A DNA stretch of 64,000 bases. Source: Streptomyces asiaticus. Its GTDB lineage: Bacteria; Actinomycetota; Actinomycetes; Streptomycetales; Streptomycetaceae. The stretch is from contig NZ_JAGSHX010000006.1 of the NCBI RefSeq assembly GCF_018138715.1, forward strand, positions 1,116,001-1,180,000. The letters are read 5' to 3'. Within the stretch, counting starts at the first letter, position 1. Every line of letters begins with the position of its first letter. A program made the translations under genes and the position numbers. Positions 1 to 64,000 of this stretch are shown here, piece by piece. The notes beneath the pieces were generated by a model that ran no database searches, was not told where the DNA came from, and was given only the letters and a program-made list of their open reading frames with translations.

Positions 1-885
1 GCCGGGGTGCAGAAGAGCGCGGAGCAGGCGGTGGCCACGCGCGACGGTGCCTCCGTGGTGGCGCTCAAGCCCAGCACCGGGGCGATCCTGGCGGTGGCCA
101 ACTCCGACCAGGCCGAGTTCAACGCCGCGTTGCAGGGGCAGACGGCGCCGGGGTCCACGTTCAAGATAGTCACCGCGGCCACGCTGCTGGAGGCCGGCAA
201 GGTCAGCCCGAGCCGCCCGGTGCCGTGTCCGAAGACGGCGGCGTACGCACAAGGCATGATGTTCCACAACGTGGAGGACAGCGAGAACCCCGCCGCCACC
301 TTCGCCCAGGACTTCGCGGCGTCCTGCAACACCGCGTTCGTATCGCTCGCCGGAGCGGTGCCCGATGGCGCGTTGGCCCAGGAGGCGCGGACCGTGTTCG
401 GGCTCGGGCTGAACTGGCGGGTGGGGGTCACCACCTTCGACGGCGAGGTGCCGGGCGGAAGCGGCGACGCCAAGGCCGCGGCCATGATCGGCCAGGGCAC
501 GGTCCAGATGAATCCGCTCACCATCGCCTCGGTCACGGCCACCGCCCGGACGGGCACCTTCAGGCAGCCCGTCCTCGTACCGCGCTCCGTCGACCACCGG
601 GAGATCGCCACCAGCGACCGCGGGCTCAGCCCGGCCACCGTCTCGCAGCTGAAGGCCATGATGCGGCTGACCGCGACCAGCGGCACCGCCGCCCGGGCGA
701 TGTCCGGGCTCACCGGGGACATCGGGGCCAAGACGGGTTCGGCCGAGATCGACGGCCAGCCCGAGACCAACGCCTGGTTCACCGCCTACCGGAACGATGT
801 GGCGGCCGCCGCCGTGGTCACCGGCGGTGGGCACGGCGGGGATGCCGCCGGGCCCGTCGTCCGCGCGGTGCTCGACGCGGGCTGA
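1..885 (+). CDS. Penicillin-binding protein, transpeptidase domain (3' part)
   Basis: C-terminal part of a D,D-transpeptidase that cross-links peptidoglycan outside the membrane; the 5' part lies before the window. Counting from the Met at base 7, the three active-site motifs are present: STFK (residues 50-53, acylated Ser), SCN (106-108) and KTGS (242-245). The surrounding residues fit the class B, PBP2/FtsI-like family of actinobacteria. The N-terminal anchor and dimerisation domain are outside the window, so the exact subtype is open. A 7-bp stem at 881-899 overlaps the stop codon and may be a weak terminator. The next gene is an unrelated ROK regulator. Confidence 0.9.
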   Translation, partial: AGVQKSAEQAVATRDGASVVALKPSTGAILAVANSDQAEFNAALQGQTAPGSTFKIVTAATLLEAGKVSPSRPVPCPKTAAYAQGMMFHNVEDSENPAATFAQDFAASCNTAFVSLAGAVPDGALAQEARTVFGLGLNWRVGVTTFDGEVPGGSGDAKAAAMIGQGTVQMNPLTIASVTATARTGTFRQPVLVPRSVDHREIATSDRGLSPATVSQLKAMMRLTATSGTAARAMSGLTGDIGAKTGSAEIDGQPETNAWFTAYRNDVAAAAVVTGGGHGGDAAGPVVRAVLDAG

Positions 886-949
886 GCCTTCCGCTCAGCT
901 CTCCACGTCTGCCGTCCCCAGCTGCCCCGACGCTTCGTACAAGGGTTGG

Positions 950-968
950 CCGAAGGGGTTGTCTATGG
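950..968 (+). promoter_or_regulatory. Candidate operator upstream of the ROK regulator (copy 1)
   Basis: CCGAAG, five bases, then GTCTATGG. The same two blocks with the same spacing recur at 2384-2402, upstream of the sugar-binding protein gene. I infer a binding site for the ROK regulator encoded at 1041. Confidence 0.45.
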
Positions 969-1040
969 TCTGGCCCACACTCTAGCCTGGCGCGGCACCC
1001 GCGACACAGCAGCACCTGCCCGCACAGAGGGGATTCCGGC

Positions 1041-2273
1041 GTGAAGCGCACGTCCCGCGATATACGCACCGCCAACCGCTACGGGGTGCTGCGCCATATC
1101 GTGGCCCAATCCCCCGTCTCCCGGCAGGAGGTGGCCGCCGCCACCGAGCTGAGCCTGGCCACCGTGGCGAATCTCGTCGGGGAGCTGCTCGACCTCGGGA
1201 TGCTGGTCGAGGTCGGCTACGAGGACTCCGACGGCGGCCGGCCGCGCGGACTGGTCGCGGTCAACCCAATGGGCGGCGCGCTGATCGGCGTGGATGTGGC
1301 GGAGACGTACATCCATGTCGAGCTGTTCGACCTGGCGCTGACCGTCCTGGCCCGCGCGGACGAGGAGTTGCGCCCGGAGGAGAACGACCCGGTCAAGGTG
1401 GTGGCGCATATCGCCGCCGCCGTGTCCTCGGTGGTCGAGCAGGCGGACGTGGCCGCGGACCGGGTGCTGGGCGTCGGCGTCAGCATGCCGGGCCAGGTGG
1501 ACCGCGAGGGCGGGGTCTCGGTCTTCGCCCCCAACTGGGACTGGCATGACGTCCCGCTGCTGCGGCTGCTGGCCGAGCACATCCCCTACCCCCTCCACCT
1601 CGACAATCCGCTGCGCGCCTGCACGGTGGCCGAGCAGTGGTTCGGCGCGGCGCGTGGGCGGAACGACGCCGTGGTGGTCAACCTCGGTACGGGCGTGGGG
1701 GCCGGGCTGGCGCTCGGCGGCACCCTGCACCGCGGGGTCAGCAACAGCGCCGGGGAGTGGGGACACACCACCCTCATCCTGGACGGACGACAGTGCCACT
1801 GCGGCAACCAGGGCTGTGTGGAAACCTATGTCGGCGCCCCCGGCATCATGCGGAACCTGCGCGAGCTGAGCCCGGACAGCCCGCTGCTGCACCCGGACGA
1901 CCAGACGGCCACCATCGAGGCGCTCGGCCGGGGCCTGGCGGAGGGCGATCCGGTGGCCGCGAAGGTCGTGCACACCACCGCGCGCTATCTCGGCGCCGCG
2001 CTCGCCGATCTGATCAATCTGCTCAACCCGGAGGTGATCGTGCTCAGCAGCTGGGTGGCGGCCGCCCTCGGTGAGCCGCTGCTCACCGAGGTGCGCGAGG
2101 CGGTGGCGGTGCGCGCGCTGCGCCGCCCGCTGGCGAACACCGAGATCGTGCTGTGCCCGATCCCGTCCAACTCCGTGAGCCTCGGCGCGGCGACCTTCGC
2201 CCTGGAGGGCTCGCTCGCGTCGGTGGGCCTGAAGAACCGCCGCACCACACCAAGGAACCGGGGCAACGCCTGA
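1041..2273 (+). CDS. ROK family transcriptional regulator
   Basis: DNA-binding regulator of 410 residues that probably senses a sugar. The N-terminus is a winged helix-turn-helix (about residues 10-60, SRQEVAAATELSLATVANLV). The rest is a ROK sugar-kinase-like fold with the zinc-binding CHCGNQGCVETY signature following a GEWGH motif. The GTG start at 1041 follows GAGGGGATT and places the HTH at the N-terminus; the reading frame stays open further upstream with no homology. It sits just before a sugar ABC transporter and a beta-galactosidase in the same direction, so it probably controls them. The 191-bp gap to the binding-protein gene suggests that gene has its own promoter. Confidence 0.92.
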   Translation: MKRTSRDIRTANRYGVLRHIVAQSPVSRQEVAAATELSLATVANLVGELLDLGMLVEVGYEDSDGGRPRGLVAVNPMGGALIGVDVAETYIHVELFDLALTVLARADEELRPEENDPVKVVAHIAAAVSSVVEQADVAADRVLGVGVSMPGQVDREGGVSVFAPNWDWHDVPLLRLLAEHIPYPLHLDNPLRACTVAEQWFGAARGRNDAVVVNLGTGVGAGLALGGTLHRGVSNSAGEWGHTTLILDGRQCHCGNQGCVETYVGAPGIMRNLRELSPDSPLLHPDDQTATIEALGRGLAEGDPVAAKVVHTTARYLGAALADLINLLNPEVIVLSSWVAAALGEPLLTEVREAVAVRALRRPLANTEIVLCPIPSNSVSLGAATFALEGSLASVGLKNRRTTPRNRGNA

Positions 2274-2383
2274 GGAACCGCGGCGCGGCCTTCGCGCCCC
2301 TTTCGTTCGACGCCTCGAACCGCCCGGCACCGCCCTGACGCGACGTCACCACCCTTACCGCACCCACTTCGTCCAACCCCTTG

Positions 2384-2402
2384 CCGAAGTCTTCGTCTAT
2401 GG
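2384..2402 (+). promoter_or_regulatory. Candidate operator upstream of the sugar transporter (copy 2)
   Basis: Second copy of CCGAAG-N5-GTCTATGG, 64 bp before the start of the binding-protein gene. The five-base spacer differs between copies (GGGTT and TCTTC), which argues that the flanking blocks are what is conserved. Confidence 0.45.
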
Positions 2403-2465
2403 CTAACGTCCCGCTGCACCAAGGAACGTGACGGAACCTGGCGGCGACGGAGACGAGGACGTCAA

Positions 2466-3722
2466 ATGTCGAACATCAGCAGAGGCAGGGACTGGGACCG
2501 CCGCGGCGTGCTGCGCGCGATGGGCGGGGTGGCGGCCCTCGGCGGACTCGCCGCCTGCGGTTCGAACACCGGCCGCTCGGGCGGCGGCGGTGGGTCGATC
2601 AAGCAGATGTACCACGCCTATGGGGAGCAGGGCACGCAGCAGGCCGCGAAGAAGTTCGCCGACGCCTACGGCAAGGCCAAGGTCACCATCGAATGGGTGC
2701 CGGGCGAATACGAGTCGAAACTGGCGACCACCCTGCTGGGATCCGGGGCACCGGATGTCTTCGAATACCACCCCGATCTCCAGCTGGTGCGCTCCCGGCA
2801 GATCGTCCCCCTCGACGACATCATCGCCGATGTCAAGGACGACTTCCTGCCGGAGGACATCACGGCGAATTCCGTGGACGGGAAGATCTACGGCATCCGC
2901 ATGATCGACGATCCGCAGTTCTTCTTCTACCGCAAGTCCCTCTTCGAGAAGGCCGGGGTCAAGCCTCCGGCCACCTTCGACGAGCTGATCGACGCCGCGC
3001 ACAAACTCACCAGCGGAAAGGTCAAGGGCCTTTACATCGGCCAGAACCTCAAGACCATCAGCAAACCGCTGGTGTGGTCGACCGGCCCGCACTATCTGGA
3101 CGCGGACCACAGAATCGCCTACCACACCGACAATCTCGTGGAGACCCTCACCAAGGCGCGGGAGCTCTACAAGAGCAAGTCACTGCTCCTGGGCGCCCCG
3201 ACCGAGGTCTGGGACCCGGCCAGTTTCCTCCAGGGCCTGTGCGCCATCCAGTGGTGCGGCATATGGGCGATACCGGCGATCCAGAAGGCGTTCGGCGACG
3301 ACTTCGGCATCTTCCCCTTCCCCAAGTCCGGCGCCAAGGGGCGCCAGGTGGTCTACAACGGCGGCTGGTCCACCTATGTGTCCGCCAAGGCCAAGGACGT
3401 CGACGCGGCCAAGGAATTCGTCAAGTGGCTGTGGATCGACCAGAAGAAATACCAGCAGGAATGGGCACTGGACTACGGATTCCACATTCCGGCGCGCAAG
3501 AGCATCGCCGCCGGGGCGGACAAGCTCAAGAGCGGGGTGGCGGCCGAGGCGGTCGAGCTGTTCAACACCCACGGCGTCTTCGACGATCCGTACTGGACCG
3601 AGGGGATGTTCAACATCCTGCTCGACGCGGTGGTCAATTCGGTGCGCGACAACAAGAGTCCCGAAGCCGAACTCGACAGCGCCGACAAGAAGATCGAGCG
3701 CGCGCTGAAGAAGCTCGGATAG
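2466..3722 (+). CDS. Sugar ABC transporter substrate-binding lipoprotein
   Basis: Extracellular solute-binding protein of 418 residues, family 1 (carbohydrate uptake), delivering substrate to the two permeases that follow. The N-terminus has a twin-arginine-like DRRGVLRAM and a lipobox LAAC with Cys31 as the lipidated residue. The mature part has the expected family length. GAGGA lies six bases before the ATG. No ATPase gene is present nearby; in Streptomyces many CUT1 sugar transporters rely on a shared ATPase (MsiK) encoded elsewhere, which I assume here. Given the GH2 enzyme downstream, a beta-galactoside is the likeliest substrate, but specificity cannot be read from the sequence. Confidence 0.92.
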   Translation: MSNISRGRDWDRRGVLRAMGGVAALGGLAACGSNTGRSGGGGGSIKQMYHAYGEQGTQQAAKKFADAYGKAKVTIEWVPGEYESKLATTLLGSGAPDVFEYHPDLQLVRSRQIVPLDDIIADVKDDFLPEDITANSVDGKIYGIRMIDDPQFFFYRKSLFEKAGVKPPATFDELIDAAHKLTSGKVKGLYIGQNLKTISKPLVWSTGPHYLDADHRIAYHTDNLVETLTKARELYKSKSLLLGAPTEVWDPASFLQGLCAIQWCGIWAIPAIQKAFGDDFGIFPFPKSGAKGRQVVYNGGWSTYVSAKAKDVDAAKEFVKWLWIDQKKYQQEWALDYGFHIPARKSIAAGADKLKSGVAAEAVELFNTHGVFDDPYWTEGMFNILLDAVVNSVRDNKSPEAELDSADKKIERALKKLG

Positions 3723-3741
3723 GCCGGCGACCGGAACCGTC

Positions 3742-4725
3742 ATGGCGACCACCACACCCACCCCCAGCGCCGCCAAGGGCCCAGCGCCCCGAGGAGCGGC
3801 CCCCGTCCGACGACGGCCGCGGGGTCTCGGCGGCTCCCGCGGCCGCGCCCTCAACTTCTGGCTCTTCACCGGCCCGTTCCTGATCGGGCTGATCGTCTTC
3901 GTCTATGTGCCGATCGGCTGGAGCCTCTGGCTGAGCCTGCACAACGCCCAGGGCACCGTCACCCCCACCGAGTTCGTCGGCCTCGGCAACTACGCCGATA
4001 TGCTCGGCGACGGCGATTTCGTGGACAGTCTCGTCAACTTCACGATCTTCGCCGCGATCATCGTGCCGATCACCTACGCCCTCTCCCTCACCCTCGCGCT
4101 GCTGGTCCACCGCATCCGCTTCATGAAGGCGTTCTTCCGGTCGGTCTTCTTCCTCCCCACCGCGTGCAGCTTTGTCGTGGCCTCGCTGGTGTGGAAGATG
4201 TCGCTGTTCAACGGCTTGCGCTACGGGATGATGAACACCGTGCTGGGCTGGTTCGGCATCGACTCCATCGCCTGGCTCGCCTCCCCGCACCCGCCCTGGT
4301 ACTGGCTGGTGATCTGCTCCGCCCGGCTGTGGCTGCAATGCGGCTTCTACATGATCCTCTTCCTGGCGGCGCTCCAGAACATCCCGCGTGAGCTGTACGA
4401 GGCGGCGGCGGTGGACGGCGCGAAACCGGGCTGGCAGACGTTCCGCCACATCACCCTGCCGCAGCTGCGCGCCACCTCGGTCGCGGTCGTCCTGCTGCTG
4501 CTCATCGCGGCGTACCAGGCGTTCGACGAGTTCTACAACATCCTCGACGAGGGCCGGGCCACCTGGGGCCGGCCGCCCCTGGTCGACCTCTATCTCCAGG
4601 CCCTCGGCGCCAACCAGGACTACGGCCACGCCAGCGCGGGCGCCCTGATCCTCGCCCTGCTGATCGCCCTGGTGACCCTGGTCCAGGGCCGGTTCCTCGG
4701 CTTCGGAAGGGGTGATGAGAAGTGA
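3742..4725 (+). CDS. Sugar ABC transporter permease, MalF-type
   Basis: Integral membrane permease of 327 residues, first of the pair that forms the membrane channel of the CUT1 importer. After a basic N-terminal tail of about 35 residues it has six predicted membrane segments and the permease coupling loop (EAAAVDGAKPGWQTFRHITL), the EAA motif that contacts the ATPase. It begins 19 bp after the binding-protein gene and its stop overlaps the GTG of the next permease by four bases (GTGA), so translation of the two is probably coupled. Confidence 0.93.
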   Translation: MATTTPTPSAAKGPAPRGAAPVRRRPRGLGGSRGRALNFWLFTGPFLIGLIVFVYVPIGWSLWLSLHNAQGTVTPTEFVGLGNYADMLGDGDFVDSLVNFTIFAAIIVPITYALSLTLALLVHRIRFMKAFFRSVFFLPTACSFVVASLVWKMSLFNGLRYGMMNTVLGWFGIDSIAWLASPHPPWYWLVICSARLWLQCGFYMILFLAALQNIPRELYEAAAVDGAKPGWQTFRHITLPQLRATSVAVVLLLLIAAYQAFDEFYNILDEGRATWGRPPLVDLYLQALGANQDYGHASAGALILALLIALVTLVQGRFLGFGRGDEK

Positions 4726-5594
4726 CCGTCACGACGTCCGGGCCCGCGGGGGCCCGCAGGCGCACCCCGCGCTCGGTCATGGGCAACACCGGGCTGTATC
4801 TCGCCCTCGGCGTGGCGACGGTGCTGTTCCTGGTGCCCTTCTATCTGATCGTCCGCAACGCCCTGTCCACCGACGCGGACATCACCGGCGAGAGCTGGCG
4901 GTTCTTCCCCACCGATCTCCAGTGGGGGAACGTGAAGGAGCTGTTCGACGACCCCTCGGTGCCGTTCGCGAAGGCCCTGTGGAACTCCACGGTGGTGGCC
5001 GTGCTGCACACCCTGGGCACCCTGCTGGTCTGCTCCCTGGCCGGATACGGCCTGGCCCGCATCCCGTACGCCCATGCGAACAAGGTGCTGTACGCGGTGC
5101 TGTTCACCCTGATGGTTCCGGCGGCCGTGACCTTCGTACCGAGCTATGTGCTGGTGTCCTCGCTCGGCTGGGTCTCCTCGCTGCGCGGTCTGATCATCCC
5201 GGGGCTGTTCAGCGGGTTCACCGCGTTCCTCTTCCGCCAGTACTTCCTCGGCTTCCCCAAGGAGCTGGAGGAGGCGGCCCGGGTGGACGGGCTCGGCTAC
5301 TGGGGCGCGTACTGGCGCATCGTGGTGCCGAATTCGCTCAACTTCTTCGCCGCGATCTCGGTCATCACCTTCATCAGCGGCTGGAACGCCTTCCTGTGGC
5401 CCCTGGTCATCGGCCAGGATCAGAGCTCGTGGACCGTGCAGGTCGCGCTGTCCTCCTATATGACCGCACAGACCATCAACATCCACCTGATCTTCATGGC
5501 AACGGCCGTATCGATCCTGCCACTTGTGCTGGTCTTCGTGTTCCTCCAGCGCTGGCTGGTGCAGGGTGTGGCACAGACCGGTATCAAGGGCTGA
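4722..5594 (+). CDS. Sugar ABC transporter permease, MalG-type
   Basis: Second permease of the importer, 290 residues. It has six predicted membrane segments and the EAA loop (EEAARVDGLGYWGAYWRIVV). The GTG start lies within the stop of the upstream permease. Only 12 bp separate it from the beta-galactosidase gene, so uptake and hydrolysis are almost certainly one transcript. Confidence 0.93.
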   Translation: MTVTTSGPAGARRRTPRSVMGNTGLYLALGVATVLFLVPFYLIVRNALSTDADITGESWRFFPTDLQWGNVKELFDDPSVPFAKALWNSTVVAVLHTLGTLLVCSLAGYGLARIPYAHANKVLYAVLFTLMVPAAVTFVPSYVLVSSLGWVSSLRGLIIPGLFSGFTAFLFRQYFLGFPKELEEAARVDGLGYWGAYWRIVVPNSLNFFAAISVITFISGWNAFLWPLVIGQDQSSWTVQVALSSYMTAQTINIHLIFMATAVSILPLVLVFVFLQRWLVQGVAQTGIKG

Positions 5595-8525
<2,931 letters not shown>

Positions 8526-8533
8526 CCGGTGGA

Positions 8534-8580
8534 GCCGTGGTTGCGTGGCATCGGTGGCACCCACGCCACGCAACCACGGC
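8534..8580. terminator. Bidirectional terminator hairpin
   Basis: A perfect 16-bp stem (GCCGTGGTTGCGTGGC pairing with its complement) with a 15-base loop lies between the convergent beta-galactosidase and amino-acid ABC operons. No long T-run follows, as is usual in Streptomyces. Confidence 0.75.
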
Positions 8581-8624
8581 CCGGCGGGCCCGGCATCAGG
8601 CGGGCCCGGGGCAGGTGTCAGGCG

Positions 8625-9395
8625 TCAGGTGTCCAGGACGCGGTGCAGGAACTGCTGGGTGCGGGCCTCGGCCGGGCTGCCGAAGACCCGCTGGGGCGTG
8701 CCCTGTTCGAGTACGACACCGCCGTCCATGAAGACCACGCGGTCGGCGGTGTCGCGGGCGAACCGCATCTCGTGAGTGACGACCACCATGGTCATGCCCT
8801 CGTCGGCCAGGGACCGCATCACCCCAGTGACCTCGCCCACCAGCTCCGGGTCGAGGGCCGAGGTGGGTTCGTCGAAGAACATGATGGCGGGATCCATGGC
8901 CAGCGCGCGGGCGATCGCCACCCGCTGTTGCTGGCCACCGGACAGCTGGGCCGGGTAGGCGTCCGCCTTGTCGGCCAGCCCGACCCGGGCCAGCGCCTCC
9001 CGGCCCCGCTCGTCGGCCTCCTTACGGCTGGTCTTCCGCACCTTGCGCAGCGCGAGGGTCACATTGCCCAGCGCCGTGCGGTGCGGGAACAGGTTGAACT
9101 GCTGGAAGACCATGCCGACGTGGCCGAAGATCTCGGGTGCGCGCTTGCGGTCGTGCAGAGGCACACCGTTGACCCAGACCTCTCCGCGGTCGGCCCGTTC
9201 CAGGTCGCACATGATGCGCAGCAGAGTGCTCTTGCCGGAGCCGCTGGCTCCGATGAGCACCACGACCTCGCCCGCACCGACGTCGATGTCGACGCCCTTG
9301 AGGACCTCCAGATCGCCGAAGCGCTTGTGCACGCCTGACAGGGCGACTTGGGCGGTGGTGGCGGGGGTCCGCTCCATGGGGGACTTGGTGATCAT
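8625..9395 (-). CDS. Amino-acid ABC transporter ATP-binding protein (GlnQ type)
   Basis: ATPase of 256 residues driving a polar amino-acid importer. It has Walker A (GASGSGKST), the signature [15 protein letters not shown], Walker B ([12 protein letters not shown]) and the switch His (VVVTHE). The frame is open far upstream, but the ATG at 9395 shares its A with the TGA of the upstream permease (TGATG), which sets the start. It is last in a four-gene operon: binding protein, permease, permease, ATPase. Confidence 0.95.
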
Positions 9396-10045
9396 CAGGC
9401 GGTCACGGCCTTTCTCTCCATGCGCCGGACGACGACCGACAGCGGGGAACAGATGACGAAGTACAGGACGGCGATGGCCAGGTACGCCATGCCCGGGTGG
9501 CCGTCCCGGTCCACGATGGCCTGGCCCTCGCGGAGGAGTTCGGCGTAGCCGATGACGACGGCGATCGAGGTGTCCTTGACGAGCGAGAGGTACTGCCCCA
9601 CCAGCGGGGGCAGCACGATGGCCCGGGTCTGGGGCAGGATCACCGACCCAAAGGTCTGGATGCGGGTCAGGCCCAGGACCCGCGCCGCCTCCCACTGGCC
9701 GCGCGGGACGGCCTCGATGCCGGAGCGGAAGATCTCCGCGACGTAGGCGCCCTGGAAGAGGGTGAGCGCGAGAAGGGCGGCGCCGAAGACGGAGATGTTC
9801 CCGATGCCCAGGTAGGCGGCGCCGAAGTAGATGAAGAGCATCTGCACCAGCAGCGGGGTGCCCCGGAAGACCTCCAGGTAGCAGCGGGCGAGCTGGGCCA
9901 GGACCGGGATGCGGCTGGTGCGGATCGCCGCGATGACCAGGCCGAGCAGGGTGCAGGCGGCGATGGCCGCGACGGAGAGCTCGACGGTGGACCACAGCCC
10001 GGAGCCGTACAGATCCCGGTTGGACCACAGGACGGACCAGTCCAT
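9395..10045 (-). CDS. Amino-acid ABC transporter permease 2
   Basis: His/Glu/Gln/Arg/opine-type permease of 216 residues. It has the family loop [16 protein letters not shown] and about five membrane segments. The ATG at 10045 shares one base with the TGA of the preceding permease, and its own stop shares one base with the ATPase start, so the three genes are translationally coupled in series. A GTG three bases upstream is an alternative start. Confidence 0.93.
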
Positions 10046-10785
10046 CACGCCTCCTTGCGGATCAGGACGAGGCGGCGGACCGCGGTCCGCAGGCCTGCCA
10101 GGACCGACTGACGGGCGCGGATCGGGCGCAGCGGCGGCTTGAAGGCCGCGCGGCCGATCAGCTCGGCCACCAGCACGACCAGGTTGGTGAGCACCAGGTA
10201 GAGCACGGCGGCGATGCCGAACACCTGGATGGTGAGCAGGTTGCGGGCGTTGATCACCATGGCGGTGCCGGTGAGTTCGGGGACGGAGATGGCCGACAGC
10301 AGCGACGAGCCCAGGATGATCTGGACGAGCTGGTTGATCACGGCCGGATAGACGTTGCGCAGCGCCTGCGGGAGCACGACGTGCAGGAAGGTCCGGAAGG
10401 GGCTGAGGGCCAGCACGCGGGAGGCCTCGCTCTGGCCGCGCGGGACGGCCTGGATGCCGGCCCGGAAAATCTCGGTGAGGTACGCGCCGACGTTGACGCC
10501 GAGCGCCGCGATGCCCGCCTGGACGGGGCTGAGCCGCAGCCCGGCCGAGGGCAGGGCGAAGTAGGCGACGAACATCTGGAGCAGCACCGGGGTGTTGCGG
10601 ATGACCTCGACGTACACAGCGGCCGGGGCACGGACGAGGGCGTGGCGCGACCGGCGGGCCAGGGCGCCCAGCAGCCCGAGGGAACAGGCGAGGACGAAGG
10701 CGGCGAGGGACAGCTTCAGGGAGAGCCAGGCCGCTCCGAGGTAGGTGGGCCAGTCCTGGAGGGCGTAGGTCCAGTCGGCGAACAT
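10045..10785 (-). CDS. Amino-acid ABC transporter permease 1
   Basis: Paralogous permease of 246 residues, with the loop [18 protein letters not shown] typical of polar amino-acid importers and membrane segments from about residue 20. It carries a basic C-terminal extension of about 25 residues after the last segment. GAGGA precedes the ATG. It starts 50 bp after the binding-protein gene and forms the channel heterodimer with the next permease. Confidence 0.93.
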
Positions 10786-10835
10786 GGGGTTCCTCCACGG
10801 GGGGGCGGCGGCCGGGGGCCGCCGCCCGGCAGGGC

Positions 10836-11675
10836 TCAGTAGGACGGGTTGAGCGGGTAGACGGGCTTGACGCCGAACCACTTCTTGTAGAGGGCCGCGC
10901 TCTGGCCGGAGGTGTTGAACTCCCGCAGCCAGGTGTTGATCCACTGCGACCAGTCGGGGTCGCCCTGGCTCACCCCGATCGCGTTGTACTCCAGCGGTAC
11001 GACCGATTCCTTGGTGACCTTGAGGGCGGGGTCGGCCTTGGCCTGGGAGTTGAGGAAGTTGGAGTCCTCGACCATGGCGTCGGCCTGGCCCTGCTTGACC
11101 GCGAGCACTGCCGCCGCCGAAGTGTCGTACTCCTGGATCTGCGCCTTCGGGTTGCCCTCCTGCACCGCGGCGCCGTTGGTGGAGCCCTTGGTGACCGCCA
11201 CCTTCTTGCCCGAAAGATCCTTTATGCCGGATATGTCGCTGGACTTCTTCACCATCAGCACCTCGCCGGCGACGATGTACGGATCACTGAAGGCGACCTG
11301 CTTCGCACGCTCGGCCGTGGTGGTGAAGTTGCAGATCACGGCGTCCACCTTGTGCGTGCGCAGATTGGGGATGCGGTTGGCGGAGGTGGTGTCGACGATC
11401 TTCGCCTTGACGCCCAGCGCCTTGGCCATGGCCTTGGCGACATCGACGTCGAAGCCCTGGGGCTTGTTGGCCTTGTCCGTCGAACCGAAGGGCGGGAACG
11501 TCAGACAGCTGGCCACCCGCAGCGTGCCGCTGCGGGTCACCTTCTGGAGGGTGGAGTTCTGCGCCCGGGTGGCCGAGCTCTGGCTGGAGGAGCAGGCGGC
11601 GAGCAGGGAGGTGGCGGCGAGAGCGCTCACGGAGATCGCGGCCATTTTGCGGGCATGAAGGCGTCGTCGTCCCAC
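10836..11675 (-). CDS. Amino-acid ABC transporter substrate-binding lipoprotein
   Basis: Family 3 solute-binding protein of 279 residues, with lipobox LLAAC (Cys28) and the typical RSGTLRVA opening of the mature fold. The GTG start is supported by GGAG seven bases upstream; an internal ATG at codon 11 would leave a shorter signal peptide. First gene of the importer operon, divergent from an IclR-type regulator across about 215 bp that contain a perfect palindrome, so substrate-dependent control by that regulator is likely. The amino-acid ligand cannot be told. Confidence 0.92.
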   Translation of the reverse strand: MGRRRLHARKMAAISVSALAATSLLAACSSSQSSATRAQNSTLQKVTRSGTLRVASCLTFPPFGSTDKANKPQGFDVDVAKAMAKALGVKAKIVDTTSANRIPNLRTHKVDAVICNFTTTAERAKQVAFSDPYIVAGEVLMVKKSSDISGIKDLSGKKVAVTKGSTNGAAVQEGNPKAQIQEYDTSAAAVLAVKQGQADAMVEDSNFLNSQAKADPALKVTKESVVPLEYNAIGVSQGDPDWSQWINTWLREFNTSGQSAALYKKWFGVKPVYPLNPSY

Positions 11676-11755
11676 GGCGGGACTCCAATCGGGGGGTGAA
11701 AAGAGCGGGACAGATCATCGAGGCCGCGATCGGCGATGACCGTCGGGCTCTGGGG

Positions 11756-11772
11756 ATTCTGCAATGCAGAAT
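11756..11772. promoter_or_regulatory. Candidate IclR operator, 17-bp perfect palindrome
   Basis: ATTCTGCAATGCAGAAT, an 8-bp inverted repeat around one central base, lies in an AT-richer patch between the divergent transporter and IclR genes. The 10-mer TCGAATTCCG also occurs twice here (11772-11781 and 11834-11843). IclR proteins bind short pseudo-palindromes, so this is the natural candidate site. Confidence 0.55.
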
Positions 11773-11892
11773 CGAATTCCGTAATGGGTGCGCACAAGCT
11801 AACCGAGCCGGTCAAGGCCGTCAATGGTTGATTTCGAATTCCGGCATCCGATGCTGCTATGCAAAATTATCGAGGTCGGCTACCGTCCCGGC

Positions 11893-12741
11893 ATGACTTC
11901 TCGGCCGGACACCCCTCACGGCGGCCAGGACGACCGGCCCGCCGGGTCCGGACCTGGGCGCAACACCTCGTCGTCGCTGCGCCGCGCCCTGTCCATCGTG
12001 ATGTTCCTGGCCGAGGACGGCGGGCATCCGCGTGGGCCGACCCTCACCGACCTGGCGAAGGGCCTGGGCCTGAGCAAGAGCACCGTCCTGCGGCTGCTGG
12101 CACCGCTGCGGGAAGTGCGCCTGGTGGATCAGGACGCCGAGAACGGGCGCTATCGACTGGGCCCCCAGAATGCCTTCCTCGGCCAAGTCTATTTGGAGCG
12201 GCTGGACTTCCGTGAAGCCGCTGCCCCGCATCTGCACGAACTCGTCGAAAGCATAGGCGAGACGGTCCACTTGGTGGTCTTCGATCCACCGGAGATCGTT
12301 TATATCGACAAGGTCGAAAGCCCTCAGCCGGTGCGCATGCATTCACGCATCGGCAGCCGCCAGCCCGCGTATTGCACCGCCGTCGGCAAGGCGTTCCTCG
12401 CCCACTCCTCCGACGCCGTGGTGGAACAGGTGATGGCGCGGGGCATGCCACCCCGCACCCCGGCCACCATCACCACCGCCGAGCGACTGCACGCCGAACT
12501 GACGGCCGTCCGGGAGCGGGGGTACGCGATCGACGACGTGGAGAACGAGGAGGAGATCCGCTGCGTCGCCGCGCCGGTCTTCGACCACAGCGGGGCGGTC
12601 GCCACGGCGATCAGCGTCTCCGGGCCCGCCTCCCGCGTCACCCGGGGCCGCGTCGCCGAGATCGGGGAGCTCCTCCTCGCCTCCACCAAGACCCTGTCCG
12701 GGCGTCTGGGCGGGACGTTGCCGCCCGCCCCCGCCTCATAG
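11893..12741 (+). CDS. IclR family transcriptional regulator
   Basis: Regulator of 282 residues from the ATG at 11893. The N-terminal winged helix covers about residues 30-95 (LTDLAKGLGLSKSTVLRLL) and the C-terminal IclR effector domain the rest, with family sequences such as RIGSRQPAYCTAVGKAFLA. An in-frame ATG at 11824 would add 23 residues; neither start has a strong ribosome site. It is divergent from the amino-acid importer and is its likely regulator. It is convergent with the DUF2264 gene, 14 bp away. Confidence 0.9.
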   Translation: MTSRPDTPHGGQDDRPAGSGPGRNTSSSLRRALSIVMFLAEDGGHPRGPTLTDLAKGLGLSKSTVLRLLAPLREVRLVDQDAENGRYRLGPQNAFLGQVYLERLDFREAAAPHLHELVESIGETVHLVVFDPPEIVYIDKVESPQPVRMHSRIGSRQPAYCTAVGKAFLAHSSDAVVEQVMARGMPPRTPATITTAERLHAELTAVRERGYAIDDVENEEEIRCVAAPVFDHSGAVATAISVSGPASRVTRGRVAEIGELLLASTKTLSGRLGGTLPPAPAS

Positions 12742-12755
12742 CGTGACGTTTATCG

Positions 12756-14753
12756 TCAACCGGCGTTCCCGGCCAGACCACCGACGGTGACCGCGCGGCG
12801 GCCCACCCGTGCCCGCCGCACCTCGCCGTCCCACCAGGTGACCGTCACCAGATGGGTCCCGTCGTCCGCCGGGCCCGCCGCCGCCCGGACCAGGTCGGCC
12901 AGCGGGGGCGCGTCGGGGTCGGCCGTGAGGCGGGCGAGGCAGAGGAAGAGGTCGCCACCGGCGCGGCCCGTCGTCTCACCGGCCAGCGCGGGGGAGACGG
13001 CGCGCCGGGCGAAGGCCGTGGGGGCGGCGGGCAGGGCGCCGTCCTTCATCAGGCCGTGGAGCGGCAGCAGTTCGGACCGCAGTCTCTCCTCCTCCGCCGG
13101 GGGATCCGGGACCGCCCAGCCGGTCTGGCGGACGGCCCGGCCCGGCGCGGCGCCGGTCACCAGGTGGATCCGGACCTCCACGGCGCCGCGCACCAGCACC
13201 AGCGAGGTGACGTCCACCTCCTCGCCCTCCTCGCCCTCCTCCCCCGCCGACCGCGCCCGATGGCGCGAGGCGGCCCAGCCGTCGCCCGCGCCCAGCGGCT
13301 CAAGCGCCGTGCGCAGGGACATCCGGCCGCTCCCGTGGACCAGGCCGAAGTGGTTGTCGGGGGCGACGCCGTACGGGAAGGGGCCGGTGGCCGTGGAGTA
13401 GGCGAGGCGGGCGTAGTGGGGGTCGTCCTGGTCGGGGTCGCCGGGCGGCGGGAGGTGTTCGCTGCCGTGGTTGTGCAGCCGGACCAGCCCGTCGCCCGCG
13501 GTGGACTGGAGCAGCCAGTTGGGGCCCGGGACGGCGCGCGTCACATCCGCGCGCTCGGCGGGCCCCGACTCCTCGCGCGCCGTCCAGACCTCGTGGTCTG
13601 CCGGGAGCAGCAGGCCGAGGAAGCCCTTGGCGGCCCAGTACGGGGAGGCGGGGCCGGAGTACGGCTGGAGGACGCCGTCGTACGGGCCGTACCAGCCGAG
13701 CGGGAGCAGCCCGCGGTCCGTGGCCGCACCCCGGTCGAGGAAGTGGCGCAGGGCGCCGGAGGCGAGGCGGCGGGTGGTCCCGGGGTCAAGCGGGGTGTGG
13801 CCGGTGAGGGCGCCCAGCCACAGGGGGGCGGCGGCGGCGAAGCGGTACGTCAGGGAGCGGCCCTGGTGCAGCGGGGCGCCGTCGGCGCCGAAGAGGTGGG
13901 CGTAGTCGGCGAGATGGGTGGCCAGCCGGTGCCCGTAGCGGGTGAGCCGCTCGGCGTCCTGGGACAGCCATGCCTCGAGCGCCGGATACAGGTGGAGGGC
14001 CCAGCCGTTGTAGTAGTCGAAGGCGCGGCCCGCGCCGTCGCTGTACCAGCCGTCGCCGGTGTACCAGGGCTCGATGCGGTCCAGCCCGCGGGCCACGGCG
14101 GCGCGGGCGGCCTCCGGCTCGATGCCCGCCTCGGCGAGGAAGCCGCCGACGGCGACGGGGAACAGCTCCCAGTTGCTGGGCACGGGTTCGGCGGTGAGCG
14201 CGTCCAGCAGCCAGGCCGCCACCCGCTCCCGGACGCCCTCGTCGAGCCGGTCCCACAGCCAGGGGCGGGTGAGCCGCAGCCCGAGTGCGATGGAGGCCGA
14301 TTCGACGAGCGGCTGGCTTCGGTCGGTGATCCGGGGCCAGTCCTCGGGCCCTTCGCCGCCGGGGTGTGCGGTGCCGAGGTGTGCGGTGCCGAGGTGTGCG
14401 GTGCAGAGGTGTGCGGTGCAGAGGTGTGCGGTGCCGGTGGCGAGCCCGTCCGCGTACCGCTCCAGCAGCCCGCCGGGGTCGGCGCCGCGCGCGCCCGCGA
14501 CACGGAAGGCGGCCAGCAGAAACGTCCGTGCGAACCCTTCCAGACCGTCGGAGCGGGGACCGGACCAGCTCGGGCGGCCGCCCGGGAGCGGGTAGAGGGC
14601 GCCGCCGGGGGTCGCGTACGGGGCGACGGCGGCGAGCAGACCGTCGGCGGCGGCCTCCCAGTGGGCACGGGTCCAGCCGGTGCGGGGGCTGAGGTCGCGG
14701 TCCTCCGGGGGCAGCGCCAGGTGCGGCGCGCGGTGCGCTGCGAGGCCGGTCAT
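12756..14753 (-). CDS. DUF2264 domain protein
   Basis: Protein of 665 residues matching the DUF2264 family, whose members sit in carbohydrate loci and look like alpha/alpha-toroid enzymes; activity is not established. The conserved Trp/Tyr-rich core includes RSDGLEGFART (about 67-77), PSNWELFPVAVGGF and WYSDGAGRAFDYYNGWALHLYP. No signal peptide. Residues about 107-131 are a low-complexity stretch made by five 15-bp repeats. The ATG is embedded in the stop of a 46-codon signal-peptide ORF (ATGA). A LacI-type palindrome lies upstream, so sugar-responsive control is likely. Confidence 0.82.
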   Translation of the reverse strand: MTGLAAHRAPHLALPPEDRDLSPRTGWTRAHWEAAADGLLAAVAPYATPGGALYPLPGGRPSWSGPRSDGLEGFARTFLLAAFRVAGARGADPGGLLERYADGLATGTAHLCTAHLCTAHLGTAHLGTAHPGGEGPEDWPRITDRSQPLVESASIALGLRLTRPWLWDRLDEGVRERVAAWLLDALTAEPVPSNWELFPVAVGGFLAEAGIEPEAARAAVARGLDRIEPWYTGDGWYSDGAGRAFDYYNGWALHLYPALEAWLSQDAERLTRYGHRLATHLADYAHLFGADGAPLHQGRSLTYRFAAAAPLWLGALTGHTPLDPGTTRRLASGALRHFLDRGAATDRGLLPLGWYGPYDGVLQPYSGPASPYWAAKGFLGLLLPADHEVWTAREESGPAERADVTRAVPGPNWLLQSTAGDGLVRLHNHGSEHLPPPGDPDQDDPHYARLAYSTATGPFPYGVAPDNHFGLVHGSGRMSLRTALEPLGAGDGWAASRHRARSAGEEGEEGEEVDVTSLVLVRGAVEVRIHLVTGAAPGRAVRQTGWAVPDPPAEEERLRSELLPLHGLMKDGALPAAPTAFARRAVSPALAGETTGRAGGDLFLCLARLTADPDAPPLADLVRAAAGPADDGTHLVTVTWWDGEVRRARVGRRAVTVGGLAGNAG
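14364..14438. repeat. 15-bp in-frame tandem repeat, five copies
   Basis: Five units of GTGTGCGGTGCMGAG (plus strand) encode LGTAH or LCTAH pentapeptides in the DUF2264 protein. Copies differ mainly by one base and the last is imperfect. Confidence 0.85.
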
Positions 14754-14890
14754 CGGAGCACCCCGGCGGGGACGAGGTGCTGGGCGCGCAACTCGCCGAT
14801 GGGCCCGGGGGTCCCGGCCCAGGCCCGGGCGCCCGGCAGGGCGGCGAGGCAGGCGGTGGCGGCCAGCAGTGCGGTACCGGCGCGTCTCAT
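14750..14890 (-). CDS. Small secreted peptide or signal-peptide remnant
   Basis: A 46-residue ORF starting MRRAGTALLAATACLAA, a textbook Sec signal peptide with Ala-X-Ala-like cleavage after RAWA, followed by only about 20 residues. GAGGAG lies five bases before the ATG and the stop overlaps the ATG of the DUF2264 gene, so it would be translated and coupled. It may be a true small secreted peptide, a leader that delivers ribosomes to DUF2264, or the 5' remnant of a deleted secreted enzyme. I cannot decide between these. Confidence 0.5.
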   Translation of the reverse strand: MRRAGTALLAATACLAALPGARAWAGTPGPIGELRAQHLVPAGVLR

Positions 14891-14992
14891 GGAGGCTCCT
14901 CGGCTCGGCTCAGTTCGGCGATGGAGGTTCGGCGAAGGAGGTTCGCCGATGGCGGGGAAGCTACGGTCGGCCGCCTGACCATACGCCGCGTC

Positions 14993-15006
14993 GGCAAGCG
15001 CTTGCC
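14993..15006. promoter_or_regulatory. LacI-type operator palindrome
   Basis: GGCAAGCGCTTGCC is a perfect 14-bp palindrome with the central CG typical of LacI/GalR operators. It lies about 100 bp before the mini-ORF/DUF2264 unit. No LacI gene is in the window, so the regulator would act from elsewhere. Three imperfect 14-base GGTTCGGCGA-type repeats lie at 14912-14952, between it and the start codon. Confidence 0.55.
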
Positions 15007-15023
15007 AGAGGGCGCAAACGTCA

Positions 15024-15052
15024 GCGGGGGCCGCCCAAGAGGCAGCCCCCGC
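15024..15052 (-). terminator. Terminator hairpin of the peroxiredoxin gene
   Basis: GCGGGGGC and GCCCCCGC pair as an 8-bp GC stem with a 13-base loop, about 40 bases past the peroxiredoxin stop. Confidence 0.6.
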
Positions 15053-15089
15053 AAGTGTTTTCCGCCGGACGCGGACGGTCGTACGGGAC

Positions 15090-15545
15090 TTACCCGTTCC
15101 GCGCCTTCAGGGCATCGAGTGCCCGGTCCGCGTGCACGCCCATCCGGAACTCGCTCTTGACGATCTCCAGCACCTTGCGATCGGTGTCGATCACAAAGGT
15201 GACCCGCTTGGTCGGCGCCGCCGCGATTCCGCGCTTCACCCCGAACCGCTCCCGCACGGTCCCCTCCGGATCCGACAGCAGCGGATAGCCGAAGGAGTAC
15301 GCATGGGCGAACTCCGCCTGCTTCTCCACCGAATCGGCGCTGACCCCGACCGGCTGGGCGCCGAGCTCCTTGAACTCCGCCGCGATGTCCCGGAAGTGAC
15401 ACGCCTGTTTGGTACAGCCGGGGCTGAAGGCCGCCGGATAGAAGAACAGCACCACCGGGCCGTCCGCCAGCAGCCCGCTGAGCGAACGGACGGTGCCGCT
15501 CTCATCCGGCAGTTCGAAGTCCTCCACCACATCACCGATGTCCAT
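15090..15545 (-). CDS. Thioredoxin-dependent peroxiredoxin (AhpE/Bcp-like)
   Basis: Cytoplasmic peroxidase of 151 residues reducing hydroperoxides. The motif YPAAFSPGCTKQACHF carries the peroxidatic Cys and a second Cys five residues later, as in atypical 2-Cys Bcp enzymes. Full family length. It stands alone between the DUF2264 promoter region and a small hypothetical gene in the same direction 54 bp upstream. Confidence 0.9.
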   Translation of the reverse strand: MDIGDVVEDFELPDESGTVRSLSGLLADGPVVLFFYPAAFSPGCTKQACHFRDIAAEFKELGAQPVGVSADSVEKQAEFAHAYSFGYPLLSDPEGTVRERFGVKRGIAAAPTKRVTFVIDTDRKVLEIVKSEFRMGVHADRALDALKARNG

Positions 15546-15599
15546 GAGGGCACGCTACCGGCCGCGCGCCCGGCGGGGCGTCAGCAGCGCAGCGGAGCG

Positions 15600-15908
15600 T
15601 CAGCAGCGCAACCGGGCGGTGTGGCCGTCGATGCGCAGGATGCACTCGGTGAACAGCGCCATCGATGGACTGTCGTCCGTGGGGACCAGCCGCAGCCCGA
15701 GGTCCATGATGGACCGGATGATCTGGGCGGTACGGCTTCCGTCGGGATCCTGTCCGCGCAGCGCGGACCACGCCTCGAACTGCGCCCGGACCGTTTCCCA
15801 CGCCGGGCCCGGCGTGAAGTGACACAGAAAAACCGGCTGGTCGACCCCGTACTGGCGTAACTCGCCGACTGCGGCCTCACCTTGCATAAGCCACCATGTG
15901 GCAGTCAT
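15600..15908 (-). CDS. Hypothetical protein
   Basis: Small protein of 102 residues from ATG 15908 (GGGGACGAG just upstream); a GTG at 15929 would add seven residues. No domain recognised. It contains CHFTPGPAWETVRAQFEAW and ends in a charged segment with Cys at the C-terminus. Codon use is strongly Streptomyces-like, so it is probably real. It lies between the amidase and peroxiredoxin genes in the same direction; no function can be proposed. Confidence 0.65.
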   Translation of the reverse strand: MTATWWLMQGEAAVGELRQYGVDQPVFLCHFTPGPAWETVRAQFEAWSALRGQDPDGSRTAQIIRSIMDLGLRLVPTDDSPSMALFTECILRIDGHTARLRC

Positions 15909-15944
15909 CTCGTCCCCAACTCCGTACACGGGAGTGGATACCCA

Positions 15945-17222
15945 TCATACGGGTGCGGAGGTCCCAACGAGGACCGACTCCACATCAGGGGCCCATCCCA
16001 GCAGCCGCTCGTCCGCTCCCGGCCGGGCCACGCACTGAACGCCCAGCGGCAGCGAGTTGGCCGCCCGGCCCGCGGGCAGCGCCAGAGCGGGGGCTCCCGC
16101 GTAGCTCCAGGGGAGGCTCATCACGGAGTTGCCGGTGCTCTCCAGGCCGTACGGGGCGGGGCCGGTGGCCGCCGGGGTGATCCACAGATCGATGCCGTCC
16201 CGGTCCATGGCGGCCACCAGCCGCTCGCGGAAGCCGGCACGGGCGCGCAGGGCCGCGGCGTACGCGTCGTGGCTCATCCGCTGCCCCTCCCGGATCGCCT
16301 CGACGGTCTGCTCGCGGTACCGCTCGCCATGGCGCGGGAACCATACGGCGTGGGACCGCGCCAGCTCATAACGGTTGATCACCCGCTGCTCCGCCACGAC
16401 CCGTTCGAAGTCGTCCGGGAAGGGCACCCGGCGGACCGTGAACCCGGCGGCCGCCAGATGTCCGGCCCACTCCGCGAAGGATTTCCTGGCCTCGGCGTCG
16501 GCGCGGTCGAGGTACGGCCCGAGCGGAACGCCGAGCACCGGCCGCCGCCCCGCCGCCGCCTCCCCGCCCTCGCCGGACGGCCGCCATCCGTCGCACAGCA
16601 CGGCCGCCGCCGGGGCCAGGGTCGCCACGTCGGCGGCGAAGAGGCCCACGGTGTCGAAGGTCGGCGCGTTGGGGATCACACCGTCGGAGGGGATGCGCCC
16701 GTGGGTCGGCTTGAAGCCGAGGACCCCGCAGTAGGCCGCCGGGCGGATCATCGAACCGATCGTCTGGGTCCCGACGGCCAGCGGCACCATCCCCGCCGCC
16801 ACGGCCGCCGCCGAACCACTGCTGGAGCCGCCCGGGGTGTGGCCGAGATGGTGCGGATTGCGGGTGGGCCCGGGAGCGGTCACGGCGAACTCGGCGGTCA
16901 CGGTCTTGCCCGCCACCAACGCCCCCGCCTCCCGCAGCCGTCCGACGAGCGACGCCTCCGCCCCGGCCAGCACCTCGGCGGGAACGTCCGACCCGGCACC
17001 CGTGGGCACCCCCTCGACATGCACGATGTCCTTCACGCCCACCATGACCCCGTACAGCGGCGGCCGCCCGTCCACATCCCCCCACCGCTCATCCGCCACC
17101 CGCGCCGCACGCGCCAACCGCTCCCGCCGCCCGGGCTCGGGCACAAAGGCCAGGATCTCCCCGTCCTCAGCCTCGATCCGGTCACAGGTCCGCATGGCCG
17201 CGACGGCGCAAGAGGTCTCCAT
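15945..17222 (-). CDS. Amidase (amidase signature family)
   Basis: Amide hydrolase of 425 residues. It has the Ser-cisSer-Lys arrangement: Lys in VGVKDIVH, and the Gly/Ser-rich signature GGSSSGSAAAVAAG with the following TQTIGSMIRPA carrying the nucleophile region. Family members act on small amides; GatA is unlikely without gatB/gatC neighbours and because the protein is short. Monocistronic in appearance, with its start facing the left inverted repeat at 17300. Confidence 0.88.
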   Translation of the reverse strand: METSCAVAAMRTCDRIEAEDGEILAFVPEPGRRERLARAARVADERWGDVDGRPPLYGVMVGVKDIVHVEGVPTGAGSDVPAEVLAGAEASLVGRLREAGALVAGKTVTAEFAVTAPGPTRNPHHLGHTPGGSSSGSAAAVAAGMVPLAVGTQTIGSMIRPAAYCGVLGFKPTHGRIPSDGVIPNAPTFDTVGLFAADVATLAPAAAVLCDGWRPSGEGGEAAAGRRPVLGVPLGPYLDRADAEARKSFAEWAGHLAAAGFTVRRVPFPDDFERVVAEQRVINRYELARSHAVWFPRHGERYREQTVEAIREGQRMSHDAYAAALRARAGFRERLVAAMDRDGIDLWITPAATGPAPYGLESTGNSVMSLPWSYAGAPALALPAGRAANSLPLGVQCVARPGADERLLGWAPDVESVLVGTSAPV

Positions 17223-17299
17223 GAACCGAGGCTACGCGGCGCACCGCGCTCCCGTACGGCCCGGCGAACCGGTCCGGTCGGCATGGCCCCGGCCCGAGC

Positions 17300-17421
17300 C
17301 GGCCTGTAGTGCGCTGGCACCAGGACACCTGAGTGGCTGGTCCGGGCGCACCAGGGGAAGACGGCGGCGGGAGACGATGCCCGGCGGGGCGCCGGAGGGA
17401 AGTGTTGGAGGCGCGTGAATC
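17300..17421 (+). repeat. Left copy of the 122-bp inverted repeat
   Basis: These 122 bases recur in inverse orientation at 24520-24641 with 118 identities and no gap. The copy ends at the MMPL transporter start region. It contains a near-palindrome (CCAGGACACCTGA here, perfect CCAGGACACCTGG in the right copy), the hairpin CCGGCG-GGG-CGCCGG, and the start of a 13-codon ORF. It probably carries the promoter and leader of the operon that follows. Confidence 0.9.
17377..17418 (+). CDS. Candidate 13-residue leader peptide
   Basis: ATG opens MPGGAPEGSVGGA then TGA. The stop overlaps a GTG (GTGA at 17415-17418) that is in frame with the MMPL transporter. GGGAG lies three bases upstream. In the right repeat copy the same peptide lacks this stop. 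Translation is unproven. Confidence 0.4.
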   Translation: MPGGAPEGSVGGA

Positions 17422-17465
17422 CCCGCGCGTTCCCCTTGCCCAGCGGTGTCTGGAGTGATCAACAG

Positions 17466-19721
17466 GTGGCGACATTTCTTTACCGGATCGGACGGTGGGC
17501 CTTCCGGCGGCGTCGGCTCGTCGGGGGTCTGTGGCTGGGCGTCCTGGTGCTGGCCATCGCCGCGGCCGCCATGGCGCCGGAGGGGAAGGAAGAGGACCTC
17601 TCCATGCCCGGCACCGAGTCGCAGAAGGCGTTCGACCTGCTGGACGAGCGCTTCCCCCAGAGCAACTCCCAGGCCGCCGAGGCCCGTTTGGTGTTCCGGG
17701 CCCCGGACGGGCAGCGGATGACGGCCAGGGAGAACAAGGCGGCCGTCGAGGACGCGCTCGGCTCGCTGGAGGGGGGCGATCAGGTCGCGTCGGTCGCCGA
17801 CCCTTATGAGGACGACGCCGTCAGCGAGGACGGCACCATCGCCTACTCCACGATCACCTACACCGCGGGCGCCGTCGATCTGACCGAGTCGACGAAGAGC
17901 GCCCTCGAGGACGCCGCGAGCCAGGCCCGGGGCGCCGGGCTGACCGTGGAGATCGGCGGCTCGGCCCTGGACGCGGAAGAGGAGCCGGGCGGTACGACGG
18001 AGATCATCGGCGTGGCGGTGGCCGCGGTGGTGCTGGTCCTCGCCCTCGGGTCGCTGGCCGCGGCCGGATTGTCGCTGCTGACCGCCTTCGTGGGCGTGGC
18101 CATCGCCTTCGGCCTGGTCTCCGCGCTGGCCGTGCCGCTGGGCCTGACGTCCACCGTCGCCATCCTGGCGCTGATGCTGGGGCTGGCGGTCGGCGTCGAC
18201 TACGCGCTCTTCATCACCTCCCGCTACCGCGACGAGCGCGCCCGGGGCAGCGAGCCGGAGGAGGCCGCCGGCCGGGCGGTGGGCACGGCCGGATCCGCCG
18301 TCGTCTTCGCCGGCGCGACCGTCTTCATCGCCCTGGTCGGCCTTGGGGTCGTCGGAATCCCCGAACTCACCAAGATGGGCATGGGCGGCGCGGGCGCCGT
18401 GGCCCTCGCCGTACTCGTCGCGCTGACCCTGGTCCCGGCGCTGTTCGGCTTCTTCGGCCGCCGGGTACTGTCCCGCGCCGTCCGCAAGGCACCCGCGTAT
18501 CGCGGGTCGGGAAGCGAGCGCCCGCACCGGCAGCCCATCGCGGCAACCCCGGCGAAGGGCCTGGGCACCCGCTGGGCGCGGTTCGTGCTGCGCCGGCCGG
18601 TGGCCGTGCTGTTGACCGCAGGACTCGGCCTCGGCGCCGTCGCCCTGCCGGCGCTGAGCCTCGAACTCGGGCTGCCCGGGGACGAGTCCAAGTCGGTGGA
18701 GACCACCCAGCGCCGCGCCTACGACCTGCTGTCGGAAGGCTTCGGCCCCGGCTTCAACGGCCCGTTGACCGTGGTGGTGGACACCTCGGAGTCCGGGAAC
18801 ACCCAGGCCACCACGAACCTGGTCGTCAAGACCGTACGGGGAGTGGACGGGGTCGCGTCGGTCGGTGATCCGGTTCTCAGCCGTACCAAGGACACGGCCG
18901 TCCTCACCGCCGTCCCGCGGACCGCGCCGAACAGCGGCGAGACCAAGGACCTGGTGCACGCGATCCGGGGCGCGGTCTCCGGTGTCGAGGCCGACACGGG
19001 CGCCGCCATCCTGGTGACCGGAACCACCGCGATGAACATCGACATCTCCGAAGCCATGTCCGACGCCCTCGTCCCCTATCTGACCGTGGTCATCGGCCTG
19101 GCGGTGCTCCTGCTGATGGTGGTCTTCCGCTCGGTCCTGGTCCCGGTCAAGGCCGCGCTCGGCTTCCTGCTGTCGGTGGGTGCCGCCTTCGGCGTGCTCG
19201 TCGCCGTCTTCCAGTGGGGCTGGGCGGCGGACCTGATCGGCATCGAGCAGACCGGACCGGTCATGTCGCTGATGCCGATTCTCATCATCGGCATCGTGTT
19301 CGGCCTCGCCATGGATTACGAGGTCTTCCTCTTCACCCGGGTGCGGGAGGCCCACGTCCATGGCGCGTCCCCCGGCGAGGCGGTGGTCAGCGGTTTCCGG
19401 CACAGCGGACGTGTGGTGGCCGCGGCGGCGATCATCATGATCAGCGTGTTCGCCGGATTCATCGGGATGAGCAGCCCGACCATCCAGACGATGGGCGTCG
19501 GCCTGGCCGCCGCCGTCGCCTTCGACGCCTTCGTGGTCCGGATGGCGATCGCACCCGCGGTCCTTGCGCTGCTCGGCCACCGGGCCTGGTGGCTGCCTCG
19601 TATCCTGAACCGTGTGCTGCCGAACGTGGACATCGAGGGCGAGAAACTGAGCAGGCATGCCCCGGCCTCCATGACCGCGCCGGACACGGCGGTGCCGCGG
19701 CTCCCCGTCGGCCGGGACTGA
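17466..19721 (+). CDS. MMPL family RND transporter
   Basis: Polytopic membrane exporter of 751 residues, twelve predicted segments in two halves, each with an MMPL domain. Proton-relay-type motifs are present in both halves (LGLAVGVDYALFITSRYRDE and FGLAMDYEVFLFTR). GTG 17466 fits the family N-terminus (ATFLYRIGRWAFRRRR) and has GGAG ten bases upstream. GTG 17415 would add 17 residues and overlap the leader stop. First of three genes with a kinase and response regulator; MMPL pumps export lipids or drugs, the substrate here being unknown. Confidence 0.9.
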   Translation: MATFLYRIGRWAFRRRRLVGGLWLGVLVLAIAAAAMAPEGKEEDLSMPGTESQKAFDLLDERFPQSNSQAAEARLVFRAPDGQRMTARENKAAVEDALGSLEGGDQVASVADPYEDDAVSEDGTIAYSTITYTAGAVDLTESTKSALEDAASQARGAGLTVEIGGSALDAEEEPGGTTEIIGVAVAAVVLVLALGSLAAAGLSLLTAFVGVAIAFGLVSALAVPLGLTSTVAILALMLGLAVGVDYALFITSRYRDERARGSEPEEAAGRAVGTAGSAVVFAGATVFIALVGLGVVGIPELTKMGMGGAGAVALAVLVALTLVPALFGFFGRRVLSRAVRKAPAYRGSGSERPHRQPIAATPAKGLGTRWARFVLRRPVAVLLTAGLGLGAVALPALSLELGLPGDESKSVETTQRRAYDLLSEGFGPGFNGPLTVVVDTSESGNTQATTNLVVKTVRGVDGVASVGDPVLSRTKDTAVLTAVPRTAPNSGETKDLVHAIRGAVSGVEADTGAAILVTGTTAMNIDISEAMSDALVPYLTVVIGLAVLLLMVVFRSVLVPVKAALGFLLSVGAAFGVLVAVFQWGWAADLIGIEQTGPVMSLMPILIIGIVFGLAMDYEVFLFTRVREAHVHGASPGEAVVSGFRHSGRVVAAAAIIMISVFAGFIGMSSPTIQTMGVGLAAAVAFDAFVVRMAIAPAVLALLGHRAWWLPRILNRVLPNVDIEGEKLSRHAPASMTAPDTAVPRLPVGRD

Positions 19722-19728
19722 GCCGGCC

Positions 19729-21126
19729 ATGACGAACTCGGGTGGCGGTGGCCCGCGGCCACGGGGCACCTGGTGGCGGGAGGGCGCGCTCACGGCGACG
19801 GCGTTCGCGCTCTGTCTGCTCGGCGGCGTGGTGCAGGAGGACGGCCGCACACTGTCATGGCCGCCCGCCGCCGCCTACTTCATCGCCGTGGTGTCCTGTG
19901 CCGTGCTGCCGGTGCGGCACCGGGCGCCGCTGGCCGCCATGGCGGCCACGACCGCGGCCGGGGTGCTGGTGCCGTTCCTGGGCGTTCTGCTGAGCCCGCT
20001 CATCGTGGCACCCGCCGTGATCACCGCCTACTCGCTCACCGCGCGCACCGAACGGCACGCGGTGAGCGCGGTGTCGCTCACCTCCGTGGCGCTGCTGGTC
20101 GCCTCCACCCCCTTGTTCGGGGCCCTCTCGTGGAAGGACGCGAGCAGGGTGGGGGCGGTGGCGGCGTTCCCGCTGGTGGCCGGCGTGCTCGGACACTCGA
20201 CGCAGAACCGGCGGGCCTACCTGGCGGCCGTGGAGGAGCGGGCCCGGCGGGCCGAGAAGACCCGGGACAGCGAGGCGCGCCGGAGAGTGGCCGAGGAACG
20301 GGTGCGCATCGCCCGGGAACTGCACGACCTCGTGGCCCATCAGATCACCCTGGCCAACGCGCAGGCCTCGGTCGCCGCCCATCTCTTCGACACCCGCCCG
20401 GAGCAGACCCGCAAGAGCCTGAAGGAGCTCGTCGAGACCACCGGCGACGCGCTCGACGAACTGCGGGCCACGGTCGGTCTGCTGCGTCAGTCCGGGGACG
20501 CGGCCGCGCCCGACGAACCGGCGCCCGGGCTGTCCCGGCTTCCCACGCTCCTCGAGTCCTTCCGCCGCGCGGGTCTGGAGGTTTCGGTGCACCAGGAGGG
20601 CACGGCCAGGCCGCTGCCGCCGGGGGTGGACCTCACCGCCTACCGCATCGTCCAGGAGGCCCTGACCAACGTGACCAAGCACGCCGGTACCGGTAGCGCC
20701 CGGGTGCGCCTGGTCTGGAACCGCGATCGCGTGACCATCACCGTCGCCGACGACGGAGGGGGCGCCCGTACGGCGCCGACCGCGGCCACGGGGCCCAGTG
20801 CGGTCACGGGACCGCGTACGGCCACGGGGCGGAGTACGGCCACGGGGCGGAGTACGGCCACGGGACCGCGTACGGCCACGGGGCCGGACCGTCCGCCCGG
20901 TTACGGTCTGATCGGGATGCGGGAACGTGCCACCGCGGTCGGGGGACACCTCTCCGCGGGCAGGCGCCCGGAGGGTGGCTTCCTCGTCTCCACCCAGCTG
21001 CCCCTCCCGCCCGCCAAGGACACGGTGCGGCGGACCGACGGAGCAACGCCCCTCGAGGACCGGATGGCTGACGGGGCGACAGACGGCGGTCGGACGGGCG
21101 GCGGAGAGGCCGGGGATGCGCCATGA
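19729..21126 (+). CDS. Two-component sensor histidine kinase (NarL-partner type)
   Basis: Membrane kinase of 465 residues with about four to five N-terminal membrane segments and no clear extracellular domain, so it probably senses within or near the membrane. The HisKA_3 dimerisation motif carries His199 (RIARELHDLVAHQ); the ATPase has the N-box EALTNVTKHA and GYGLIGMRER. Between DDGGG (341-345) and GYG (391) a repeat-encoded Thr/Gly/Arg insertion fills the ATP lid. It starts 7 bp after the transporter gene and its stop overlaps the regulator start (ATGA). Confidence 0.92.
   Translation: MTNSGGGGPRPRGTWWREGALTATAFALCLLGGVVQEDGRTLSWPPAAAYFIAVVSCAVLPVRHRAPLAAMAATTAAGVLVPFLGVLLSPLIVAPAVITAYSLTARTERHAVSAVSLTSVALLVASTPLFGALSWKDASRVGAVAAFPLVAGVLGHSTQNRRAYLAAVEERARRAEKTRDSEARRRVAEERVRIARELHDLVAHQITLANAQASVAAHLFDTRPEQTRKSLKELVETTGDALDELRATVGLLRQSGDAAAPDEPAPGLSRLPTLLESFRRAGLEVSVHQEGTARPLPPGVDLTAYRIVQEALTNVTKHAGTGSARVRLVWNRDRVTITVADDGGGARTAPTAATGPSAVTGPRTATGRSTATGRSTATGPRTATGPDRPPGYGLIGMRERATAVGGHLSAGRRPEGGFLVSTQLPLPPAKDTVRRTDGATPLEDRMADGATDGGRTGGGEAGDAP
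20784..20891 (+). repeat. 18-bp in-frame tandem repeat, six copies
   Basis: Six units of GGCCACGGGRCSNVGTRC type encode repeats such as TATGRS and TATGPR. They lie exactly in the ATP-lid region of the histidine kinase. Confidence 0.9.
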
Positions 21127-21815
21127 CGCTGCGGGTGCTGCTCGCCGACGATCAGGCCCTGCTCCGCGGTGCCTTCCGGTTGCTTCTCGACAGTGCCGAC
21201 GACATCACCGTGGTCGGCGAGGCCGCCGACGGCAGGGAGGCGGTGAGACTCACCCGGGAGCTGCGCCCGGACGTGGTGATCATGGACATCCGGATGCCCG
21301 AGGTGGACGGTCTCACCGCCACGTCGGAGATCTGCGCGGACCCGGAACTGCGGGCCAGCCGCATCCTGATCCTCACCACGTACGAGACCGACGAGTACGT
21401 CGCCCAGGCGCTGCGCGCGGGGGCCGGAGGCTTCATCGGCAAGGGCATCGGGGCGGAGGACCTGCTGGACGCCGTGCGTACGATCGCCGGCGGCGACACT
21501 CTTCTGTCCCCCGCCGCCACCCGCTCCCTGGTCGCCCGTTTCCTGGCCACACCGGACCACACCCCGCGGCACCGCCCCGAACAGCTCGCCGTGCTCACCC
21601 CGCGTGAACGCGAGATGGTCGCCCTGGTCGCGACCGGCCTGTCCAACCAGGAGATCGCCGAGCGGATGTTCCTCAGCCCCTTCACCGTCCGCGCCCATGT
21701 GCAGCGCGCCATGACGAAGCTGGAGGCCCGCGACCGGGCGCAACTCGTCGTCATCGCCTACCAGACGGGCCTGGTCCGCGCCGCCCCCGAGGGCGGCACG
21801 GACCGCCTGTCGTAG
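21123..21815 (+). CDS. NarL/FixJ family response regulator
   Basis: Response regulator of 230 residues. The receiver domain has phospho-acceptor Asp55 (VVIMDIRMPEVDG) and conserved Lys in GFIGKG. The C-terminal LuxR-type HTH is LTPREREMVALVATGLSNQEIAERM. Coupled to the kinase by an ATGA overlap. It ends only five bases from the end of the convergent monooxygenase gene. The duplicated upstream sequence of both operons is a plausible target. Confidence 0.94.
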   Translation: MTLRVLLADDQALLRGAFRLLLDSADDITVVGEAADGREAVRLTRELRPDVVIMDIRMPEVDGLTATSEICADPELRASRILILTTYETDEYVAQALRAGAGGFIGKGIGAEDLLDAVRTIAGGDTLLSPAATRSLVARFLATPDHTPRHRPEQLAVLTPREREMVALVATGLSNQEIAERMFLSPFTVRAHVQRAMTKLEARDRAQLVVIAYQTGLVRAAPEGGTDRLS

Positions 21816-21820
21816 TCGAG

Positions 21821-23011
21821 TCACGGCATCGGGGCGAACTCGGGCAGCGTAAGGGCCGAGTGGGCCGGTCGTGGCGTCGCGGAGGGCAAGGTGACGAGGC
21901 CACGCAGCATGGTGTTGCGTTGCTCCAGGGCCCGCGCCGTGGTGGGGAAGAGCCTGGCCCCACCGTTGTCGACCAGTGCCTGGTTCATGGCGACGAACTC
22001 ACGGACGTCGCGTTCGTAGGCGGCGAAGGCCGCGGTGTGGTCCCGGTTGGTGGCCAGGGCGTTGGCGAGCACATAGGCACCGACCAGCGCGAGGCTCGAG
22101 CCTTGTCCGGTGAGGAACGAGGGTGCGTACGCGGCGTCGCCGACGAGCGCCACGCGGCCGCTGGACCAGTGGGGCATGCGGATCTGGCCGGCCGTGTCGA
22201 AGAACAGGTCATCCGCGTCGCGCATGGCGCCGACCATGCCGGGGACCTCCCATCCCGCGCCCGCGAAGACCGCGGCGACCAGGTCCCGCTGGGCCTCGGG
22301 GTTCCGGAGGGCGTCGATCGGCGGTTCCGGTTGGTGGAAGGTCAGGAAGGCGTGCAGCTCGTCGTCGTCCCCGACGGCGTAGAGGGCCGCGGCTCTCCCC
22401 GGGGTGTTCCACATCATGACCTCACGGGAGAGCCCGAAGGTGTTCGGCATGGTGAAGATGGCGAAGCAGTAGCCGAGGTAGCGGTGGAACCGCTCTTCGG
22501 GGCCGAACACGGACTCCCGGGTCTGTGAGTGCATGCCGTCGGCGCCGACCACCAGGTCGAACGTGCGCCGTCGCCCACTGTGGAACGTGACGTCGACCCC
22601 GTGTCCGGACTGGTCGAGGGTGTCGATGGAGTCGTCGAACAGGAACTCCACGTCGTCGCGGACGCTTCCGTACAGGGCCGTGGCCAGATCGCCACGACGC
22701 ACCTCCAGGTCCTGTCCCTCGACACCGCCTGCGACGGCCGACGGGCTGAGCGAGGCCACTTCGCTGCCATCGGCGTCGAGGAAGGTGCAGCGACGCGAGT
22801 CGACGTGCGCGTCCCGCAGCCGCGGCAGTATCCCCATCCGCCGGACCACCTCTGTCGCGGTACCGCGGATGTCGATGGGGTAACCACCGTCGCGCAGCGC
22901 GCCTGCCTTCTCCACCACCGTGACCGCGAATCCGGACCGGTGCAGCCAGTACGCCAGCGCGGGTCCGGAGATACTGGCCCCGGAGATCAGAACTTCGCCG
23001 GTAGGTGTCAT
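21821..23011 (-). CDS. FAD-dependent monooxygenase (PHBH fold, TetX/Rox-like)
   Basis: Flavoprotein hydroxylase of 396 residues. The FAD-binding N-terminus is modified to ISGASISGPALAYWL; the ribityl-binding motif is RVALVGDAAYAPSFLTGQG. The family hydroxylates aromatic compounds and includes enzymes that inactivate tetracyclines and rifamycins. The ATG at 23011 overlaps the MFS stop (ATGA), which sets the start. Being coupled behind an exporter suggests detoxification or tailoring of the exported compound; substrate unknown. Confidence 0.9.
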   Translation of the reverse strand: MTPTGEVLISGASISGPALAYWLHRSGFAVTVVEKAGALRDGGYPIDIRGTATEVVRRMGILPRLRDAHVDSRRCTFLDADGSEVASLSPSAVAGGVEGQDLEVRRGDLATALYGSVRDDVEFLFDDSIDTLDQSGHGVDVTFHSGRRRTFDLVVGADGMHSQTRESVFGPEERFHRYLGYCFAIFTMPNTFGLSREVMMWNTPGRAAALYAVGDDDELHAFLTFHQPEPPIDALRNPEAQRDLVAAVFAGAGWEVPGMVGAMRDADDLFFDTAGQIRMPHWSSGRVALVGDAAYAPSFLTGQGSSLALVGAYVLANALATNRDHTAAFAAYERDVREFVAMNQALVDNGGARLFPTTARALEQRNTMLRGLVTLPSATPRPAHSALTLPEFAPMP

Positions 23012-24435
23012 GCCTGAGCTTCCTTCTTCGTGATACGGACGACGAGCAGGGACAGTGCGGCAACGAGGCCGGCGACGGCGAACCCTGTGACGAAGGCCGA
23101 TTCGGCAGGCAGGCCCGTCTTCGGGTCGGCCCCGGCGTCGAGGATCGCGGCGGCGATCTGGACGCCCAGGGCGATGCCGATCACGCGTGTCACCACGAGC
23201 ACGCTGGTGGCGATGCCGGTGTCCTTGGTCTCGACGGCGCCGGCGGCGCTGGTGAGCAACGCCGTGGTACCCGCGCCCGCGGCCATCGCGGCCAGCGCCT
23301 TCGCGAGGACGAGCTGCCATTCCGCGGTGTGCAGCGACACCAGGGCGACCATCGTGGCCGCCGTGACGACGGCGCCCACGATGACCACGGCACGCAGCCC
23401 GAAACGCCGTGCCGTGATCCCGCCGACGGAATCGCTCACCGCCCCGGCGATGGCGCCGGGGAGAAGGAACAGTCCGATGTCGGTGGTGTCGGCTCCGAAG
23501 CCGTACCCGTCGCCCTCCACCCCGAACAGCTGCGGGAGCAGAAAGCTCACCATTCCGAAACTGGTGGTGATGACGATGGTGAGCATGCACGCGTGCCACA
23601 TCGCGGGCTTCGCCAGCATGCGGAGATCGACCATCGGCGAGGCGGCCCGGCGCTCGACGACGACCCATCCGGTCGCGAGGGCCGCCACGGCCACCGCGAG
23701 GGCGCCGACCGCGAGTGGCGGCAGGCCGTCGTCGCCGGTCACCCGCACGAGCCCGAGCATGAACGCGAGCAACGTACCGCTCAGCAGAACCACGCCCGGC
23801 CAGTCGAACCTGTACTCCGATTCGATCGGCGGATCATGCGGCATCAACCGGGCCACGACCAACGTCATCGCGATGATCACGATCGTCGGCAGCGCGAACA
23901 TCCAATGCCAGGAGAGTCCTTCCGCGATCGGCCCGGCGGTCAGCGTTCCCACCATGCCGCCACCCGTGAACAGCGCCATGACCAGCCCCATCCCCAGCTG
24001 TGACTCGCCTGCCGGGAGGTGTTTGCGCACCAGGATGAAGGAAAGGGGCAGCGCACCCACCATGGCGCCCTGCAATACCTGACCGAGCAACAACACCGGC
24101 AGATTCGGCGCCAGACCGGCCAGCAGACCACCGGCCGAGACCACCGCCATCAGCCGGACCAGCACCCGCTTTCCGCCGTAGCGGTCGCCGAGTTTGCCTG
24201 CGACGGGTGCGATGGCGGCGCCGGTGATGAGCACCGCGTTGGAGACCAGCGCCCCTTCGCCGGAGCTGACTCCCAGCTCACGTTGGAGCAGTGGGAGCGC
24301 GGGATCCACCACGGTCTGAAGGGTGCCGAGGGCGAGTGCCAAGATGCCGAGGGCACCGATCGACAGCCTCCCGACGCGGACCGGGGACGGGGATGGGGAC
24401 GGGGACGGGGACGGGGAAACCACAGCTTGGGACAT
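23008..24435 (-). CDS. MFS transporter (DHA2/14-TMS drug efflux type)
   Basis: Membrane exporter of 475 residues with about fourteen predicted segments; motif A-like GKLGDRYGGKRVL lies after the second segment. The N-terminal tail holds (PS)n from a hexanucleotide repeat. ATG 24435 has AAGGGA upstream; the frame is open back to an ATG at 24564 inside the right 122-bp repeat, which would give a 518-residue form beginning with the shared leader. Cotranscribed with the monooxygenase. Confidence 0.9.
   Translation of the reverse strand: MSQAVVSPSPSPSPSPSPVRVGRLSIGALGILALALGTLQTVVDPALPLLQRELGVSSGEGALVSNAVLITGAAIAPVAGKLGDRYGGKRVLVRLMAVVSAGGLLAGLAPNLPVLLLGQVLQGAMVGALPLSFILVRKHLPAGESQLGMGLVMALFTGGGMVGTLTAGPIAEGLSWHWMFALPTIVIIAMTLVVARLMPHDPPIESEYRFDWPGVVLLSGTLLAFMLGLVRVTGDDGLPPLAVGALAVAVAALATGWVVVERRAASPMVDLRMLAKPAMWHACMLTIVITTSFGMVSFLLPQLFGVEGDGYGFGADTTDIGLFLLPGAIAGAVSDSVGGITARRFGLRAVVIVGAVVTAATMVALVSLHTAEWQLVLAKALAAMAAGAGTTALLTSAAGAVETKDTGIATSVLVVTRVIGIALGVQIAAAILDAGADPKTGLPAESAFVTGFAVAGLVAALSLLVVRITKKEAQA
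24383..24417 (-). repeat. Hexanucleotide microsatellite (GGGGAC)n
   Basis: About six units of GGGGAC on the plus strand encode a Pro-Ser repeat at the N-terminus of the MFS transporter. Slippage would add or remove PS pairs without changing frame. Confidence 0.85.
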
Positions 24436-24444
24436 AGCGTCCCT

Positions 24445-24498
24445 TTCATCGTTGGTTGCGGGTTCATCGTTGGTCGCGAGCAGGTGCGTGAACCTGCT
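24445..24498. promoter_or_regulatory. Operator-like repeats before the MFS gene
   Basis: Two direct repeats, TTCATCGTTGGTTGCG (24445-24460) and TTCATCGTTGGTCGCG (24463-24478), are followed by an inverted repeat AGCAGGT-N6-ACCTGCT (24479-24498). They sit between the right 122-bp repeat and the MFS start and are absent from the left copy, so they could give this operon separate control. Confidence 0.5.
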
Positions 24499-24519
24499 TG
24501 ATGTGTGCGCGATGCGCGA

Positions 24520-24641
24520 GATTCGCGCGCCTCCAACACTTCCCTCCGGCGCCCCGCCGGGCATCGTCCCCCGCCGCCGTCTTCCCCTGGTGCGCCCGGA
24601 CCAGCCACCCAGGTGTCCTGGTGCCTGCGCACTACAGGCCG
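24520..24641 (-). repeat. Right copy of the 122-bp inverted repeat
   Basis: Inverse copy of 17300-17421, four substitutions. Read on the minus strand it heads toward the MFS/monooxygenase operon just as the left copy heads toward the MMPL operon. One substitution turns the TGA of the 13-codon leader into CGA, opening the frame into the MFS gene. On its outer side it abuts the deleted serine hydrolase. Confidence 0.9.
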
Positions 24642-24665
24642 CCCCGAGCCGGCCGGCCGGAGGGT

Positions 24666-25304
24666 GTGTTTGCCACGGGAGGGAGAGACCGCGAGGTGAT
24701 CGGGCCGCTGCTGAACGGGGACGGGCCCGGTGGTGTGGTCGTGCGGCGCGGCGGGGTGCTCGCCCGCTGGGGCGATCCGGGCCGGGTGGAGATGGCCTTC
24801 AGCGCGACCAAGAGCGTGCCGGCCCTCGTCGCGGGCATCGCCTTCGACGACGGACTGCTGCGGCTGGACGAACCCGATTGCGGCTCCGTGGAGCACGGCT
24901 ACGACAACGCGTTCGCGGACATCGGCGGCGTCCGCGTTCCCGTGGTGTCCGGTGGCGCCCACCGGGGCGGCGGGCTGCGGATCAGCGCGCTCGACCTGGC
25001 CCGTATCGGCCGGCTCTGCCTGAGCGGTGGGGAGTGGGCCGGGCGCCGGATCGTGTCACGGTGCTGGATCGAGGCATTGTGGACACCGTGTGCCGTCAAG
25101 CCGGAGTACGGGCTGACGTGGTGGCTCAACGACGGCCGCGTGGTGTGGCCACAGGCCCCGTCGACCGGGCGCTGCGCCCGGGGCAACGGCGGCAATCACC
25201 TCTTGTGGGTGGACCCGGCCCGTGATCTCACCCTCGTCTCACGCTGGGGTGCCGATGTGGAAGCCCTCGTCGCGGCGGTCTCGGAGGCGGTCCGCCCCTG
25301 CTGA
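24666..25304 (+). pseudogene. Serine hydrolase (beta-lactamase/PBP-like), internally deleted
   Basis: About 210 codons matching a Streptomyces class C beta-lactamase-like hydrolase. The N-terminal part keeps the SATKS (SxxK) nucleophile motif, then jumps from LRLDEPDCGSVE straight to HGYDNAFADIGG. From what I know of the family, roughly 100 residues containing the Tyr motif should lie between. The C-terminal part (GLTWWLND, GGNHLLWVDP) is intact in frame. The 5' end begins next to the right inverted repeat. No frameshift is seen, so a protein may be made but should be inactive. Confidence 0.6.
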
Positions 25305-25346
25305 TGACACCGGCGAGCACACCGCTCAGCGGGCTTCCACATCGGC
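25251..25346. repeat. 16-bp inverted repeat across the hydrolase end
   Basis: GCCGATGTGGAAGCCC (25251-25266) and its exact complement (25331-25346) flank 64 bases including the stop codon. It could form a long-looped hairpin between the convergent hydrolase remnant and GH16 genes. Confidence 0.6.
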
Positions 25347-25354
25347 CGTGGGCG

Positions 25355-26215
25355 TCAGCTGCCGCCCGTCACCTTGACGTAGTCGACGACCAGCTGCTGC
25401 GGGAAGGAGGTGTTGCCGTCCGGGTCACCGGGCCAGTCACCGCCGACGGCCAGGTTGAGGATGATGTAGAAGGGGTGGTCGAAGACCCAGCGGTTGCCGT
25501 TGAGGTCCGAGGGCGTGCGGGTCTGGTAGACGTTGCCGTCGACGGACCAGGTGATCTTGTTCGGCGACCAGTCGATGGCGAAGGTGTGGAAGTCGTCGGA
25601 GAACTTGCCGCCATTGGGCAGGGTGTAGCCGGCGCCGATGCCGCCCGAGCCGGAGTAGCCGGGGCCGTGGATGGTGCCGTGGACGGTGCTGGGCTCGAAG
25701 CCCACGTTCTCCATGATGTCTATCTCGCCGCAGTTGGGCCAGCCCGCGCTGCCGATGTCGCTGCCGAGCATCCAGAAGGCGGGCCACATGCCCTGGCCCT
25801 GCGGCAGCTTCATCCGGGCCTCGACATGGCCGGAGGCCGTGGTGAACTTCTGGGAGGTGTTGAGGCGGGCGGAGGTGTACTCACATTGGCCGTACCAGCA
25901 GTTGTAGTTGGCCGGGTTCTCCTTGCGGGCGGTGATGACGAGGTTGCCGTTGCCGTCCAGCGCCGCGTTCTTGTTGCCGTCGGTGTAGAACTGCCGCTCG
26001 TGGTTGTTGACGTTGTCACCGGTCTCCAGGCCCCACTTGGAGCCGTCGACCGCGCTGCCCGCCGCGCCGTCGAAGTTGTCGGTGAACTCGGCCGCGGCGG
26101 CTTTGGTATGGGGGGTGTCCGTGGTGGCCGTGGCCGGTGCGGTGAGCCAGGGAGTGGCGGCGAGCGCGGTCGCGGAGAGCAGACCGATCACGGTGTTGCG
26201 CAGCGTACTTCTCAT
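25355..26215 (-). CDS. Secreted GH16 endo-beta-1,3-glucanase (laminarinase)
   Basis: Secreted glycosidase of 286 residues with a Sec signal peptide (about 1-31, ending ATA). The single GH16 domain has the catalytic motif EIDIMEN (nucleophile Glu164, Asp166, acid/base Glu169). It lacks a carbohydrate-binding module. It would cut beta-1,3-glucans of fungal or plant walls. It lies directly downstream of a ROK regulator (about 100 bp), which may control it. Confidence 0.93.
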   Translation of the reverse strand: MRSTLRNTVIGLLSATALAATPWLTAPATATTDTPHTKAAAAEFTDNFDGAAGSAVDGSKWGLETGDNVNNHERQFYTDGNKNAALDGNGNLVITARKENPANYNCWYGQCEYTSARLNTSQKFTTASGHVEARMKLPQGQGMWPAFWMLGSDIGSAGWPNCGEIDIMENVGFEPSTVHGTIHGPGYSGSGGIGAGYTLPNGGKFSDDFHTFAIDWSPNKITWSVDGNVYQTRTPSDLNGNRWVFDHPFYIILNLAVGGDWPGDPDGNTSFPQQLVVDYVKVTGGS

Positions 26216-26315
26216 GGAACGGTGGTGCCTTCCTGTGTGGGGGAGGGGACCGGTGGGTGCCGGTCCGGTGGGGGAAGGTGTGTGTCCGGCGGTGGGGGGC
26301 CGGGGTCCGCGGGCG

Positions 26316-27659
26316 CTACGACACGGGCATACGCGTGGTGGGGGCCACGCGCGTCGGCGCTCCTCGCGGGGTGGTGGCTGGGCGACAGACGGGAGGGGGG
26401 CGCGTCGGCGCTCCTTGAGGGGCGGTGGCCGGGCGACAGATGGGAGGAGGGCGCGTCAGCGCTCCTTGAGGGGTGGTGGCCGGGTGGCGGGCGGGACGGT
26501 GCGCGCCCTCGGTCAGGAAGTGGCGGACGGGCAGGGCGGCGGCGCCGAGCGCCACGGCGTGGGGGCCGAGCCCGCACAGCCCGATGTCGGTCTGCGCGTA
26601 GGGTCTGCGCAGCGCTTGCGCGGCCACCGTCTCGCGGATCCGCGGCAGCATACGGGCGCCGAACATCAGCCCGGCCCAGCCGCCGAGGATGATCCGCTGG
26701 GGGTTGAAGAGATTGACGAGATTGGCGATTCCGGCGGCCAAGTACACCGCCGCCTCCTCCAGGACGCGCTGTGCGGCCGACGAGGTGTCGGCGGCCGCGA
26801 GCAGCGCGGCGAACGCGGACTCGTCGTCGGCGCCGGGGGTGACACGGCCGCGCCGGGCCCGGCGGTAGCGCTCCAGGACCGCCTCGGCCCCGACGTACGC
26901 CTCCAGGCAGCCGCGCGCGCCGCACCGGCAGCGGCGGCCCCCGGCCTGGACGGTGGTGTGGCCCCACTCGCCCGCGCTGTCGGTGGCGCCCCGGTAGGGG
27001 GAGCCGTGGGTGATGACGCTCGCGGAGACGCCGGAGCCGATGAGCGCGACGACGCCGTGCTGGACGCCACGGCCCGCGCCGAACCACATCTCGGCCCGGC
27101 CCAGGGCCTCCGCGCCGTTGTCGATGTGCAGGGGCAGCGCGGTGCCGGTGCGCAGCATCCGTTCCAGGGGGACGCCGTCCCAGCCGGTGGCCGAAACGCC
27201 GACGCCGACGCCCAGGATGTGCCCGTGGGGGATCCCGGCTTCCTCGATGACGGCGTCCAGGAAGGTCAGGATGTGGCGGACGGCGGTCTCGGCGCCGTGC
27301 TCAGGGGAGGGACCGGAGGGTAACGGGTGGACGGCTCCGGCCCGTTGGGTGAGGGCGAGGTCGAACAGCCCGACCCGGACCCGGGCATCGGCGACCTCGA
27401 CGCCGATGACGTACCGGTGCCCGGCGGCCGGCCGCAGCCGGTGGGATTCCGCCTCTTCCGTGACGACGCCTTCGGCGATCAGTTCGCCGATCACCGCGCT
27501 CACGGTGGTGGCGCCGAGCCCCGTACGGTTGATGAGCTCCTGGCGGCTGAGCGGAGCGTGCAGATACAGCGTCCACAGCAGCGAGGAGCGGCCGCCGTGC
27601 CGCGGATCGCGCACGGTGGTGCGCAGCGAGGGCTGGGCTGTCCGCGCCTTGGCCGTCAT
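26316..27659 (-). CDS. ROK family transcriptional regulator with repeat tail
   Basis: Regulator of 447 residues: N-terminal winged HTH (SRQELINRTGLGATTVSAVI), ROK domain with GEWGH and the zinc motif CRCGARGCLEAY. After the normal end near residue 390 it continues for about 55 residues of Pro/Thr/Arg-rich sequence created by a 51-bp tandem repeat. It resembles the neighbouring ROK protein closely in the C-terminal half (NLFNPQRIILGGWAGL), so the two are paralogues. Probable sugar-sensing control of GH16 or transport genes elsewhere. Confidence 0.9.
   Translation of the reverse strand: MTAKARTAQPSLRTTVRDPRHGGRSSLLWTLYLHAPLSRQELINRTGLGATTVSAVIGELIAEGVVTEEAESHRLRPAAGHRYVIGVEVADARVRVGLFDLALTQRAGAVHPLPSGPSPEHGAETAVRHILTFLDAVIEEAGIPHGHILGVGVGVSATGWDGVPLERMLRTGTALPLHIDNGAEALGRAEMWFGAGRGVQHGVVALIGSGVSASVITHGSPYRGATDSAGEWGHTTVQAGGRRCRCGARGCLEAYVGAEAVLERYRRARRGRVTPGADDESAFAALLAAADTSSAAQRVLEEAAVYLAAGIANLVNLFNPQRIILGGWAGLMFGARMLPRIRETVAAQALRRPYAQTDIGLCGLGPHAVALGAAALPVRHFLTEGAHRPARHPATTPQGALTRPPPICRPATAPQGAPTRPPPVCRPATTPRGAPTRVAPTTRMPVS
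26350..26502. repeat. 51-bp in-frame tandem repeat, three copies
   Basis: Units start at 26350, 26401 and 26452 (each CGCGTCRGCG...). They encode 17-residue repeats of the GAPTRPPPVCRPATT kind at the C-terminus of the ROK protein. Confidence 0.85.
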
Positions 27660-27679
27660 CGGTCACCTCCGGGGAGACA

Positions 27680-27709
27680 CAATGTCCAGCCCTGTTCAAT
27701 GCATGTCAA
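27680..27709 (-). promoter_or_regulatory. Candidate promoter of the first GH16-side ROK gene
   Basis: On the minus strand TTGACA (27709-27704) is followed after 17-18 bases by GACATT/ACATTG, in an AT-rich patch of a 129-bp gap. The -35 is perfect and the -10 is weak. Confidence 0.4.
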
Positions 27710-27788
27710 TAGGTCTGGACCTTCTTGCATCAAAGAATTTGAGGCGGCGTCCGACCCAACTCGCCCTGAACCGACAGAAGTCGAACCC

Positions 27789-29111
27789 TCAGCGCGCTCC
27801 ACCGGTGGCGAGGAAGTGCGCCAGCGGCAGTGTGGCCGCGCCCAACGCCACGGCATCGGGCCCCAGTTCGGCCAGCCCGATCTCGGTCTGGGCGTACGGC
27901 CTGCGCAGTGCGTAGGAGGCGGTGGCGGCCCGGATCCTGGGGAGGACGCGGCCGCCGAGGAGCAGTCCGGCCCAGCCACCGAGGATGATCCGCTCGGGGT
28001 TGAAGAGGTTGATCAGATCGGCGATGCCCGCACCGAGGTAGGCGGCGGTCTCCTCCAGCACCTCGCGCGCCCGCGCCTCGCTCCCGGCGGCCCCTACGAT
28101 CGCGGCGAACGCGGCCTGCTGGTCCTCACCGGCACCGTCCGCGCCGCCCACATCGCCCTCAGCGGCACCGTCCAAGCCGCCCACACCGCCCTCAGCGGCA
28201 CCGTCCAAGCCGCCCTCACCGCCACCGACCGCACCGTCCGCGCCGTCCACACCGGCTCCGCGCGCCCCGTGCCCGTAGCGGTCGAGCACCGCCTGCGCCC
28301 CGACGTACGCCTCCAGACAGCCGACCGCACCGCATCGGCACGCGCGCCCGCCGACCTGGACGACCGTGTGCCCCCACTCCCCCGCGCTGCTGGTCGCACC
28401 CCGGTACGGCACCCCGGCGGTCACGATGGCCGCGCCGACGCCGGAACCGATCAGCGCGATCACCGCGTTGTCCGCGCCGCGCCCCGCCCCGAACCACATC
28501 TCGGCCTGCCCCTGCGCGGTGGCGCCGTTGTCGATGAACAGCGGCAACTGGGTGCCGGTGCGCAGCAGCCGCTCCAGCGGCACCGCGTCCCGCCCGGCGG
28601 TCGGGCCGTGGACGAGGATCTCGTCCCCCTGTTCGACGACGCCGGGGACGCCGACCCCGACGCCGATGACGGCCTCCGGCGAGGCGCCGCTCTTGTCGAC
28701 GACCGCGTTCAGGCCGGTCAGGATGTGGCCGACGACCGGCTCCGGATCCCGCTCCAGCCCTCCGGGCGTCAGCGGATGCTCCCAGCGGGCCAGTTCGGTC
28801 AGCGCGAGGTCGAACAGCTCGACGCGGACATGGGTCTCGCCGACGTCGACCCCGATGAGATGGCCGCCGCCCGGCGTGACCCGCAGCAGTGTGCGGGGGC
28901 GGCCGCCGTCGGACTCGACGGACCCGGCCTCCTCCACCAGTTCGTCGGCGAGCAGCTCGCCGACGACATTGCTGACCGAACCGGAGCTGAGCCCGGTGAG
29001 CGTCCCCAGTTCCTGACGGCTCACCGGGCCCCGGAAGTACAGCTGGCGCAGCAGCGTCGAACGGTTGCCGCGCCGCAGGTCGCGGACGGTCCGTCGGTTC
29101 ATCTGACCCAT
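27789..29111 (-). CDS. ROK family transcriptional regulator (paralogue)
   Basis: Regulator of 440 residues with N-terminal HTH (SRQELGTLTGLSSGSVSNVV), ROK domain, GEWGH and CRCGAVGCLEAY. Between the zinc motif region and the last helices it carries a Gly/Ala/Asp-rich insertion of about 45 residues (GGLDGAAEGGV repeats) absent from its neighbour. Same direction as the other ROK gene with 129 bp between, so it is a tandem duplication with divergence. The inverted repeat TGAAG-N7-CTTCA at 29196-29212 upstream is a possible autoregulatory site. Confidence 0.9.
   Translation of the reverse strand: MGQMNRRTVRDLRRGNRSTLLRQLYFRGPVSRQELGTLTGLSSGSVSNVVGELLADELVEEAGSVESDGGRPRTLLRVTPGGGHLIGVDVGETHVRVELFDLALTELARWEHPLTPGGLERDPEPVVGHILTGLNAVVDKSGASPEAVIGVGVGVPGVVEQGDEILVHGPTAGRDAVPLERLLRTGTQLPLFIDNGATAQGQAEMWFGAGRGADNAVIALIGSGVGAAIVTAGVPYRGATSSAGEWGHTVVQVGGRACRCGAVGCLEAYVGAQAVLDRYGHGARGAGVDGADGAVGGGEGGLDGAAEGGVGGLDGAAEGDVGGADGAGEDQQAAFAAIVGAAGSEARAREVLEETAAYLGAGIADLINLFNPERIILGGWAGLLLGGRVLPRIRAATASYALRRPYAQTEIGLAELGPDAVALGAATLPLAHFLATGGAR
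28154..28253. repeat. 33-bp in-frame repeat inside the second ROK gene
   Basis: Units beginning CGCCCTCAGCGGCACCGTCC at 28154 and 28187, with a degenerate shorter continuation, encode Gly/Ala/Asp repeats within the insertion. Confidence 0.75.
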
Positions 29112-29195
29112 CGGGCTCCTTCCCCCCTGCCCGAACCTACCGGACGCGGCCGCTCTTGACGCCGACTGGTTTCATCGCTTAACTCACGGCCTGAA

Positions 29196-29212
29196 TGAAG
29201 TCTCGCGCTTCA
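29196..29212. promoter_or_regulatory. Inverted repeat upstream of second ROK gene
   Basis: TGAAGTCTCGCGCTTCA: 5-bp arms and a 7-base spacer, about 85 bp before the ROK start in an AT-richer segment. Candidate operator. Confidence 0.35.
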
Positions 29213-29304
29213 CTTTTTGAACGGTCAAGGGTGGGTTGACGGGGTGCCGCCCCTCATCCGGTCAACGGCGGCCGAGCGGCGCCGCCTTGTGTCCGCCGTA
29301 CGGT

Positions 29305-29730
29305 TCACCGCTCCGAACCGGGGGCCTGGAACAGCGCGAGCAGATCCTCCCGCCCGAACATCCGCGCCGTCTCGACGGCCGAGGGCGATCCGGCGCGCGG
29401 GTCGGCACCCTTGGCCAGCAGCACCCTCAACACCTCCGCCTCACCCTTGAACGCGGCGCCCGCGATGGGGGTCTGACCCCGTTCGTTCACCCGATTGGGG
29501 TCGGCGCCGCGCTCCAGCAGGGCCGACACCGTCGCGGGATGGCCGTAGTAGGCCGCGAGCATGAGCAGGGAATCGCCCTTGTCGTTGGTGAGGTTGGCCG
29601 GGACGCCCGCGTCCACATAGGCGGCGAGCGTATCGGTGTCACCCTGCCGGGCCAGGTCGAAGACCTTGGCCGCCAGTTGGAGCACCTCCGGGTCGTGGGC
29701 GGGCTCGCTCTCGGGGTTCGATTCGGTCAT
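29305..29730 (-). CDS. Ankyrin repeat protein
   Basis: Cytoplasmic protein of 141 residues with about three ankyrin repeats: DTDTLAAYVDAGVPANLTN, GHPATVSALLERGADPNRVN and EAEVLRVLLAKGADP. Such small bacterial ankyrin proteins mediate protein contacts; no partner is evident. It is convergent with nothing nearby and its start faces the small membrane protein gene across 239 bp. Confidence 0.88.
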   Translation of the reverse strand: MTESNPESEPAHDPEVLQLAAKVFDLARQGDTDTLAAYVDAGVPANLTNDKGDSLLMLAAYYGHPATVSALLERGADPNRVNERGQTPIAGAAFKGEAEVLRVLLAKGADPRAGSPSAVETARMFGREDLLALFQAPGSER

Positions 29731-29861
29731 GGCCTGTCGCCTCCGGCTTCGCTACCTGGGTATGTGATCATCCACCCTAAGGACGGCGGCCGGCCCACCC
29801 GGGCAGGCGGGCGCCCCGCCCGGCAGGCGGTCGACCCGTAGCGCCACGCCTCCATGGTGAT

Positions 29862-29906
29862 GATTACACCGATAATCCACCCAATTGCACCTTTCGCCCG
29901 GTGGAT
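29862..29906. promoter_or_regulatory. AT-rich control region with inverted repeats
   Basis: GATTA-N6-TAATC (29862-29877) and ATCCACC/GGTGGAT (29875-29881 with 29900-29906) overlap in the 239-bp gap between the divergent ankyrin and membrane-protein genes. Candidate operators; no regulator gene adjoins. Confidence 0.35.
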
Positions 29907-29969
29907 GCATGCTGTGATCCTGGAACCACTCATGGTGACTGACCGTCCCCCATCAGCCAGGAGACCGTG

Positions 29970-30164
29970 ATGATCCTGTCCATTTCCGGCGTCGTGCTGC
30001 TCGGCATCATCGTCTTCATCTTCTTCCGCAAGGACGGCCTGAAGGGGTCGCACGCGGTCATCTGTGCGCTCTTCGGCTTCTATCTCGCGTCCACCGCGAT
30101 CGCCCCGAGCATCAAGGCGGGCGGCGCGAGCCTCGCCGGCCTCTTGGGTGGGATCAAGATCTGA
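29970..30164 (+). CDS. Small membrane protein
   Basis: Protein of 64 residues from ATG 29970 (GGAG six bases upstream; a GTG three bases earlier is also possible). Two hydrophobic segments (ILSISGVVLLGIIVFIFF and ICALFGFYLASTAIAPSI) flank a basic turn. I recall similar proteins next to TraB/FtsK-like genes in streptomycetes, including spread genes of integrative plasmids. Its stop lies one base from the GTG of the ATPase-like gene, so they form a pair. Confidence 0.7.
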   Translation: MILSISGVVLLGIIVFIFFRKDGLKGSHAVICALFGFYLASTAIAPSIKAGGASLAGLLGGIKI

Positions 30165-30165
30165 C

Positions 30166-31809
30166 GTGGGCCGGAGACCGCTCCCCCGCCTCCGTCTCGG
30201 CAGCGCCGGGGGCACCCCGCCCGTCCCGCCCGGCCGCGGCCGGGCGTTCGCCCGCAGCACGGCCGACGGCGTCGCCGATGTGCTCCAGCCGCTGGTCGCG
30301 CTCTCGCGCGGGTTGCGCGTGCTCGCCGCCGTCGGCCGACGCAAGTGGACGGAACTGCCGGGCGACCGCCGGGGACCGGTGTGCACCCTCGTGGTCGCCT
30401 GCGGCTTCGTCCTCTACCTGCTGCCGTACGGGCCCCTGGCGGCGGCGATCAGCCTGATCGGCGCGGCGGGCTGGGCCGGGCGGGGGCGCGCCGGCGCCGC
30501 CTCCGAGACGCCCGCCGACGGGACCGAGCGGCTGCGCACGCTCTACGAGGCGCTGGTGCCGTACTTCTCCGCCTCCGAGGACCCCAGCCCGCTCTACAGC
30601 CACGGCGGCGACTGGTCCGAGGCGTTCGACTCCTTCGCCTTCGACGAGAGCGGACGGCTCACCCGGCTGCGCCTCCACTACCCCGCGTACTTCACCGACG
30701 GCGAGCCCGCGGCCCGCACCCGGATCGAGCAACTGCTGTACGCGAAGTCGGGGCGCGGCCGTGAATATCTGTTCGAGTGGGACGAGGAGGCCAACAGCCT
30801 CACCCTGACCGTGCTGCCCGCCCTGTCCACCGCGATCCACGCCCAGCGCTTCGTCACCGCGCCCGGGGAGACGGTGCTGGGCTTCACCGACCCCTCGTCG
30901 GTGCAGCGGACGCTGCCGGTGCTGGCGGGGCCGGAGACGTGCGGGGAGGACGAGGAAGACGAGGAGAGCGCGGAGGGCACGCGGGAGGTCGGCCTCAAGA
31001 AGGCGGCAGCGGACGGGCCGGAGACCCATGACGTACCGCCGGTGGTCTGGCGCACCGGCCCCCGTTCGACCGAACCGCATCTGCTCGCGCTCGGCCAGCC
31101 AGGAAGCGGCACCACCACCCTGCTGCGCTCCATCGCGCTCCAGGCGCTGCCCCATGGCGAGGTGCTGGTGGTGGACGGCGGCGGCACCGGCGAGTACGCG
31201 TGTCTGAGCGGACGTACGGGGGTGCTGGCCGTGGAGTGCGGGCCGGCCGGGACGCTGGCCACGCTGGAGTGGGCGGGCCATGAGACCGAACGCCGGCTGA
31301 TCGCCGCCAACCGCGCCCGCCAGCTGGGGCACGCGCCGCCGGAGGACATCCAGCGCCCGCTGTGGATCCTGCTGGACCGGCCGTCGGTGATGAGCCATCT
31401 CGCGGCGGCGGACGGCCGTACCGATCCGCAGGAGCTGCTGGCCGTGCCGCTGCGGCACGGACGGGCGGCGAACGTAAGGGTGGTGGTGGCCGATCAACTG
31501 GACGCCGCGGAGGCGCTGAGCGAGGCCGTACGGAGCCACACCCGGGCCCGGGTGGTACTGGGCCCGGTCCCGTCCGAGCAGGTCACGGCCGTCCTCGGGG
31601 CGCCGCCGCACACCACGCCGACGCCCGAGGTGCCTCCGGGCCGCGGCTACGCCCGCCTCGGCGCGGGCCCGGTGCACCGCCTCCAGGTGCCGGCCACGCC
31701 CGATCCGTACGACGAGGCGGCCAGTGAGGCCGAGCGGCAGGCGGTGCTCCGGCTGCTCCCGGCCCCGGACCCGGCGGCACCCCAGGCCCCGGCACCTGTC
31801 GGGGGCTAA
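30166..31809 (+). CDS. TraB/FtsK-like P-loop protein with degenerate Walker A
   Basis: Protein of 547 residues from GTG 30166. Residues 70-105 are hydrophobic (likely two membrane segments), then a cytoplasmic alpha/beta region and a C-terminal NTPase-like domain. The P-loop reads GQPGSGTTTLL at 310-320, with Thr316 where Lys is expected; RPLWILLDRPS stands at the Walker B place without a catalytic Glu. It may bind but not hydrolyse nucleotide. Similarity to conjugative TraB/FtsK proteins is by context and overall look, not certain. Coupled to the small membrane protein upstream. Confidence 0.65.
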   Translation: MGRRPLPRLRLGSAGGTPPVPPGRGRAFARSTADGVADVLQPLVALSRGLRVLAAVGRRKWTELPGDRRGPVCTLVVACGFVLYLLPYGPLAAAISLIGAAGWAGRGRAGAASETPADGTERLRTLYEALVPYFSASEDPSPLYSHGGDWSEAFDSFAFDESGRLTRLRLHYPAYFTDGEPAARTRIEQLLYAKSGRGREYLFEWDEEANSLTLTVLPALSTAIHAQRFVTAPGETVLGFTDPSSVQRTLPVLAGPETCGEDEEDEESAEGTREVGLKKAAADGPETHDVPPVVWRTGPRSTEPHLLALGQPGSGTTTLLRSIALQALPHGEVLVVDGGGTGEYACLSGRTGVLAVECGPAGTLATLEWAGHETERRLIAANRARQLGHAPPEDIQRPLWILLDRPSVMSHLAAADGRTDPQELLAVPLRHGRAANVRVVVADQLDAAEALSEAVRSHTRARVVLGPVPSEQVTAVLGAPPHTTPTPEVPPGRGYARLGAGPVHRLQVPATPDPYDEAASEAERQAVLRLLPAPDPAAPQAPAPVGG

Positions 31810-31876
31810 GCGCTCCGCTGGAAGTGCCCTGACCTGTCGTCGATCGTCCGCGGCGCCGTCGTGGCTGGTCGCCCAC

Positions 31877-31949
31877 GCGGCGAAGCCGCATATCGACACA
31901 GCCGCGGCGGAGCCGCATATCGGCACAGCCCCGCGCCCCTTCGGGGCGC
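31877..31949. repeat. 27-bp tandem repeat plus terminator hairpin
   Basis: Two copies of GCGGCGRAGCCGCATATCGR-type units (31877-31903, 31904-31930), each a small hairpin (GCGGC/GCCGC), precede a perfect 7-bp stem GCGCCCC-TTC-GGGGCGC at 31933-31949. They lie after the P-loop gene and facing the YczR gene end. Hairpin runs of this kind are familiar in Streptomyces intergenic DNA. Confidence 0.7.
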
Positions 31950-32023
31950 ACCCGAACCGCACCGGACTTCAATGAGGCGGCTTAGCCGGCCGGGGGGCCA
32001 CCGCCGCGTCGCCTTACGGCGGC

Positions 32024-33547
32024 TCAGGCCACATACGTCCGCGGCGCCTCCGCCTCGATCGTGGCGCCCGTGGCCACCAGGTCGGCGGCCGCGGCCAGCC
32101 GGGTGGCGGCCTTGTCCGCGACCGCTCCCCCGACCGTGAACGGCAGCCGTACGTACCCCTCGAACGCGCCGTCCACCCCGAAGCGCGGCCCCGACGGCAC
32201 CCGGACCCCCAGCCGGGCGCCCGCCTCGGCGATGCGGGAGCCGGAGAGGCCACCGGTGCGGGCCCAGAGGGTGAGCCCGCCGTGCGGGACGGTGAACTCC
32301 CAGTCGGGCAGATGGCGCCGCAGGGCGTCGACGAGCGCGTCCCGGTTGCCGCGCGCGAGCTCCCGGCGGATCCCGATGGCCTCCTCCCAGCCGCCGGTGT
32401 TCAGCAGCCAGGCGACGGCGAGCTGTTCGATGACGGGGGTGCCCAGGTCCGCGTAGGCGCGGGCGGCGACCAGGCTGCGGATGACATCGGGCGCGGCGCG
32501 CACCCAGCCGATCCGCAGCCCCGCCCAGAAGGTCTTGCTCGCCGAGCCGACCGTGATCACGGTACTGCCCGCCGGGTCGAAGGCGCAGACCGGCCGGACC
32601 AGCTCCACCTCGTCGTCCAGCCGCAGCTCGGCCATGGTCTCGTCGGCGATCAGGACCGTACCGGCGGAGCGGGCGGCGTCGACGAGCTGGCGGCGCTGGT
32701 CCTCGGTGGCGAGGGCGCCGGTGGGGTTGTGGAAATCGGCGATGACGTAGGCCAGCCGGGGCGCGGCGGCGCTGAGCACCTGGCGCCAGGACGGGATGTC
32801 CCAGCCCGCCAGCCGGTCGGCCATGGCGACGGGGACGAGCCGGGCGCCCGCCTCCCGCATCAGCTGGAGGATGTTGGCGTAGCTGGGCGATTCGACGGCG
32901 ACCCGCTCCCCGGGCCGGACCATCAGCCGGCAGGCGGCGGCGACGGCCCCCATGGCACCGGTGGTGACCATGATCTGCTCGGGCATGGTCGGTATGCCGC
33001 GGGCGGTGTAGCGGTCGGCGAGCGCCTGGCGCAGGGCGGGCAGCCCGGCGGGGTAGTCGCCGTGGGTGTGGGCGTAGGGCGGCAGTTCGTCCAGGGCGCC
33101 GCGCATGGCGCGGGTGAGCCAGGGTTCGGGGGCGGGCAGCGCGGCACAGCCGAGGTCGATCACGGAGGCCGCGGCCTCGGGCGGGAGCGGATCGAGCCCC
33201 CGGGTGGGCAGCGGGCTTCCGGCGGGCATGGCGGTCCAGCTCCCGGCGCCGCGCCGGGACTCCAGGAACCCCTCGCCGCGCAGCGCCTCGTAGGCGGCGG
33301 CGACGGTGGTGCGGCTGACCGCGAGCGCCGCGGCGAGCTCGCGCTCGGCGGGGAGGCGGGCCGCGACCGGAACCCGGCCCTCCAGGATGAGCAGCCGTAC
33401 GCCGTCGGCGAGGGAGCGGTAGGCGGGGACGCGGCGGCCCCCGGTCAGTGAGGCCGCGGCCCCGGCGGCCACGCCGTCGCGGGTGTGCTGTGACCCGAGC
33501 AGCCGGGCCAGTTGGGGTGCCCCGACAGCGGACGTCCATGGACTCAT
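32024..33547 (-). CDS. MocR-family regulator YczR (GntR HTH + aminotransferase domain)
   Basis: Regulator of 507 residues. N-terminal GntR winged helix (about 45-110, ERELAAALAVSRTTVAAAYEAL) is fused to a fold-type I aminotransferase domain with PLP Lys in SASKTFWAGLRIGW and the Asn/Asp sites (ADFHNPTG, LIADET). ATG 33547 starts MSPWTS; the frame continues upstream without homology. It is divergent from a YczE membrane protein, the known partner of YczR, so it is expected to sense PLP and control yczE. Confidence 0.92.
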   Translation of the reverse strand: MSPWTSAVGAPQLARLLGSQHTRDGVAAGAAASLTGGRRVPAYRSLADGVRLLILEGRVPVAARLPAERELAAALAVSRTTVAAAYEALRGEGFLESRRGAGSWTAMPAGSPLPTRGLDPLPPEAAASVIDLGCAALPAPEPWLTRAMRGALDELPPYAHTHGDYPAGLPALRQALADRYTARGIPTMPEQIMVTTGAMGAVAAACRLMVRPGERVAVESPSYANILQLMREAGARLVPVAMADRLAGWDIPSWRQVLSAAAPRLAYVIADFHNPTGALATEDQRRQLVDAARSAGTVLIADETMAELRLDDEVELVRPVCAFDPAGSTVITVGSASKTFWAGLRIGWVRAAPDVIRSLVAARAYADLGTPVIEQLAVAWLLNTGGWEEAIGIRRELARGNRDALVDALRRHLPDWEFTVPHGGLTLWARTGGLSGSRIAEAGARLGVRVPSGPRFGVDGAFEGYVRLPFTVGGAVADKAATRLAAAADLVATGATIEAEAPRTYVA

Positions 33548-33578
33548 CGAATGCGGTCCACCTTTCGGAGATTGGCCG

Positions 33579-33597
33579 TGGAACTGGACTGGTTCCA
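33579..33597. promoter_or_regulatory. Candidate YczR operator
   Basis: TGGAAC-N7-GTTCCA lies between the divergent yczR and yczE genes and overlaps the direct repeat ACTGGACTGG. CAGGCCAC occurs twice just downstream (33596-33603 and 33618-33625). MocR proteins bind repeated half-sites in such gaps. Confidence 0.5.
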
Positions 33598-33643
33598 GGC
33601 CACAGAGTGACATGCCCCAGGCCACTCACACCAGGAGCACGCG

Positions 33644-34309
33644 TTGTCCGACCTTCCACGCCACCGCCTTCCACGCCGTCTTGCCCAGCTCTACGTGGGG
33701 CTGGTGCTCTACGGGGTGTCCATGGGGCTCCAGTTGCGCGCCATGGTCGGTCTCGACCCGTGGGACGCCTTCCACCAGGGCATCTCCGAGCACACCTCGC
33801 TGTCGATCGGCACGGTGACGGTCGTCGTCGGCGTCGCCGCGCTGCTGCTGTGGATCCCGCTGCGCCAGCGGCCGGGGCTTGGCACGGTGTCGAACGTGCT
33901 GGTGATCGGGCCTGTGATGGACGGCACACTGTGGCTGATACCGGAGCCGGAGGCGCTGGCGGTGCGGATTCCGCTGCTGCTCTTCGCGATCGTGCTGTGC
34001 GGCGTGGCCACCGGGCTCTACATCTCGGCGCGGTTCGGGGCGGGTCCGCGGGACGGACTGATGACGGGACTGCACCGGCGCACCGGGTGGTCGATCCGGC
34101 TGGTGCGGACCGGGATCGAGCTCGCGGTGCTGACCACCGGCTTCGCGCTGGGCGGCTCGGTGGGGGTGGGAACGGTGCTGTTCGCGCTGACCATCGGGCC
34201 GCTGTCGCAGTACTTCCTGCGGGTCTTCGCGATTCCCGCACCCGGCGGGACGGGCTCCGGGATCGTGGCGCGCGGCGGCGCCAGGGCCCAGGTCCGGGAC
34301 CTGATTTAG
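33644..34309 (+). CDS. YczE/YitT family membrane protein
   Basis: Integral membrane protein of 221 residues with about five to six segments, matching YczE (LYGVSMGLQLRAMVGLDPWDAFHQGI and GLYISARFGAGPRDGLMTGL). Start is TTG 33644 with GGAG seven bases upstream. Partner of the divergent YczR regulator; the pair is thought to handle a vitamin B6-related or small-molecule export or import, not settled. Confidence 0.88.
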   Translation: MSDLPRHRLPRRLAQLYVGLVLYGVSMGLQLRAMVGLDPWDAFHQGISEHTSLSIGTVTVVVGVAALLLWIPLRQRPGLGTVSNVLVIGPVMDGTLWLIPEPEALAVRIPLLLFAIVLCGVATGLYISARFGAGPRDGLMTGLHRRTGWSIRLVRTGIELAVLTTGFALGGSVGVGTVLFALTIGPLSQYFLRVFAIPAPGGTGSGIVARGGARAQVRDLI

Positions 34310-34395
34310 GTCTGGGGCCGCCGGGGCGGTAGTGTACGCCCTTGGCCTACCAGGCGGACCGTTACTGCGCGCTAAAGTACCAGAAACGCTGGGTG

Positions 34396-34413
34396 ACATC
34401 TGCTGCCAGATGT
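34396..34413. promoter_or_regulatory. Inverted repeat in the rbpA upstream region
   Basis: ACATCTG-N4-CAGATGT, a perfect 7-bp inverted repeat inside GTGACA direct repeats, lies about 150 bp before rbpA. Possible operator or start of a longer leader. Confidence 0.35.
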
Positions 34414-34477
34414 GACAAACCGGGCGCCTGTGGGTAGAACAACGGGGCGGCACGACGGGCGACGCATGTCCCAATAC

Positions 34478-34504
34478 GGGAATCTTCACCGCCGACCGGA
34501 CGTT
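34478..34504 (+). promoter_or_regulatory. SigR-type promoter of rbpA
   Basis: GGGAAT (34478-34483), 18 bases, then GTT (34502-34504) matches the SigR consensus GGGAAT-N18-GTT exactly. rbpA is a known member of the disulfide-stress SigR regulon in S. coelicolor. The start would lie about 50 bp before the ATG. Confidence 0.8.
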
Positions 34505-34565
34505 GACCGGATGACGACGACAGCGACACCTGTCCTGTGGGCGACAAGCCCGGGAGGCACGATTC

Positions 34566-34940
34566 ATGAGTGAGCGAGCTCTTCGCGGCACGCGACTCGT
34601 GGTGACCAGCTACGAGACCGACCGCGGCATCGATCTGGCCCCGCGCCAGGCGGTGGAGTACGCATGCCAGAACGGCCATCGATTCGAGATGCCGTTCTCG
34701 GTAGAGGCGGAGATCCCGCCGGAGTGGGAGTGCAAGGCGTGCGGCGCCATGGCACTCCTTGTCGACGGCGACGGTCCAGAGGAGAAGAAGGGCAAGCCCG
34801 CGCGCACGCACTGGGACATGCTCATGGAGCGGCGCACCCGCGAGGAGCTGGAGGAGGTGCTGGCCGAGCGGCTGGCGGTTCTGCGCTCCGGTGCCATGAA
34901 CATCGCCGTGCATCCGCGGGACACCCGTAAGTCTGCCTGA
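34566..34940 (+). CDS. rbpA: RNA polymerase-binding protein RbpA
   Basis: Actinobacterial RNA polymerase accessory protein of 124 residues. It binds the beta subunit and the principal sigma factor and helps open promoters. The N-terminal tail, the core with CQNGH and CKACGA (zinc or remnant cysteines), the basic linker (KPARTHWDMLMERRT) and the sigma-interacting C-terminal helix (REELEEVLAERLAVLRSG) are all recognisable. Preceded by a SigR promoter and followed by a 19-bp hairpin terminator; monocistronic. Confidence 0.97.
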   Translation: MSERALRGTRLVVTSYETDRGIDLAPRQAVEYACQNGHRFEMPFSVEAEIPPEWECKACGAMALLVDGDGPEEKKGKPARTHWDMLMERRTREELEEVLAERLAVLRSGAMNIAVHPRDTRKSA

Positions 34941-34973
34941 ACCGAGCGGCAGCACTGCGGTAACAACTGAAGT

Positions 34974-35016
34974 ACAAGGGCCGGGGCCACTGCTCAGCAG
35001 TGGCCCCGGCCCTTGT
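34974..35016. terminator. 19-bp bidirectional terminator
   Basis: ACAAGGGCCGGGGCCACTG pairs perfectly with CAGTGGCCCCGGCCCTTGT around a CTCAG loop, between convergent rbpA and fxsA. It is followed by two 23-bp tandem repeats (35014-35059, TGTGCGCCCTTCGCGCCGGC...). Confidence 0.9.
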
Positions 35017-35067
35017 GCGCCCTTCGCGCCGGCCGATGTGCGCCCTTCGCGCCGGCCGTGCCGTGGC

Positions 35068-35670
35068 TCAGCCCCGGTCGCGCGGCCGCAGCCCGGGCCC
35101 CGGCTCTCCGTCGCTGTCCCGGTCCCGGTCGTCCCCGTCCCGTATCACCTCGCCCTGGATGACCGTGCCCTGCTCCGGGCGCTCCCGCCCGTCCCGGCGC
35201 TCCCACTGCTCACGGGCCTGCTGGAAGGGGTCGGACGGCGATCCGGGGACGAAGCCCATCCGGCGCGACAGCGCGCTCTCCGCGCGGCGCCGCAGCAGCG
35301 CCCGGGTCGGCGGGAACAGGCACACCAGCGCGGCCACGTCCGAGACCAGCCCCGGCACCATGAGCAGCAGCCCGCCGAGCATCGTGAAGGAGCTTCCCGG
35401 CCGCGCGGCGGGCTCCTCGGCGCCCGGCCGCATCGACCCGGCCAGGCTCTGCCACGCCCGGCGGCCGCCGCGCTTGACCACGGCCCCGCCCACCACCACG
35501 CCCGCGACCAGCAGCAGGAAGACGGTCAGCCCTCCGGCGACGTCCGCCACCAGGGTCAGCAGCCAGATCTCCAGCACCAGCCAGGCGGCGATCCCCAGCG
35601 GTACGAAGGTGCGGGCGCGTGAGCGCTTCGGGCGGGTCGGGTCGCTCTGCTGCGATGCGCCGGTCATCAT
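35068..35670 (-). CDS. fxsA: FxsA family membrane protein
   Basis: Membrane protein of about 200 residues with the FxsA domain: segments near residues 20-65 (WLVLEIWLLTLVADVAGGLT) and 95-125 (FTMLGGLLLMVPGLVSDVAAL), then a charged cytoplasmic tail rich in Asp/Arg. The start is ATG 35670 or 35667; GGAGG position favours the second. FxsA in E. coli eases phage exclusion by F plasmid; its role in actinobacteria is unclear. Convergent with rbpA. Confidence 0.9.
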   Translation of the reverse strand: MMTGASQQSDPTRPKRSRARTFVPLGIAAWLVLEIWLLTLVADVAGGLTVFLLLVAGVVVGGAVVKRGGRRAWQSLAGSMRPGAEEPAARPGSSFTMLGGLLLMVPGLVSDVAALVCLFPPTRALLRRRAESALSRRMGFVPGSPSDPFQQAREQWERRDGRERPEQGTVIQGEVIRDGDDRDRDSDGEPGPGLRPRDRG

Positions 35671-35866
35671 GCCTCCAAGTGTGCCCGGGCCCGTGACCGA
35701 TACGGAGCGCGGGTCGCACGGCCAAGGGGATCGAGGGATCTCATGGATTCCAACGCGCGAGGGGTCCCACAGGGTCCAGGAGCCTCGAGGAGACCGGGCG
35801 GAATCCGCGAAAGCGCGAGGTATCGGCGGCGGCGGGCCGGGTACCCGCCGCCGACGGAGGTGTCGA

Positions 35867-36031
35867 ATGACGGCTGTGCTGGAGGTCCTCGTGTGGTGGG
35901 CGGCGCTGACCGGGGTCTGGCTGGTGCTGATCAGCACCGTGGACCCCCTGGAGCTCCTGGTCGGGTCGGCCTCCGCGCTGGCCGCCGCCGTGCTCGCGCG
36001 CGCCGGGCGCCGGGCGGTGACGGACCGGTGA
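35867..36031 (+). CDS. MrpE/MbhA-like small antiporter subunit
   Basis: Membrane peptide of 54 residues (VLVWWAALTGVWLVLIS, then PLELLVGSASALAAAVLA). It corresponds to part of MrpE/MnhE proteins, which are normally about 160 residues, so this is a reduced version. GGAGG lies six bases before the ATG and the stop overlaps the next start (GTGA). First gene of a six-gene antiporter operon. Confidence 0.65.
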   Translation: MTAVLEVLVWWAALTGVWLVLISTVDPLELLVGSASALAAAVLARAGRRAVTDR

Positions 36032-36462
36032 GCACCTCCGACGGCTGGCTGGCGGCGGCCCTGGTGCCGCTGCTCGCGCTCGTACCGGTGCTGTGGCGGA
36101 TCGCCTACGGCTCGCCCAAGGACCGGCTGATCGGCCAGAACCTCACCTCGCTGCTGGCCGGTCTTGTGCTGCTGCTGGCCGCACAGGGCTTCCACCGGAC
36201 CTCGTACAACGATGTGGCGCTGGTGGTCAGCGTGCTCGGGCCCACCGGCACGCTGATCTACGCCCGCTTCCTGGACGTCCTGCCCGACTCCCGGCTGGTG
36301 CGCTGGACGGCGCTGGTCGGAGTGCCCGCCACAGTGCTGCCGCTGTGCGTGGCGACCGGGCCCGGCCGGGCCATGGTGAAGCTGCTGCTGATCGGCGCGC
36401 TGCTGATCGCGGGCAGCGTGGTGACCAGCGGCCGCGGCGGTAAGGGGGGCGTCACGGCATGA
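36028..36462 (+). CDS. MrpF-MrpG-like antiporter subunit (probable fusion)
   Basis: Membrane protein of 144 residues. The first 90 match MrpF (RLIGQNLTSLLAGLVLLLAA, YNDVALVVSVLGPTGTL). The rest (ARFLDVLPDSRLVRWTALVG ... MVKLLLIGALLIAGSVVTS) resembles MrpG, so F and G appear fused; MrpF alone is about 90 residues. GTG start overlaps the stop of the E-like gene and its stop overlaps the next ATG. Confidence 0.65.
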   Translation: MSTSDGWLAAALVPLLALVPVLWRIAYGSPKDRLIGQNLTSLLAGLVLLLAAQGFHRTSYNDVALVVSVLGPTGTLIYARFLDVLPDSRLVRWTALVGVPATVLPLCVATGPGRAMVKLLLIGALLIAGSVVTSGRGGKGGVTA

Positions 36463-36740
36463 CCGATGTGCTGATCGCCGTGGCGCTGCTGCTGGCCGCG
36501 GGCGCCGCCACCGCCGCCGTGCTCAACCGTGACCCGGTGCGGCAGGCGCTGGTGCTGTCCTTCCTCGGCCTGACGCTGGCCCTGCTGTTCACCTTCCTCC
36601 AGGCGCCGGACGTCGCGCTCTCGCAGCTCGCCGTCGGCTCGGCGGTGACGCCCCTGATGATCCTGCTGACCGTGCGCAAGGTGCGGCGCCGCCCGGGGAG
36701 CGGTGACGGCGTGGACGAGACGGCGGGCCGGGAGCGATGA
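36459..36740 (+). CDS. MbhD-like subunit (DUF4040)
   Basis: Membrane protein of 93 residues with three predicted segments, matching the MbhD/DUF4040 domain that in Mrp antiporters forms part of the MrpA C-terminus (FTFLQAPDVALSQLAVGSAVTPLMILLTVRK). As a free protein this is the arrangement of membrane-bound hydrogenase (Mbh) complexes. Coupled at both ends by four-base overlaps. Confidence 0.8.
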   Translation: MTDVLIAVALLLAAGAATAAVLNRDPVRQALVLSFLGLTLALLFTFLQAPDVALSQLAVGSAVTPLMILLTVRKVRRRPGSGDGVDETAGRER

Positions 36741-37537
36741 GCTCCCGGGTCCGGCTGTGGGTCTTCCTGGTGGGCGCCGCCGGGTTCGCCGCGCTGTTCG
36801 CCGCGGCCTGTTTCGACCTGCCGGCGTTCGGCACCGTCCCGCACCCGTACGGCGCGCGAGCCGTGCACGCCGCACTGAGCCATCACACGGCCAATGTCAT
36901 CGCGTCCGTCAACTTCGATCTGCGCGCCTTCGACACGCTCGGCGAGGAGACCATCCTCTTCTCGGCCGTCATCGGCACCGTGGTGCTGCTCCGCCAGGCC
37001 CGGGACGAGCACCGCAAGGATCCCGAGCCCGCCACGGTCCATCCCCCGGTGCGCCGGTTCGCGCTGCTGACGCTGCCGTTCGCGCTGCTGTTGGGCCTCT
37101 ACGTGATCGCGCACGGCCAGATCAGCCCGGGCGGCGGCTTCCAGGGCGGGGTGGTCACGGCCACCGCCCTGCATCTGCTCTACATCGCCGCCGACTACCG
37201 GGCCCTGGAGCGGGTCCGCCCGCTGACCCTCTACGAGATCGGGGAGGCCGCGGGCGAGGCGGCGTACGTGATCAACGGGCTCGCGGCCGTCCTCGCGGGG
37301 TCGGCGTTCCTCGCCAACGTCCTGCCCTTCGGCACCATCGCGACCCTGTCCTCCGGCGGCACGGCGATGGTGCTCAACGCGGCCGTCGGCCTGGAGGTCA
37401 CCAGCGGGATCGTGGTCCTGCTGGCCCGGTTCCTGGATCAGGCGGTGGAGATCGAGGAGCCCGGGGAAGACGACGGGAGCCCGCGGGACACAGGAGACAG
37501 CGGGGGCAACGGAGACGACGAGAGGGAGCCAGCGTGA
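36737..37537 (+). CDS. MbhE-MrpB-like antiporter subunit
   Basis: Membrane protein of 266 residues. The N-terminal third with NFDLRAFDTLGEETILFSAVIGTVVLL is the MbhE/MrpA-end type; the remainder matches MnhB (HGQISPGGGFQGGVVTATALHLLYIA). So it fuses the two Mbh subunits E and F. The C-terminus is a charged tail. ATG overlaps the preceding stop; its stop overlaps the GTG of the next gene. Confidence 0.82.
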   Translation: MSSRVRLWVFLVGAAGFAALFAAACFDLPAFGTVPHPYGARAVHAALSHHTANVIASVNFDLRAFDTLGEETILFSAVIGTVVLLRQARDEHRKDPEPATVHPPVRRFALLTLPFALLLGLYVIAHGQISPGGGFQGGVVTATALHLLYIAADYRALERVRPLTLYEIGEAAGEAAYVINGLAAVLAGSAFLANVLPFGTIATLSSGGTAMVLNAAVGLEVTSGIVVLLARFLDQAVEIEEPGEDDGSPRDTGDSGGNGDDEREPA

Positions 37538-37878
37538 CGGTCCTGCCGTATCTGGTCGCCGGATGGATCTTTCTGATCGGTGTGTACGGGCTGGTGACCA
37601 GCCGGGACCTCATCCATGCCGTGGGATGCCTGGCCGTCACCCAGTCCTCCACCTATGTGCTGCTGCTCGCCGTCGGCTACCGGAACGGCGGCACCGCACC
37701 GGTCTTCGCCGACGCGCCCACGGACAGCCGGGTGGTCGACCCGGTCGTCCAGGCGCTCACCCTCACCGACATCGTGGTCGGCGCGACCGTGACCGCGCTG
37801 CTGCTCGCGCTCGTCGTCCAGCTCCGCAAACGCCATGGCACGGTCGACCCGGACGCCCTGTCCGAGCTGAAGGGCTGA
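37534..37878 (+). CDS. MrpC/NuoK-like antiporter subunit
   Basis: Membrane protein of 114 residues with three predicted segments, NuoK-like (GVYGLVTSRDLIHAVGCLAVTQSSTYVLLLAVGY and DPVVQALTLTDIVVGATVTALLLAL). GTG start overlaps the previous stop. Homologous to complex I subunit K. Confidence 0.88.
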   Translation: MTVLPYLVAGWIFLIGVYGLVTSRDLIHAVGCLAVTQSSTYVLLLAVGYRNGGTAPVFADAPTDSRVVDPVVQALTLTDIVVGATVTALLLALVVQLRKRHGTVDPDALSELKG

Positions 37879-37882
37879 CCGG

Positions 37883-39697
37883 GTGGACACCGCACGACTG
37901 CTGCCGCTGGTGGTGGCGGTGCCGCTGCTGGGCGCGGCGGTGCTGGTGGCCACCGGACGGCGGCTGCCCCGGCTCGTCTCCGACATCGTGGGCTGCGCCT
38001 TCGCCGCCGCCACCGCCGCCATGGCGCTCCTGGTGCTGTTCCGGGCCGGTCACCCCGGACCGGGGACCTATCCGGTGGAGTGGGTGGGCGGCTGGCGGCG
38101 GGTGGGCATCGTGCTGGTCGGCGATCCGCTGGGGGCCGGGCTCGCGGCGCTGGTCTCGCTGCTCGTCGTCGCCGTCCTGGTCTACTCCTGGCGCTACTTC
38201 GAGGAGCCCCCGCGCCGTCACACCGGCTCCTTCCCCGCGCTGGTCCTGGTGTTCCAGGCGGGCATGTGCGGTTTCGCGCTGACCGGGGACCTGTTCAACG
38301 CGTTCGTCTTCTTCGAGCTGATGGGCGCGGTCGCCTACGCGCTGACCGGCTTCCGCGTCGAGGAGCCCAAACCGCTCCAGGGCGCGCTGGCCTTCGGAGT
38401 GGTGAACTCCCTCGGCGCCTACGTCACCCTGCTGGGCATCACGCTGCTGTACGCGCGCACCGGGGAGCTGGGGTTCGCCCAGATCGGGCGGCGGCTGGAC
38501 GCGGAGGGGCCGGACGGGCTGGTGCTCGCCGCGTTCGTCCTGGTGACCACCGGGCTGCTGGTGAAGGCGGCCGCCGTTCCGTTCCACTTCTGGCTGCCCG
38601 ACGCACACGCGGTCGCGCCGACGCCGGTGTGCATGCTGCTGTCCGGGGTGATGGTGGAGCTCGGTGTCTACGGGGTCGCCCGGGTCTACTGGACGGTCTT
38701 CTCCGGGCCCGGCGGGCTCTCCCACCCCGACTTCACCCGCGCGCTGCTGGTGCTGGGCGTCCTCACGGCGCTGCTGGGCGCGGTGATGTGCTGGCAGCAG
38801 CGCCATCTCAAACGGCTGCTGGCGTTCTCGACCGTGGCCCACACCGGGCTGTTCCTGATCGGCGTGGCCGTGCTCACCCCCGAGGGGATGTCGGGCACGG
38901 CGCTGTACGTGCTGGGCCACGCGGGGGTGAAGGCGGCGCTCTTCGCCTGCGCCGGGGTGCTGCTGGACCGGTACGCGACCGTGGACGAGCACGAGCTGTT
39001 CGGCCGGGCGCGGGAGTTGCCCGCCGTCGGCGTGCTGTTCGCGCTGGGCGGGCTGGGCCTGTGCGGGCTGCCGCCGTTCGGCTCCGGGCTCGGCAAGGCC
39101 GCCGCCGAGGAGGCCGCGGGGCACACCGCCGGATGGCTGCCCGCGCTCTACGTCCTGGTGTCGGCGGTGACCGGGGGCGCGGTGCTGCGCGCCGGGCTGC
39201 GGATCTTCGCCGGAGTGGGCCGGCGGCCCCGGGACGAGGAGGAGGGCGGCCCGGAGACCACCGGCGAGGAGGAGCCCGAGACCGGCGGCCGTCTTGTGCG
39301 CATCCCGGTGCCACTGCTGGCGGTGCCCGCCGCGCTGCTGGCCGCGTCGCTGGCCCTCGGGGTGATCCCGGCCGTCGGGTCCGCGGTGGGCCGGGCCGGG
39401 GCGCTGTTCACCGACACCGGCGGCTACCGTCGGACGGTCCTCGACGGACACACCGCGGCCGCCCCGGCACATCTGCCACCGCACTGGCAGCTGACCGGGA
39501 TCCTGCTCGGGCTGCTCTCCACGGCCCTCGCCATCACCCTGGCCACACTGGCGGTGCGACGGCCGGTCCACACCGGGACGGCCGCGCTGCTCGCGCCTGT
39601 ACGACGACTACAGTCCGGGCATATCGGCGACTACGTCGCCTGGCTGATCGCCGGGACGGCGCTGCTCACGGTGCTCACCGTCCCGGGGGTCCGCTGA
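37883..39697 (+). CDS. MrpD/NuoN-like proton-translocating subunit
   Basis: Large membrane protein of 604 residues with about fourteen segments and the proton_antipo_M domain. Channel-type charged residues appear in FVFFELMGAVAYALTGFRVEEPK, KAAAVPFHFWLPDAHAVAPTPV and RHLKRLLAFSTVAHTG. It is the only full antiporter-like subunit in the cluster; no MrpA/NuoL partner is present. An acidic loop (about residues 450-475) is unusual. GTG start four bases after the MrpC-like gene. Confidence 0.9.
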   Translation: MDTARLLPLVVAVPLLGAAVLVATGRRLPRLVSDIVGCAFAAATAAMALLVLFRAGHPGPGTYPVEWVGGWRRVGIVLVGDPLGAGLAALVSLLVVAVLVYSWRYFEEPPRRHTGSFPALVLVFQAGMCGFALTGDLFNAFVFFELMGAVAYALTGFRVEEPKPLQGALAFGVVNSLGAYVTLLGITLLYARTGELGFAQIGRRLDAEGPDGLVLAAFVLVTTGLLVKAAAVPFHFWLPDAHAVAPTPVCMLLSGVMVELGVYGVARVYWTVFSGPGGLSHPDFTRALLVLGVLTALLGAVMCWQQRHLKRLLAFSTVAHTGLFLIGVAVLTPEGMSGTALYVLGHAGVKAALFACAGVLLDRYATVDEHELFGRARELPAVGVLFALGGLGLCGLPPFGSGLGKAAAEEAAGHTAGWLPALYVLVSAVTGGAVLRAGLRIFAGVGRRPRDEEEGGPETTGEEEPETGGRLVRIPVPLLAVPAALLAASLALGVIPAVGSAVGRAGALFTDTGGYRRTVLDGHTAAAPAHLPPHWQLTGILLGLLSTALAITLATLAVRRPVHTGTAALLAPVRRLQSGHIGDYVAWLIAGTALLTVLTVPGVR

Positions 39698-39731
39698 GCC
39701 ACCGGAACCGGGGCGCGCCCGGTCCCCCGGG

Positions 39732-39920
39732 TCAGCGGTGGCGCAGTGCCGAGATCAGCTGGCTCTTGGACATCTGGGACCTGCCCTCGATGCCCGCCTT
39801 CTGGGCCTCGCGGTACAGGTCCTCCTTGGTCCGCGTCTCCATGCCGCCCGACTTGGCGCCCCCACGGGCCGCCATGCGGCGCCCCGACGTCTTTCCGCTC
39901 TTGGCGGTCGCTTTGGCCAT
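39732..39920 (-). CDS. Small basic Rho-N-like protein
   Basis: Protein of 62 residues: a Lys/Arg/Gly-rich N-terminus (MAKATAKSGKTSGRRMAARGG) and a C-terminal helix pair (KEDLYREAQKAGIEGRSQMSKSQLISALR) like the Rho N-terminal or SAP-type nucleic-acid-binding fold. Probably a nucleoid or RNA-binding protein. Monocistronic, convergent with the antiporter operon. Confidence 0.75.
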   Translation of the reverse strand: MAKATAKSGKTSGRRMAARGGAKSGGMETRTKEDLYREAQKAGIEGRSQMSKSQLISALRHR

Positions 39921-40040
39921 GTTCCGCCTCCTTCCGCCTCAAGTGTCCGGTACGGGGCGGAACATCGCCCGCGGGACTACTCCGAGCGCGGAGGGCGGCC
40001 CTGCGGCCGGGGACCGGAGGGCCCAGGACTCCTCGGACTT

Positions 40041-40937
40041 CTAGAAATCCTTGGAATCCTTGGAATCCTTGCGGCCCAGCACCTTGTTGACCCGCGAGCC
40101 CACACCCCAGGACATGACCCGCCAGGCCGCCTCCGTGACGATGTCGCGGCTCATCTTGCTCTCGCCGCGCTCGCGTTCGATGAAGGTGACCGGGACCTCG
40201 ATGACGTGGAAGCCCGCCTTGATGGCCCGCCAGGCCAGGTCGATCTGGAAGCAGTAGCCCTGGGAGGCGACCTCGTCCATGCCGATGCCCTCGAGCGTCT
40301 CCTTGCGGAACGCGCGGTAGCCCGCCGTCATGTCGCGGATCGGGACGTCGAGGAGCAGTCGGGAGTAGGTGCTGCCGCCCCGGGAGATGAACTCGCGGGA
40401 CTTGGGCCAGTTGACGATGCGGCCGCCGGGCACCCAGCGGGAGCCGATCACCAGGTCCGCGCCCTTGAGCGCGGTGAGCAGCCGGGGCAGCTCCTCGGGC
40501 TGGTGGGAGCCGTCGGCGTCCATCTCCACCAGCACGCCGTAGCCGTGCTCGATGCCCCAGCGGAACCCGGCCAGATAGGCAGCGCCCAGGCCCTCCTTGC
40601 CCTTCCGGTGCAAGACCTTGACGTGGTCGTCCTCGGCAGCCAGCTCATCGGCGACCTTGCCCGTGCCGTCCGGGCTGTTGTCGTCCGCGACGAGAATGTG
40701 CGCGTCCGGAACCGACTCCCGGACCCGCGCGACGATCGGCTTGATGTTCTCCGCCTCGTTGTAGGTCGGGATGATCACCAAGGTCGTGCCGAGCGGACCG
40801 TACTTCCGCCGGCCACCGTCATCCTGGCTCTCGTTGCTACGGCGCGGCTCCTCGGCCTCGGCGCCGGCCTCCCCGGCCTTCGCGCTCGGCTCGTCGGCCT
40901 TGGTGCCAGGCTCCTCGGCCTCGCGTGCGTCGCTCAC
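40041..40937 (-). CDS. ppm1: Polyprenol monophosphomannose synthase Ppm1
   Basis: GT2 glycosyltransferase of 298 residues transferring mannose from GDP-mannose to polyprenol phosphate at the inner membrane face, feeding protein O-mannosylation. It has TLVIIPTYNEAENI, ADDNSPDGT and the metal-binding DADGSHQP. An acidic/basic N-terminal linker of about 45 residues precedes the domain; the C-terminus ends in KDSKDSKDF from a 9-bp repeat. The GTG is two bases after the lnt stop. In mycobacteria Ppm1 is fused to Lnt; here the two are adjacent separate genes. Confidence 0.93.
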   Translation of the reverse strand: MSDAREAEEPGTKADEPSAKAGEAGAEAEEPRRSNESQDDGGRRKYGPLGTTLVIIPTYNEAENIKPIVARVRESVPDAHILVADDNSPDGTGKVADELAAEDDHVKVLHRKGKEGLGAAYLAGFRWGIEHGYGVLVEMDADGSHQPEELPRLLTALKGADLVIGSRWVPGGRIVNWPKSREFISRGGSTYSRLLLDVPIRDMTAGYRAFRKETLEGIGMDEVASQGYCFQIDLAWRAIKAGFHVIEVPVTFIERERGESKMSRDIVTEAAWRVMSWGVGSRVNKVLGRKDSKDSKDF

Positions 40938-40939
40938 GG

Positions 40940-43051
40940 CTACTGCCCCTTCTTGTCCGTACGTCCCCGACGGCCGATCATGATCGCGGCCGCGCAGGAC
41001 AGAACGCCCACCATAGCGAGCACCCACTCGGGGGTCGCACCGACGCGGTCGGCCAGGGTCTTGCCGTCACGCAACGGGATGCGCGCGGTGAGCACATCTT
41101 GCGTGAATTCTTTCGTCCGCTGCTCGATCGTGCCATCCGGGGAGACCACGGCGCTGATCCCGCTCGTGGCCGCGGTGATCACCGGACGGCCGTGTTCGAT
41201 CGCCCTCAGCCTGGACATGACCAGCTGCTGCTCGGGCTGGCCGCTGCGTCCATAGGTGGCGTTGTTGGTCTGGACGACGATCGCCCGGGCGCCCGCGTTG
41301 ACCGTGTCGCGCACGATCTCGTCGTAGGCGACCTCGAAGCAGATCACGTCGCCGAGCCGGGCCGGGCCGACGTTCAGCACACCGGTGTGGTCGCCGGGGT
41401 AGAAGTCGCGGGGCACCCGCTGGAGCCGGGTGATGATCTTGCTGAGCTCCTGGCGGAAGGGGACGTACTCACCGAAGGGCACCGGGTGCTGCTTGGTGTA
41501 CGAGGCGCCGGGGCCGCTCTTCGGGTCCCAGACGATGCCCTGGTTCTCCACATAGCCCTGTTTGGTCGGATGGTCGACCAGGGCACCGACCAGCACCGGA
41601 ACGCCGATCGACTTCACGGCCTCGTCGATCCGGGCGTACGCCTCCCGATACTGGAAGGGATCGAGGTCGGAGGCGTTTTCCGGCCATATGACGAGATCGG
41701 GCTTGGCGATCCGGCCCGCCTTGATGTCCTTCGCCAGGTTCAGGGTCGCCTTCGCATGGTTGTCGAGGATCTTCATGGGGCGGCCCAGGAAGTCCATACC
41801 GGGCTGCTGCACATTGCCCTGAACGACCGCGATGTCGACCGAGTCGTCGGCGGCGGTGGGAATGGGCACCGCGAATCCGGCGGCCGTCACGGCGGCCGCG
41901 ACGGCCACGGCCCCGGCGGCGGGCAGGGCGCGGCGCGGCGAGAAGCCCCCGGCCGCGCGCAGCCGCCACAGGGTGAGCGCGGCACCGGCGAGCGCGCCGC
42001 CCGTCAGGGCGACGCCGAAGGTGACCAGGGGGGCGCCGCCGAGCGCGGCGAGCGGGGTGTAGGGCGAGCCGGTGTTGGCGAAGGCCAGCCGGCCCCAGGG
42101 GAAGCCGCCGAAGGGCACCCGGTCGCGGGCCCACTCCTCGGCGACCCACAGACAGGCCGTCCACAGCGGCCACAGGGCCGGTACGGGCAGCCGGGAGACC
42201 AGGGCCAGCCCCGCCCCCATCAGGGCGAGGAAGGCCGCCTCGATGATGGACAGGCCCACCACCGCGTCCCAGCCCACCACGCTGAGCCACTTCAGCAGCA
42301 GCAGGAAGAACGGCCCCCCGAAGGCGAAGCCCGTCCAGGCGCCCTGGCGGGCGGTCCGGCCGTGGGTGAGCAGGGCCAGGGCGGCGACGGCCACCAGGGA
42401 CAGCGGCCACACCCCGAACGGCGGGAAGGCGAGGCCGAGCGCGAGCCCGCTGACCGCCGCGAGCGCGCTGCGCCGCGCCTCCCGGCGGGCGAGCAGGCCG
42501 AGGCGGCGCAGCCGGCCGGGCCGCCGCCCTCCGGCGGACGACGCGGAGGCGGACCCGGAGGCGGCGGAGGCGGTCTCGGACGCATCGGGCACGGACCCGG
42601 AGGCGGCGGACGCGGTCCCGGACGCATCGGGCACGGACCCGGAGGCGGCGGAGACGGCCTCGGACGCGGCGGACACGGTCCCGGATGCGCGTCCGGACGC
42701 GGCGGCACCCCGCGCGGCAGACGCGGCTCCGGACACGGCAGACGCGGCACCGGATGCGGCAGTCCCCGGCGCGGCGGCCCCGGTCGCGCCGGATTCCCCG
42801 CCCTCGGCGGCGTCACGATCCTCGACGGCGTCACGGCCCCCCACGGCGTCACCGCCCTCCACGGGCTTACGGCCCTCGGCGGCGTCACCGCCCCCGAGGG
42901 GATCACGACCCCCCACAGCGTCACCGCCCTCGGCGCCATCGGCGCCCTCCGTGGGCGGCGTGGCGGCGGAGCCGGTCGTCCGCTGACCCGGTCGGTCTGC
43001 GTCCGGCCCGGTGGGGGCGGCTTCGGCGGTGGTGTCGGAACCCGATGGCAC
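40940..43051 (-). CDS. lnt: Apolipoprotein N-acyltransferase Lnt
   Basis: Membrane enzyme of 703 residues that adds the third acyl chain to lipoproteins. A membrane domain (about 185-400) precedes the nitrilase-like domain with the catalytic triad Glu458 (WPENAS), Lys520 (YTKQHP) and Cys571 (DVICFE). The first 180 residues are low-complexity Gly/Ala/Ser/Asp repeats, far longer than in typical Lnt (about 510 residues). GTG 43051 has GGAAGG seven bases before. A perfect TTGACA lies some 460 bp upstream, implying a long leader. Confidence 0.92.
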   Translation of the reverse strand: MPSGSDTTAEAAPTGPDADRPGQRTTGSAATPPTEGADGAEGGDAVGGRDPLGGGDAAEGRKPVEGGDAVGGRDAVEDRDAAEGGESGATGAAAPGTAASGAASAVSGAASAARGAAASGRASGTVSAASEAVSAASGSVPDASGTASAASGSVPDASETASAASGSASASSAGGRRPGRLRRLGLLARREARRSALAAVSGLALGLAFPPFGVWPLSLVAVAALALLTHGRTARQGAWTGFAFGGPFFLLLLKWLSVVGWDAVVGLSIIEAAFLALMGAGLALVSRLPVPALWPLWTACLWVAEEWARDRVPFGGFPWGRLAFANTGSPYTPLAALGGAPLVTFGVALTGGALAGAALTLWRLRAAGGFSPRRALPAAGAVAVAAAVTAAGFAVPIPTAADDSVDIAVVQGNVQQPGMDFLGRPMKILDNHAKATLNLAKDIKAGRIAKPDLVIWPENASDLDPFQYREAYARIDEAVKSIGVPVLVGALVDHPTKQGYVENQGIVWDPKSGPGASYTKQHPVPFGEYVPFRQELSKIITRLQRVPRDFYPGDHTGVLNVGPARLGDVICFEVAYDEIVRDTVNAGARAIVVQTNNATYGRSGQPEQQLVMSRLRAIEHGRPVITAATSGISAVVSPDGTIEQRTKEFTQDVLTARIPLRDGKTLADRVGATPEWVLAMVGVLSCAAAIMIGRRGRTDKKGQ
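42541..42660. repeat. 42-bp in-frame repeats in lnt
   Basis: GACGCATCGGGCACGGACCC and following bases recur at a 42-bp period (42579, 42621), with degenerate neighbours. They encode TASAASGSVPDASG units in the Lnt N-terminal tail. Confidence 0.75.
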
Positions 43052-43629
43052 GGTGCGGCCTTCCTACAGGTCGTGCTGTGGTGAGGTGACCGTATAACGC
43101 GGGCGCGCGGAAGTGGTCCCGAGGTGCGGATTGTGACCTCGGGGTAGAGAAACGCTTCGGCCATGGCGGGGGTTCCCTCGCCCGGCGGCGGCCCCGCCCC
43201 CGCGTCGGGGGGCGGTCCGCCGGTGTGCGCGTGCGGAGTGGGGGCCCGACGCCCTTCGGGCCGACCTGGGACCCGCTGGCTGCGGATCGACCGAGAGCCG
43301 TTGTCTACTGAGCGTCCGGGCCCCTCCCGGGTCGCACCTGCCGACCCGGCGATCCCTCCCTCGCCCCCGTGCACTGGACCTGGCTCCCAGTGGTGGCGCA
43401 CCACGGTGGCGCGTCTCCCTCTGGCCCAGCGGCGTTCGACGACTTCGTGAAGATTCCCCGGTCGGGCGTCCTGTGGTGGACGAGCCCGAACCTACCGGCC
43501 ACCGACCGCACCCTGTCAACAGCCACATGACCTGCGCCGTTTCCTCAAATGACCAGGTCAGTACGGACGGTGTTCAGATGCCACGACAGGCCGGGGGCTC
43601 ATCGTTCGGCGGTACGGGGCGCCCGCGCG
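43052..43629. other. 578-bp gap upstream of lnt
   Basis: No convincing gene. A TTGACA-N19-TAGGTT promoter candidate on the minus strand (43519-43489) would give lnt a leader of about 430 nt. Several GC-rich inverted segments lie between. A minus-strand GTG ORF of 73 codons (43526-43305) has mixed third positions and I do not call it. Confidence 0.5.
43489..43519 (-). promoter_or_regulatory. Candidate lnt promoter
   Basis: On the minus strand TTGACA (43519-43514) and TAGGTT (43494-43489) are 19 bases apart, resembling an HrdB promoter with slightly long spacing. Confidence 0.4.
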
Positions 43630-45273
43630 TCACTCGTCCGGCCGGAGGTGGACGGTGCGTCCGCCCACCACCGTGCGGACGCAGACGGGCAGTTGACCCC
43701 CGGGAGTGAGGTCGGGCAGACCGGGGGTGCCGGAGCGGGGATCGGTGGACCAACCGGCGACGCGCGTGTCGGGCACCTGCACGATGAGCTCACCGGTCCG
43801 CCAGATCGCGTAGTCGGCGGGTGCGCCGGGCGCCAGGACGCCCGCGTCGTCCCGTCCGATGGCCCGCCAGCCGCCGCGGGTGTGGGCGGTGAAGGCGGCG
43901 CGGACGGAGATCCGGTGCTCCGGGGTGCGGTGGAAGGCGGCGGCGCGCACGGTGCCCCAGGGGTCGAGCGGGGTGACGGGGCTGTCGGAGCCGAGCGCCA
44001 GGGGCACTCCGGCGCGCAGCAGCGCCGCGTAGGGGTTGAGGGTGCGGGCCCGCTCGGGGCCGAGCCGCTGGGCGTACATGCCGTCCTCGCCGCCCCACAG
44101 GGCGTCGAAGGCGGGCTGGACGGAGGCGGTGAGGCCGAGGTCGGCGAAGGCCGCGACGGTCTCGGGGGTGAGCATCTCGGCGTGTTCGACGCGGTGCCGG
44201 GCGGCGCGCACGCGGGCGAGCCCGACCGTGTCGGCGGCGGTCCGTACGCCCTCGACGACGGCCGTGACGGCGGCGTCGCCGATGGCGTGGAAACCGGCCT
44301 GGATCCCGGCCTCGGTGCAGGCGGTGACATGGGCGGCGACGGCCGCTGCGTCCAGGTAGGCGGTGCCGGTGTGCGGCGTGTCGGCGTAAGCCTGGTGGAG
44401 ACACGCCGTGTGCGAGCCGAGCGCCCCGTCGACGAAGAGGTCGCCCGCCGCGCCGATGGCGCCGAGTTCGCGCACCTTGTCCAGGTCGGAGGCGCCGCGC
44501 GCGGCCTCGGCCCAGTAGCCGTACACCCGCGGCCCCGGCTCTTCGGCGGCGAGTCGGAGCAGCCCGGTGAGGTCGTCCTCGGAGGAGATGTCGGGCCCGG
44601 CGCATTCGTGGAGGGTGCCGATGCCGAGCGAGGCGGCGCGGGCGAGGGCGGCCCGCTGGGCGTCGGCGCGCTGCCGCTCGGTGATGACCGCGTGGGCGGC
44701 GGCGCGTACGGCGTGGTGGGCGGCGCCGGTCAGCGGCGTGTCGGGGTGGTACCCGGCCAGGTCCGACACGCCGGGGACGAGGTCGAGGAGCGCGGTGGTG
44801 ACGACGGCGGAGTGCACATCGATGCGGGTGAGATAGAGGGGGCGGCCGCCCGTCGCCTGATCGAGTTCGGCCCGGGAGGGCGGCCGTCCCTCGGGCCAGC
44901 GGGCGGCGTCCCAGCCGTGGCCGAGCAGCACCCGGTCGGCGGGGTGGGCGGCGGCGTGGGCGCGCACCCGCTCCAGCGCGTCGGCGAGCGTACCGGCGCC
45001 GGAGAGATCGAGTCCGGTGAGGGCGAGTCCGGTCGCGGTGGTGTGCACATGCGCATCGGTGAAGGCGGGCGTCACCAGCGCCCCGTCCAGCTGGATGACC
45101 TCGTCCACACCGTCCGCGAAGCCGTCCGCGGCCCCTTCGGAGCCGACCCAGGCGATGGTGCCGCGCTCGACGACCATCGCGGTCGCGAACGGATCGGCGG
45201 GGCTGTGGACCTCGCCTCCGCGCAGCAGGACGGTACGGCCTTCGGGGGCCTGGGCGGGGGTGGGGTCGTTCAC
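43630..45273 (-). CDS. Amidohydrolase (YtcJ-like)
   Basis: Metal-dependent hydrolase of 547 residues. It has the metal-binding HxH in TDAHVHTT, later His in GFHAIGDAAV and RVEHAEML, and the final Asp in ALGSDSPVTPLDP. The family cleaves imide, amide or formamide bonds; substrate unknown. GTG 45273 places the usual N-terminus. It is 50 bp downstream of an Lrp-type regulator in the same direction. Confidence 0.88.
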   Translation of the reverse strand: MNDPTPAQAPEGRTVLLRGGEVHSPADPFATAMVVERGTIAWVGSEGAADGFADGVDEVIQLDGALVTPAFTDAHVHTTATGLALTGLDLSGAGTLADALERVRAHAAAHPADRVLLGHGWDAARWPEGRPPSRAELDQATGGRPLYLTRIDVHSAVVTTALLDLVPGVSDLAGYHPDTPLTGAAHHAVRAAAHAVITERQRADAQRAALARAASLGIGTLHECAGPDISSEDDLTGLLRLAAEEPGPRVYGYWAEAARGASDLDKVRELGAIGAAGDLFVDGALGSHTACLHQAYADTPHTGTAYLDAAAVAAHVTACTEAGIQAGFHAIGDAAVTAVVEGVRTAADTVGLARVRAARHRVEHAEMLTPETVAAFADLGLTASVQPAFDALWGGEDGMYAQRLGPERARTLNPYAALLRAGVPLALGSDSPVTPLDPWGTVRAAAFHRTPEHRISVRAAFTAHTRGGWRAIGRDDAGVLAPGAPADYAIWRTGELIVQVPDTRVAGWSTDPRSGTPGLPDLTPGGQLPVCVRTVVGGRTVHLRPDE

Positions 45274-45323
45274 GGCGGGCTGCCTCGATGGGGGTATGCG
45301 ACGAGGGGTGTCGGAAGGGCGTT

Positions 45324-45764
45324 TCAGACGCGCGGCGGGCGCGCCTCGTAGGGCGTGGAGAGGACCACGGTGGTGCGGGTGGAGACACCCGCCAGCGAGC
45401 GGATCCGGCTGAGCAGGTGCTCCAGCTCCAGCGGGGTCGCGACGCGCACCTTGAGGATGTAGTTCTCGTCCCCCGCGACGCTGTGGCACGCCTCGATCTC
45501 GGGCACCTCGGCGAGCCGCTCGGAGATGTCGTCGGGCGCGCTGGGGTCGAAGGGTTTGACCGAGATGAACGCGGTAAGGGGAAGCCCGACGGCCTCGGGG
45601 TCCACGACGGCGGCATAGCCGCGGATCACGCCCCGCTGTTCGAGACGGCGAACCCGCTGGTGCACGGCCGATGTGGACAGGCCGGTGGCCTTGCCCAGGT
45701 CCGTGTAGCTCATCCGGCCGTCCTTGACGAGCAGCTCCACGATCTGTCTGTCCAACTCCTCCAC
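45324..45764 (-). CDS. Lrp/AsnC family transcriptional regulator
   Basis: Regulator of 146 residues with the N-terminal HTH (LDRQIVELLVKDGRMSYTDLGKATGLSTSAVHQRVRRLE split across two helices) and the C-terminal RAM effector domain (CHSVAGDENYILKVRV). Starts at GTG 45764. Possibly controls the amidohydrolase just downstream. Confidence 0.93.
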   Translation of the reverse strand: MEELDRQIVELLVKDGRMSYTDLGKATGLSTSAVHQRVRRLEQRGVIRGYAAVVDPEAVGLPLTAFISVKPFDPSAPDDISERLAEVPEIEACHSVAGDENYILKVRVATPLELEHLLSRIRSLAGVSTRTTVVLSTPYEARPPRV

Positions 45765-45992
45765 AGCCGATCACCTTATGTGGTCGGGAGGGCTCCGGCA
45801 CAACGGGTGGGCACCGGGTGGGCACAGCGGACATAGCCGCCGCTACGCCGCACCTGCGCCGGGCATGTGACGAACGCCACATGTCCTCATGGGTGTCCTA
45901 TGAGATGTGGCGATTACCTATGCGGCCGCGAGGGAAATGCTTGCTGTGGTCGAGGCCGACGCGCCTGGCCAGCCCACCCGAGGGGGAAACTC

Positions 45993-46358
45993 ATGCCTCA
46001 TCTCGAGCGCCTCGACGCAGGCGACATCGATACCGACGAGATCCACGACACCTACGAGATGTTCCGGGTGATCTGCCCGGACTGCGCACGCCCCATCGCG
46101 CTCCTCGCCGACGAGGACGTTCTTCCCGAGCACGCGCTGTGCTCGTCCCCGTGGGACCCGTTCGGGCTCACGGTCTGCGCCGGCACCGGCCGCCGGGTGG
46201 CCGACGCCGAGCCCGCCGACGCGTCGCTGGACGCGCTCGAGCGGGACGCCGCGCTGCTGCTGACGCTTCCGGCGGGCCTGGACTGGCGGACACAGCCGTT
46301 CTCCCACCTCGGCGGCCCCGGTTCGCGACCGGTGCGCTTCCCGGTGACGCGGCGGTAG
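45993..46358 (+). CDS. Hypothetical protein
   Basis: Protein of 121 residues from ATG 45993 with AGGGGGAAA upstream. It opens MPHLERLDAGDIDTDEIHDTY and has CPDC early with single Cys later (ALCSSPWDP, TVCAG), perhaps a metal site. No family recognised beyond a streptomycete conserved protein. Followed by a terminator shared with the convergent acyl-CoA dehydrogenase. Confidence 0.7.
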   Translation: MPHLERLDAGDIDTDEIHDTYEMFRVICPDCARPIALLADEDVLPEHALCSSPWDPFGLTVCAGTGRRVADAEPADASLDALERDAALLLTLPAGLDWRTQPFSHLGGPGSRPVRFPVTRR

Positions 46359-46367
46359 CGAAACGGC

Positions 46368-46388
46368 GGGGGCGCAGGCCGCGCCCCC
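46368..46388. terminator. Bidirectional terminator
   Basis: GGGGGCGC-AGGCC-GCGCCCCC, an 8-bp GC stem between the convergent hypothetical and acyl-CoA dehydrogenase genes. Confidence 0.65.
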
Positions 46389-46404
46389 TACCGACACACC
46401 GGCC

Positions 46405-47577
46405 TCAGCCGACCTCAGGCCCCGCGAGAGCGCGGGCGATCACCACCCGCTGGATCTGGTTGGTGCCCTCCACGATCTGGAGGACCTTCGCCTCGCGCAT
46501 ATAGCGCTCGACCGGGAAGTCCACCGTGTAGCCGTATCCGCCCAGCAGTTGGACGGCATCGGTGGTGATCCGCATCGCGGCGTCCGTACAGAACAGCTTG
46601 GCCATCGCCGCCTGCTTGGAGAACGGCCGCCCCGCGTCCCGCAGCCGTGCCGCCGTCAGGTACAGGGCGCGCCCGGCCTCGATCTGCGTGGCCATGTCGG
46701 CGAGCATGAAGCGCAGGCCCTGGAAGTCGGCTATCGGCCGGCCGAACTGCCGCCGCTGCGCGGTGTACGCGAGCGCCTCGTCCAGCGCCGCCTGGGCGAC
46801 GCCGACGGCGCAGGCCGCGATGCCGAGACGGCCCGCGTCGAGCGCGGACAGGGCGATCGCGAACCCCTGGCCCTCCTCGCCGATGCGGCGCGCGTCGGGC
46901 ACCCGCACCCCGTCGAGGTGGATCTGGGCGGTCGGCGAACCGGCCATGCCCATCTTGTGCTCGGGCGCGGCCGCCGAGAGCCCGGGGGCGTCGGCGGGCA
47001 CGAGGAAGGCGCTGATGCCGCGGGTGCGCTCGGGGCCGGTGCGGGCGAGCACGGTGTAGAAGTCCGCGATGCCGCCGTGGGTGATCCACGCCTTGGTGCC
47101 CTCGAGCGTCCAGGTGTCCCCGTCGCGGGTGGCCCGGGTGGTGAGCCCGGCCGCGTCGGAGCCGGAGGAGGGCTCGGAGAGGCAGTACGCGCCGAGCAGT
47201 CCGCCGCCCAGCATCGCGGGAAGGTGCTCGGCCAGCTGCTCCTTGCTGCCGTAGCCGGCGAGGGCGTGGCAGGCCAGGGTGTGGACGCTGACGCCGAGGC
47301 CGACGGTCAGCCGGGCCGCGGCGAGCTCCTCGAGGACCTGGAGGTAGACCTCGTACGGCTGGTCGCCGCCACCGAACTCCTCGGGGTGGACCAGCCCCAG
47401 CAGCCCGGACTCGGACAGCAGGGTGAACAGCTCGCGGGGGAAGCGCCCGGCGGCCTCCTCCTCGGCGGCCCGGGGCTTGATCTCCCGTTCGATCAGCTCG
47501 CGGACGAGCGAAATCAGGTCGCGGGCCTCTTCGGTGGGCAGCTCACGCTCCACCGGCTGCGGGCCGTGATCGGTCAT
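46405..47577 (-). CDS. Acyl-CoA dehydrogenase
   Basis: FAD enzyme of 390 residues for the first step of fatty or branched acyl-CoA oxidation. Family signatures: AYCLSEPSSGSDAAGL (FAD/substrate), QRRQFGRPIADFQ, and the catalytic base region VEGTNQIQRVVIARALAG with Glu. ATG 47577 has GGAGAGGAGAG upstream. Divergent from the chitinase gene. Confidence 0.95.
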   Translation of the reverse strand: MTDHGPQPVERELPTEEARDLISLVRELIEREIKPRAAEEEAAGRFPRELFTLLSESGLLGLVHPEEFGGGDQPYEVYLQVLEELAAARLTVGLGVSVHTLACHALAGYGSKEQLAEHLPAMLGGGLLGAYCLSEPSSGSDAAGLTTRATRDGDTWTLEGTKAWITHGGIADFYTVLARTGPERTRGISAFLVPADAPGLSAAAPEHKMGMAGSPTAQIHLDGVRVPDARRIGEEGQGFAIALSALDAGRLGIAACAVGVAQAALDEALAYTAQRRQFGRPIADFQGLRFMLADMATQIEAGRALYLTAARLRDAGRPFSKQAAMAKLFCTDAAMRITTDAVQLLGGYGYTVDFPVERYMREAKVLQIVEGTNQIQRVVIARALAGPEVG

Positions 47578-47960
47578 GGCGGCGCTCTCCTCTCCCCTGG
47601 TCAGGCGCTGCGGCGGCGTGCGCCGGGGTGAGGCGGCGCCACCGGTGTTGCTGCCGCCTGCCGGTCCGCCCGTCGGATCGCGAACGGTGATGACCTGCAC
47701 CGCGGCGGTTGGAGTATGCCCGATCCGGAGCCTTCCGGTACCGGTCGCCCGATCTTCAACCACATTCGCGCACGGGCACCTACCACCTTCCTCCACGCAC
47801 CCCCACAACGTCGCACGCATGGAGCAAATTGGCCCAGACCATTGACCCCACTGGTCTAGTCCTTCTACCTTTTCCCCACCCTGCCCTGCGCGTTCATGTC
47901 AAGCTGTGGGCAGGTCGTCGGGCAGTTCACTCTCCCCTCACCCCCCACCGAGGAGATTCC
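47578..47960. other. 383-bp divergent control region (acyl-CoA dehydrogenase / chitinase)
   Basis: No gene. It holds the dehydrogenase leader on the left and the DasR-type chitinase repeats at 47830-47865, with a TTGACC box at 47842-47847 between the two repeats. Confidence 0.6.
47830..47865 (+). promoter_or_regulatory. Chitinase promoter direct repeats / DasR site
   Basis: TGGCCCAGACCA (47830-47841) and TGGTCTAGTCCT (47852-47863) are the paired 12-bp repeats of Streptomyces chitinase promoters. ACTGGTCTAGTCCTT matches the DasR dre consensus (ACTGGTCTAGACCA-like). TTGACC overlaps the interval as a -35. This implies control by N-acetylglucosamine through DasR. Confidence 0.8.
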
Positions 47961-49226
<1,266 letters not shown>

Positions 49227-49536
49227 CCCCACCGCAACGCCCCTGATCGAAGCGGGCGGGGAGCCATCACCGGCTCCCCGCCCGCTTCGTCGTGCGCGCC
49301 CGCGCACAACCAGGCCATCGGTGTCAAGCGTTCAAGCGGCGCACGAGGGGGCGCGAGGAGCGTATGTGGAGAACACCCCCCGGTAACGCCGCGTACTCCC
49401 TCCGTGAACGCGCTCCGTCCGGGGCTCGTACGCCAACGCGGCTTGTTCTGGCTATTGCGGGGCATCCGCCCCACAAGGAAATCTGAGCGCATGGGTGGCC
49501 CGCTCCACTCCGCGCGCGTGAACCAAAGGAACGATC
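49227..49536. other. 310-bp gap after the chitinase
   Basis: The first 65 bp are the chitinase terminator. The rest shows no ORF with Streptomyces codon bias and presumably holds the promoter of the zinc-ribbon gene. Confidence 0.5.
49248..49289 (+). terminator. Chitinase terminator
   Basis: An 18-bp perfect stem (CGAAGCGGGCGGGGAGCC and complement) with an ATCACC loop begins 22 bases past the stop. Confidence 0.9.
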
Positions 49537-49671
49537 ATGAGCTCCGAGCAGTGCCCGAGCTGTGGCGGCCAACTCGCCGTGAATCAGGACGGGTGGAAGA
49601 TCTGCCACTCCTGCGGCTATGCCTCCCCGCCCGGGGTCGTGCCCGCCCCCTCCCTGCCCGCGCATACCTGA
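49537..49671 (+). CDS. Zinc-ribbon miniprotein
   Basis: A 44-residue protein, MSSEQCPSCGG ... WKICHSCGYASPPG. Two CxxC knuckles 16 residues apart form a zinc ribbon; the tail is Pro-rich. AAGGA lies six bases before the ATG and codon use is GC3-rich. It precedes the GAF regulator by 91 bp in the same direction. Function unknown; likely protein or nucleic-acid binding. Confidence 0.75.
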   Translation: MSSEQCPSCGGQLAVNQDGWKICHSCGYASPPGVVPAPSLPAHT

Positions 49672-49762
49672 CCTGCCGACTCCCTCCCGCCGTCCGATCC
49701 GTGAAAGCCTGAGACCCCGCACCCCCCGTGTTCCGCCCCTCCGTACCGCTGAGCGAGGCACC

Positions 49763-51154
49763 ATGGTCAATCCCTGGCTGGCGATGGCGTCAGGCACCGA
49801 CCCCGCTGAGCGCACCCGCGACGTGCGCCGCGCCCATGAGGCGTTTCTGACGGAGGGGGCGGTGAGTCCGGCCGTACGGCCGGTGGTGGCGGAGTCCTGG
49901 CGGCGCTCGGCCGACGCCCGGGTCACCCAGGAGTGCAAGGCGCCGATCGACCTGGCGGACGACGCGCTGGACACCTATCGCGCGGACCATCCGCTGGCCC
50001 GGGTGATGCCGCTGTTCCGGGAGTTGCTGGGCACCATCGCCCACGACGGGGCCCATCTGCTCGCGGTCTGCGACGAACAGGGTCGGCTGCTGTGGGTGGA
50101 GGGGCACGCGGGGGTGCGGAACCGGGCCGAGGAGATGAACTTCGTGGCCGGGGCGCGCTGGGACGAGCGCCACGCGGGCACCAATGCGCCCGGGACGGCG
50201 CTCACCGTCGACCACGCGGTGCAGATCTTCGCCACCGAGCACTTCAACCGCAGTGTGCAGCCGTGGACCTGCGCCGCCGCCCCGCTCCACGATCCGCACA
50301 CCGGGCGGCTGCTGGGCGCGGTGGACATCACCGGCGGGGACCATCTGGCCGCCCCGCACAGCCTCGCCCTGGTCCAGGCGACCGCCCGCGCCGCCGAGGC
50401 CCAGCTGGGCGCCGAGCTGCCGCGGACGCGTACGCCGCGGATCTCGCTGACGGTGCTGGGGCGGGACGAGGCGCTGCTGGTCGTCGACGGGCGGCGGCTG
50501 CGGCTCGGGCGGCGGCACAGCGAGATCATGGTGCTGCTGGCCGGCCATCCGGAGGGGCTGTCCGGCGACCGGCTGACGCTCGAGCTGTACGGGCCCCGGG
50601 CCGACGACCGCTCCCCGGTGACGCTGCGGGCCGAGCTGTCCCGGCTGCGCCGTCTGGTGGGTCCGCTGCTCGGCTCGCGCCCGTACCGGCTCTGCACACC
50701 CGTGCGCACCGATCTGGCCGACGCCGCCGAGGCGTTGGCCTCCGGCGACGCGTACACGGCGCTGCGGGCGTACACCGGACCGCTGCTGCCGCTGTCGGAG
50801 GCGCCGGGGGTGTGCCGGATGCGGCGGGTGCTGGAGGACGGGCTGCGGCGCGCCGTGCTCTCCCACGGCGACCCTGAGCTGCTGCGACGCTGGGGGCAGA
50901 CGCCGTGGGGCGAGGACGATCTGGAGGTCGCGGAGGCGCTGCTGACCACGCTCCCGGCGCATGCGCCGGGGCGGGTGGCGCCGGCGGCGCGGGTGCGGCG
51001 GCTGCGGGAGCTGTACGGGCTGCCGGGCGGCGCCCACCACCAAGGCGGCCATGAGGACGGAGCCGCGCGGCACCACAGCGGCCATGAGCACGGAGCCCCG
51101 CGGCAAGGAGGCGGCCACCGGGACGCAACGTCCGCGCAACGTGGCCGCGCCTAG
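49763..51154 (+). CDS. GAF-domain transcriptional regulator of aldehyde dehydrogenase
   Basis: Regulator of 463 residues. The N-terminal AcoR-like region ([17 protein letters not shown]) leads into a GAF domain (about 90-215, [21 protein letters not shown]). The C-terminal half has a winged-helix-like segment ([21 protein letters not shown] ... [13 protein letters not shown]); there is no AAA+ sigma-54 domain. A His/Gly-rich tail closes it. It sits just before the aldehyde dehydrogenase gene and is its likely activator. Confidence 0.88.
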
Positions 51155-51164
51155 CCTCCCCGTC

Positions 51165-51194
51165 GGCTCCGCCCGCGTCGGCGCGGGCGGAGCC
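51165..51194 (+). terminator. 13-bp hairpin between regulator and aldehyde dehydrogenase
   Basis: GGCTCCGCCCGCG-TCGG-CGCGGGCGGAGCC lies between the GAF regulator stop and the aldehyde dehydrogenase start. It could terminate the regulator transcript or act as an attenuator. Confidence 0.65.
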
Positions 51195-51261
51195 TGGACG
51201 CGCGTACCAACGACGCGTCCGGCAACGGGACCCACCACGCGTACACCAGGGAGGCCGCCCC

Positions 51262-52785
<1,524 letters not shown>

Positions 52786-52796
52786 GCACCACAAGA

Positions 52797-52831
52797 GGGC
52801 GCCTGACCAGGCGGATGCCGGTCAGGCGCCC
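52797..52831 (+). terminator. Aldehyde dehydrogenase terminator
   Basis: GGGCGCCTGACC pairs perfectly with GGTCAGGCGCCC across an 11-base loop, 12 bases past the stop. Confidence 0.85.
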
Positions 52832-53009
52832 TGCCTGCGCGCGATCCGGACCGCGAGTCGAAACACACGCGGAATCGCCTGGTGGCGTAGTAGAACGTGT
52901 CCGACAGCAGTTGAAGCCCTTCCGCCGAGGCGCGCGGCGCCACCCGCACCCCCCACTCCGTGGCCTTCGAAACCTGGCTCTTCGGTGCGGCGGGCATCAT
53001 CACGCACCG

Positions 53010-53349
53010 GTCCCGGGCCACCGTCCCATCCCTGGACGAATTCTTGATCATCGGGCCGCGTGACCGAGGATGCTGGATGAGCATTGTCGGCATCGAGATG
53101 GCCGAGCGCACGGTGCTGCCCGAAGAGGAGTTGCAAGGGCCTCATGTGAAGGCCCTGACGGACGCGGCCGGCGCGCTGGTCATGGTGGACAACGATCTGT
53201 TGTCCTACCGCAGGGAGAAGGTCCGCAGCACCACCGAGTCGAACATCCTGACGGTCTTGGCTCAGGAGAACGGGTCCTCCGCCCGCGATACCGTCCATAG
53301 CCTGGTGGTGGGAACAGATCTGACCGCACACCACGCCGGGCCTCCGTGA
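53010..53349 (+). pseudogene. Terpene synthase, C-terminal fragment
   Basis: In frame with an ATG at 52960, the segment SLDEFLIIGPRDRG ... IVGIEMAERTVLPEEEL ... NDLLSYRRE ... NILTVLAQENG matches the second half of class I bacterial terpene cyclases. NDLLSYRRE (53191-53217) is a perfect NSE magnesium-binding motif (NDxxSxxxE). The first half with the Asp-rich DDxxD motif is missing; sequence before 53010 shows no homology. It is a remnant, probably inactive, between the aldehyde dehydrogenase and DUF779 genes. Confidence 0.7.
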
Positions 53350-53449
53350 GCTCGCGTGCAACCGTCTCGCAACGTGGCGGGGGTTGGACTGGGCCGACGT
53401 ACTGGGAGTACGACGTACTGGCAGCAGACGGGGAAGGCGGGTGCCGGTG

Positions 53450-53815
53450 ATGACGGAGACCTCACGTATCGCCCTGACGGAGTCCGCGGCCGATCTGATC
53501 CGCCGACTGCGGGCCGAGCACGGGCCGCTGATGTTCCATCAGTCGGGCGGCTGCTGCGACGGCAGCGCGCCGATGTGCTACCCGCTCGGCGAGTTCCGTA
53601 CGGGTGGGTCGGACGTACTGCTCGGGGAGTTGGAGGTGGACGGGGTCGAGGAGCCGGTGGGCTTCTGGATGTCGGCCTCGCAGTTCGAGCTGTGGGCGCA
53701 TACGCATCTCACGGTGGATGTGGTGCCGGGCCGTGGCAGCGGCTTCTCCCTGGAGGCGCCGGAGGGTGTGCGCTTCCTGATCCGCTCACGGCTGCTGGAC
53801 GACACGGCCGGCTGA
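53450..53815 (+). CDS. DUF779 protein
   Basis: Protein of 121 residues with the DUF779 core: FHQSGGCCDGSAPMCYP, GFWMSASQFELWAHTHLTVDV and GSGFSLEAPEGVRFLIRSR. The family is tied by gene neighbourhood to NAD aldehyde dehydrogenases; role unknown, and its Cys pair suggests metal or redox work. ATG 53450 chosen; GTG at 53447 or 53441 possible. Confidence 0.9.
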   Translation: MTETSRIALTESAADLIRRLRAEHGPLMFHQSGGCCDGSAPMCYPLGEFRTGGSDVLLGELEVDGVEEPVGFWMSASQFELWAHTHLTVDVVPGRGSGFSLEAPEGVRFLIRSRLLDDTAG

Positions 53816-53897
53816 GCACGGCGAGCCGAGCACGGCGAGCCGAGCGCGGCGCACCGCCGGATGGGCACGCGGGGGTGGGCACCACCCTCTCGCGCCC

Positions 53898-56180
53898 TCA
53901 GCTCGCGTCGGCCAGCGCCAGCGTGTGCAGCCGCTCCGGCGGGCCCGGCCGTGCGTAGTACCAGCCCTGCGCGGTGTCACAGCCCAGCCCCCGCAGATGC
54001 TCGGCCTGTACGGCCGTCTCCACGCCCTCGACCGTCACCGCGAGGTCCAGCGTGTGCGCGAGCGAGACGATCCCCTCGACGATCTTGACATCGACCGGAT
54101 CGGCCGGAGCCCGCTGCATGCCCCGGGTGAAGGAACGGTCCAGCTTGAGCTGGGAGACCGGGAGCCGGCGCAGATACGACAGGTTGGAGTAGCCGGTGCC
54201 GAAGTCGTCCAGGGCGATGTCCACGCCGAGGTCGGCGAGTTGCCGCAGCGGCCGCAGGGCGGTCTCGTCGGCGCCGATGAGGTCGTTCTCGGTGACCTCC
54301 AGGCACAGCGCGCTGGGGCACAGCCCGGCGTTCTCCAGGACCGCCACCGTGTCGGAGACCAGCGTGGGATGGCTCAGCTGGCACGGCGAGAGATTGACGT
54401 TGACGCGCAGCGACTCGTCGTCCTCGGCGGCGTCGCGCCACTCGCGCGCCTGCCGGGCGGCCTGCTCCAGCACCCAGCGGCCGAGCGGGACGATCAGCCC
54501 GGTGTCCTCGGCGAGCGGGATGAACTGGTCGGGGCCGAGCACTCCGTGCAGCGGGTGCAGCCAGCGTACGAGCGCCTCGGCGCCGCGCACGGTGCCGTCG
54601 GTGAGCCGTACCAGCGGCTGGTACTCGATGAAGAACTCGCCCTTCTCCAGGGCGGAGGGCAGCCCGTTGGTGAGGCTGTGCCGGGCGATCACCCGGGCGT
54701 TGGAGTCGGCGTCGGCGATCTCGTAGCGATTGCCGCCCGCGGCCTTGGCCCGGTACATGGTGATGTCGGCGCTGCGCAGCACCTCGGCCCGGCCGATCTC
54801 CCCGGCCCGGCCGTCGACCACGCCGATGCTGGCCCGTACCCGCAGCTCACGGCCCTCGATCCGGACGGGTTCGGCGAGCGCGGCGAGCATCCGGCGGGCC
54901 AGCCCGGCGCCGTCGGCCTGCGCCGCGGGGCCGGTGACCAGGGCGAGGAACTCATCGCCGCCGACCCGGGCGAGCAGTTCGGTGGGAGCCTTCACACAGC
55001 GCCGGAGGCGTTCGGCCACGGCCTCGAGCATCCGGTCGCCGACGGCATGACCGAGGCTGTCGTTGACGGCCTTGAAGCCGTCCAGGTCCAGGTAGCACAC
55101 GCCGAACGGCTCGGCGTCGGCGTCGGCGGCCAGCACTTGGTCCAGCCGCTCCAGGAAGAGGGTGCGGTTGGGCAGTCCGGTCAGCTCGTCGTGGGTGGCC
55201 TCGTAGCGCAGCCGCTCCCGCAGCTGCCGGTGCTCGGTGATGTCCTCGGCGAGGGCGAGCTGGTACTGCGGGGCGCCGCTGGAGTCGCGCAGCAGGGTGA
55301 CCGTCAGATTGGTCCACAGCTCGCTGCCGTCGTCGCGGTAGTGCGGCTTCTCGATGCGGAAGTGGTCGCGCTCCCCGTTGACCAGCTCGCGGTAGAGCTC
55401 ATGGGCGCCGGGTACGTCGTCGGGGTGGACGAACTCGGTGACGTTGCGGCCGGGGCGGAAGAAGTCCATCCCGCCGAACATCCGGGCCATGGCGTCGTTG
55501 ACGACGAGCACCTCGCCGTCGAGTCCGGCGATGCCCACGCCGATGACCGCGCCCTCGAAGACGGCCTGGAACTTGGCCTCGCTCGCGTGCAGCGCCTTCT
55601 CGGCCTCGGTCCGGGCGACCAACGCGGCCCGCGAGATGGCCTCCTGCTCATCGCGCTCGCGCTCGCGCAGCTCACGGACGAATCCGGCGGCGAGGGCGTG
55701 CTGGAGCCGCACACAGCGGGCGCGCGCCTCGTCGTCGGCCAGGGGCTCGTGGGAGGGCTCGTCGGACGGTCCCGGGAACGATTCACCGGAGGGCTGGGAT
55801 CCGGAGGGCTGGGAGACGGAAGGCTGGGAGACGGGCGCTCCGCGCGACGAGCAGGACACCAGATGCGCGTCGATGACGCCCAGGATGGCGGGCAGCGCGT
55901 CGGGCTCGGTGCACTGGGCGTCCACCAGCGCGGCCCCGACCTCGTACGCGGCTTCGGTGTCGAAGGGGGAGGAGCGCAGGGCGGCGCTCAACCGGTGGGC
56001 CAGCGGCAGCAGATAGTCCTCGAACTCGTCGGGGGCCATCGTGGTGGCGGCCAGTGGGTGGACGGCCCGGCACCAGATGCCCGCGAATCGCCTCAGCGGA
56101 TCGTTCTCCCTGGAGGCGGGGTGTCCGGCGGCGTCCCCGGCGCCGCGGTCACATCTCGGCCCGCCCGATTCGGACGTCAT
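53898..56180 (-). CDS. Cyclic-di-GMP protein with PAS, GGDEF and EAL domains
   Basis: Soluble signalling protein of 760 residues. N-terminal alpha-helical region (1-190), PAS domain (about 195-320), GGDEF with intact VGGDEF (diguanylate cyclase), EAL with intact EALVRW and the metal-site motifs DDFGTGYSNLSYLRRL and EGVET (phosphodiesterase). Both active sites look complete. ATG 56180 has GGGGAG eight bases upstream. c-di-GMP controls development in Streptomyces via BldD, so this enzyme may feed that pool. Confidence 0.93.
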   Translation of the reverse strand: MTSESGGPRCDRGAGDAAGHPASRENDPLRRFAGIWCRAVHPLAATTMAPDEFEDYLLPLAHRLSAALRSSPFDTEAAYEVGAALVDAQCTEPDALPAILGVIDAHLVSCSSRGAPVSQPSVSQPSGSQPSGESFPGPSDEPSHEPLADDEARARCVRLQHALAAGFVRELRERERDEQEAISRAALVARTEAEKALHASEAKFQAVFEGAVIGVGIAGLDGEVLVVNDAMARMFGGMDFFRPGRNVTEFVHPDDVPGAHELYRELVNGERDHFRIEKPHYRDDGSELWTNLTVTLLRDSSGAPQYQLALAEDITEHRQLRERLRYEATHDELTGLPNRTLFLERLDQVLAADADAEPFGVCYLDLDGFKAVNDSLGHAVGDRMLEAVAERLRRCVKAPTELLARVGGDEFLALVTGPAAQADGAGLARRMLAALAEPVRIEGRELRVRASIGVVDGRAGEIGRAEVLRSADITMYRAKAAGGNRYEIADADSNARVIARHSLTNGLPSALEKGEFFIEYQPLVRLTDGTVRGAEALVRWLHPLHGVLGPDQFIPLAEDTGLIVPLGRWVLEQAARQAREWRDAAEDDESLRVNVNLSPCQLSHPTLVSDTVAVLENAGLCPSALCLEVTENDLIGADETALRPLRQLADLGVDIALDDFGTGYSNLSYLRRLPVSQLKLDRSFTRGMQRAPADPVDVKIVEGIVSLAHTLDLAVTVEGVETAVQAEHLRGLGCDTAQGWYYARPGPPERLHTLALADAS

Positions 56181-56889
56181 ATCGTGCACTCCCCGGGGCA
56201 GCCGCCATGGGCTGTGTCCCTGTAGCCTGCCGCGTCCTCGCCTGCGGCGTCGATGCCCTCCGGCCGCCAGTCCACGTCCTGCACTTCCTTCGCCCTCTTC
56301 CGGCTTCCGGGGCCGCCCTCGGGTCGTCCGCGTCCTCGGGGAAGTGGAGCACGACGAAGAGCGGCACGGCAACCCGCTGCTGAGGCGAGATTACTGATCA
56401 ACCGTTCGATGGGGAAAGGAAAAACGGAAAACTCCAATCCGGATCTGATCATGGAGACGGGCCCCGCCGGGGGCTGTCGGGCATCTGTCAGCGGCACCTG
56501 CCAGCGGCCCGAACCCCGCGCTGACCTCGGCCCTCCACAGGGCGGGCCTTTGAAAGCGCCTCGGCGAAACCCCTTCGGGGAGCCCCGTTCTGACGGTGCG
56601 CCAACCCCGCCTGGGAGCAGTCGAATGAGGAAATCCATCACGTCCGCCGCGCTTGAACGTCACACCGGGGTCTCCGCGGCCGGGACAGTGGCACGCCCGG
56701 CCCGTACGCCCGGCCCTCCGCCCCACGGACCGAAATCCGTGCAGCCTTTTCGCCCGCATGCGGTGAATCGCCATGAATAGGGGTACCCGGCCGCTGGATC
56801 TCCACGAGGAGGCTCTTCTCGAGAGAGGTACGTCTCCTCGAGGAGGCACGACGACGCACGGGACGCACAAGGACGCACGGAGTGACCCC
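56181..56889. other. 709-bp gap, GGDEF-EAL to PucR remnant
   Basis: No firm gene. A plus-strand ORF at 56625-56780 (51 codons, GGGAG seven bases upstream) has poor third-position bias and is only possible. Near the end lie competing stems: CGAGGAG (56805-56811) with CTCCTCG (56834-56840), against the 12-bp palindrome CTCCTCGAGGAG (56834-56845), then three GACGCAC repeats. Confidence 0.5.
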
Positions 56890-57701
56890 ATGGCCCCACC
56901 AGGTGTCGCCCAGGAACCACTGCCGCGCCGCTGTCTGACCCTGTTCACCGGCTTCGACGGGATCGACGGCGAGGACGAGGCGGGGATACTGCGCCGGGCG
57001 ATGGCCCAGGTCGGCGCGCTCGGCACCGGCCGCGCCGAGGCGGGCTACCTACGGCTCGGCGAGGGCCTGGTCCGCTGTCCGTACGACGGTCAGCGGGCCA
57101 CCGAGGCCCTGGACACGCAGGTGAGGGAGCCGGCCGGACGGGACGGGCCGGTACGGTTCCCCCGGCCGGCCTGGGGCTGGGCCTTCGGGCTGCGCGAGCG
57201 GGACGGCCCGCGCGGGCCGCACGGGCCAGGCGGACCGCATGCGCCGGACGGGCTCTACGGCGCACTGGTGGTGAGCCGCCGCGACCGGCCCGGCGAGGAC
57301 GAACGTCTGCTGCTCACCCTGCTCGTACGGCAGACGGCGGCGGCGCTGGCCACCGCCGCCGCGCACCGCCCAAGGCCGTGAGCCGCGCGGCCACCGGTCC
57401 CGGCCTGCGGATCCTGCCCGCCCTGTGCGCGGAGACGGCGGTCCTGGTGGCCCAGGGCGCACCGGGCGAGCGGTCGCTGCATGCGGCGCTGAGCCGTGAG
57501 CTCGGCACCGGCAGCGGCGCGATCGGGGTCGGCGGGTCCTGCGGCACCCCGCACGAGGTGCCCCGCTCGTACCAGGAGGCGCTGCGGGCGCTGGAGGTAC
57601 GCCGCCGTTCGCACAGCCCGTACGGCCACACCGACCTGGTGGAGACCCTCTGCGCGTACTTCGACCGCGGCGGCAAGATCATGCGGAGCGGCCCCGAGTG
57701 A
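56890..57701 (+). pseudogene. PucR/CdaR-type regulator, multiply deleted
   Basis: Two overlapping ORFs (56890-57381; 57378-57701, joined by GTGA) together make parts of one GAF + GGDEF-like + HTH_30 regulator. The first keeps the N-terminal GAF segment (AEAGYLRLGEGLVRCPYDG ... LATAAAH). The second keeps the CdaR middle (SLHAALSRELGTGSGAIGVGG ... PRSYQEALRALEVRRRS), then jumps to TDLVETLCAYFDRGG and stops before the DNA-binding HTH. From family knowledge about 60 residues are missing at the jump and over 200 between the ORFs. Not a working regulator. Confidence 0.65.
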
Positions 57702-57764
57702 GCGGGCCACCGCCGGGCACCCGGAACCGACGCAACCGCACCACACCACAAGGCGGGATGGGCA

Positions 57765-58397
57765 ATGAGCGACAAGAACAAGACTGTGGCGCGCGCTCTG
57801 CTCGACCAGCAGGGCACGACCTTCGCCGCCGAGGCCGGGATCAAGCTCCGCGACACCCCCGGCCCGCTCTACCAGCTGCTGGTGCTCGCGCATCTGCTGT
57901 CCGCGCGGATCAGTTCCGACATCGCCGTCGCCGCCGCCCGCGCCCTCTTCGACGCCGGGATGCGCGACCCGCGGCGCATGGCGGAGGCCACCTGGCAGCA
58001 GCGGGTGGACGCGCTGGGCGAGGGCGGCTACCGGCGTTACGACGAGCGGACCTCCAGCCAGCTGGGCGAGGCGGCCGAGCTGGTGAACCGGGAGTACGGG
58101 GGCGATCTGCGGCGGCTGCGCGAGGCCGGGGACGTGAAGAAGCTGCTCCAGGGGATCAAGGGCATCGGGCCGGCCGGGGTGAACATCTTCCTGCGCGAGG
58201 TGCAGGGCGTCTGGCCCGAGTTCGCCCCGTACTTCGACAGCAAGGCGCTGGACGGCGCCGAGCGGGTCGGGCTGCCGAAGAGCGCGCGGTCGCTGGAGGG
58301 GCTGGTGGCCCAGAAGGACCTTCCCCGGCTGGCCGCCGCCCTGGTCCGGGTCGCGCTGCACGCGGACGCCGCGCACGAGGTGCGCGCTGCGGCGTAG
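57765..58397 (+). CDS. HhH-GPD family endonuclease III-like protein
   Basis: DNA-repair-type protein of 210 residues. The helix-hairpin-helix reads LLQGIKGIGPAGVNIFLREVQ; the N-terminal helical half (YQLLVLAHLLSARISSDIAVAAARALF) fits the endonuclease III fold. There is no C-terminal 4Fe-4S cluster, and the usual catalytic Lys after the HhH is not seen (GPAG), so glycosylase activity is uncertain. Confidence 0.82.
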   Translation: MSDKNKTVARALLDQQGTTFAAEAGIKLRDTPGPLYQLLVLAHLLSARISSDIAVAAARALFDAGMRDPRRMAEATWQQRVDALGEGGYRRYDERTSSQLGEAAELVNREYGGDLRRLREAGDVKKLLQGIKGIGPAGVNIFLREVQGVWPEFAPYFDSKALDGAERVGLPKSARSLEGLVAQKDLPRLAAALVRVALHADAAHEVRAAA

Positions 58398-58402
58398 CGC
58401 GG

Positions 58403-58560
58403 TCACGTGAGGAACTGCGAGCACTGGTACGGGCCGGCCGTCCGCTCGCCGTCGTCCAGGGAGACCCGGACGTCGTCCGGCCGGATGGACTCGTCCCGGT
58501 GCAGGAAGGACTGGGCACGGGCGAGGGTGCACACCAGCTGGCCGTTGGGCAGCCGGCGGC
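58403..58560 (-). pseudogene. 3' fragment of an unidentified gene
   Basis: About 50 codons in the minus strand ending at 58403 (RLPNGQLVCTLARAQS ... DDVRVSLDDGERT ... GPYQCSQFLT) have almost perfect GC third positions, the mark of real coding DNA. Upstream of about 58560 the frame loses this bias abruptly. I read it as the 3' end of a gene whose 5' part was deleted; family unknown. Confidence 0.4.
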
Positions 58561-58671
58561 TTCGGCGCCACGCTGGGGATCGGTGTGCTCGCGGGGCTCT
58601 ACCGGCCATCCGCGCCGCTCGCCTCCACCCCACCGTGGCGCTCAACGCCTCCTGAGCGGACCGGCCTGTGC

Positions 58672-60087
58672 TCAGCGGATGCCGAGCTCCTTCAGCACCC
58701 GCCGCTGGGCGGCGGTGGGCTTGGCCGGGAAGTAGAGGTAGCAGACGCCGCCGGTGCCCGAGACCACCTTGCCGTCGGCGTTGTACCGCTTCGTCCGCAG
58801 CCAGATATTTTCCCACTGCCGCCGCTTGTAGATGTGGCGGACCGCCGCGTTGTCGGCCGAGGCCGGGTCGTTGGCGATGACGTCGCCGTCCGCCGTGAAG
58901 CCGATGACCGTCATCAGATGGCCCGAGGTGCCGTACCCCGCGCCGTCCAGCTCCGTCTTGAGGAAGGACTGCGAGGTGATCAGCGGAATGCCGACCTCGA
59001 TCAGCTTCTCGGCGTCGTTGAGCGAGCCGAGCCGGGTGACCACGCCCTGGAGATCGCGGTAGGTGGCGGCGTAGGCGGCGTTGAACGGCCAGTTGCCGCA
59101 GCCCTCGTACTGGTAGTCGAAGGTGGACCGGGCGGCGTGGCAGACCTGCGGATCGGCGTAGTCCGGGTTGACCCAGGCCAGGTCCTCGGCGGAGGGCTTG
59201 CGACCCCAGTACTCGATGATCATCTGCGAGGAGGTGGGGCTGCACCACGCCTCGCCGCCGTTGTCGTACTCCGGGTACTGGCCCTTGTGGATCTCCTGCG
59301 AGTAGCGCGGTACGACGAGTTCGCGCCCCTTGGCCAGGCTCGGCGTGGAGGCGGGCACCTCGAACCGGTCGGGGACATCCGAGCCCATCGCGCCGACCCG
59401 CCACACCGTGGGGGTGAGGGTGGTGCCGGGCTTGCGGTGGAGGGTGAGCCGCACCTGGTACGTCGCCAGCCGCAGCCCGCTCGCCGGGTCGTCGATGGAG
59501 AAGGTGTCGGTCCACACCGAGCTCTTGTCGTCGCTCTGGTCGTCCACCGAGGTGCGCCGGATGGAGGAGGAGCCGTCGTCGGAGGCCCAGCGGCCCATCA
59601 CGTACCAGGGGGTCGCGGAGCCGTCGGTGTAGGTGCCCTTGAGCTCGATCTGGATCCAGGTGCCGGCGGGGGTGCGGGCGTTCCAGGAGACGATGGCCTC
59701 GGTCGCGGGCACGGAGAGGGTGCGCACCGGAGAGGTCCAGGTGGCGTACTCCCAGGTGGCCTTGGTGCCGGTGTGCGGATCGGTGTAGTCCACGCTGCCC
59801 AGCGGGCGGGAGATGACGATGCCGGGGCGGGCGCCGGACTCGGCGCGGACGCCCTTGGCGGCACCGGCCAGCCAGTCGGCGTGGCTGGTCCAGCCGTGGT
59901 ACTCCGCGATCCGCTCGGCCTTCGGGCCCGCCGGGGCCGCGGCGTCCCCGGGGGTTACCGAGGTGCCCGCCGAGGGGCGGGCCGTTCCGGCGGCCGCTGT
60001 GGCCGTCGTGGTGACGGCGGCGGCGCCCGCGACGCCGAGTGCGGCGGCGAGCACGGAGCGGCGGGGCGTGGATCCAGATCTGGTCAT
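58672..60087 (-). CDS. Secreted C39-type cysteine peptidase
   Basis: Exported protein of 471 residues with a Tat-type signal (TPRRSVLAAALGVAGAAAV). The C-terminal half is a peptidase_C39_2 domain: Cys in GGEAWCSPTSSQM, His in TSGHLMTVIGF and Asp in VIANDPAS. The first 240 residues form a beta-rich region of unknown role. Related Streptomyces proteins are secreted peptidases or peptidase-like. Confidence 0.88.
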   Translation of the reverse strand: MTRSGSTPRRSVLAAALGVAGAAAVTTTATAAAGTARPSAGTSVTPGDAAAPAGPKAERIAEYHGWTSHADWLAGAAKGVRAESGARPGIVISRPLGSVDYTDPHTGTKATWEYATWTSPVRTLSVPATEAIVSWNARTPAGTWIQIELKGTYTDGSATPWYVMGRWASDDGSSSIRRTSVDDQSDDKSSVWTDTFSIDDPASGLRLATYQVRLTLHRKPGTTLTPTVWRVGAMGSDVPDRFEVPASTPSLAKGRELVVPRYSQEIHKGQYPEYDNGGEAWCSPTSSQMIIEYWGRKPSAEDLAWVNPDYADPQVCHAARSTFDYQYEGCGNWPFNAAYAATYRDLQGVVTRLGSLNDAEKLIEVGIPLITSQSFLKTELDGAGYGTSGHLMTVIGFTADGDVIANDPASADNAAVRHIYKRRQWENIWLRTKRYNADGKVVSGTGGVCYLYFPAKPTAAQRRVLKELGIR

Positions 60088-60257
60088 GCGGGGTTCCCCC
60101 AGTCGTCGTCCGGTCCAGTGGGCGGCGGGTGCGACAGTCGCACAACTATGGCCGCTGCGAGTGGTCTCAGGCCAGTGATTCCCCCAGCGCCCGCTCCATC
60201 AATATTGGTGTGAACCAATGGAGTGAACGAGCCCGAAGGGCCGTATGGTGGTCCCCG

Positions 60258-60887
60258 ATGCGAACTTACCGACGAGTTGGCGGCCTGGACGCGCTGGCGC
60301 GGCGCCTGCGCGCGCTGCCGCCGTCCTGCGGGCCGGTCCGGCTGATCGCGATCGACGGCCACGCGGGCTCCGGGAAGACCACCTTCGCCGGGCATCTGGC
60401 CGAAGCGCTCGGCGGCGCGCCGGTGCTGCACACGGACGACTTCGCCACCCATGAGGAGCTCTTCGGCTGGGCCGAGCGGCTGCAAGCCCATGTCCTCGCC
60501 CCGCTCGCCCGGGGCGCGGCCGCGGCTTACGCCCCGTACGACTGGGTGGAGCGCCGCTTCACCACCGCCCGGCGGCGGCTCGACCCCGCGCCGGTGGTGC
60601 TGCTGGAGGGCGTGGGCAGCGGCCGCCGCGCGGTGCGCCCGCGGCTGGCGCAGCTGTTGTGGATGGAGCTGCCCGAGCGGGACTCCTGGCGGCGCGGTCA
60701 GCTGCGGGACGGCCCGGAGCAGACCGCGTTCTGGGACAGATGGCTGCCCGCCGAGCGTGCGCATTTCACCGCCGATCCGTCCCGTCCGTACGCAGGAGCC
60801 TTGGTACAGCAGCGGAAGGAGGGGTATGAGGTGCTACCGGGACCCGCGGCGACCGACGGAAACATCCCCTGGTCTCACACAGCGTGA
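60258..60887 (+). CDS. P-loop kinase, uridine kinase-like
   Basis: Nucleoside-kinase-like protein of 209 residues with Walker A IDGHAGSGKTT (Gly34-Thr41), a LHTDDFATHEEL substrate loop and PVVLLEGVGSG as the Walker B strand. Related to actinobacterial uridine kinase-family ATPases; exact substrate unknown. ATG 60258 chosen from the family start; the frame runs further upstream. Confidence 0.82.
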   Translation: MRTYRRVGGLDALARRLRALPPSCGPVRLIAIDGHAGSGKTTFAGHLAEALGGAPVLHTDDFATHEELFGWAERLQAHVLAPLARGAAAAYAPYDWVERRFTTARRRLDPAPVVLLEGVGSGRRAVRPRLAQLLWMELPERDSWRRGQLRDGPEQTAFWDRWLPAERAHFTADPSRPYAGALVQQRKEGYEVLPGPAATDGNIPWSHTA

Positions 60888-60949
60888 GCCGATGCCACCG
60901 ACCGGGCCTGACGCCGCCGCCCGAGGCATGACGCGCACTCCAACTCGGC

Positions 60950-60978
60950 TTGACCTGGGGCCCATACAGGTCTTACGT
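60950..60978 (+). promoter_or_regulatory. Promoter of candidate small RNA
   Basis: TTGACC (60950-60955), 17 bases, TTACGT (60973-60978): a good HrdB-like promoter in a gap, pointing at a short terminated segment. Confidence 0.5.
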
Positions 60979-60984
60979 TCTCAA

Positions 60985-61055
60985 TGTGCGACTCGTACGA
61001 GTCGTCCCACAACGCGAAGCCCCCGGTTGTTCCCCCGTGATCGGGGGCTTCGTCC
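60985..61055 (+). ncRNA. Candidate small RNA of about 70 nt
   Basis: From the predicted start near 60985 to the end of an 11-bp terminator stem (CGAAGCCCCCG, 61015-61025, with CGGGGGCTTCG, 61042-61052) there is no ORF. The 5' half holds a perfect 16-bp palindrome CGACTCGTACGAGTCG (60989-61004) that would fold into a second hairpin. Promoter, hairpin, linker and terminator in 100 bp is the layout of a trans-acting sRNA. No match to a known family. Confidence 0.5.
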
Positions 61056-61286
61056 TGTCTGGCGCCGGTTTTCCGCTGCTTTGCGCGGCCACTTCCTCAC
61101 CCTGAGTGACGACCCTCCCCGGGCCTTGTGCGCCCCTTACACGCCCCCGCGCACACCCGTCCGGCCTTGTGGGATTGCGACGAACAACAGTGCGGCACCC
61201 TCGGCCCATGCGAGTTGCGCAGGTACGATGCGAAAGGGGCAGTCGCCCCTGCGGCATCCACGGGGGCAGGGGTTGTGGGGGACGTG

Positions 61287-63176
61287 ATGGATTTCGGCAC
61301 GCAGGGTTCGCACGCCCCGGCCGACCTCGCCTGGCTGCGAGCCGTCGATGCCTACACGATGGGCGCGTACGCACAGGCCGAGGAGGAGTTCCGGGCCGCC
61401 ACCCGGCTCGATCCGGGAATGGCCGACGCCTGGCTCGGACTGCACGCGCTGCGGGCCGACACCGCGGCGGCGCTGCTGCGGATGTACCGGCACCGCGACC
61501 GCTTCGGCGAGCAGCGCGCCCGGCACCGCCGCACCCTCAACTCCTGGTACTGGCTGGGCTGGTGGGTCCAGCCCGTGCTGGAGACCAGCCGGGACCTGCT
61601 GCTCGCCCACGCCTCCCACTGGCTCGACGGCCGCCATGTGCCCGAGCTGGACCGGGCGCTGGCCGGCTGCCCCCCGGTCGAGGCGGATCCGCAGGCTCGC
61701 TTCCTGCACGCCTGCCGCGCCTATCTGGTCAAGGACTGGGAGCAGCTGGTGCGCCACACCGAGCCGCTGCTCGACGATCAGTTCCTCGGCATCGAGGCCG
61801 GTCTGTTCGCCGGAATGGCGCGGGTCCGGCTGGAGATGTACAGCCAGGCCGAACCGCTGCTCGCCGCCGCCTTAATGCGCTGTCGCAGCGAACAGCCCCA
61901 GCGCAAGGAGCTGCGCTACTGGCTCGCCCGCGCCCATGAGGGCACCGGGCGCAGCGCCGCCGCGCTCCCGCTCTACCGCGCGGTGCACCGCATCGACTCC
62001 ACCTTCATGGACACCTCGGCGCGGCTGGCGGCGATAGCCGAGTCCGACGGGCTGGACGAGCCCGCGGACCTCGCCGCCGTATCGCTGGCCGGGGCCGGTG
62101 GCCAGGACGCCACGGACGGCCGGGACGCCACCGCCACCGACCCCGCCGACACGCTGTCCGACGGCCGCGATCCGCGTGCCGCGGCCGAGGGCCCCGAGGG
62201 TCCGCCGCTGATGGGCCCCGCGGTGATGGGCGCGGGCGGCACCCGCGACCGGGCCGGACTGCCCTCCCAGCCCGGCCCCTCCGATCCGGTGCTGCTGGAG
62301 AGCGCGCTCCAGGAGCTGGAGCGCATGGTCGGCCTGGAGCCGGTCAAGCGGCAGGTCCGGGCGCTGTCGGCGCAGCTCCACATGGCGCGGCTGCGCGCCG
62401 GACAGGGCCTGCCGGTCCAGCCGCCCAAGCGGCACTTCGTCTTCTCCGGGCCCTCCGGCACCGGCAAGACCACCGTGGCCCGCATCCTCGGCCGGGTCTT
62501 CTACGCCCTCGGGCTGCTCGGCGGCGACCATCTGGTGGAGGCCGGGCGCGCCGATCTGGTCGGCGAGTATCTGGGCCAGACGGCGGTGAAGGCCAATGAG
62601 CTGATCGACTCGGCGCTCGGCGGGGTGCTCTTCGTCGACGAGGCGTACAGCCTGTCCAACTCGGGCTACAGCAAGGGCGACGCGTACGGCGACGAGGCGC
62701 TTCAGGTGCTGCTCAAGCGGGCCGAGGACAACCGCGACCGGCTGGTGGTGATCCTCGCCGGCTACCCCGAGGGCATGGACCGCCTGCTGGCCGCCAACCC
62801 CGGCCTCGGCTCGCGCTTCACCACCCGTGTCGACTTCCCCAGCTACCGCCCGCTGGAGCTCACCCGGATCGGTGAGGTGCTGGCGGCGGAGAACGGGGAT
62901 GTGTGGGACGAGGAGGCCGTGGAGGAGCTGCGCAGCATCAGCGGCCATGTGGTGGACCAGGGCTGGATCGACGAGCTGGGGAACGGGCGGTTTTTGCGCA
63001 CGCTGTACGAGAAGAGCTGCGCTTACCGGGATTTGCGGCTGTCGGGGTGGAGCGGTACGCCGAATCGGGATGACCTCGCGACGTTGCGGCTGCCGGATCT
63101 GATGCAGGCGTACGGGGAGGTCCTGTCGGGCCGCGGCCCCATGTACCGGGACCCGCAGGACCCGCCCCTGGGGTAG
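61287..63176 (+). CDS. TPR-linked AAA+ ATPase (CbxX/CfxQ, EccA-like)
   Basis: Cytoplasmic ATPase of 629 residues. The N-terminal 250 residues are TPR-like helices (AYAQAEEEFRAATRLDPGMADAW), as in EccA of type VII secretion. After a Gly/Asp-rich linker (265-335) follows the CbxX AAA+ domain: Walker A GPSGTGKTT (388-395), Walker B GVLFVDEAYSL (Asp451, Glu452), and Arg-finger region SRFTTRVDFPSY. No other ESX gene lies within the window. Codon 196 is TTA (61872-61874), so translation needs the bldA tRNA. GGGGG lies five bases before the ATG. Confidence 0.9.
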   Translation: MDFGTQGSHAPADLAWLRAVDAYTMGAYAQAEEEFRAATRLDPGMADAWLGLHALRADTAAALLRMYRHRDRFGEQRARHRRTLNSWYWLGWWVQPVLETSRDLLLAHASHWLDGRHVPELDRALAGCPPVEADPQARFLHACRAYLVKDWEQLVRHTEPLLDDQFLGIEAGLFAGMARVRLEMYSQAEPLLAAALMRCRSEQPQRKELRYWLARAHEGTGRSAAALPLYRAVHRIDSTFMDTSARLAAIAESDGLDEPADLAAVSLAGAGGQDATDGRDATATDPADTLSDGRDPRAAAEGPEGPPLMGPAVMGAGGTRDRAGLPSQPGPSDPVLLESALQELERMVGLEPVKRQVRALSAQLHMARLRAGQGLPVQPPKRHFVFSGPSGTGKTTVARILGRVFYALGLLGGDHLVEAGRADLVGEYLGQTAVKANELIDSALGGVLFVDEAYSLSNSGYSKGDAYGDEALQVLLKRAEDNRDRLVVILAGYPEGMDRLLAANPGLGSRFTTRVDFPSYRPLELTRIGEVLAAENGDVWDEEAVEELRSISGHVVDQGWIDELGNGRFLRTLYEKSCAYRDLRLSGWSGTPNRDDLATLRLPDLMQAYGEVLSGRGPMYRDPQDPPLG

Positions 63177-63184
63177 GCGATGGC

Positions 63185-63352
63185 GCGCCTGCGGCGGGCT
63201 TTCCCCTACCCCTGGACCCCGGACGCCCTTTGGGCGTGTCCTCAATCGCCGGACGGGCTGAAATCAGCCCGTCCGGCGATTGAGGACCGGGGTCCGGGGC
63301 GGAGCCCCGGTTGTGGGGAGGGGCGGGTAGGGGAAAGGCCCGCCGCAGGCGC
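63185..63352. repeat. Composite palindromic intergenic element
   Basis: Core: a 22-bp perfect stem (63239-63260 with 63265-63286, TCCTCAATCGCCGGACGGGC...) with a four-base loop. Outer arms: GCGCCTGCGGCGGGC-TTTCCCCTACCC (63185-63212) and its near-complement (63325-63352). I recall this core as frequent in Streptomyces gaps. It also serves as terminator between convergent genes. Confidence 0.8.
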
Positions 63353-63375
63353 AAACCGCAGCGCGACCGCGCCGC

Positions 63376-64000
63376 TCAGCCCACCATCGCCCGCTCCTCC
63401 TCGGAGAGCACGGGCGCCGCCTCGCCCCTGGGCTCGGCCACCCGGTCCCGGGCCCCGCCCCGGTGCGCGGGGTCGTGGACCTCGCCGACCAGCTTCTCCA
63501 GGACGTCCTCCAGCGCGACCAGCCCCAGCACCGTGCCCGACGCGTCGGCGACGGCCGCCAGATGGGAGGCGGCCCGGCGCATCGCGGTGAGGGCGTCGTC
63601 CAGCGGAAGCTCCGCCCGAAGCGTCTCGATCGGATGCCAGACCCGCTGCGGCACGGCCCGCTCCGGGAACTCCAGCTCCAGGACGTCCTTCACATGCAGA
63701 TAGCCCATGAAGGCGCCTCCGGGGCCGCGCACCGGGAAGCGCGAGTAGCCGGTGCGCACGGTCAGCTCCTCGATCTGCCGGGGGGTGACCGAGGGATCCA
63801 CGGTGACCAGGCCCGCCGGGTCCAGGAGGACGTCGGTGACCGGGCGGCTGCCCAGCTCCAGGGCGTCCGCGAGCCGCTCCTGCTCCCCGGGGTCGAGCAG
63901 CCCGGCCTGCCGGGAGTCCTCGACCAGATGGGTCAGCTGCTCGCTGGTGAAGACGGCCTCGACCTCGTCCTTGGGCTCCACCCGGAACAGCCGCAGCACC
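63376..64000 (-). CDS. CBS-domain protein of the hemolysin/CorC family (3' part)
   Basis: C-terminal part of a membrane protein; the DUF21 membrane domain should lie beyond the window. Two CBS domains are visible (VLLDPAGLVTVDPSVTPRQIEELTVRTGYSRFPV around the first; LDDALTAMRRAASHLAAVADASGTVLGLVALEDVLEKLVGE, in two pieces, the second). The tail is short and acidic, so the C-terminal CorC_HlyC transporter-associated domain is absent. Proposed role: divalent-cation handling. Confidence 0.88.
   Translation of the reverse strand, partial: VLRLFRVEPKDEVEAVFTSEQLTHLVEDSRQAGLLDPGEQERLADALELGSRPVTDVLLDPAGLVTVDPSVTPRQIEELTVRTGYSRFPVRGPGGAFMGYLHVKDVLELEFPERAVPQRVWHPIETLRAELPLDDALTAMRRAASHLAAVADASGTVLGLVALEDVLEKLVGEVHDPAHRGGARDRVAEPRGEAAPVLSEEERAMVG

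What the first reader, a model, noticed from the sequence alone, without database searches (positions are those of the whole stretch)
17300..24641. Two efflux operons enclosed by a 122-bp, 97% identical inverted repeat
17300-17421 recurs inverted at 24520-24641 with 118/122 identities and no gaps, and ends sharply at both edges. Each copy lies upstream of and points into a different operon: MMPL + kinase + regulator on one side, MFS + FAD monooxygenase on the other. The operons converge with a 5-bp gap. There is no transposase or integrase. Either a shared control element was duplicated so one signal drives both, or the repeats can invert the 7.1-kb core by recombination. Efflux, a drug-type monooxygenase and their own two-component system in one bounded block looks like an unnamed resistance or export module.
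Basis: partly seen in the sequence, partly recalled or inferred. Interest (0 to 1): 0.78.

Follow-up and report, generated by a model that had tools for sequence, protein, structure and literature searches.

The report
Twin promoters kept alike by recombination
The 122-base inverted repeat is a duplicated promoter and leader that very probably lets one two-component sensor drive two facing export operons in soil bacteria (Streptomyces), and its two copies are repeatedly overwritten to match each other, so the pair looks freshly copied although the arrangement is old.

Summary
The repeat is as reported: 118/122 identities, no gaps, arms facing into two convergent operons 5 bp apart. It is not a scattered repeat: the genome holds two copies. 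In 392 same-genus genomes it tracks the module's response regulator: found in 44 of 45 genomes with the regulator and 10 of 347 without; the 45th has it on closer inspection. A pattern of its two palindromes hits 102 places in public genomes: 97 directly before MMPL, kinase or MFS homologues, 3 between the same kinase and an ABC transporter, 2 cut off. So it is best read as operator, promoter and leader of this NarL-type two-component system. The MFS copy derives from the MMPL copy: 9 of 41 MFS-side copies still carry MMPL 5' coding sequence. Across 25 genomes with both copies, concerted site patterns outnumber orthologous ones 2538 to 306, most strongly in the presumed leader: gene conversion is the best reading. 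Crossed flanks, a sign of core inversion, appear in 1 of 59 flank matches; inversion could not switch either operon (inference). Regulator binding, inducer and substrates are untested.

The parts
   Evidence: conservation over 66 aligned copies rises sharply at 17306-17307
24520..24652 (-). element copy B (promoter/leader before MFS-FMO)
17307..17322 (+). dyad 1, TRGTGCnnnnGCACCA, candidate response-regulator site (copy B: 24619-24634)
   Evidence: nearly invariant arms, no compensatory change
17337..17354 (+). dyad 2, CTGGTCCnnnnGCACCAG, candidate response-regulator site, centre 31 bp from dyad 1 (copy B: 24587-24604)
   Evidence: also in the Virgisporangium and Oceanitalea copies
17373..17378 (+). 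putative -10 box (G/A/C)ACGAT; the ACGAT begins after 19 nt following GCACCAG in the window and in the Virgisporangium and Oceanitalea copies (inferred function; no sigma-70 consensus found)
   Evidence: negative
17407..17434 (+). leader hairpin just before the MMPL ribosome-binding site
   Evidence: mean fold z -2.6 over 66 copies; 17 cells with a change on both sides against 6.4 in shuffles
17466..19721 (+). MMPL-family RND transporter, 751 aa (likely start GTG 17466)
   Evidence: Pfam PF03176 (on the longer frame from 17415); nearest solved chains MmpL3
19729..21126 (+). HisKA_3 sensor histidine kinase
21123..21815 (+). NarL/LuxR-type response regulator
   Evidence: nearest solved chain VraR
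21821..23014 (-). FAD-dependent monooxygenase, nearest solved chain Tet(55)
23008..24435 (-). MFS (DHA2/EmrB-like) transporter
   Evidence: (longer frame to 24564)

Best explanation
The repeat is the cis-regulatory promoter and leader of an autoregulated NarL-type two-component system. Phosphorylated regulator is inferred to bind two dyads 31 bp apart (about three helical turns), the proximal one near -40, and to activate a promoter whose -10 box is (G/A/C)ACGAT at 17373-17378. The original copy drives MMPL-kinase-regulator. A duplicate, carried over with the 5' end of the MMPL gene, was placed before the convergent MFS-monooxygenase operon, so one signal induces both exporters and the oxygenase. 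Gene conversion between the inverted copies keeps overwriting one with the other, so they evolve in concert. Shown here by sequence: close association with the regulator, origin from MMPL, concerted evolution, hairpin covariation. Inferred: regulator binding, activation rather than repression, transcription start, gene conversion as the mechanism, inducer, substrates.
For: Not a scattered repeat: two copies in the own genome. Association: of 102 double-dyad matches in public genomes 97 are upstream of MMPL, HK or MFS homologues of the module; 3 lie between a divergent HK homologue and an ABC transporter ATPase gene; 2 are cut by the locus end. Co-occurrence with the regulator: 44 of 45 against 10 of 347 (Fisher 2.7e-47); the 45th has it at 76% identity. 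Layout: of the 40 loci fetched first, 24 have two inverted copies, one on each side of a convergent pair; the two with MFS-FMO collinear behind the regulator (G140, G221) show one. Origin: 9 of 41 MFS-side copies keep MMPL 5' coding sequence; 8 frames could be read and five of them end in (D/G)ER plus one residue. Concerted evolution: within-genome identity 83.9% against 75.7% across genomes, maximum of 10,000 permutations 79.1%; quartet sites 2538 concerted, 306 orthologous, 227 crossed, 285 of 300 genome pairs concerted; 200 partner permutations reach at most 1228; flank control 616/581/513. G341: copies identical over about 377 bp, stopping abruptly.
Against: No binding, start-site or expression data. 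No sigma-70-type promoter consensus at 17200-17500, so the -10 assignment rests on conserved sequence and spacing alone. A single dyad is at chance level in the own genome (23 matches against 23 for the reversed control), so no wider regulon is seen. Element matches without the regulator exist (10 of 347, three with E below 1e-10), as do plasmid orphans. The layout rule has exceptions: G017 and G061 have a convergent MFS-FMO with only the MFS-side copy detected, G183 a convergent FMO with only the MMPL-side copy. In only 7 of 25 genomes is each copy the other's best match among the 66; in the rest some copy elsewhere is closer to at least one of them. In the closest genome pairs (n=9) orthologous sites exceed concerted ones, so conversion is not continuous. 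The 300 pairs are not independent.
Confidence: 0.78

Rival explanations
1. Similarity between the copies is kept by selection alone: both must match the same regulator (and leader function), so they co-evolve without gene conversion.
For: The dyads are almost invariant in the 66 copies and shared regulator specificity would push both copies the same way; concerted sites also exceed orthologous ones inside the dyads (454 to 89).
Against: The concerted excess is largest outside the dyads, in the presumed leader 17385-17420 (1080 concerted against 72 orthologous), and is marked in the least conserved columns (67% within against 46% across genomes). G341 is identical through an MMPL coding remnant with no evident operator role.
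Confidence: 0.17
2. Recombinational switch: the arms invert the 7.1-kb core to change expression.
For: Arms are long and nearly identical; one species pair (L255 and L256) shares the left flank in the same strand with the core reversed.
Against: 58 of 59 flank matches keep their side; the exceptional pair shares only one flank, so independent insertion is not excluded. Crossover inside the arms leaves each operon with a complete element (inference). No recombinase among the 8 proteins scanned.
Confidence: 0.03
3. Miniature mobile element or insertion-sequence remnant that happened to land twice.
For: Sharp edges, inverted orientation, 122 bp.
Against: Two copies only in 11.88 Mb; 97 of 102 pattern matches sit before the same genes.
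Confidence: 0.01
4. The conserved leader is chiefly a structured regulatory RNA (attenuator or ligand-sensing leader); the dyads are secondary.
For: A hairpin before the RBS has compensatory changes and folds better than shuffles (mean z -2.6); the dyad stretch and the whole leader also fold somewhat better than shuffles (mean z -1.4 and -1.5), though palindromes do so anyway. Conservation runs up to the start codon.
Against: No Rfam family at its threshold; the only listed hit is mir-486, outside the leader. In dyad 1 the pair 17308/17321 is A-C in 32 of 66 copies and in dyad 2 17342/17349 is C-C in 60 of 66, so the dyads are not kept as an RNA helix. In the own MFS copy the outer 3' strand of the hairpin is replaced, although an inner stem can still form. 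Both arms of the window fold no better than shuffles (z -0.03, +1.00). No terminator-like site.
Confidence: 0.1

Closest known systems
AbrA1/A2 of Streptomyces coelicolor (PMC4193843; passages seen)
   Same: Two-component system in one operon with a drug-type exporter; positive autoregulation of the operon promoter reported there.
   Different: One operon with an ABC exporter; the passages I saw mention no second, duplicated promoter on a facing operon. Homology to our kinase and regulator was not tested.
VraSR / MadRS / LiaRS-type envelope-stress systems (roles recalled, except MadRS, whose abstract start is in the listing)
   Same: HisKA_3 kinase plus NarL-type regulator here; VraR is the nearest solved regulator chain.
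   Different: The NCBIfam scores shown stay below their cut-offs (MadS 87/500, MadR 138/300, NarL 144/250, LiaS 43/450, best 25 of 97 families listed for the regulator).
Tetracycline destructases Tet(55), Tet(50) (PDB 5tul, 5tue)
   Same: Nearest solved relatives of the FAD enzyme (252 and 222 bits).
   Different: Subfamily cut-off not met (260 against 550); substrate unknown.
MmpL3 and other MMPL exporters
   Same: MMPL family; MmpL3 nearest solved chain.
   Different: Far below the MmpL3 cut-off (182 against 1400).

Membership tests
Autoregulated two-component/exporter operon | Kinase and regulator genes adjacent to an exporter gene | tested here: met
Autoregulated two-component/exporter operon | Conserved operator-like site before the operon, co-inherited with the regulator | tested here: met
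   44 of 45 against 10 of 347; 45th found
Autoregulated two-component/exporter operon | Regulator binds and activates its own promoter | not testable with these tools
   needs EMSA/footprint and reporter
Invertible (phase-variable) segment | Both orientations found between the same flanks | tested here: inconclusive
   1 of 59 flank matches crossed, one-sided
Invertible (phase-variable) segment | Dedicated recombinase nearby | tested here: not met
   none among the 8 proteins scanned; wider surroundings not scanned
Invertible (phase-variable) segment | Inversion changes which gene has a promoter | tested here: not met
   both arms carry the dyads and the ACGAT motif; promoter function itself inferred
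MITE or insertion-sequence repeat | Multiple copies at unrelated sites | tested here: not met
Known structured RNA family (Rfam 15) | Match at the family's gathering score | tested here: not met
   one listed hit over 16500-25500, mir-486 at 23 bits against 69
Tetracycline destructase (NF033476) | Score at or above curated cut-off | tested here: not met
   259.9 against 550
Tetracycline destructase (NF033476) | Oxidises tetracyclines | not testable with these tools
   needs enzyme assay
MmpL3 (NF052608) | Score at or above curated cut-off | tested here: not met
   182 against 1400

The most novel reading that the evidence does not exclude
A two-operon regulon whose duplicated promoter-leader, including a structured leader RNA with its own regulatory role, is actively held identical by gene conversion favoured by the inverted, convergent layout; the palindromic arrangement is selected because it lets the regulator's two targets co-evolve as one.
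Probability: 0.15. Interest if true: 0.68.

Novelty: new variant of a known kind. Interest (0 to 1): 0.5.

Why it matters
It would be a clear bacterial case of concerted evolution of promoters rather than genes: a duplicated regulatory sequence homogenised in many genomes of one genus, with the origin (MMPL to MFS) and a fresh conversion tract readable in living genomes. It also predicts the operator of a conserved actinobacterial two-component system (regulator relatives with 83% or more identity in Nocardia, Gordonia, Nocardioides and other genera) and links an MMPL pump, an MFS pump and a Tet(55)-like oxygenase to one signal, which makes their shared inducer findable by a simple reporter screen.

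Tried and rejected
Single-dyad search for a wider regulon: 23 matches in the own genome against 23 for the reversed control, so nothing. Rfam: nothing at threshold. Folding each whole arm: z -0.03 and +1.00. Small upstream ORF from ATG 17377 (13 codons): its stop differs between copies (seen by eye) and the ATG overlaps the presumed -10 box; not pursued. Class-wide pattern search with 2 mismatches: 10 of 394 genomes, some of the matches chance-like by eye. tblastx flank-swap test was too loose (weak matches under 75 bits on both kinds of side) and was replaced. RNAalifold gave a second weak helix (columns 34-55 and inwards) without changes on both sides, not used. Seven paper searches listed no paper that, from titles and abstract starts, describes this module or repeat; two searches listed only 10 of 54 and 12 of 377 papers, and only CC-licensed PMC is held. 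PMC7516205 (passages) concerns a PrrAB-like system, not this one.

Rows dropped and limits: of the 53 other genomes with a match, 39 were fetched at first; 14 were not (G037, G061, G075, G138, G179, G200, G292, G305, G321, G324, G337, G348, G351, G369), five of which came later with G183. One search scored at most two candidates per genome, so third copies there cannot be excluded, and it missed the copy in G183. In one search matches above 99.5% identity were dropped as the same genome held twice, but genomes held in both collections still count twice against others: the 59 matches form 16 clusters of flanks, 15 of one side and 1 mixed. The table printed 80 of 101 loci; organism names of the other 21 were not seen. 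One search's printed list was cut. One search holds 57 sequences, MMPL/kinase-side only. That the window is a Streptomyces is my inference: same-genus contigs equal named Streptomyces records in length.

Full report
The two arms match at 118 of 122 positions without gaps and lie upstream of, and point into, two operons that converge with 5 bp between them. The genome shows no further copy apart from one 30-nt match at E 0.009. The MMPL start is better placed at GTG 17466, after a conserved ribosome-binding site, so the repeat is non-coding (inference from conservation).

What it is. I searched 392 same-genus genomes with the 133-bp arm: 54, the own one included, have a match at E 1e-4 or better, many with two copies facing each other about 7 kb apart. 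I fetched 40 loci from 39 of the other 53. In 24 genomes besides the window there are two inverted copies, one before MMPL (or the kinase, where MMPL is lost or cut) and one before MFS. Where MFS-FMO follows the regulator in the same direction (G140, G221) one copy was found. Exceptions: G017 and G061 have a convergent MFS-FMO but only the MFS-side copy was detected, and G183 has a convergent FMO with only the MMPL-side copy. A pattern built from the two dyads gave 101 stretches of public genomes with 102 matches: 97 are upstream of MMPL, kinase or MFS homologues of this module, 2 are cut off by the locus end, and 3 (Virgisporangium twice, Oceanitalea) lie between a divergent homologue of the same kinase (60-63%), with a regulator 82-84% identical, and a gene for an ABC transporter ATPase. 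The exporter changes, the kinase-regulator pair and the element stay: this argues that the element belongs to the two-component system. The reverse test agrees: regulator orthologues (E 1e-95 or better) occur in 45 of 392 genomes, the element in 44 of these and in 10 of the 347 others; the 45th, G183, carries it at 76% identity. Of the 10, G176 has an MMPL remnant, G305 a paralogous module with a regulator 66% identical, G333 a paralogous kinase-regulator pair; seven are matches with E from 2.7e-7 to 9.3e-5, of which only G348 was looked at, with no module gene in 16 kb.

Anatomy. Over 66 aligned copies, information content rises sharply at 17306-17307 and stays high, with variable gaps, to the MMPL start. 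Two dyads, TRGTGCnnnnGCACCA and CTGGTCCnnnnGCACCAG, have centres 31 bp apart. Their arms hardly vary; the most variable pair (17308/17321) is A-C in 32, G-C in 26, G-T in 4, A-T in 2 and C-C in 2 of 66 copies, and 17342/17349 is C-C in 60, so this looks like a DNA site, not an RNA helix. The motif ACGAT begins after 19 nt following the last GCACCAG in the window and in the Virgisporangium and Oceanitalea copies. If it is part of the -10 box, dyad 2 is centred near -40 and dyad 1 near -71, the layout of an activator site overlapping -35 (inference; one search finds no sigma-70 consensus). Downstream, a hairpin (17407-17434) folds better than shuffles (mean z -2.6 over 66 copies) and in 57 MMPL/kinase-side copies shows 17 cells with changes on both sides against 6.4 in shuffles, 0 of 500 reaching it; two of the five measures were not exceptional (59 and 58 of 500).

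Origin and evolution. In 9 of 41 MFS-side copies the element is followed by MMPL-like coding sequence; 8 of these frames could be read and five end in (D/G)ER plus one residue, a common junction. So the MFS leader was copied from the MMPL leader, most simply once (inference). Yet the copies in one genome resemble each other more than expected: 83.9% within against 75.7% across genomes, and quartet sites 2538 concerted, 306 orthologous, 227 crossed, with 285 of 300 genome pairs on the concerted side, 8 on the other and 7 ties. Shuffled partners give at most 1228 concerted sites in 200 trials, and the upstream flank shows little effect (616/581/513). The excess is greatest in 17385-17420 (1080 to 72), outside the dyads (454 to 89). 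In G341 the two copies are identical over about 377 bp, including the MMPL remnant, and then unrelated. Gene conversion explains this better than selection alone. Results on the other side: in only 7 of 25 genomes is each copy the other's best match among the 66, and in the nine closest genome pairs orthologous sites exceed concerted ones (3.67 to 1.89 on average, G027-G131 alone giving 16 to 1), so conversion is episodic.

Inversion. Comparing 140 flanks gave 58 same-side matches and one crossed, in 16 clusters. The crossed pair (S. cavernae, L255, and L256) shares 928 bp of left flank at 84.7% in the same strand with the core reversed; the right flanks gave no match. A rare evolutionary inversion is possible; a switch is not supported, because each operon keeps its element whichever way the core lies (inference).

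Function. The signal and substrates are unknown. The regulator is closest to VraR among solved chains and the FAD enzyme to Tet(55), but family cut-offs are not met. Two linear Streptomyces plasmids carry orphan elements: one before an MFS gene 67% identical to ours beside a 60% identical monooxygenase, the other with no module gene in 18 kb. The nearest studied analogue that I saw is AbrA1/A2, a two-component/ABC operon with positive autoregulation (PMC4193843, passages).

Verdict. The parts are of known kinds (autoregulated two-component system, exporters, flavin oxygenase). What is unusual is the duplicated promoter-leader, arranged as an inverted pair and evolving in concert across many genomes of a genus.

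Noticed in passing
window 20770-20895: 18-nt tandem repeats inside the kinase gene, in the linker before GYGLIGM (probably the ATP lid, recalled); this linker varies from 9 to 45 residues in the loci where it could be read.
   Followed up: partly
window 24660-25304: Serine hydrolase (beta-lactamase family) frame matching only the C-terminal part of the Pfam profile and below its cut-off, right behind copy B; perhaps a truncated gene.
   Followed up: no
window 26349-26450: 51-bp tandem duplication (88%) inside the C-terminal part of a long reverse-strand frame (26316-27659).
   Followed up: no
window 24360-24435: MFS N-terminus begins with a run of Ser-Pro repeats (SPSPSPSPSP), a likely slippage site.
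   Followed up: no
L057 (G252, second place): A second element copy at 8.5 Mb followed by a decayed MMPL gene, convergent with a paralogous kinase-regulator pair (38% and 54%).
   Followed up: no
L257 and L258 (plasmids NZ_CP108387.1, NZ_CP016082.1): Orphan elements on linear plasmids; in L258 before an MFS gene with a weak MMPL-like remnant (18 aa, E 0.02), in L257 with no module gene in 18 kb.
   Followed up: partly
L244 (G305): A paralogous MMPL-kinase-regulator set (60%, 43%, 66%) with a weak element (74% over 76 nt), suggesting a wider family of such promoters.
   Followed up: no
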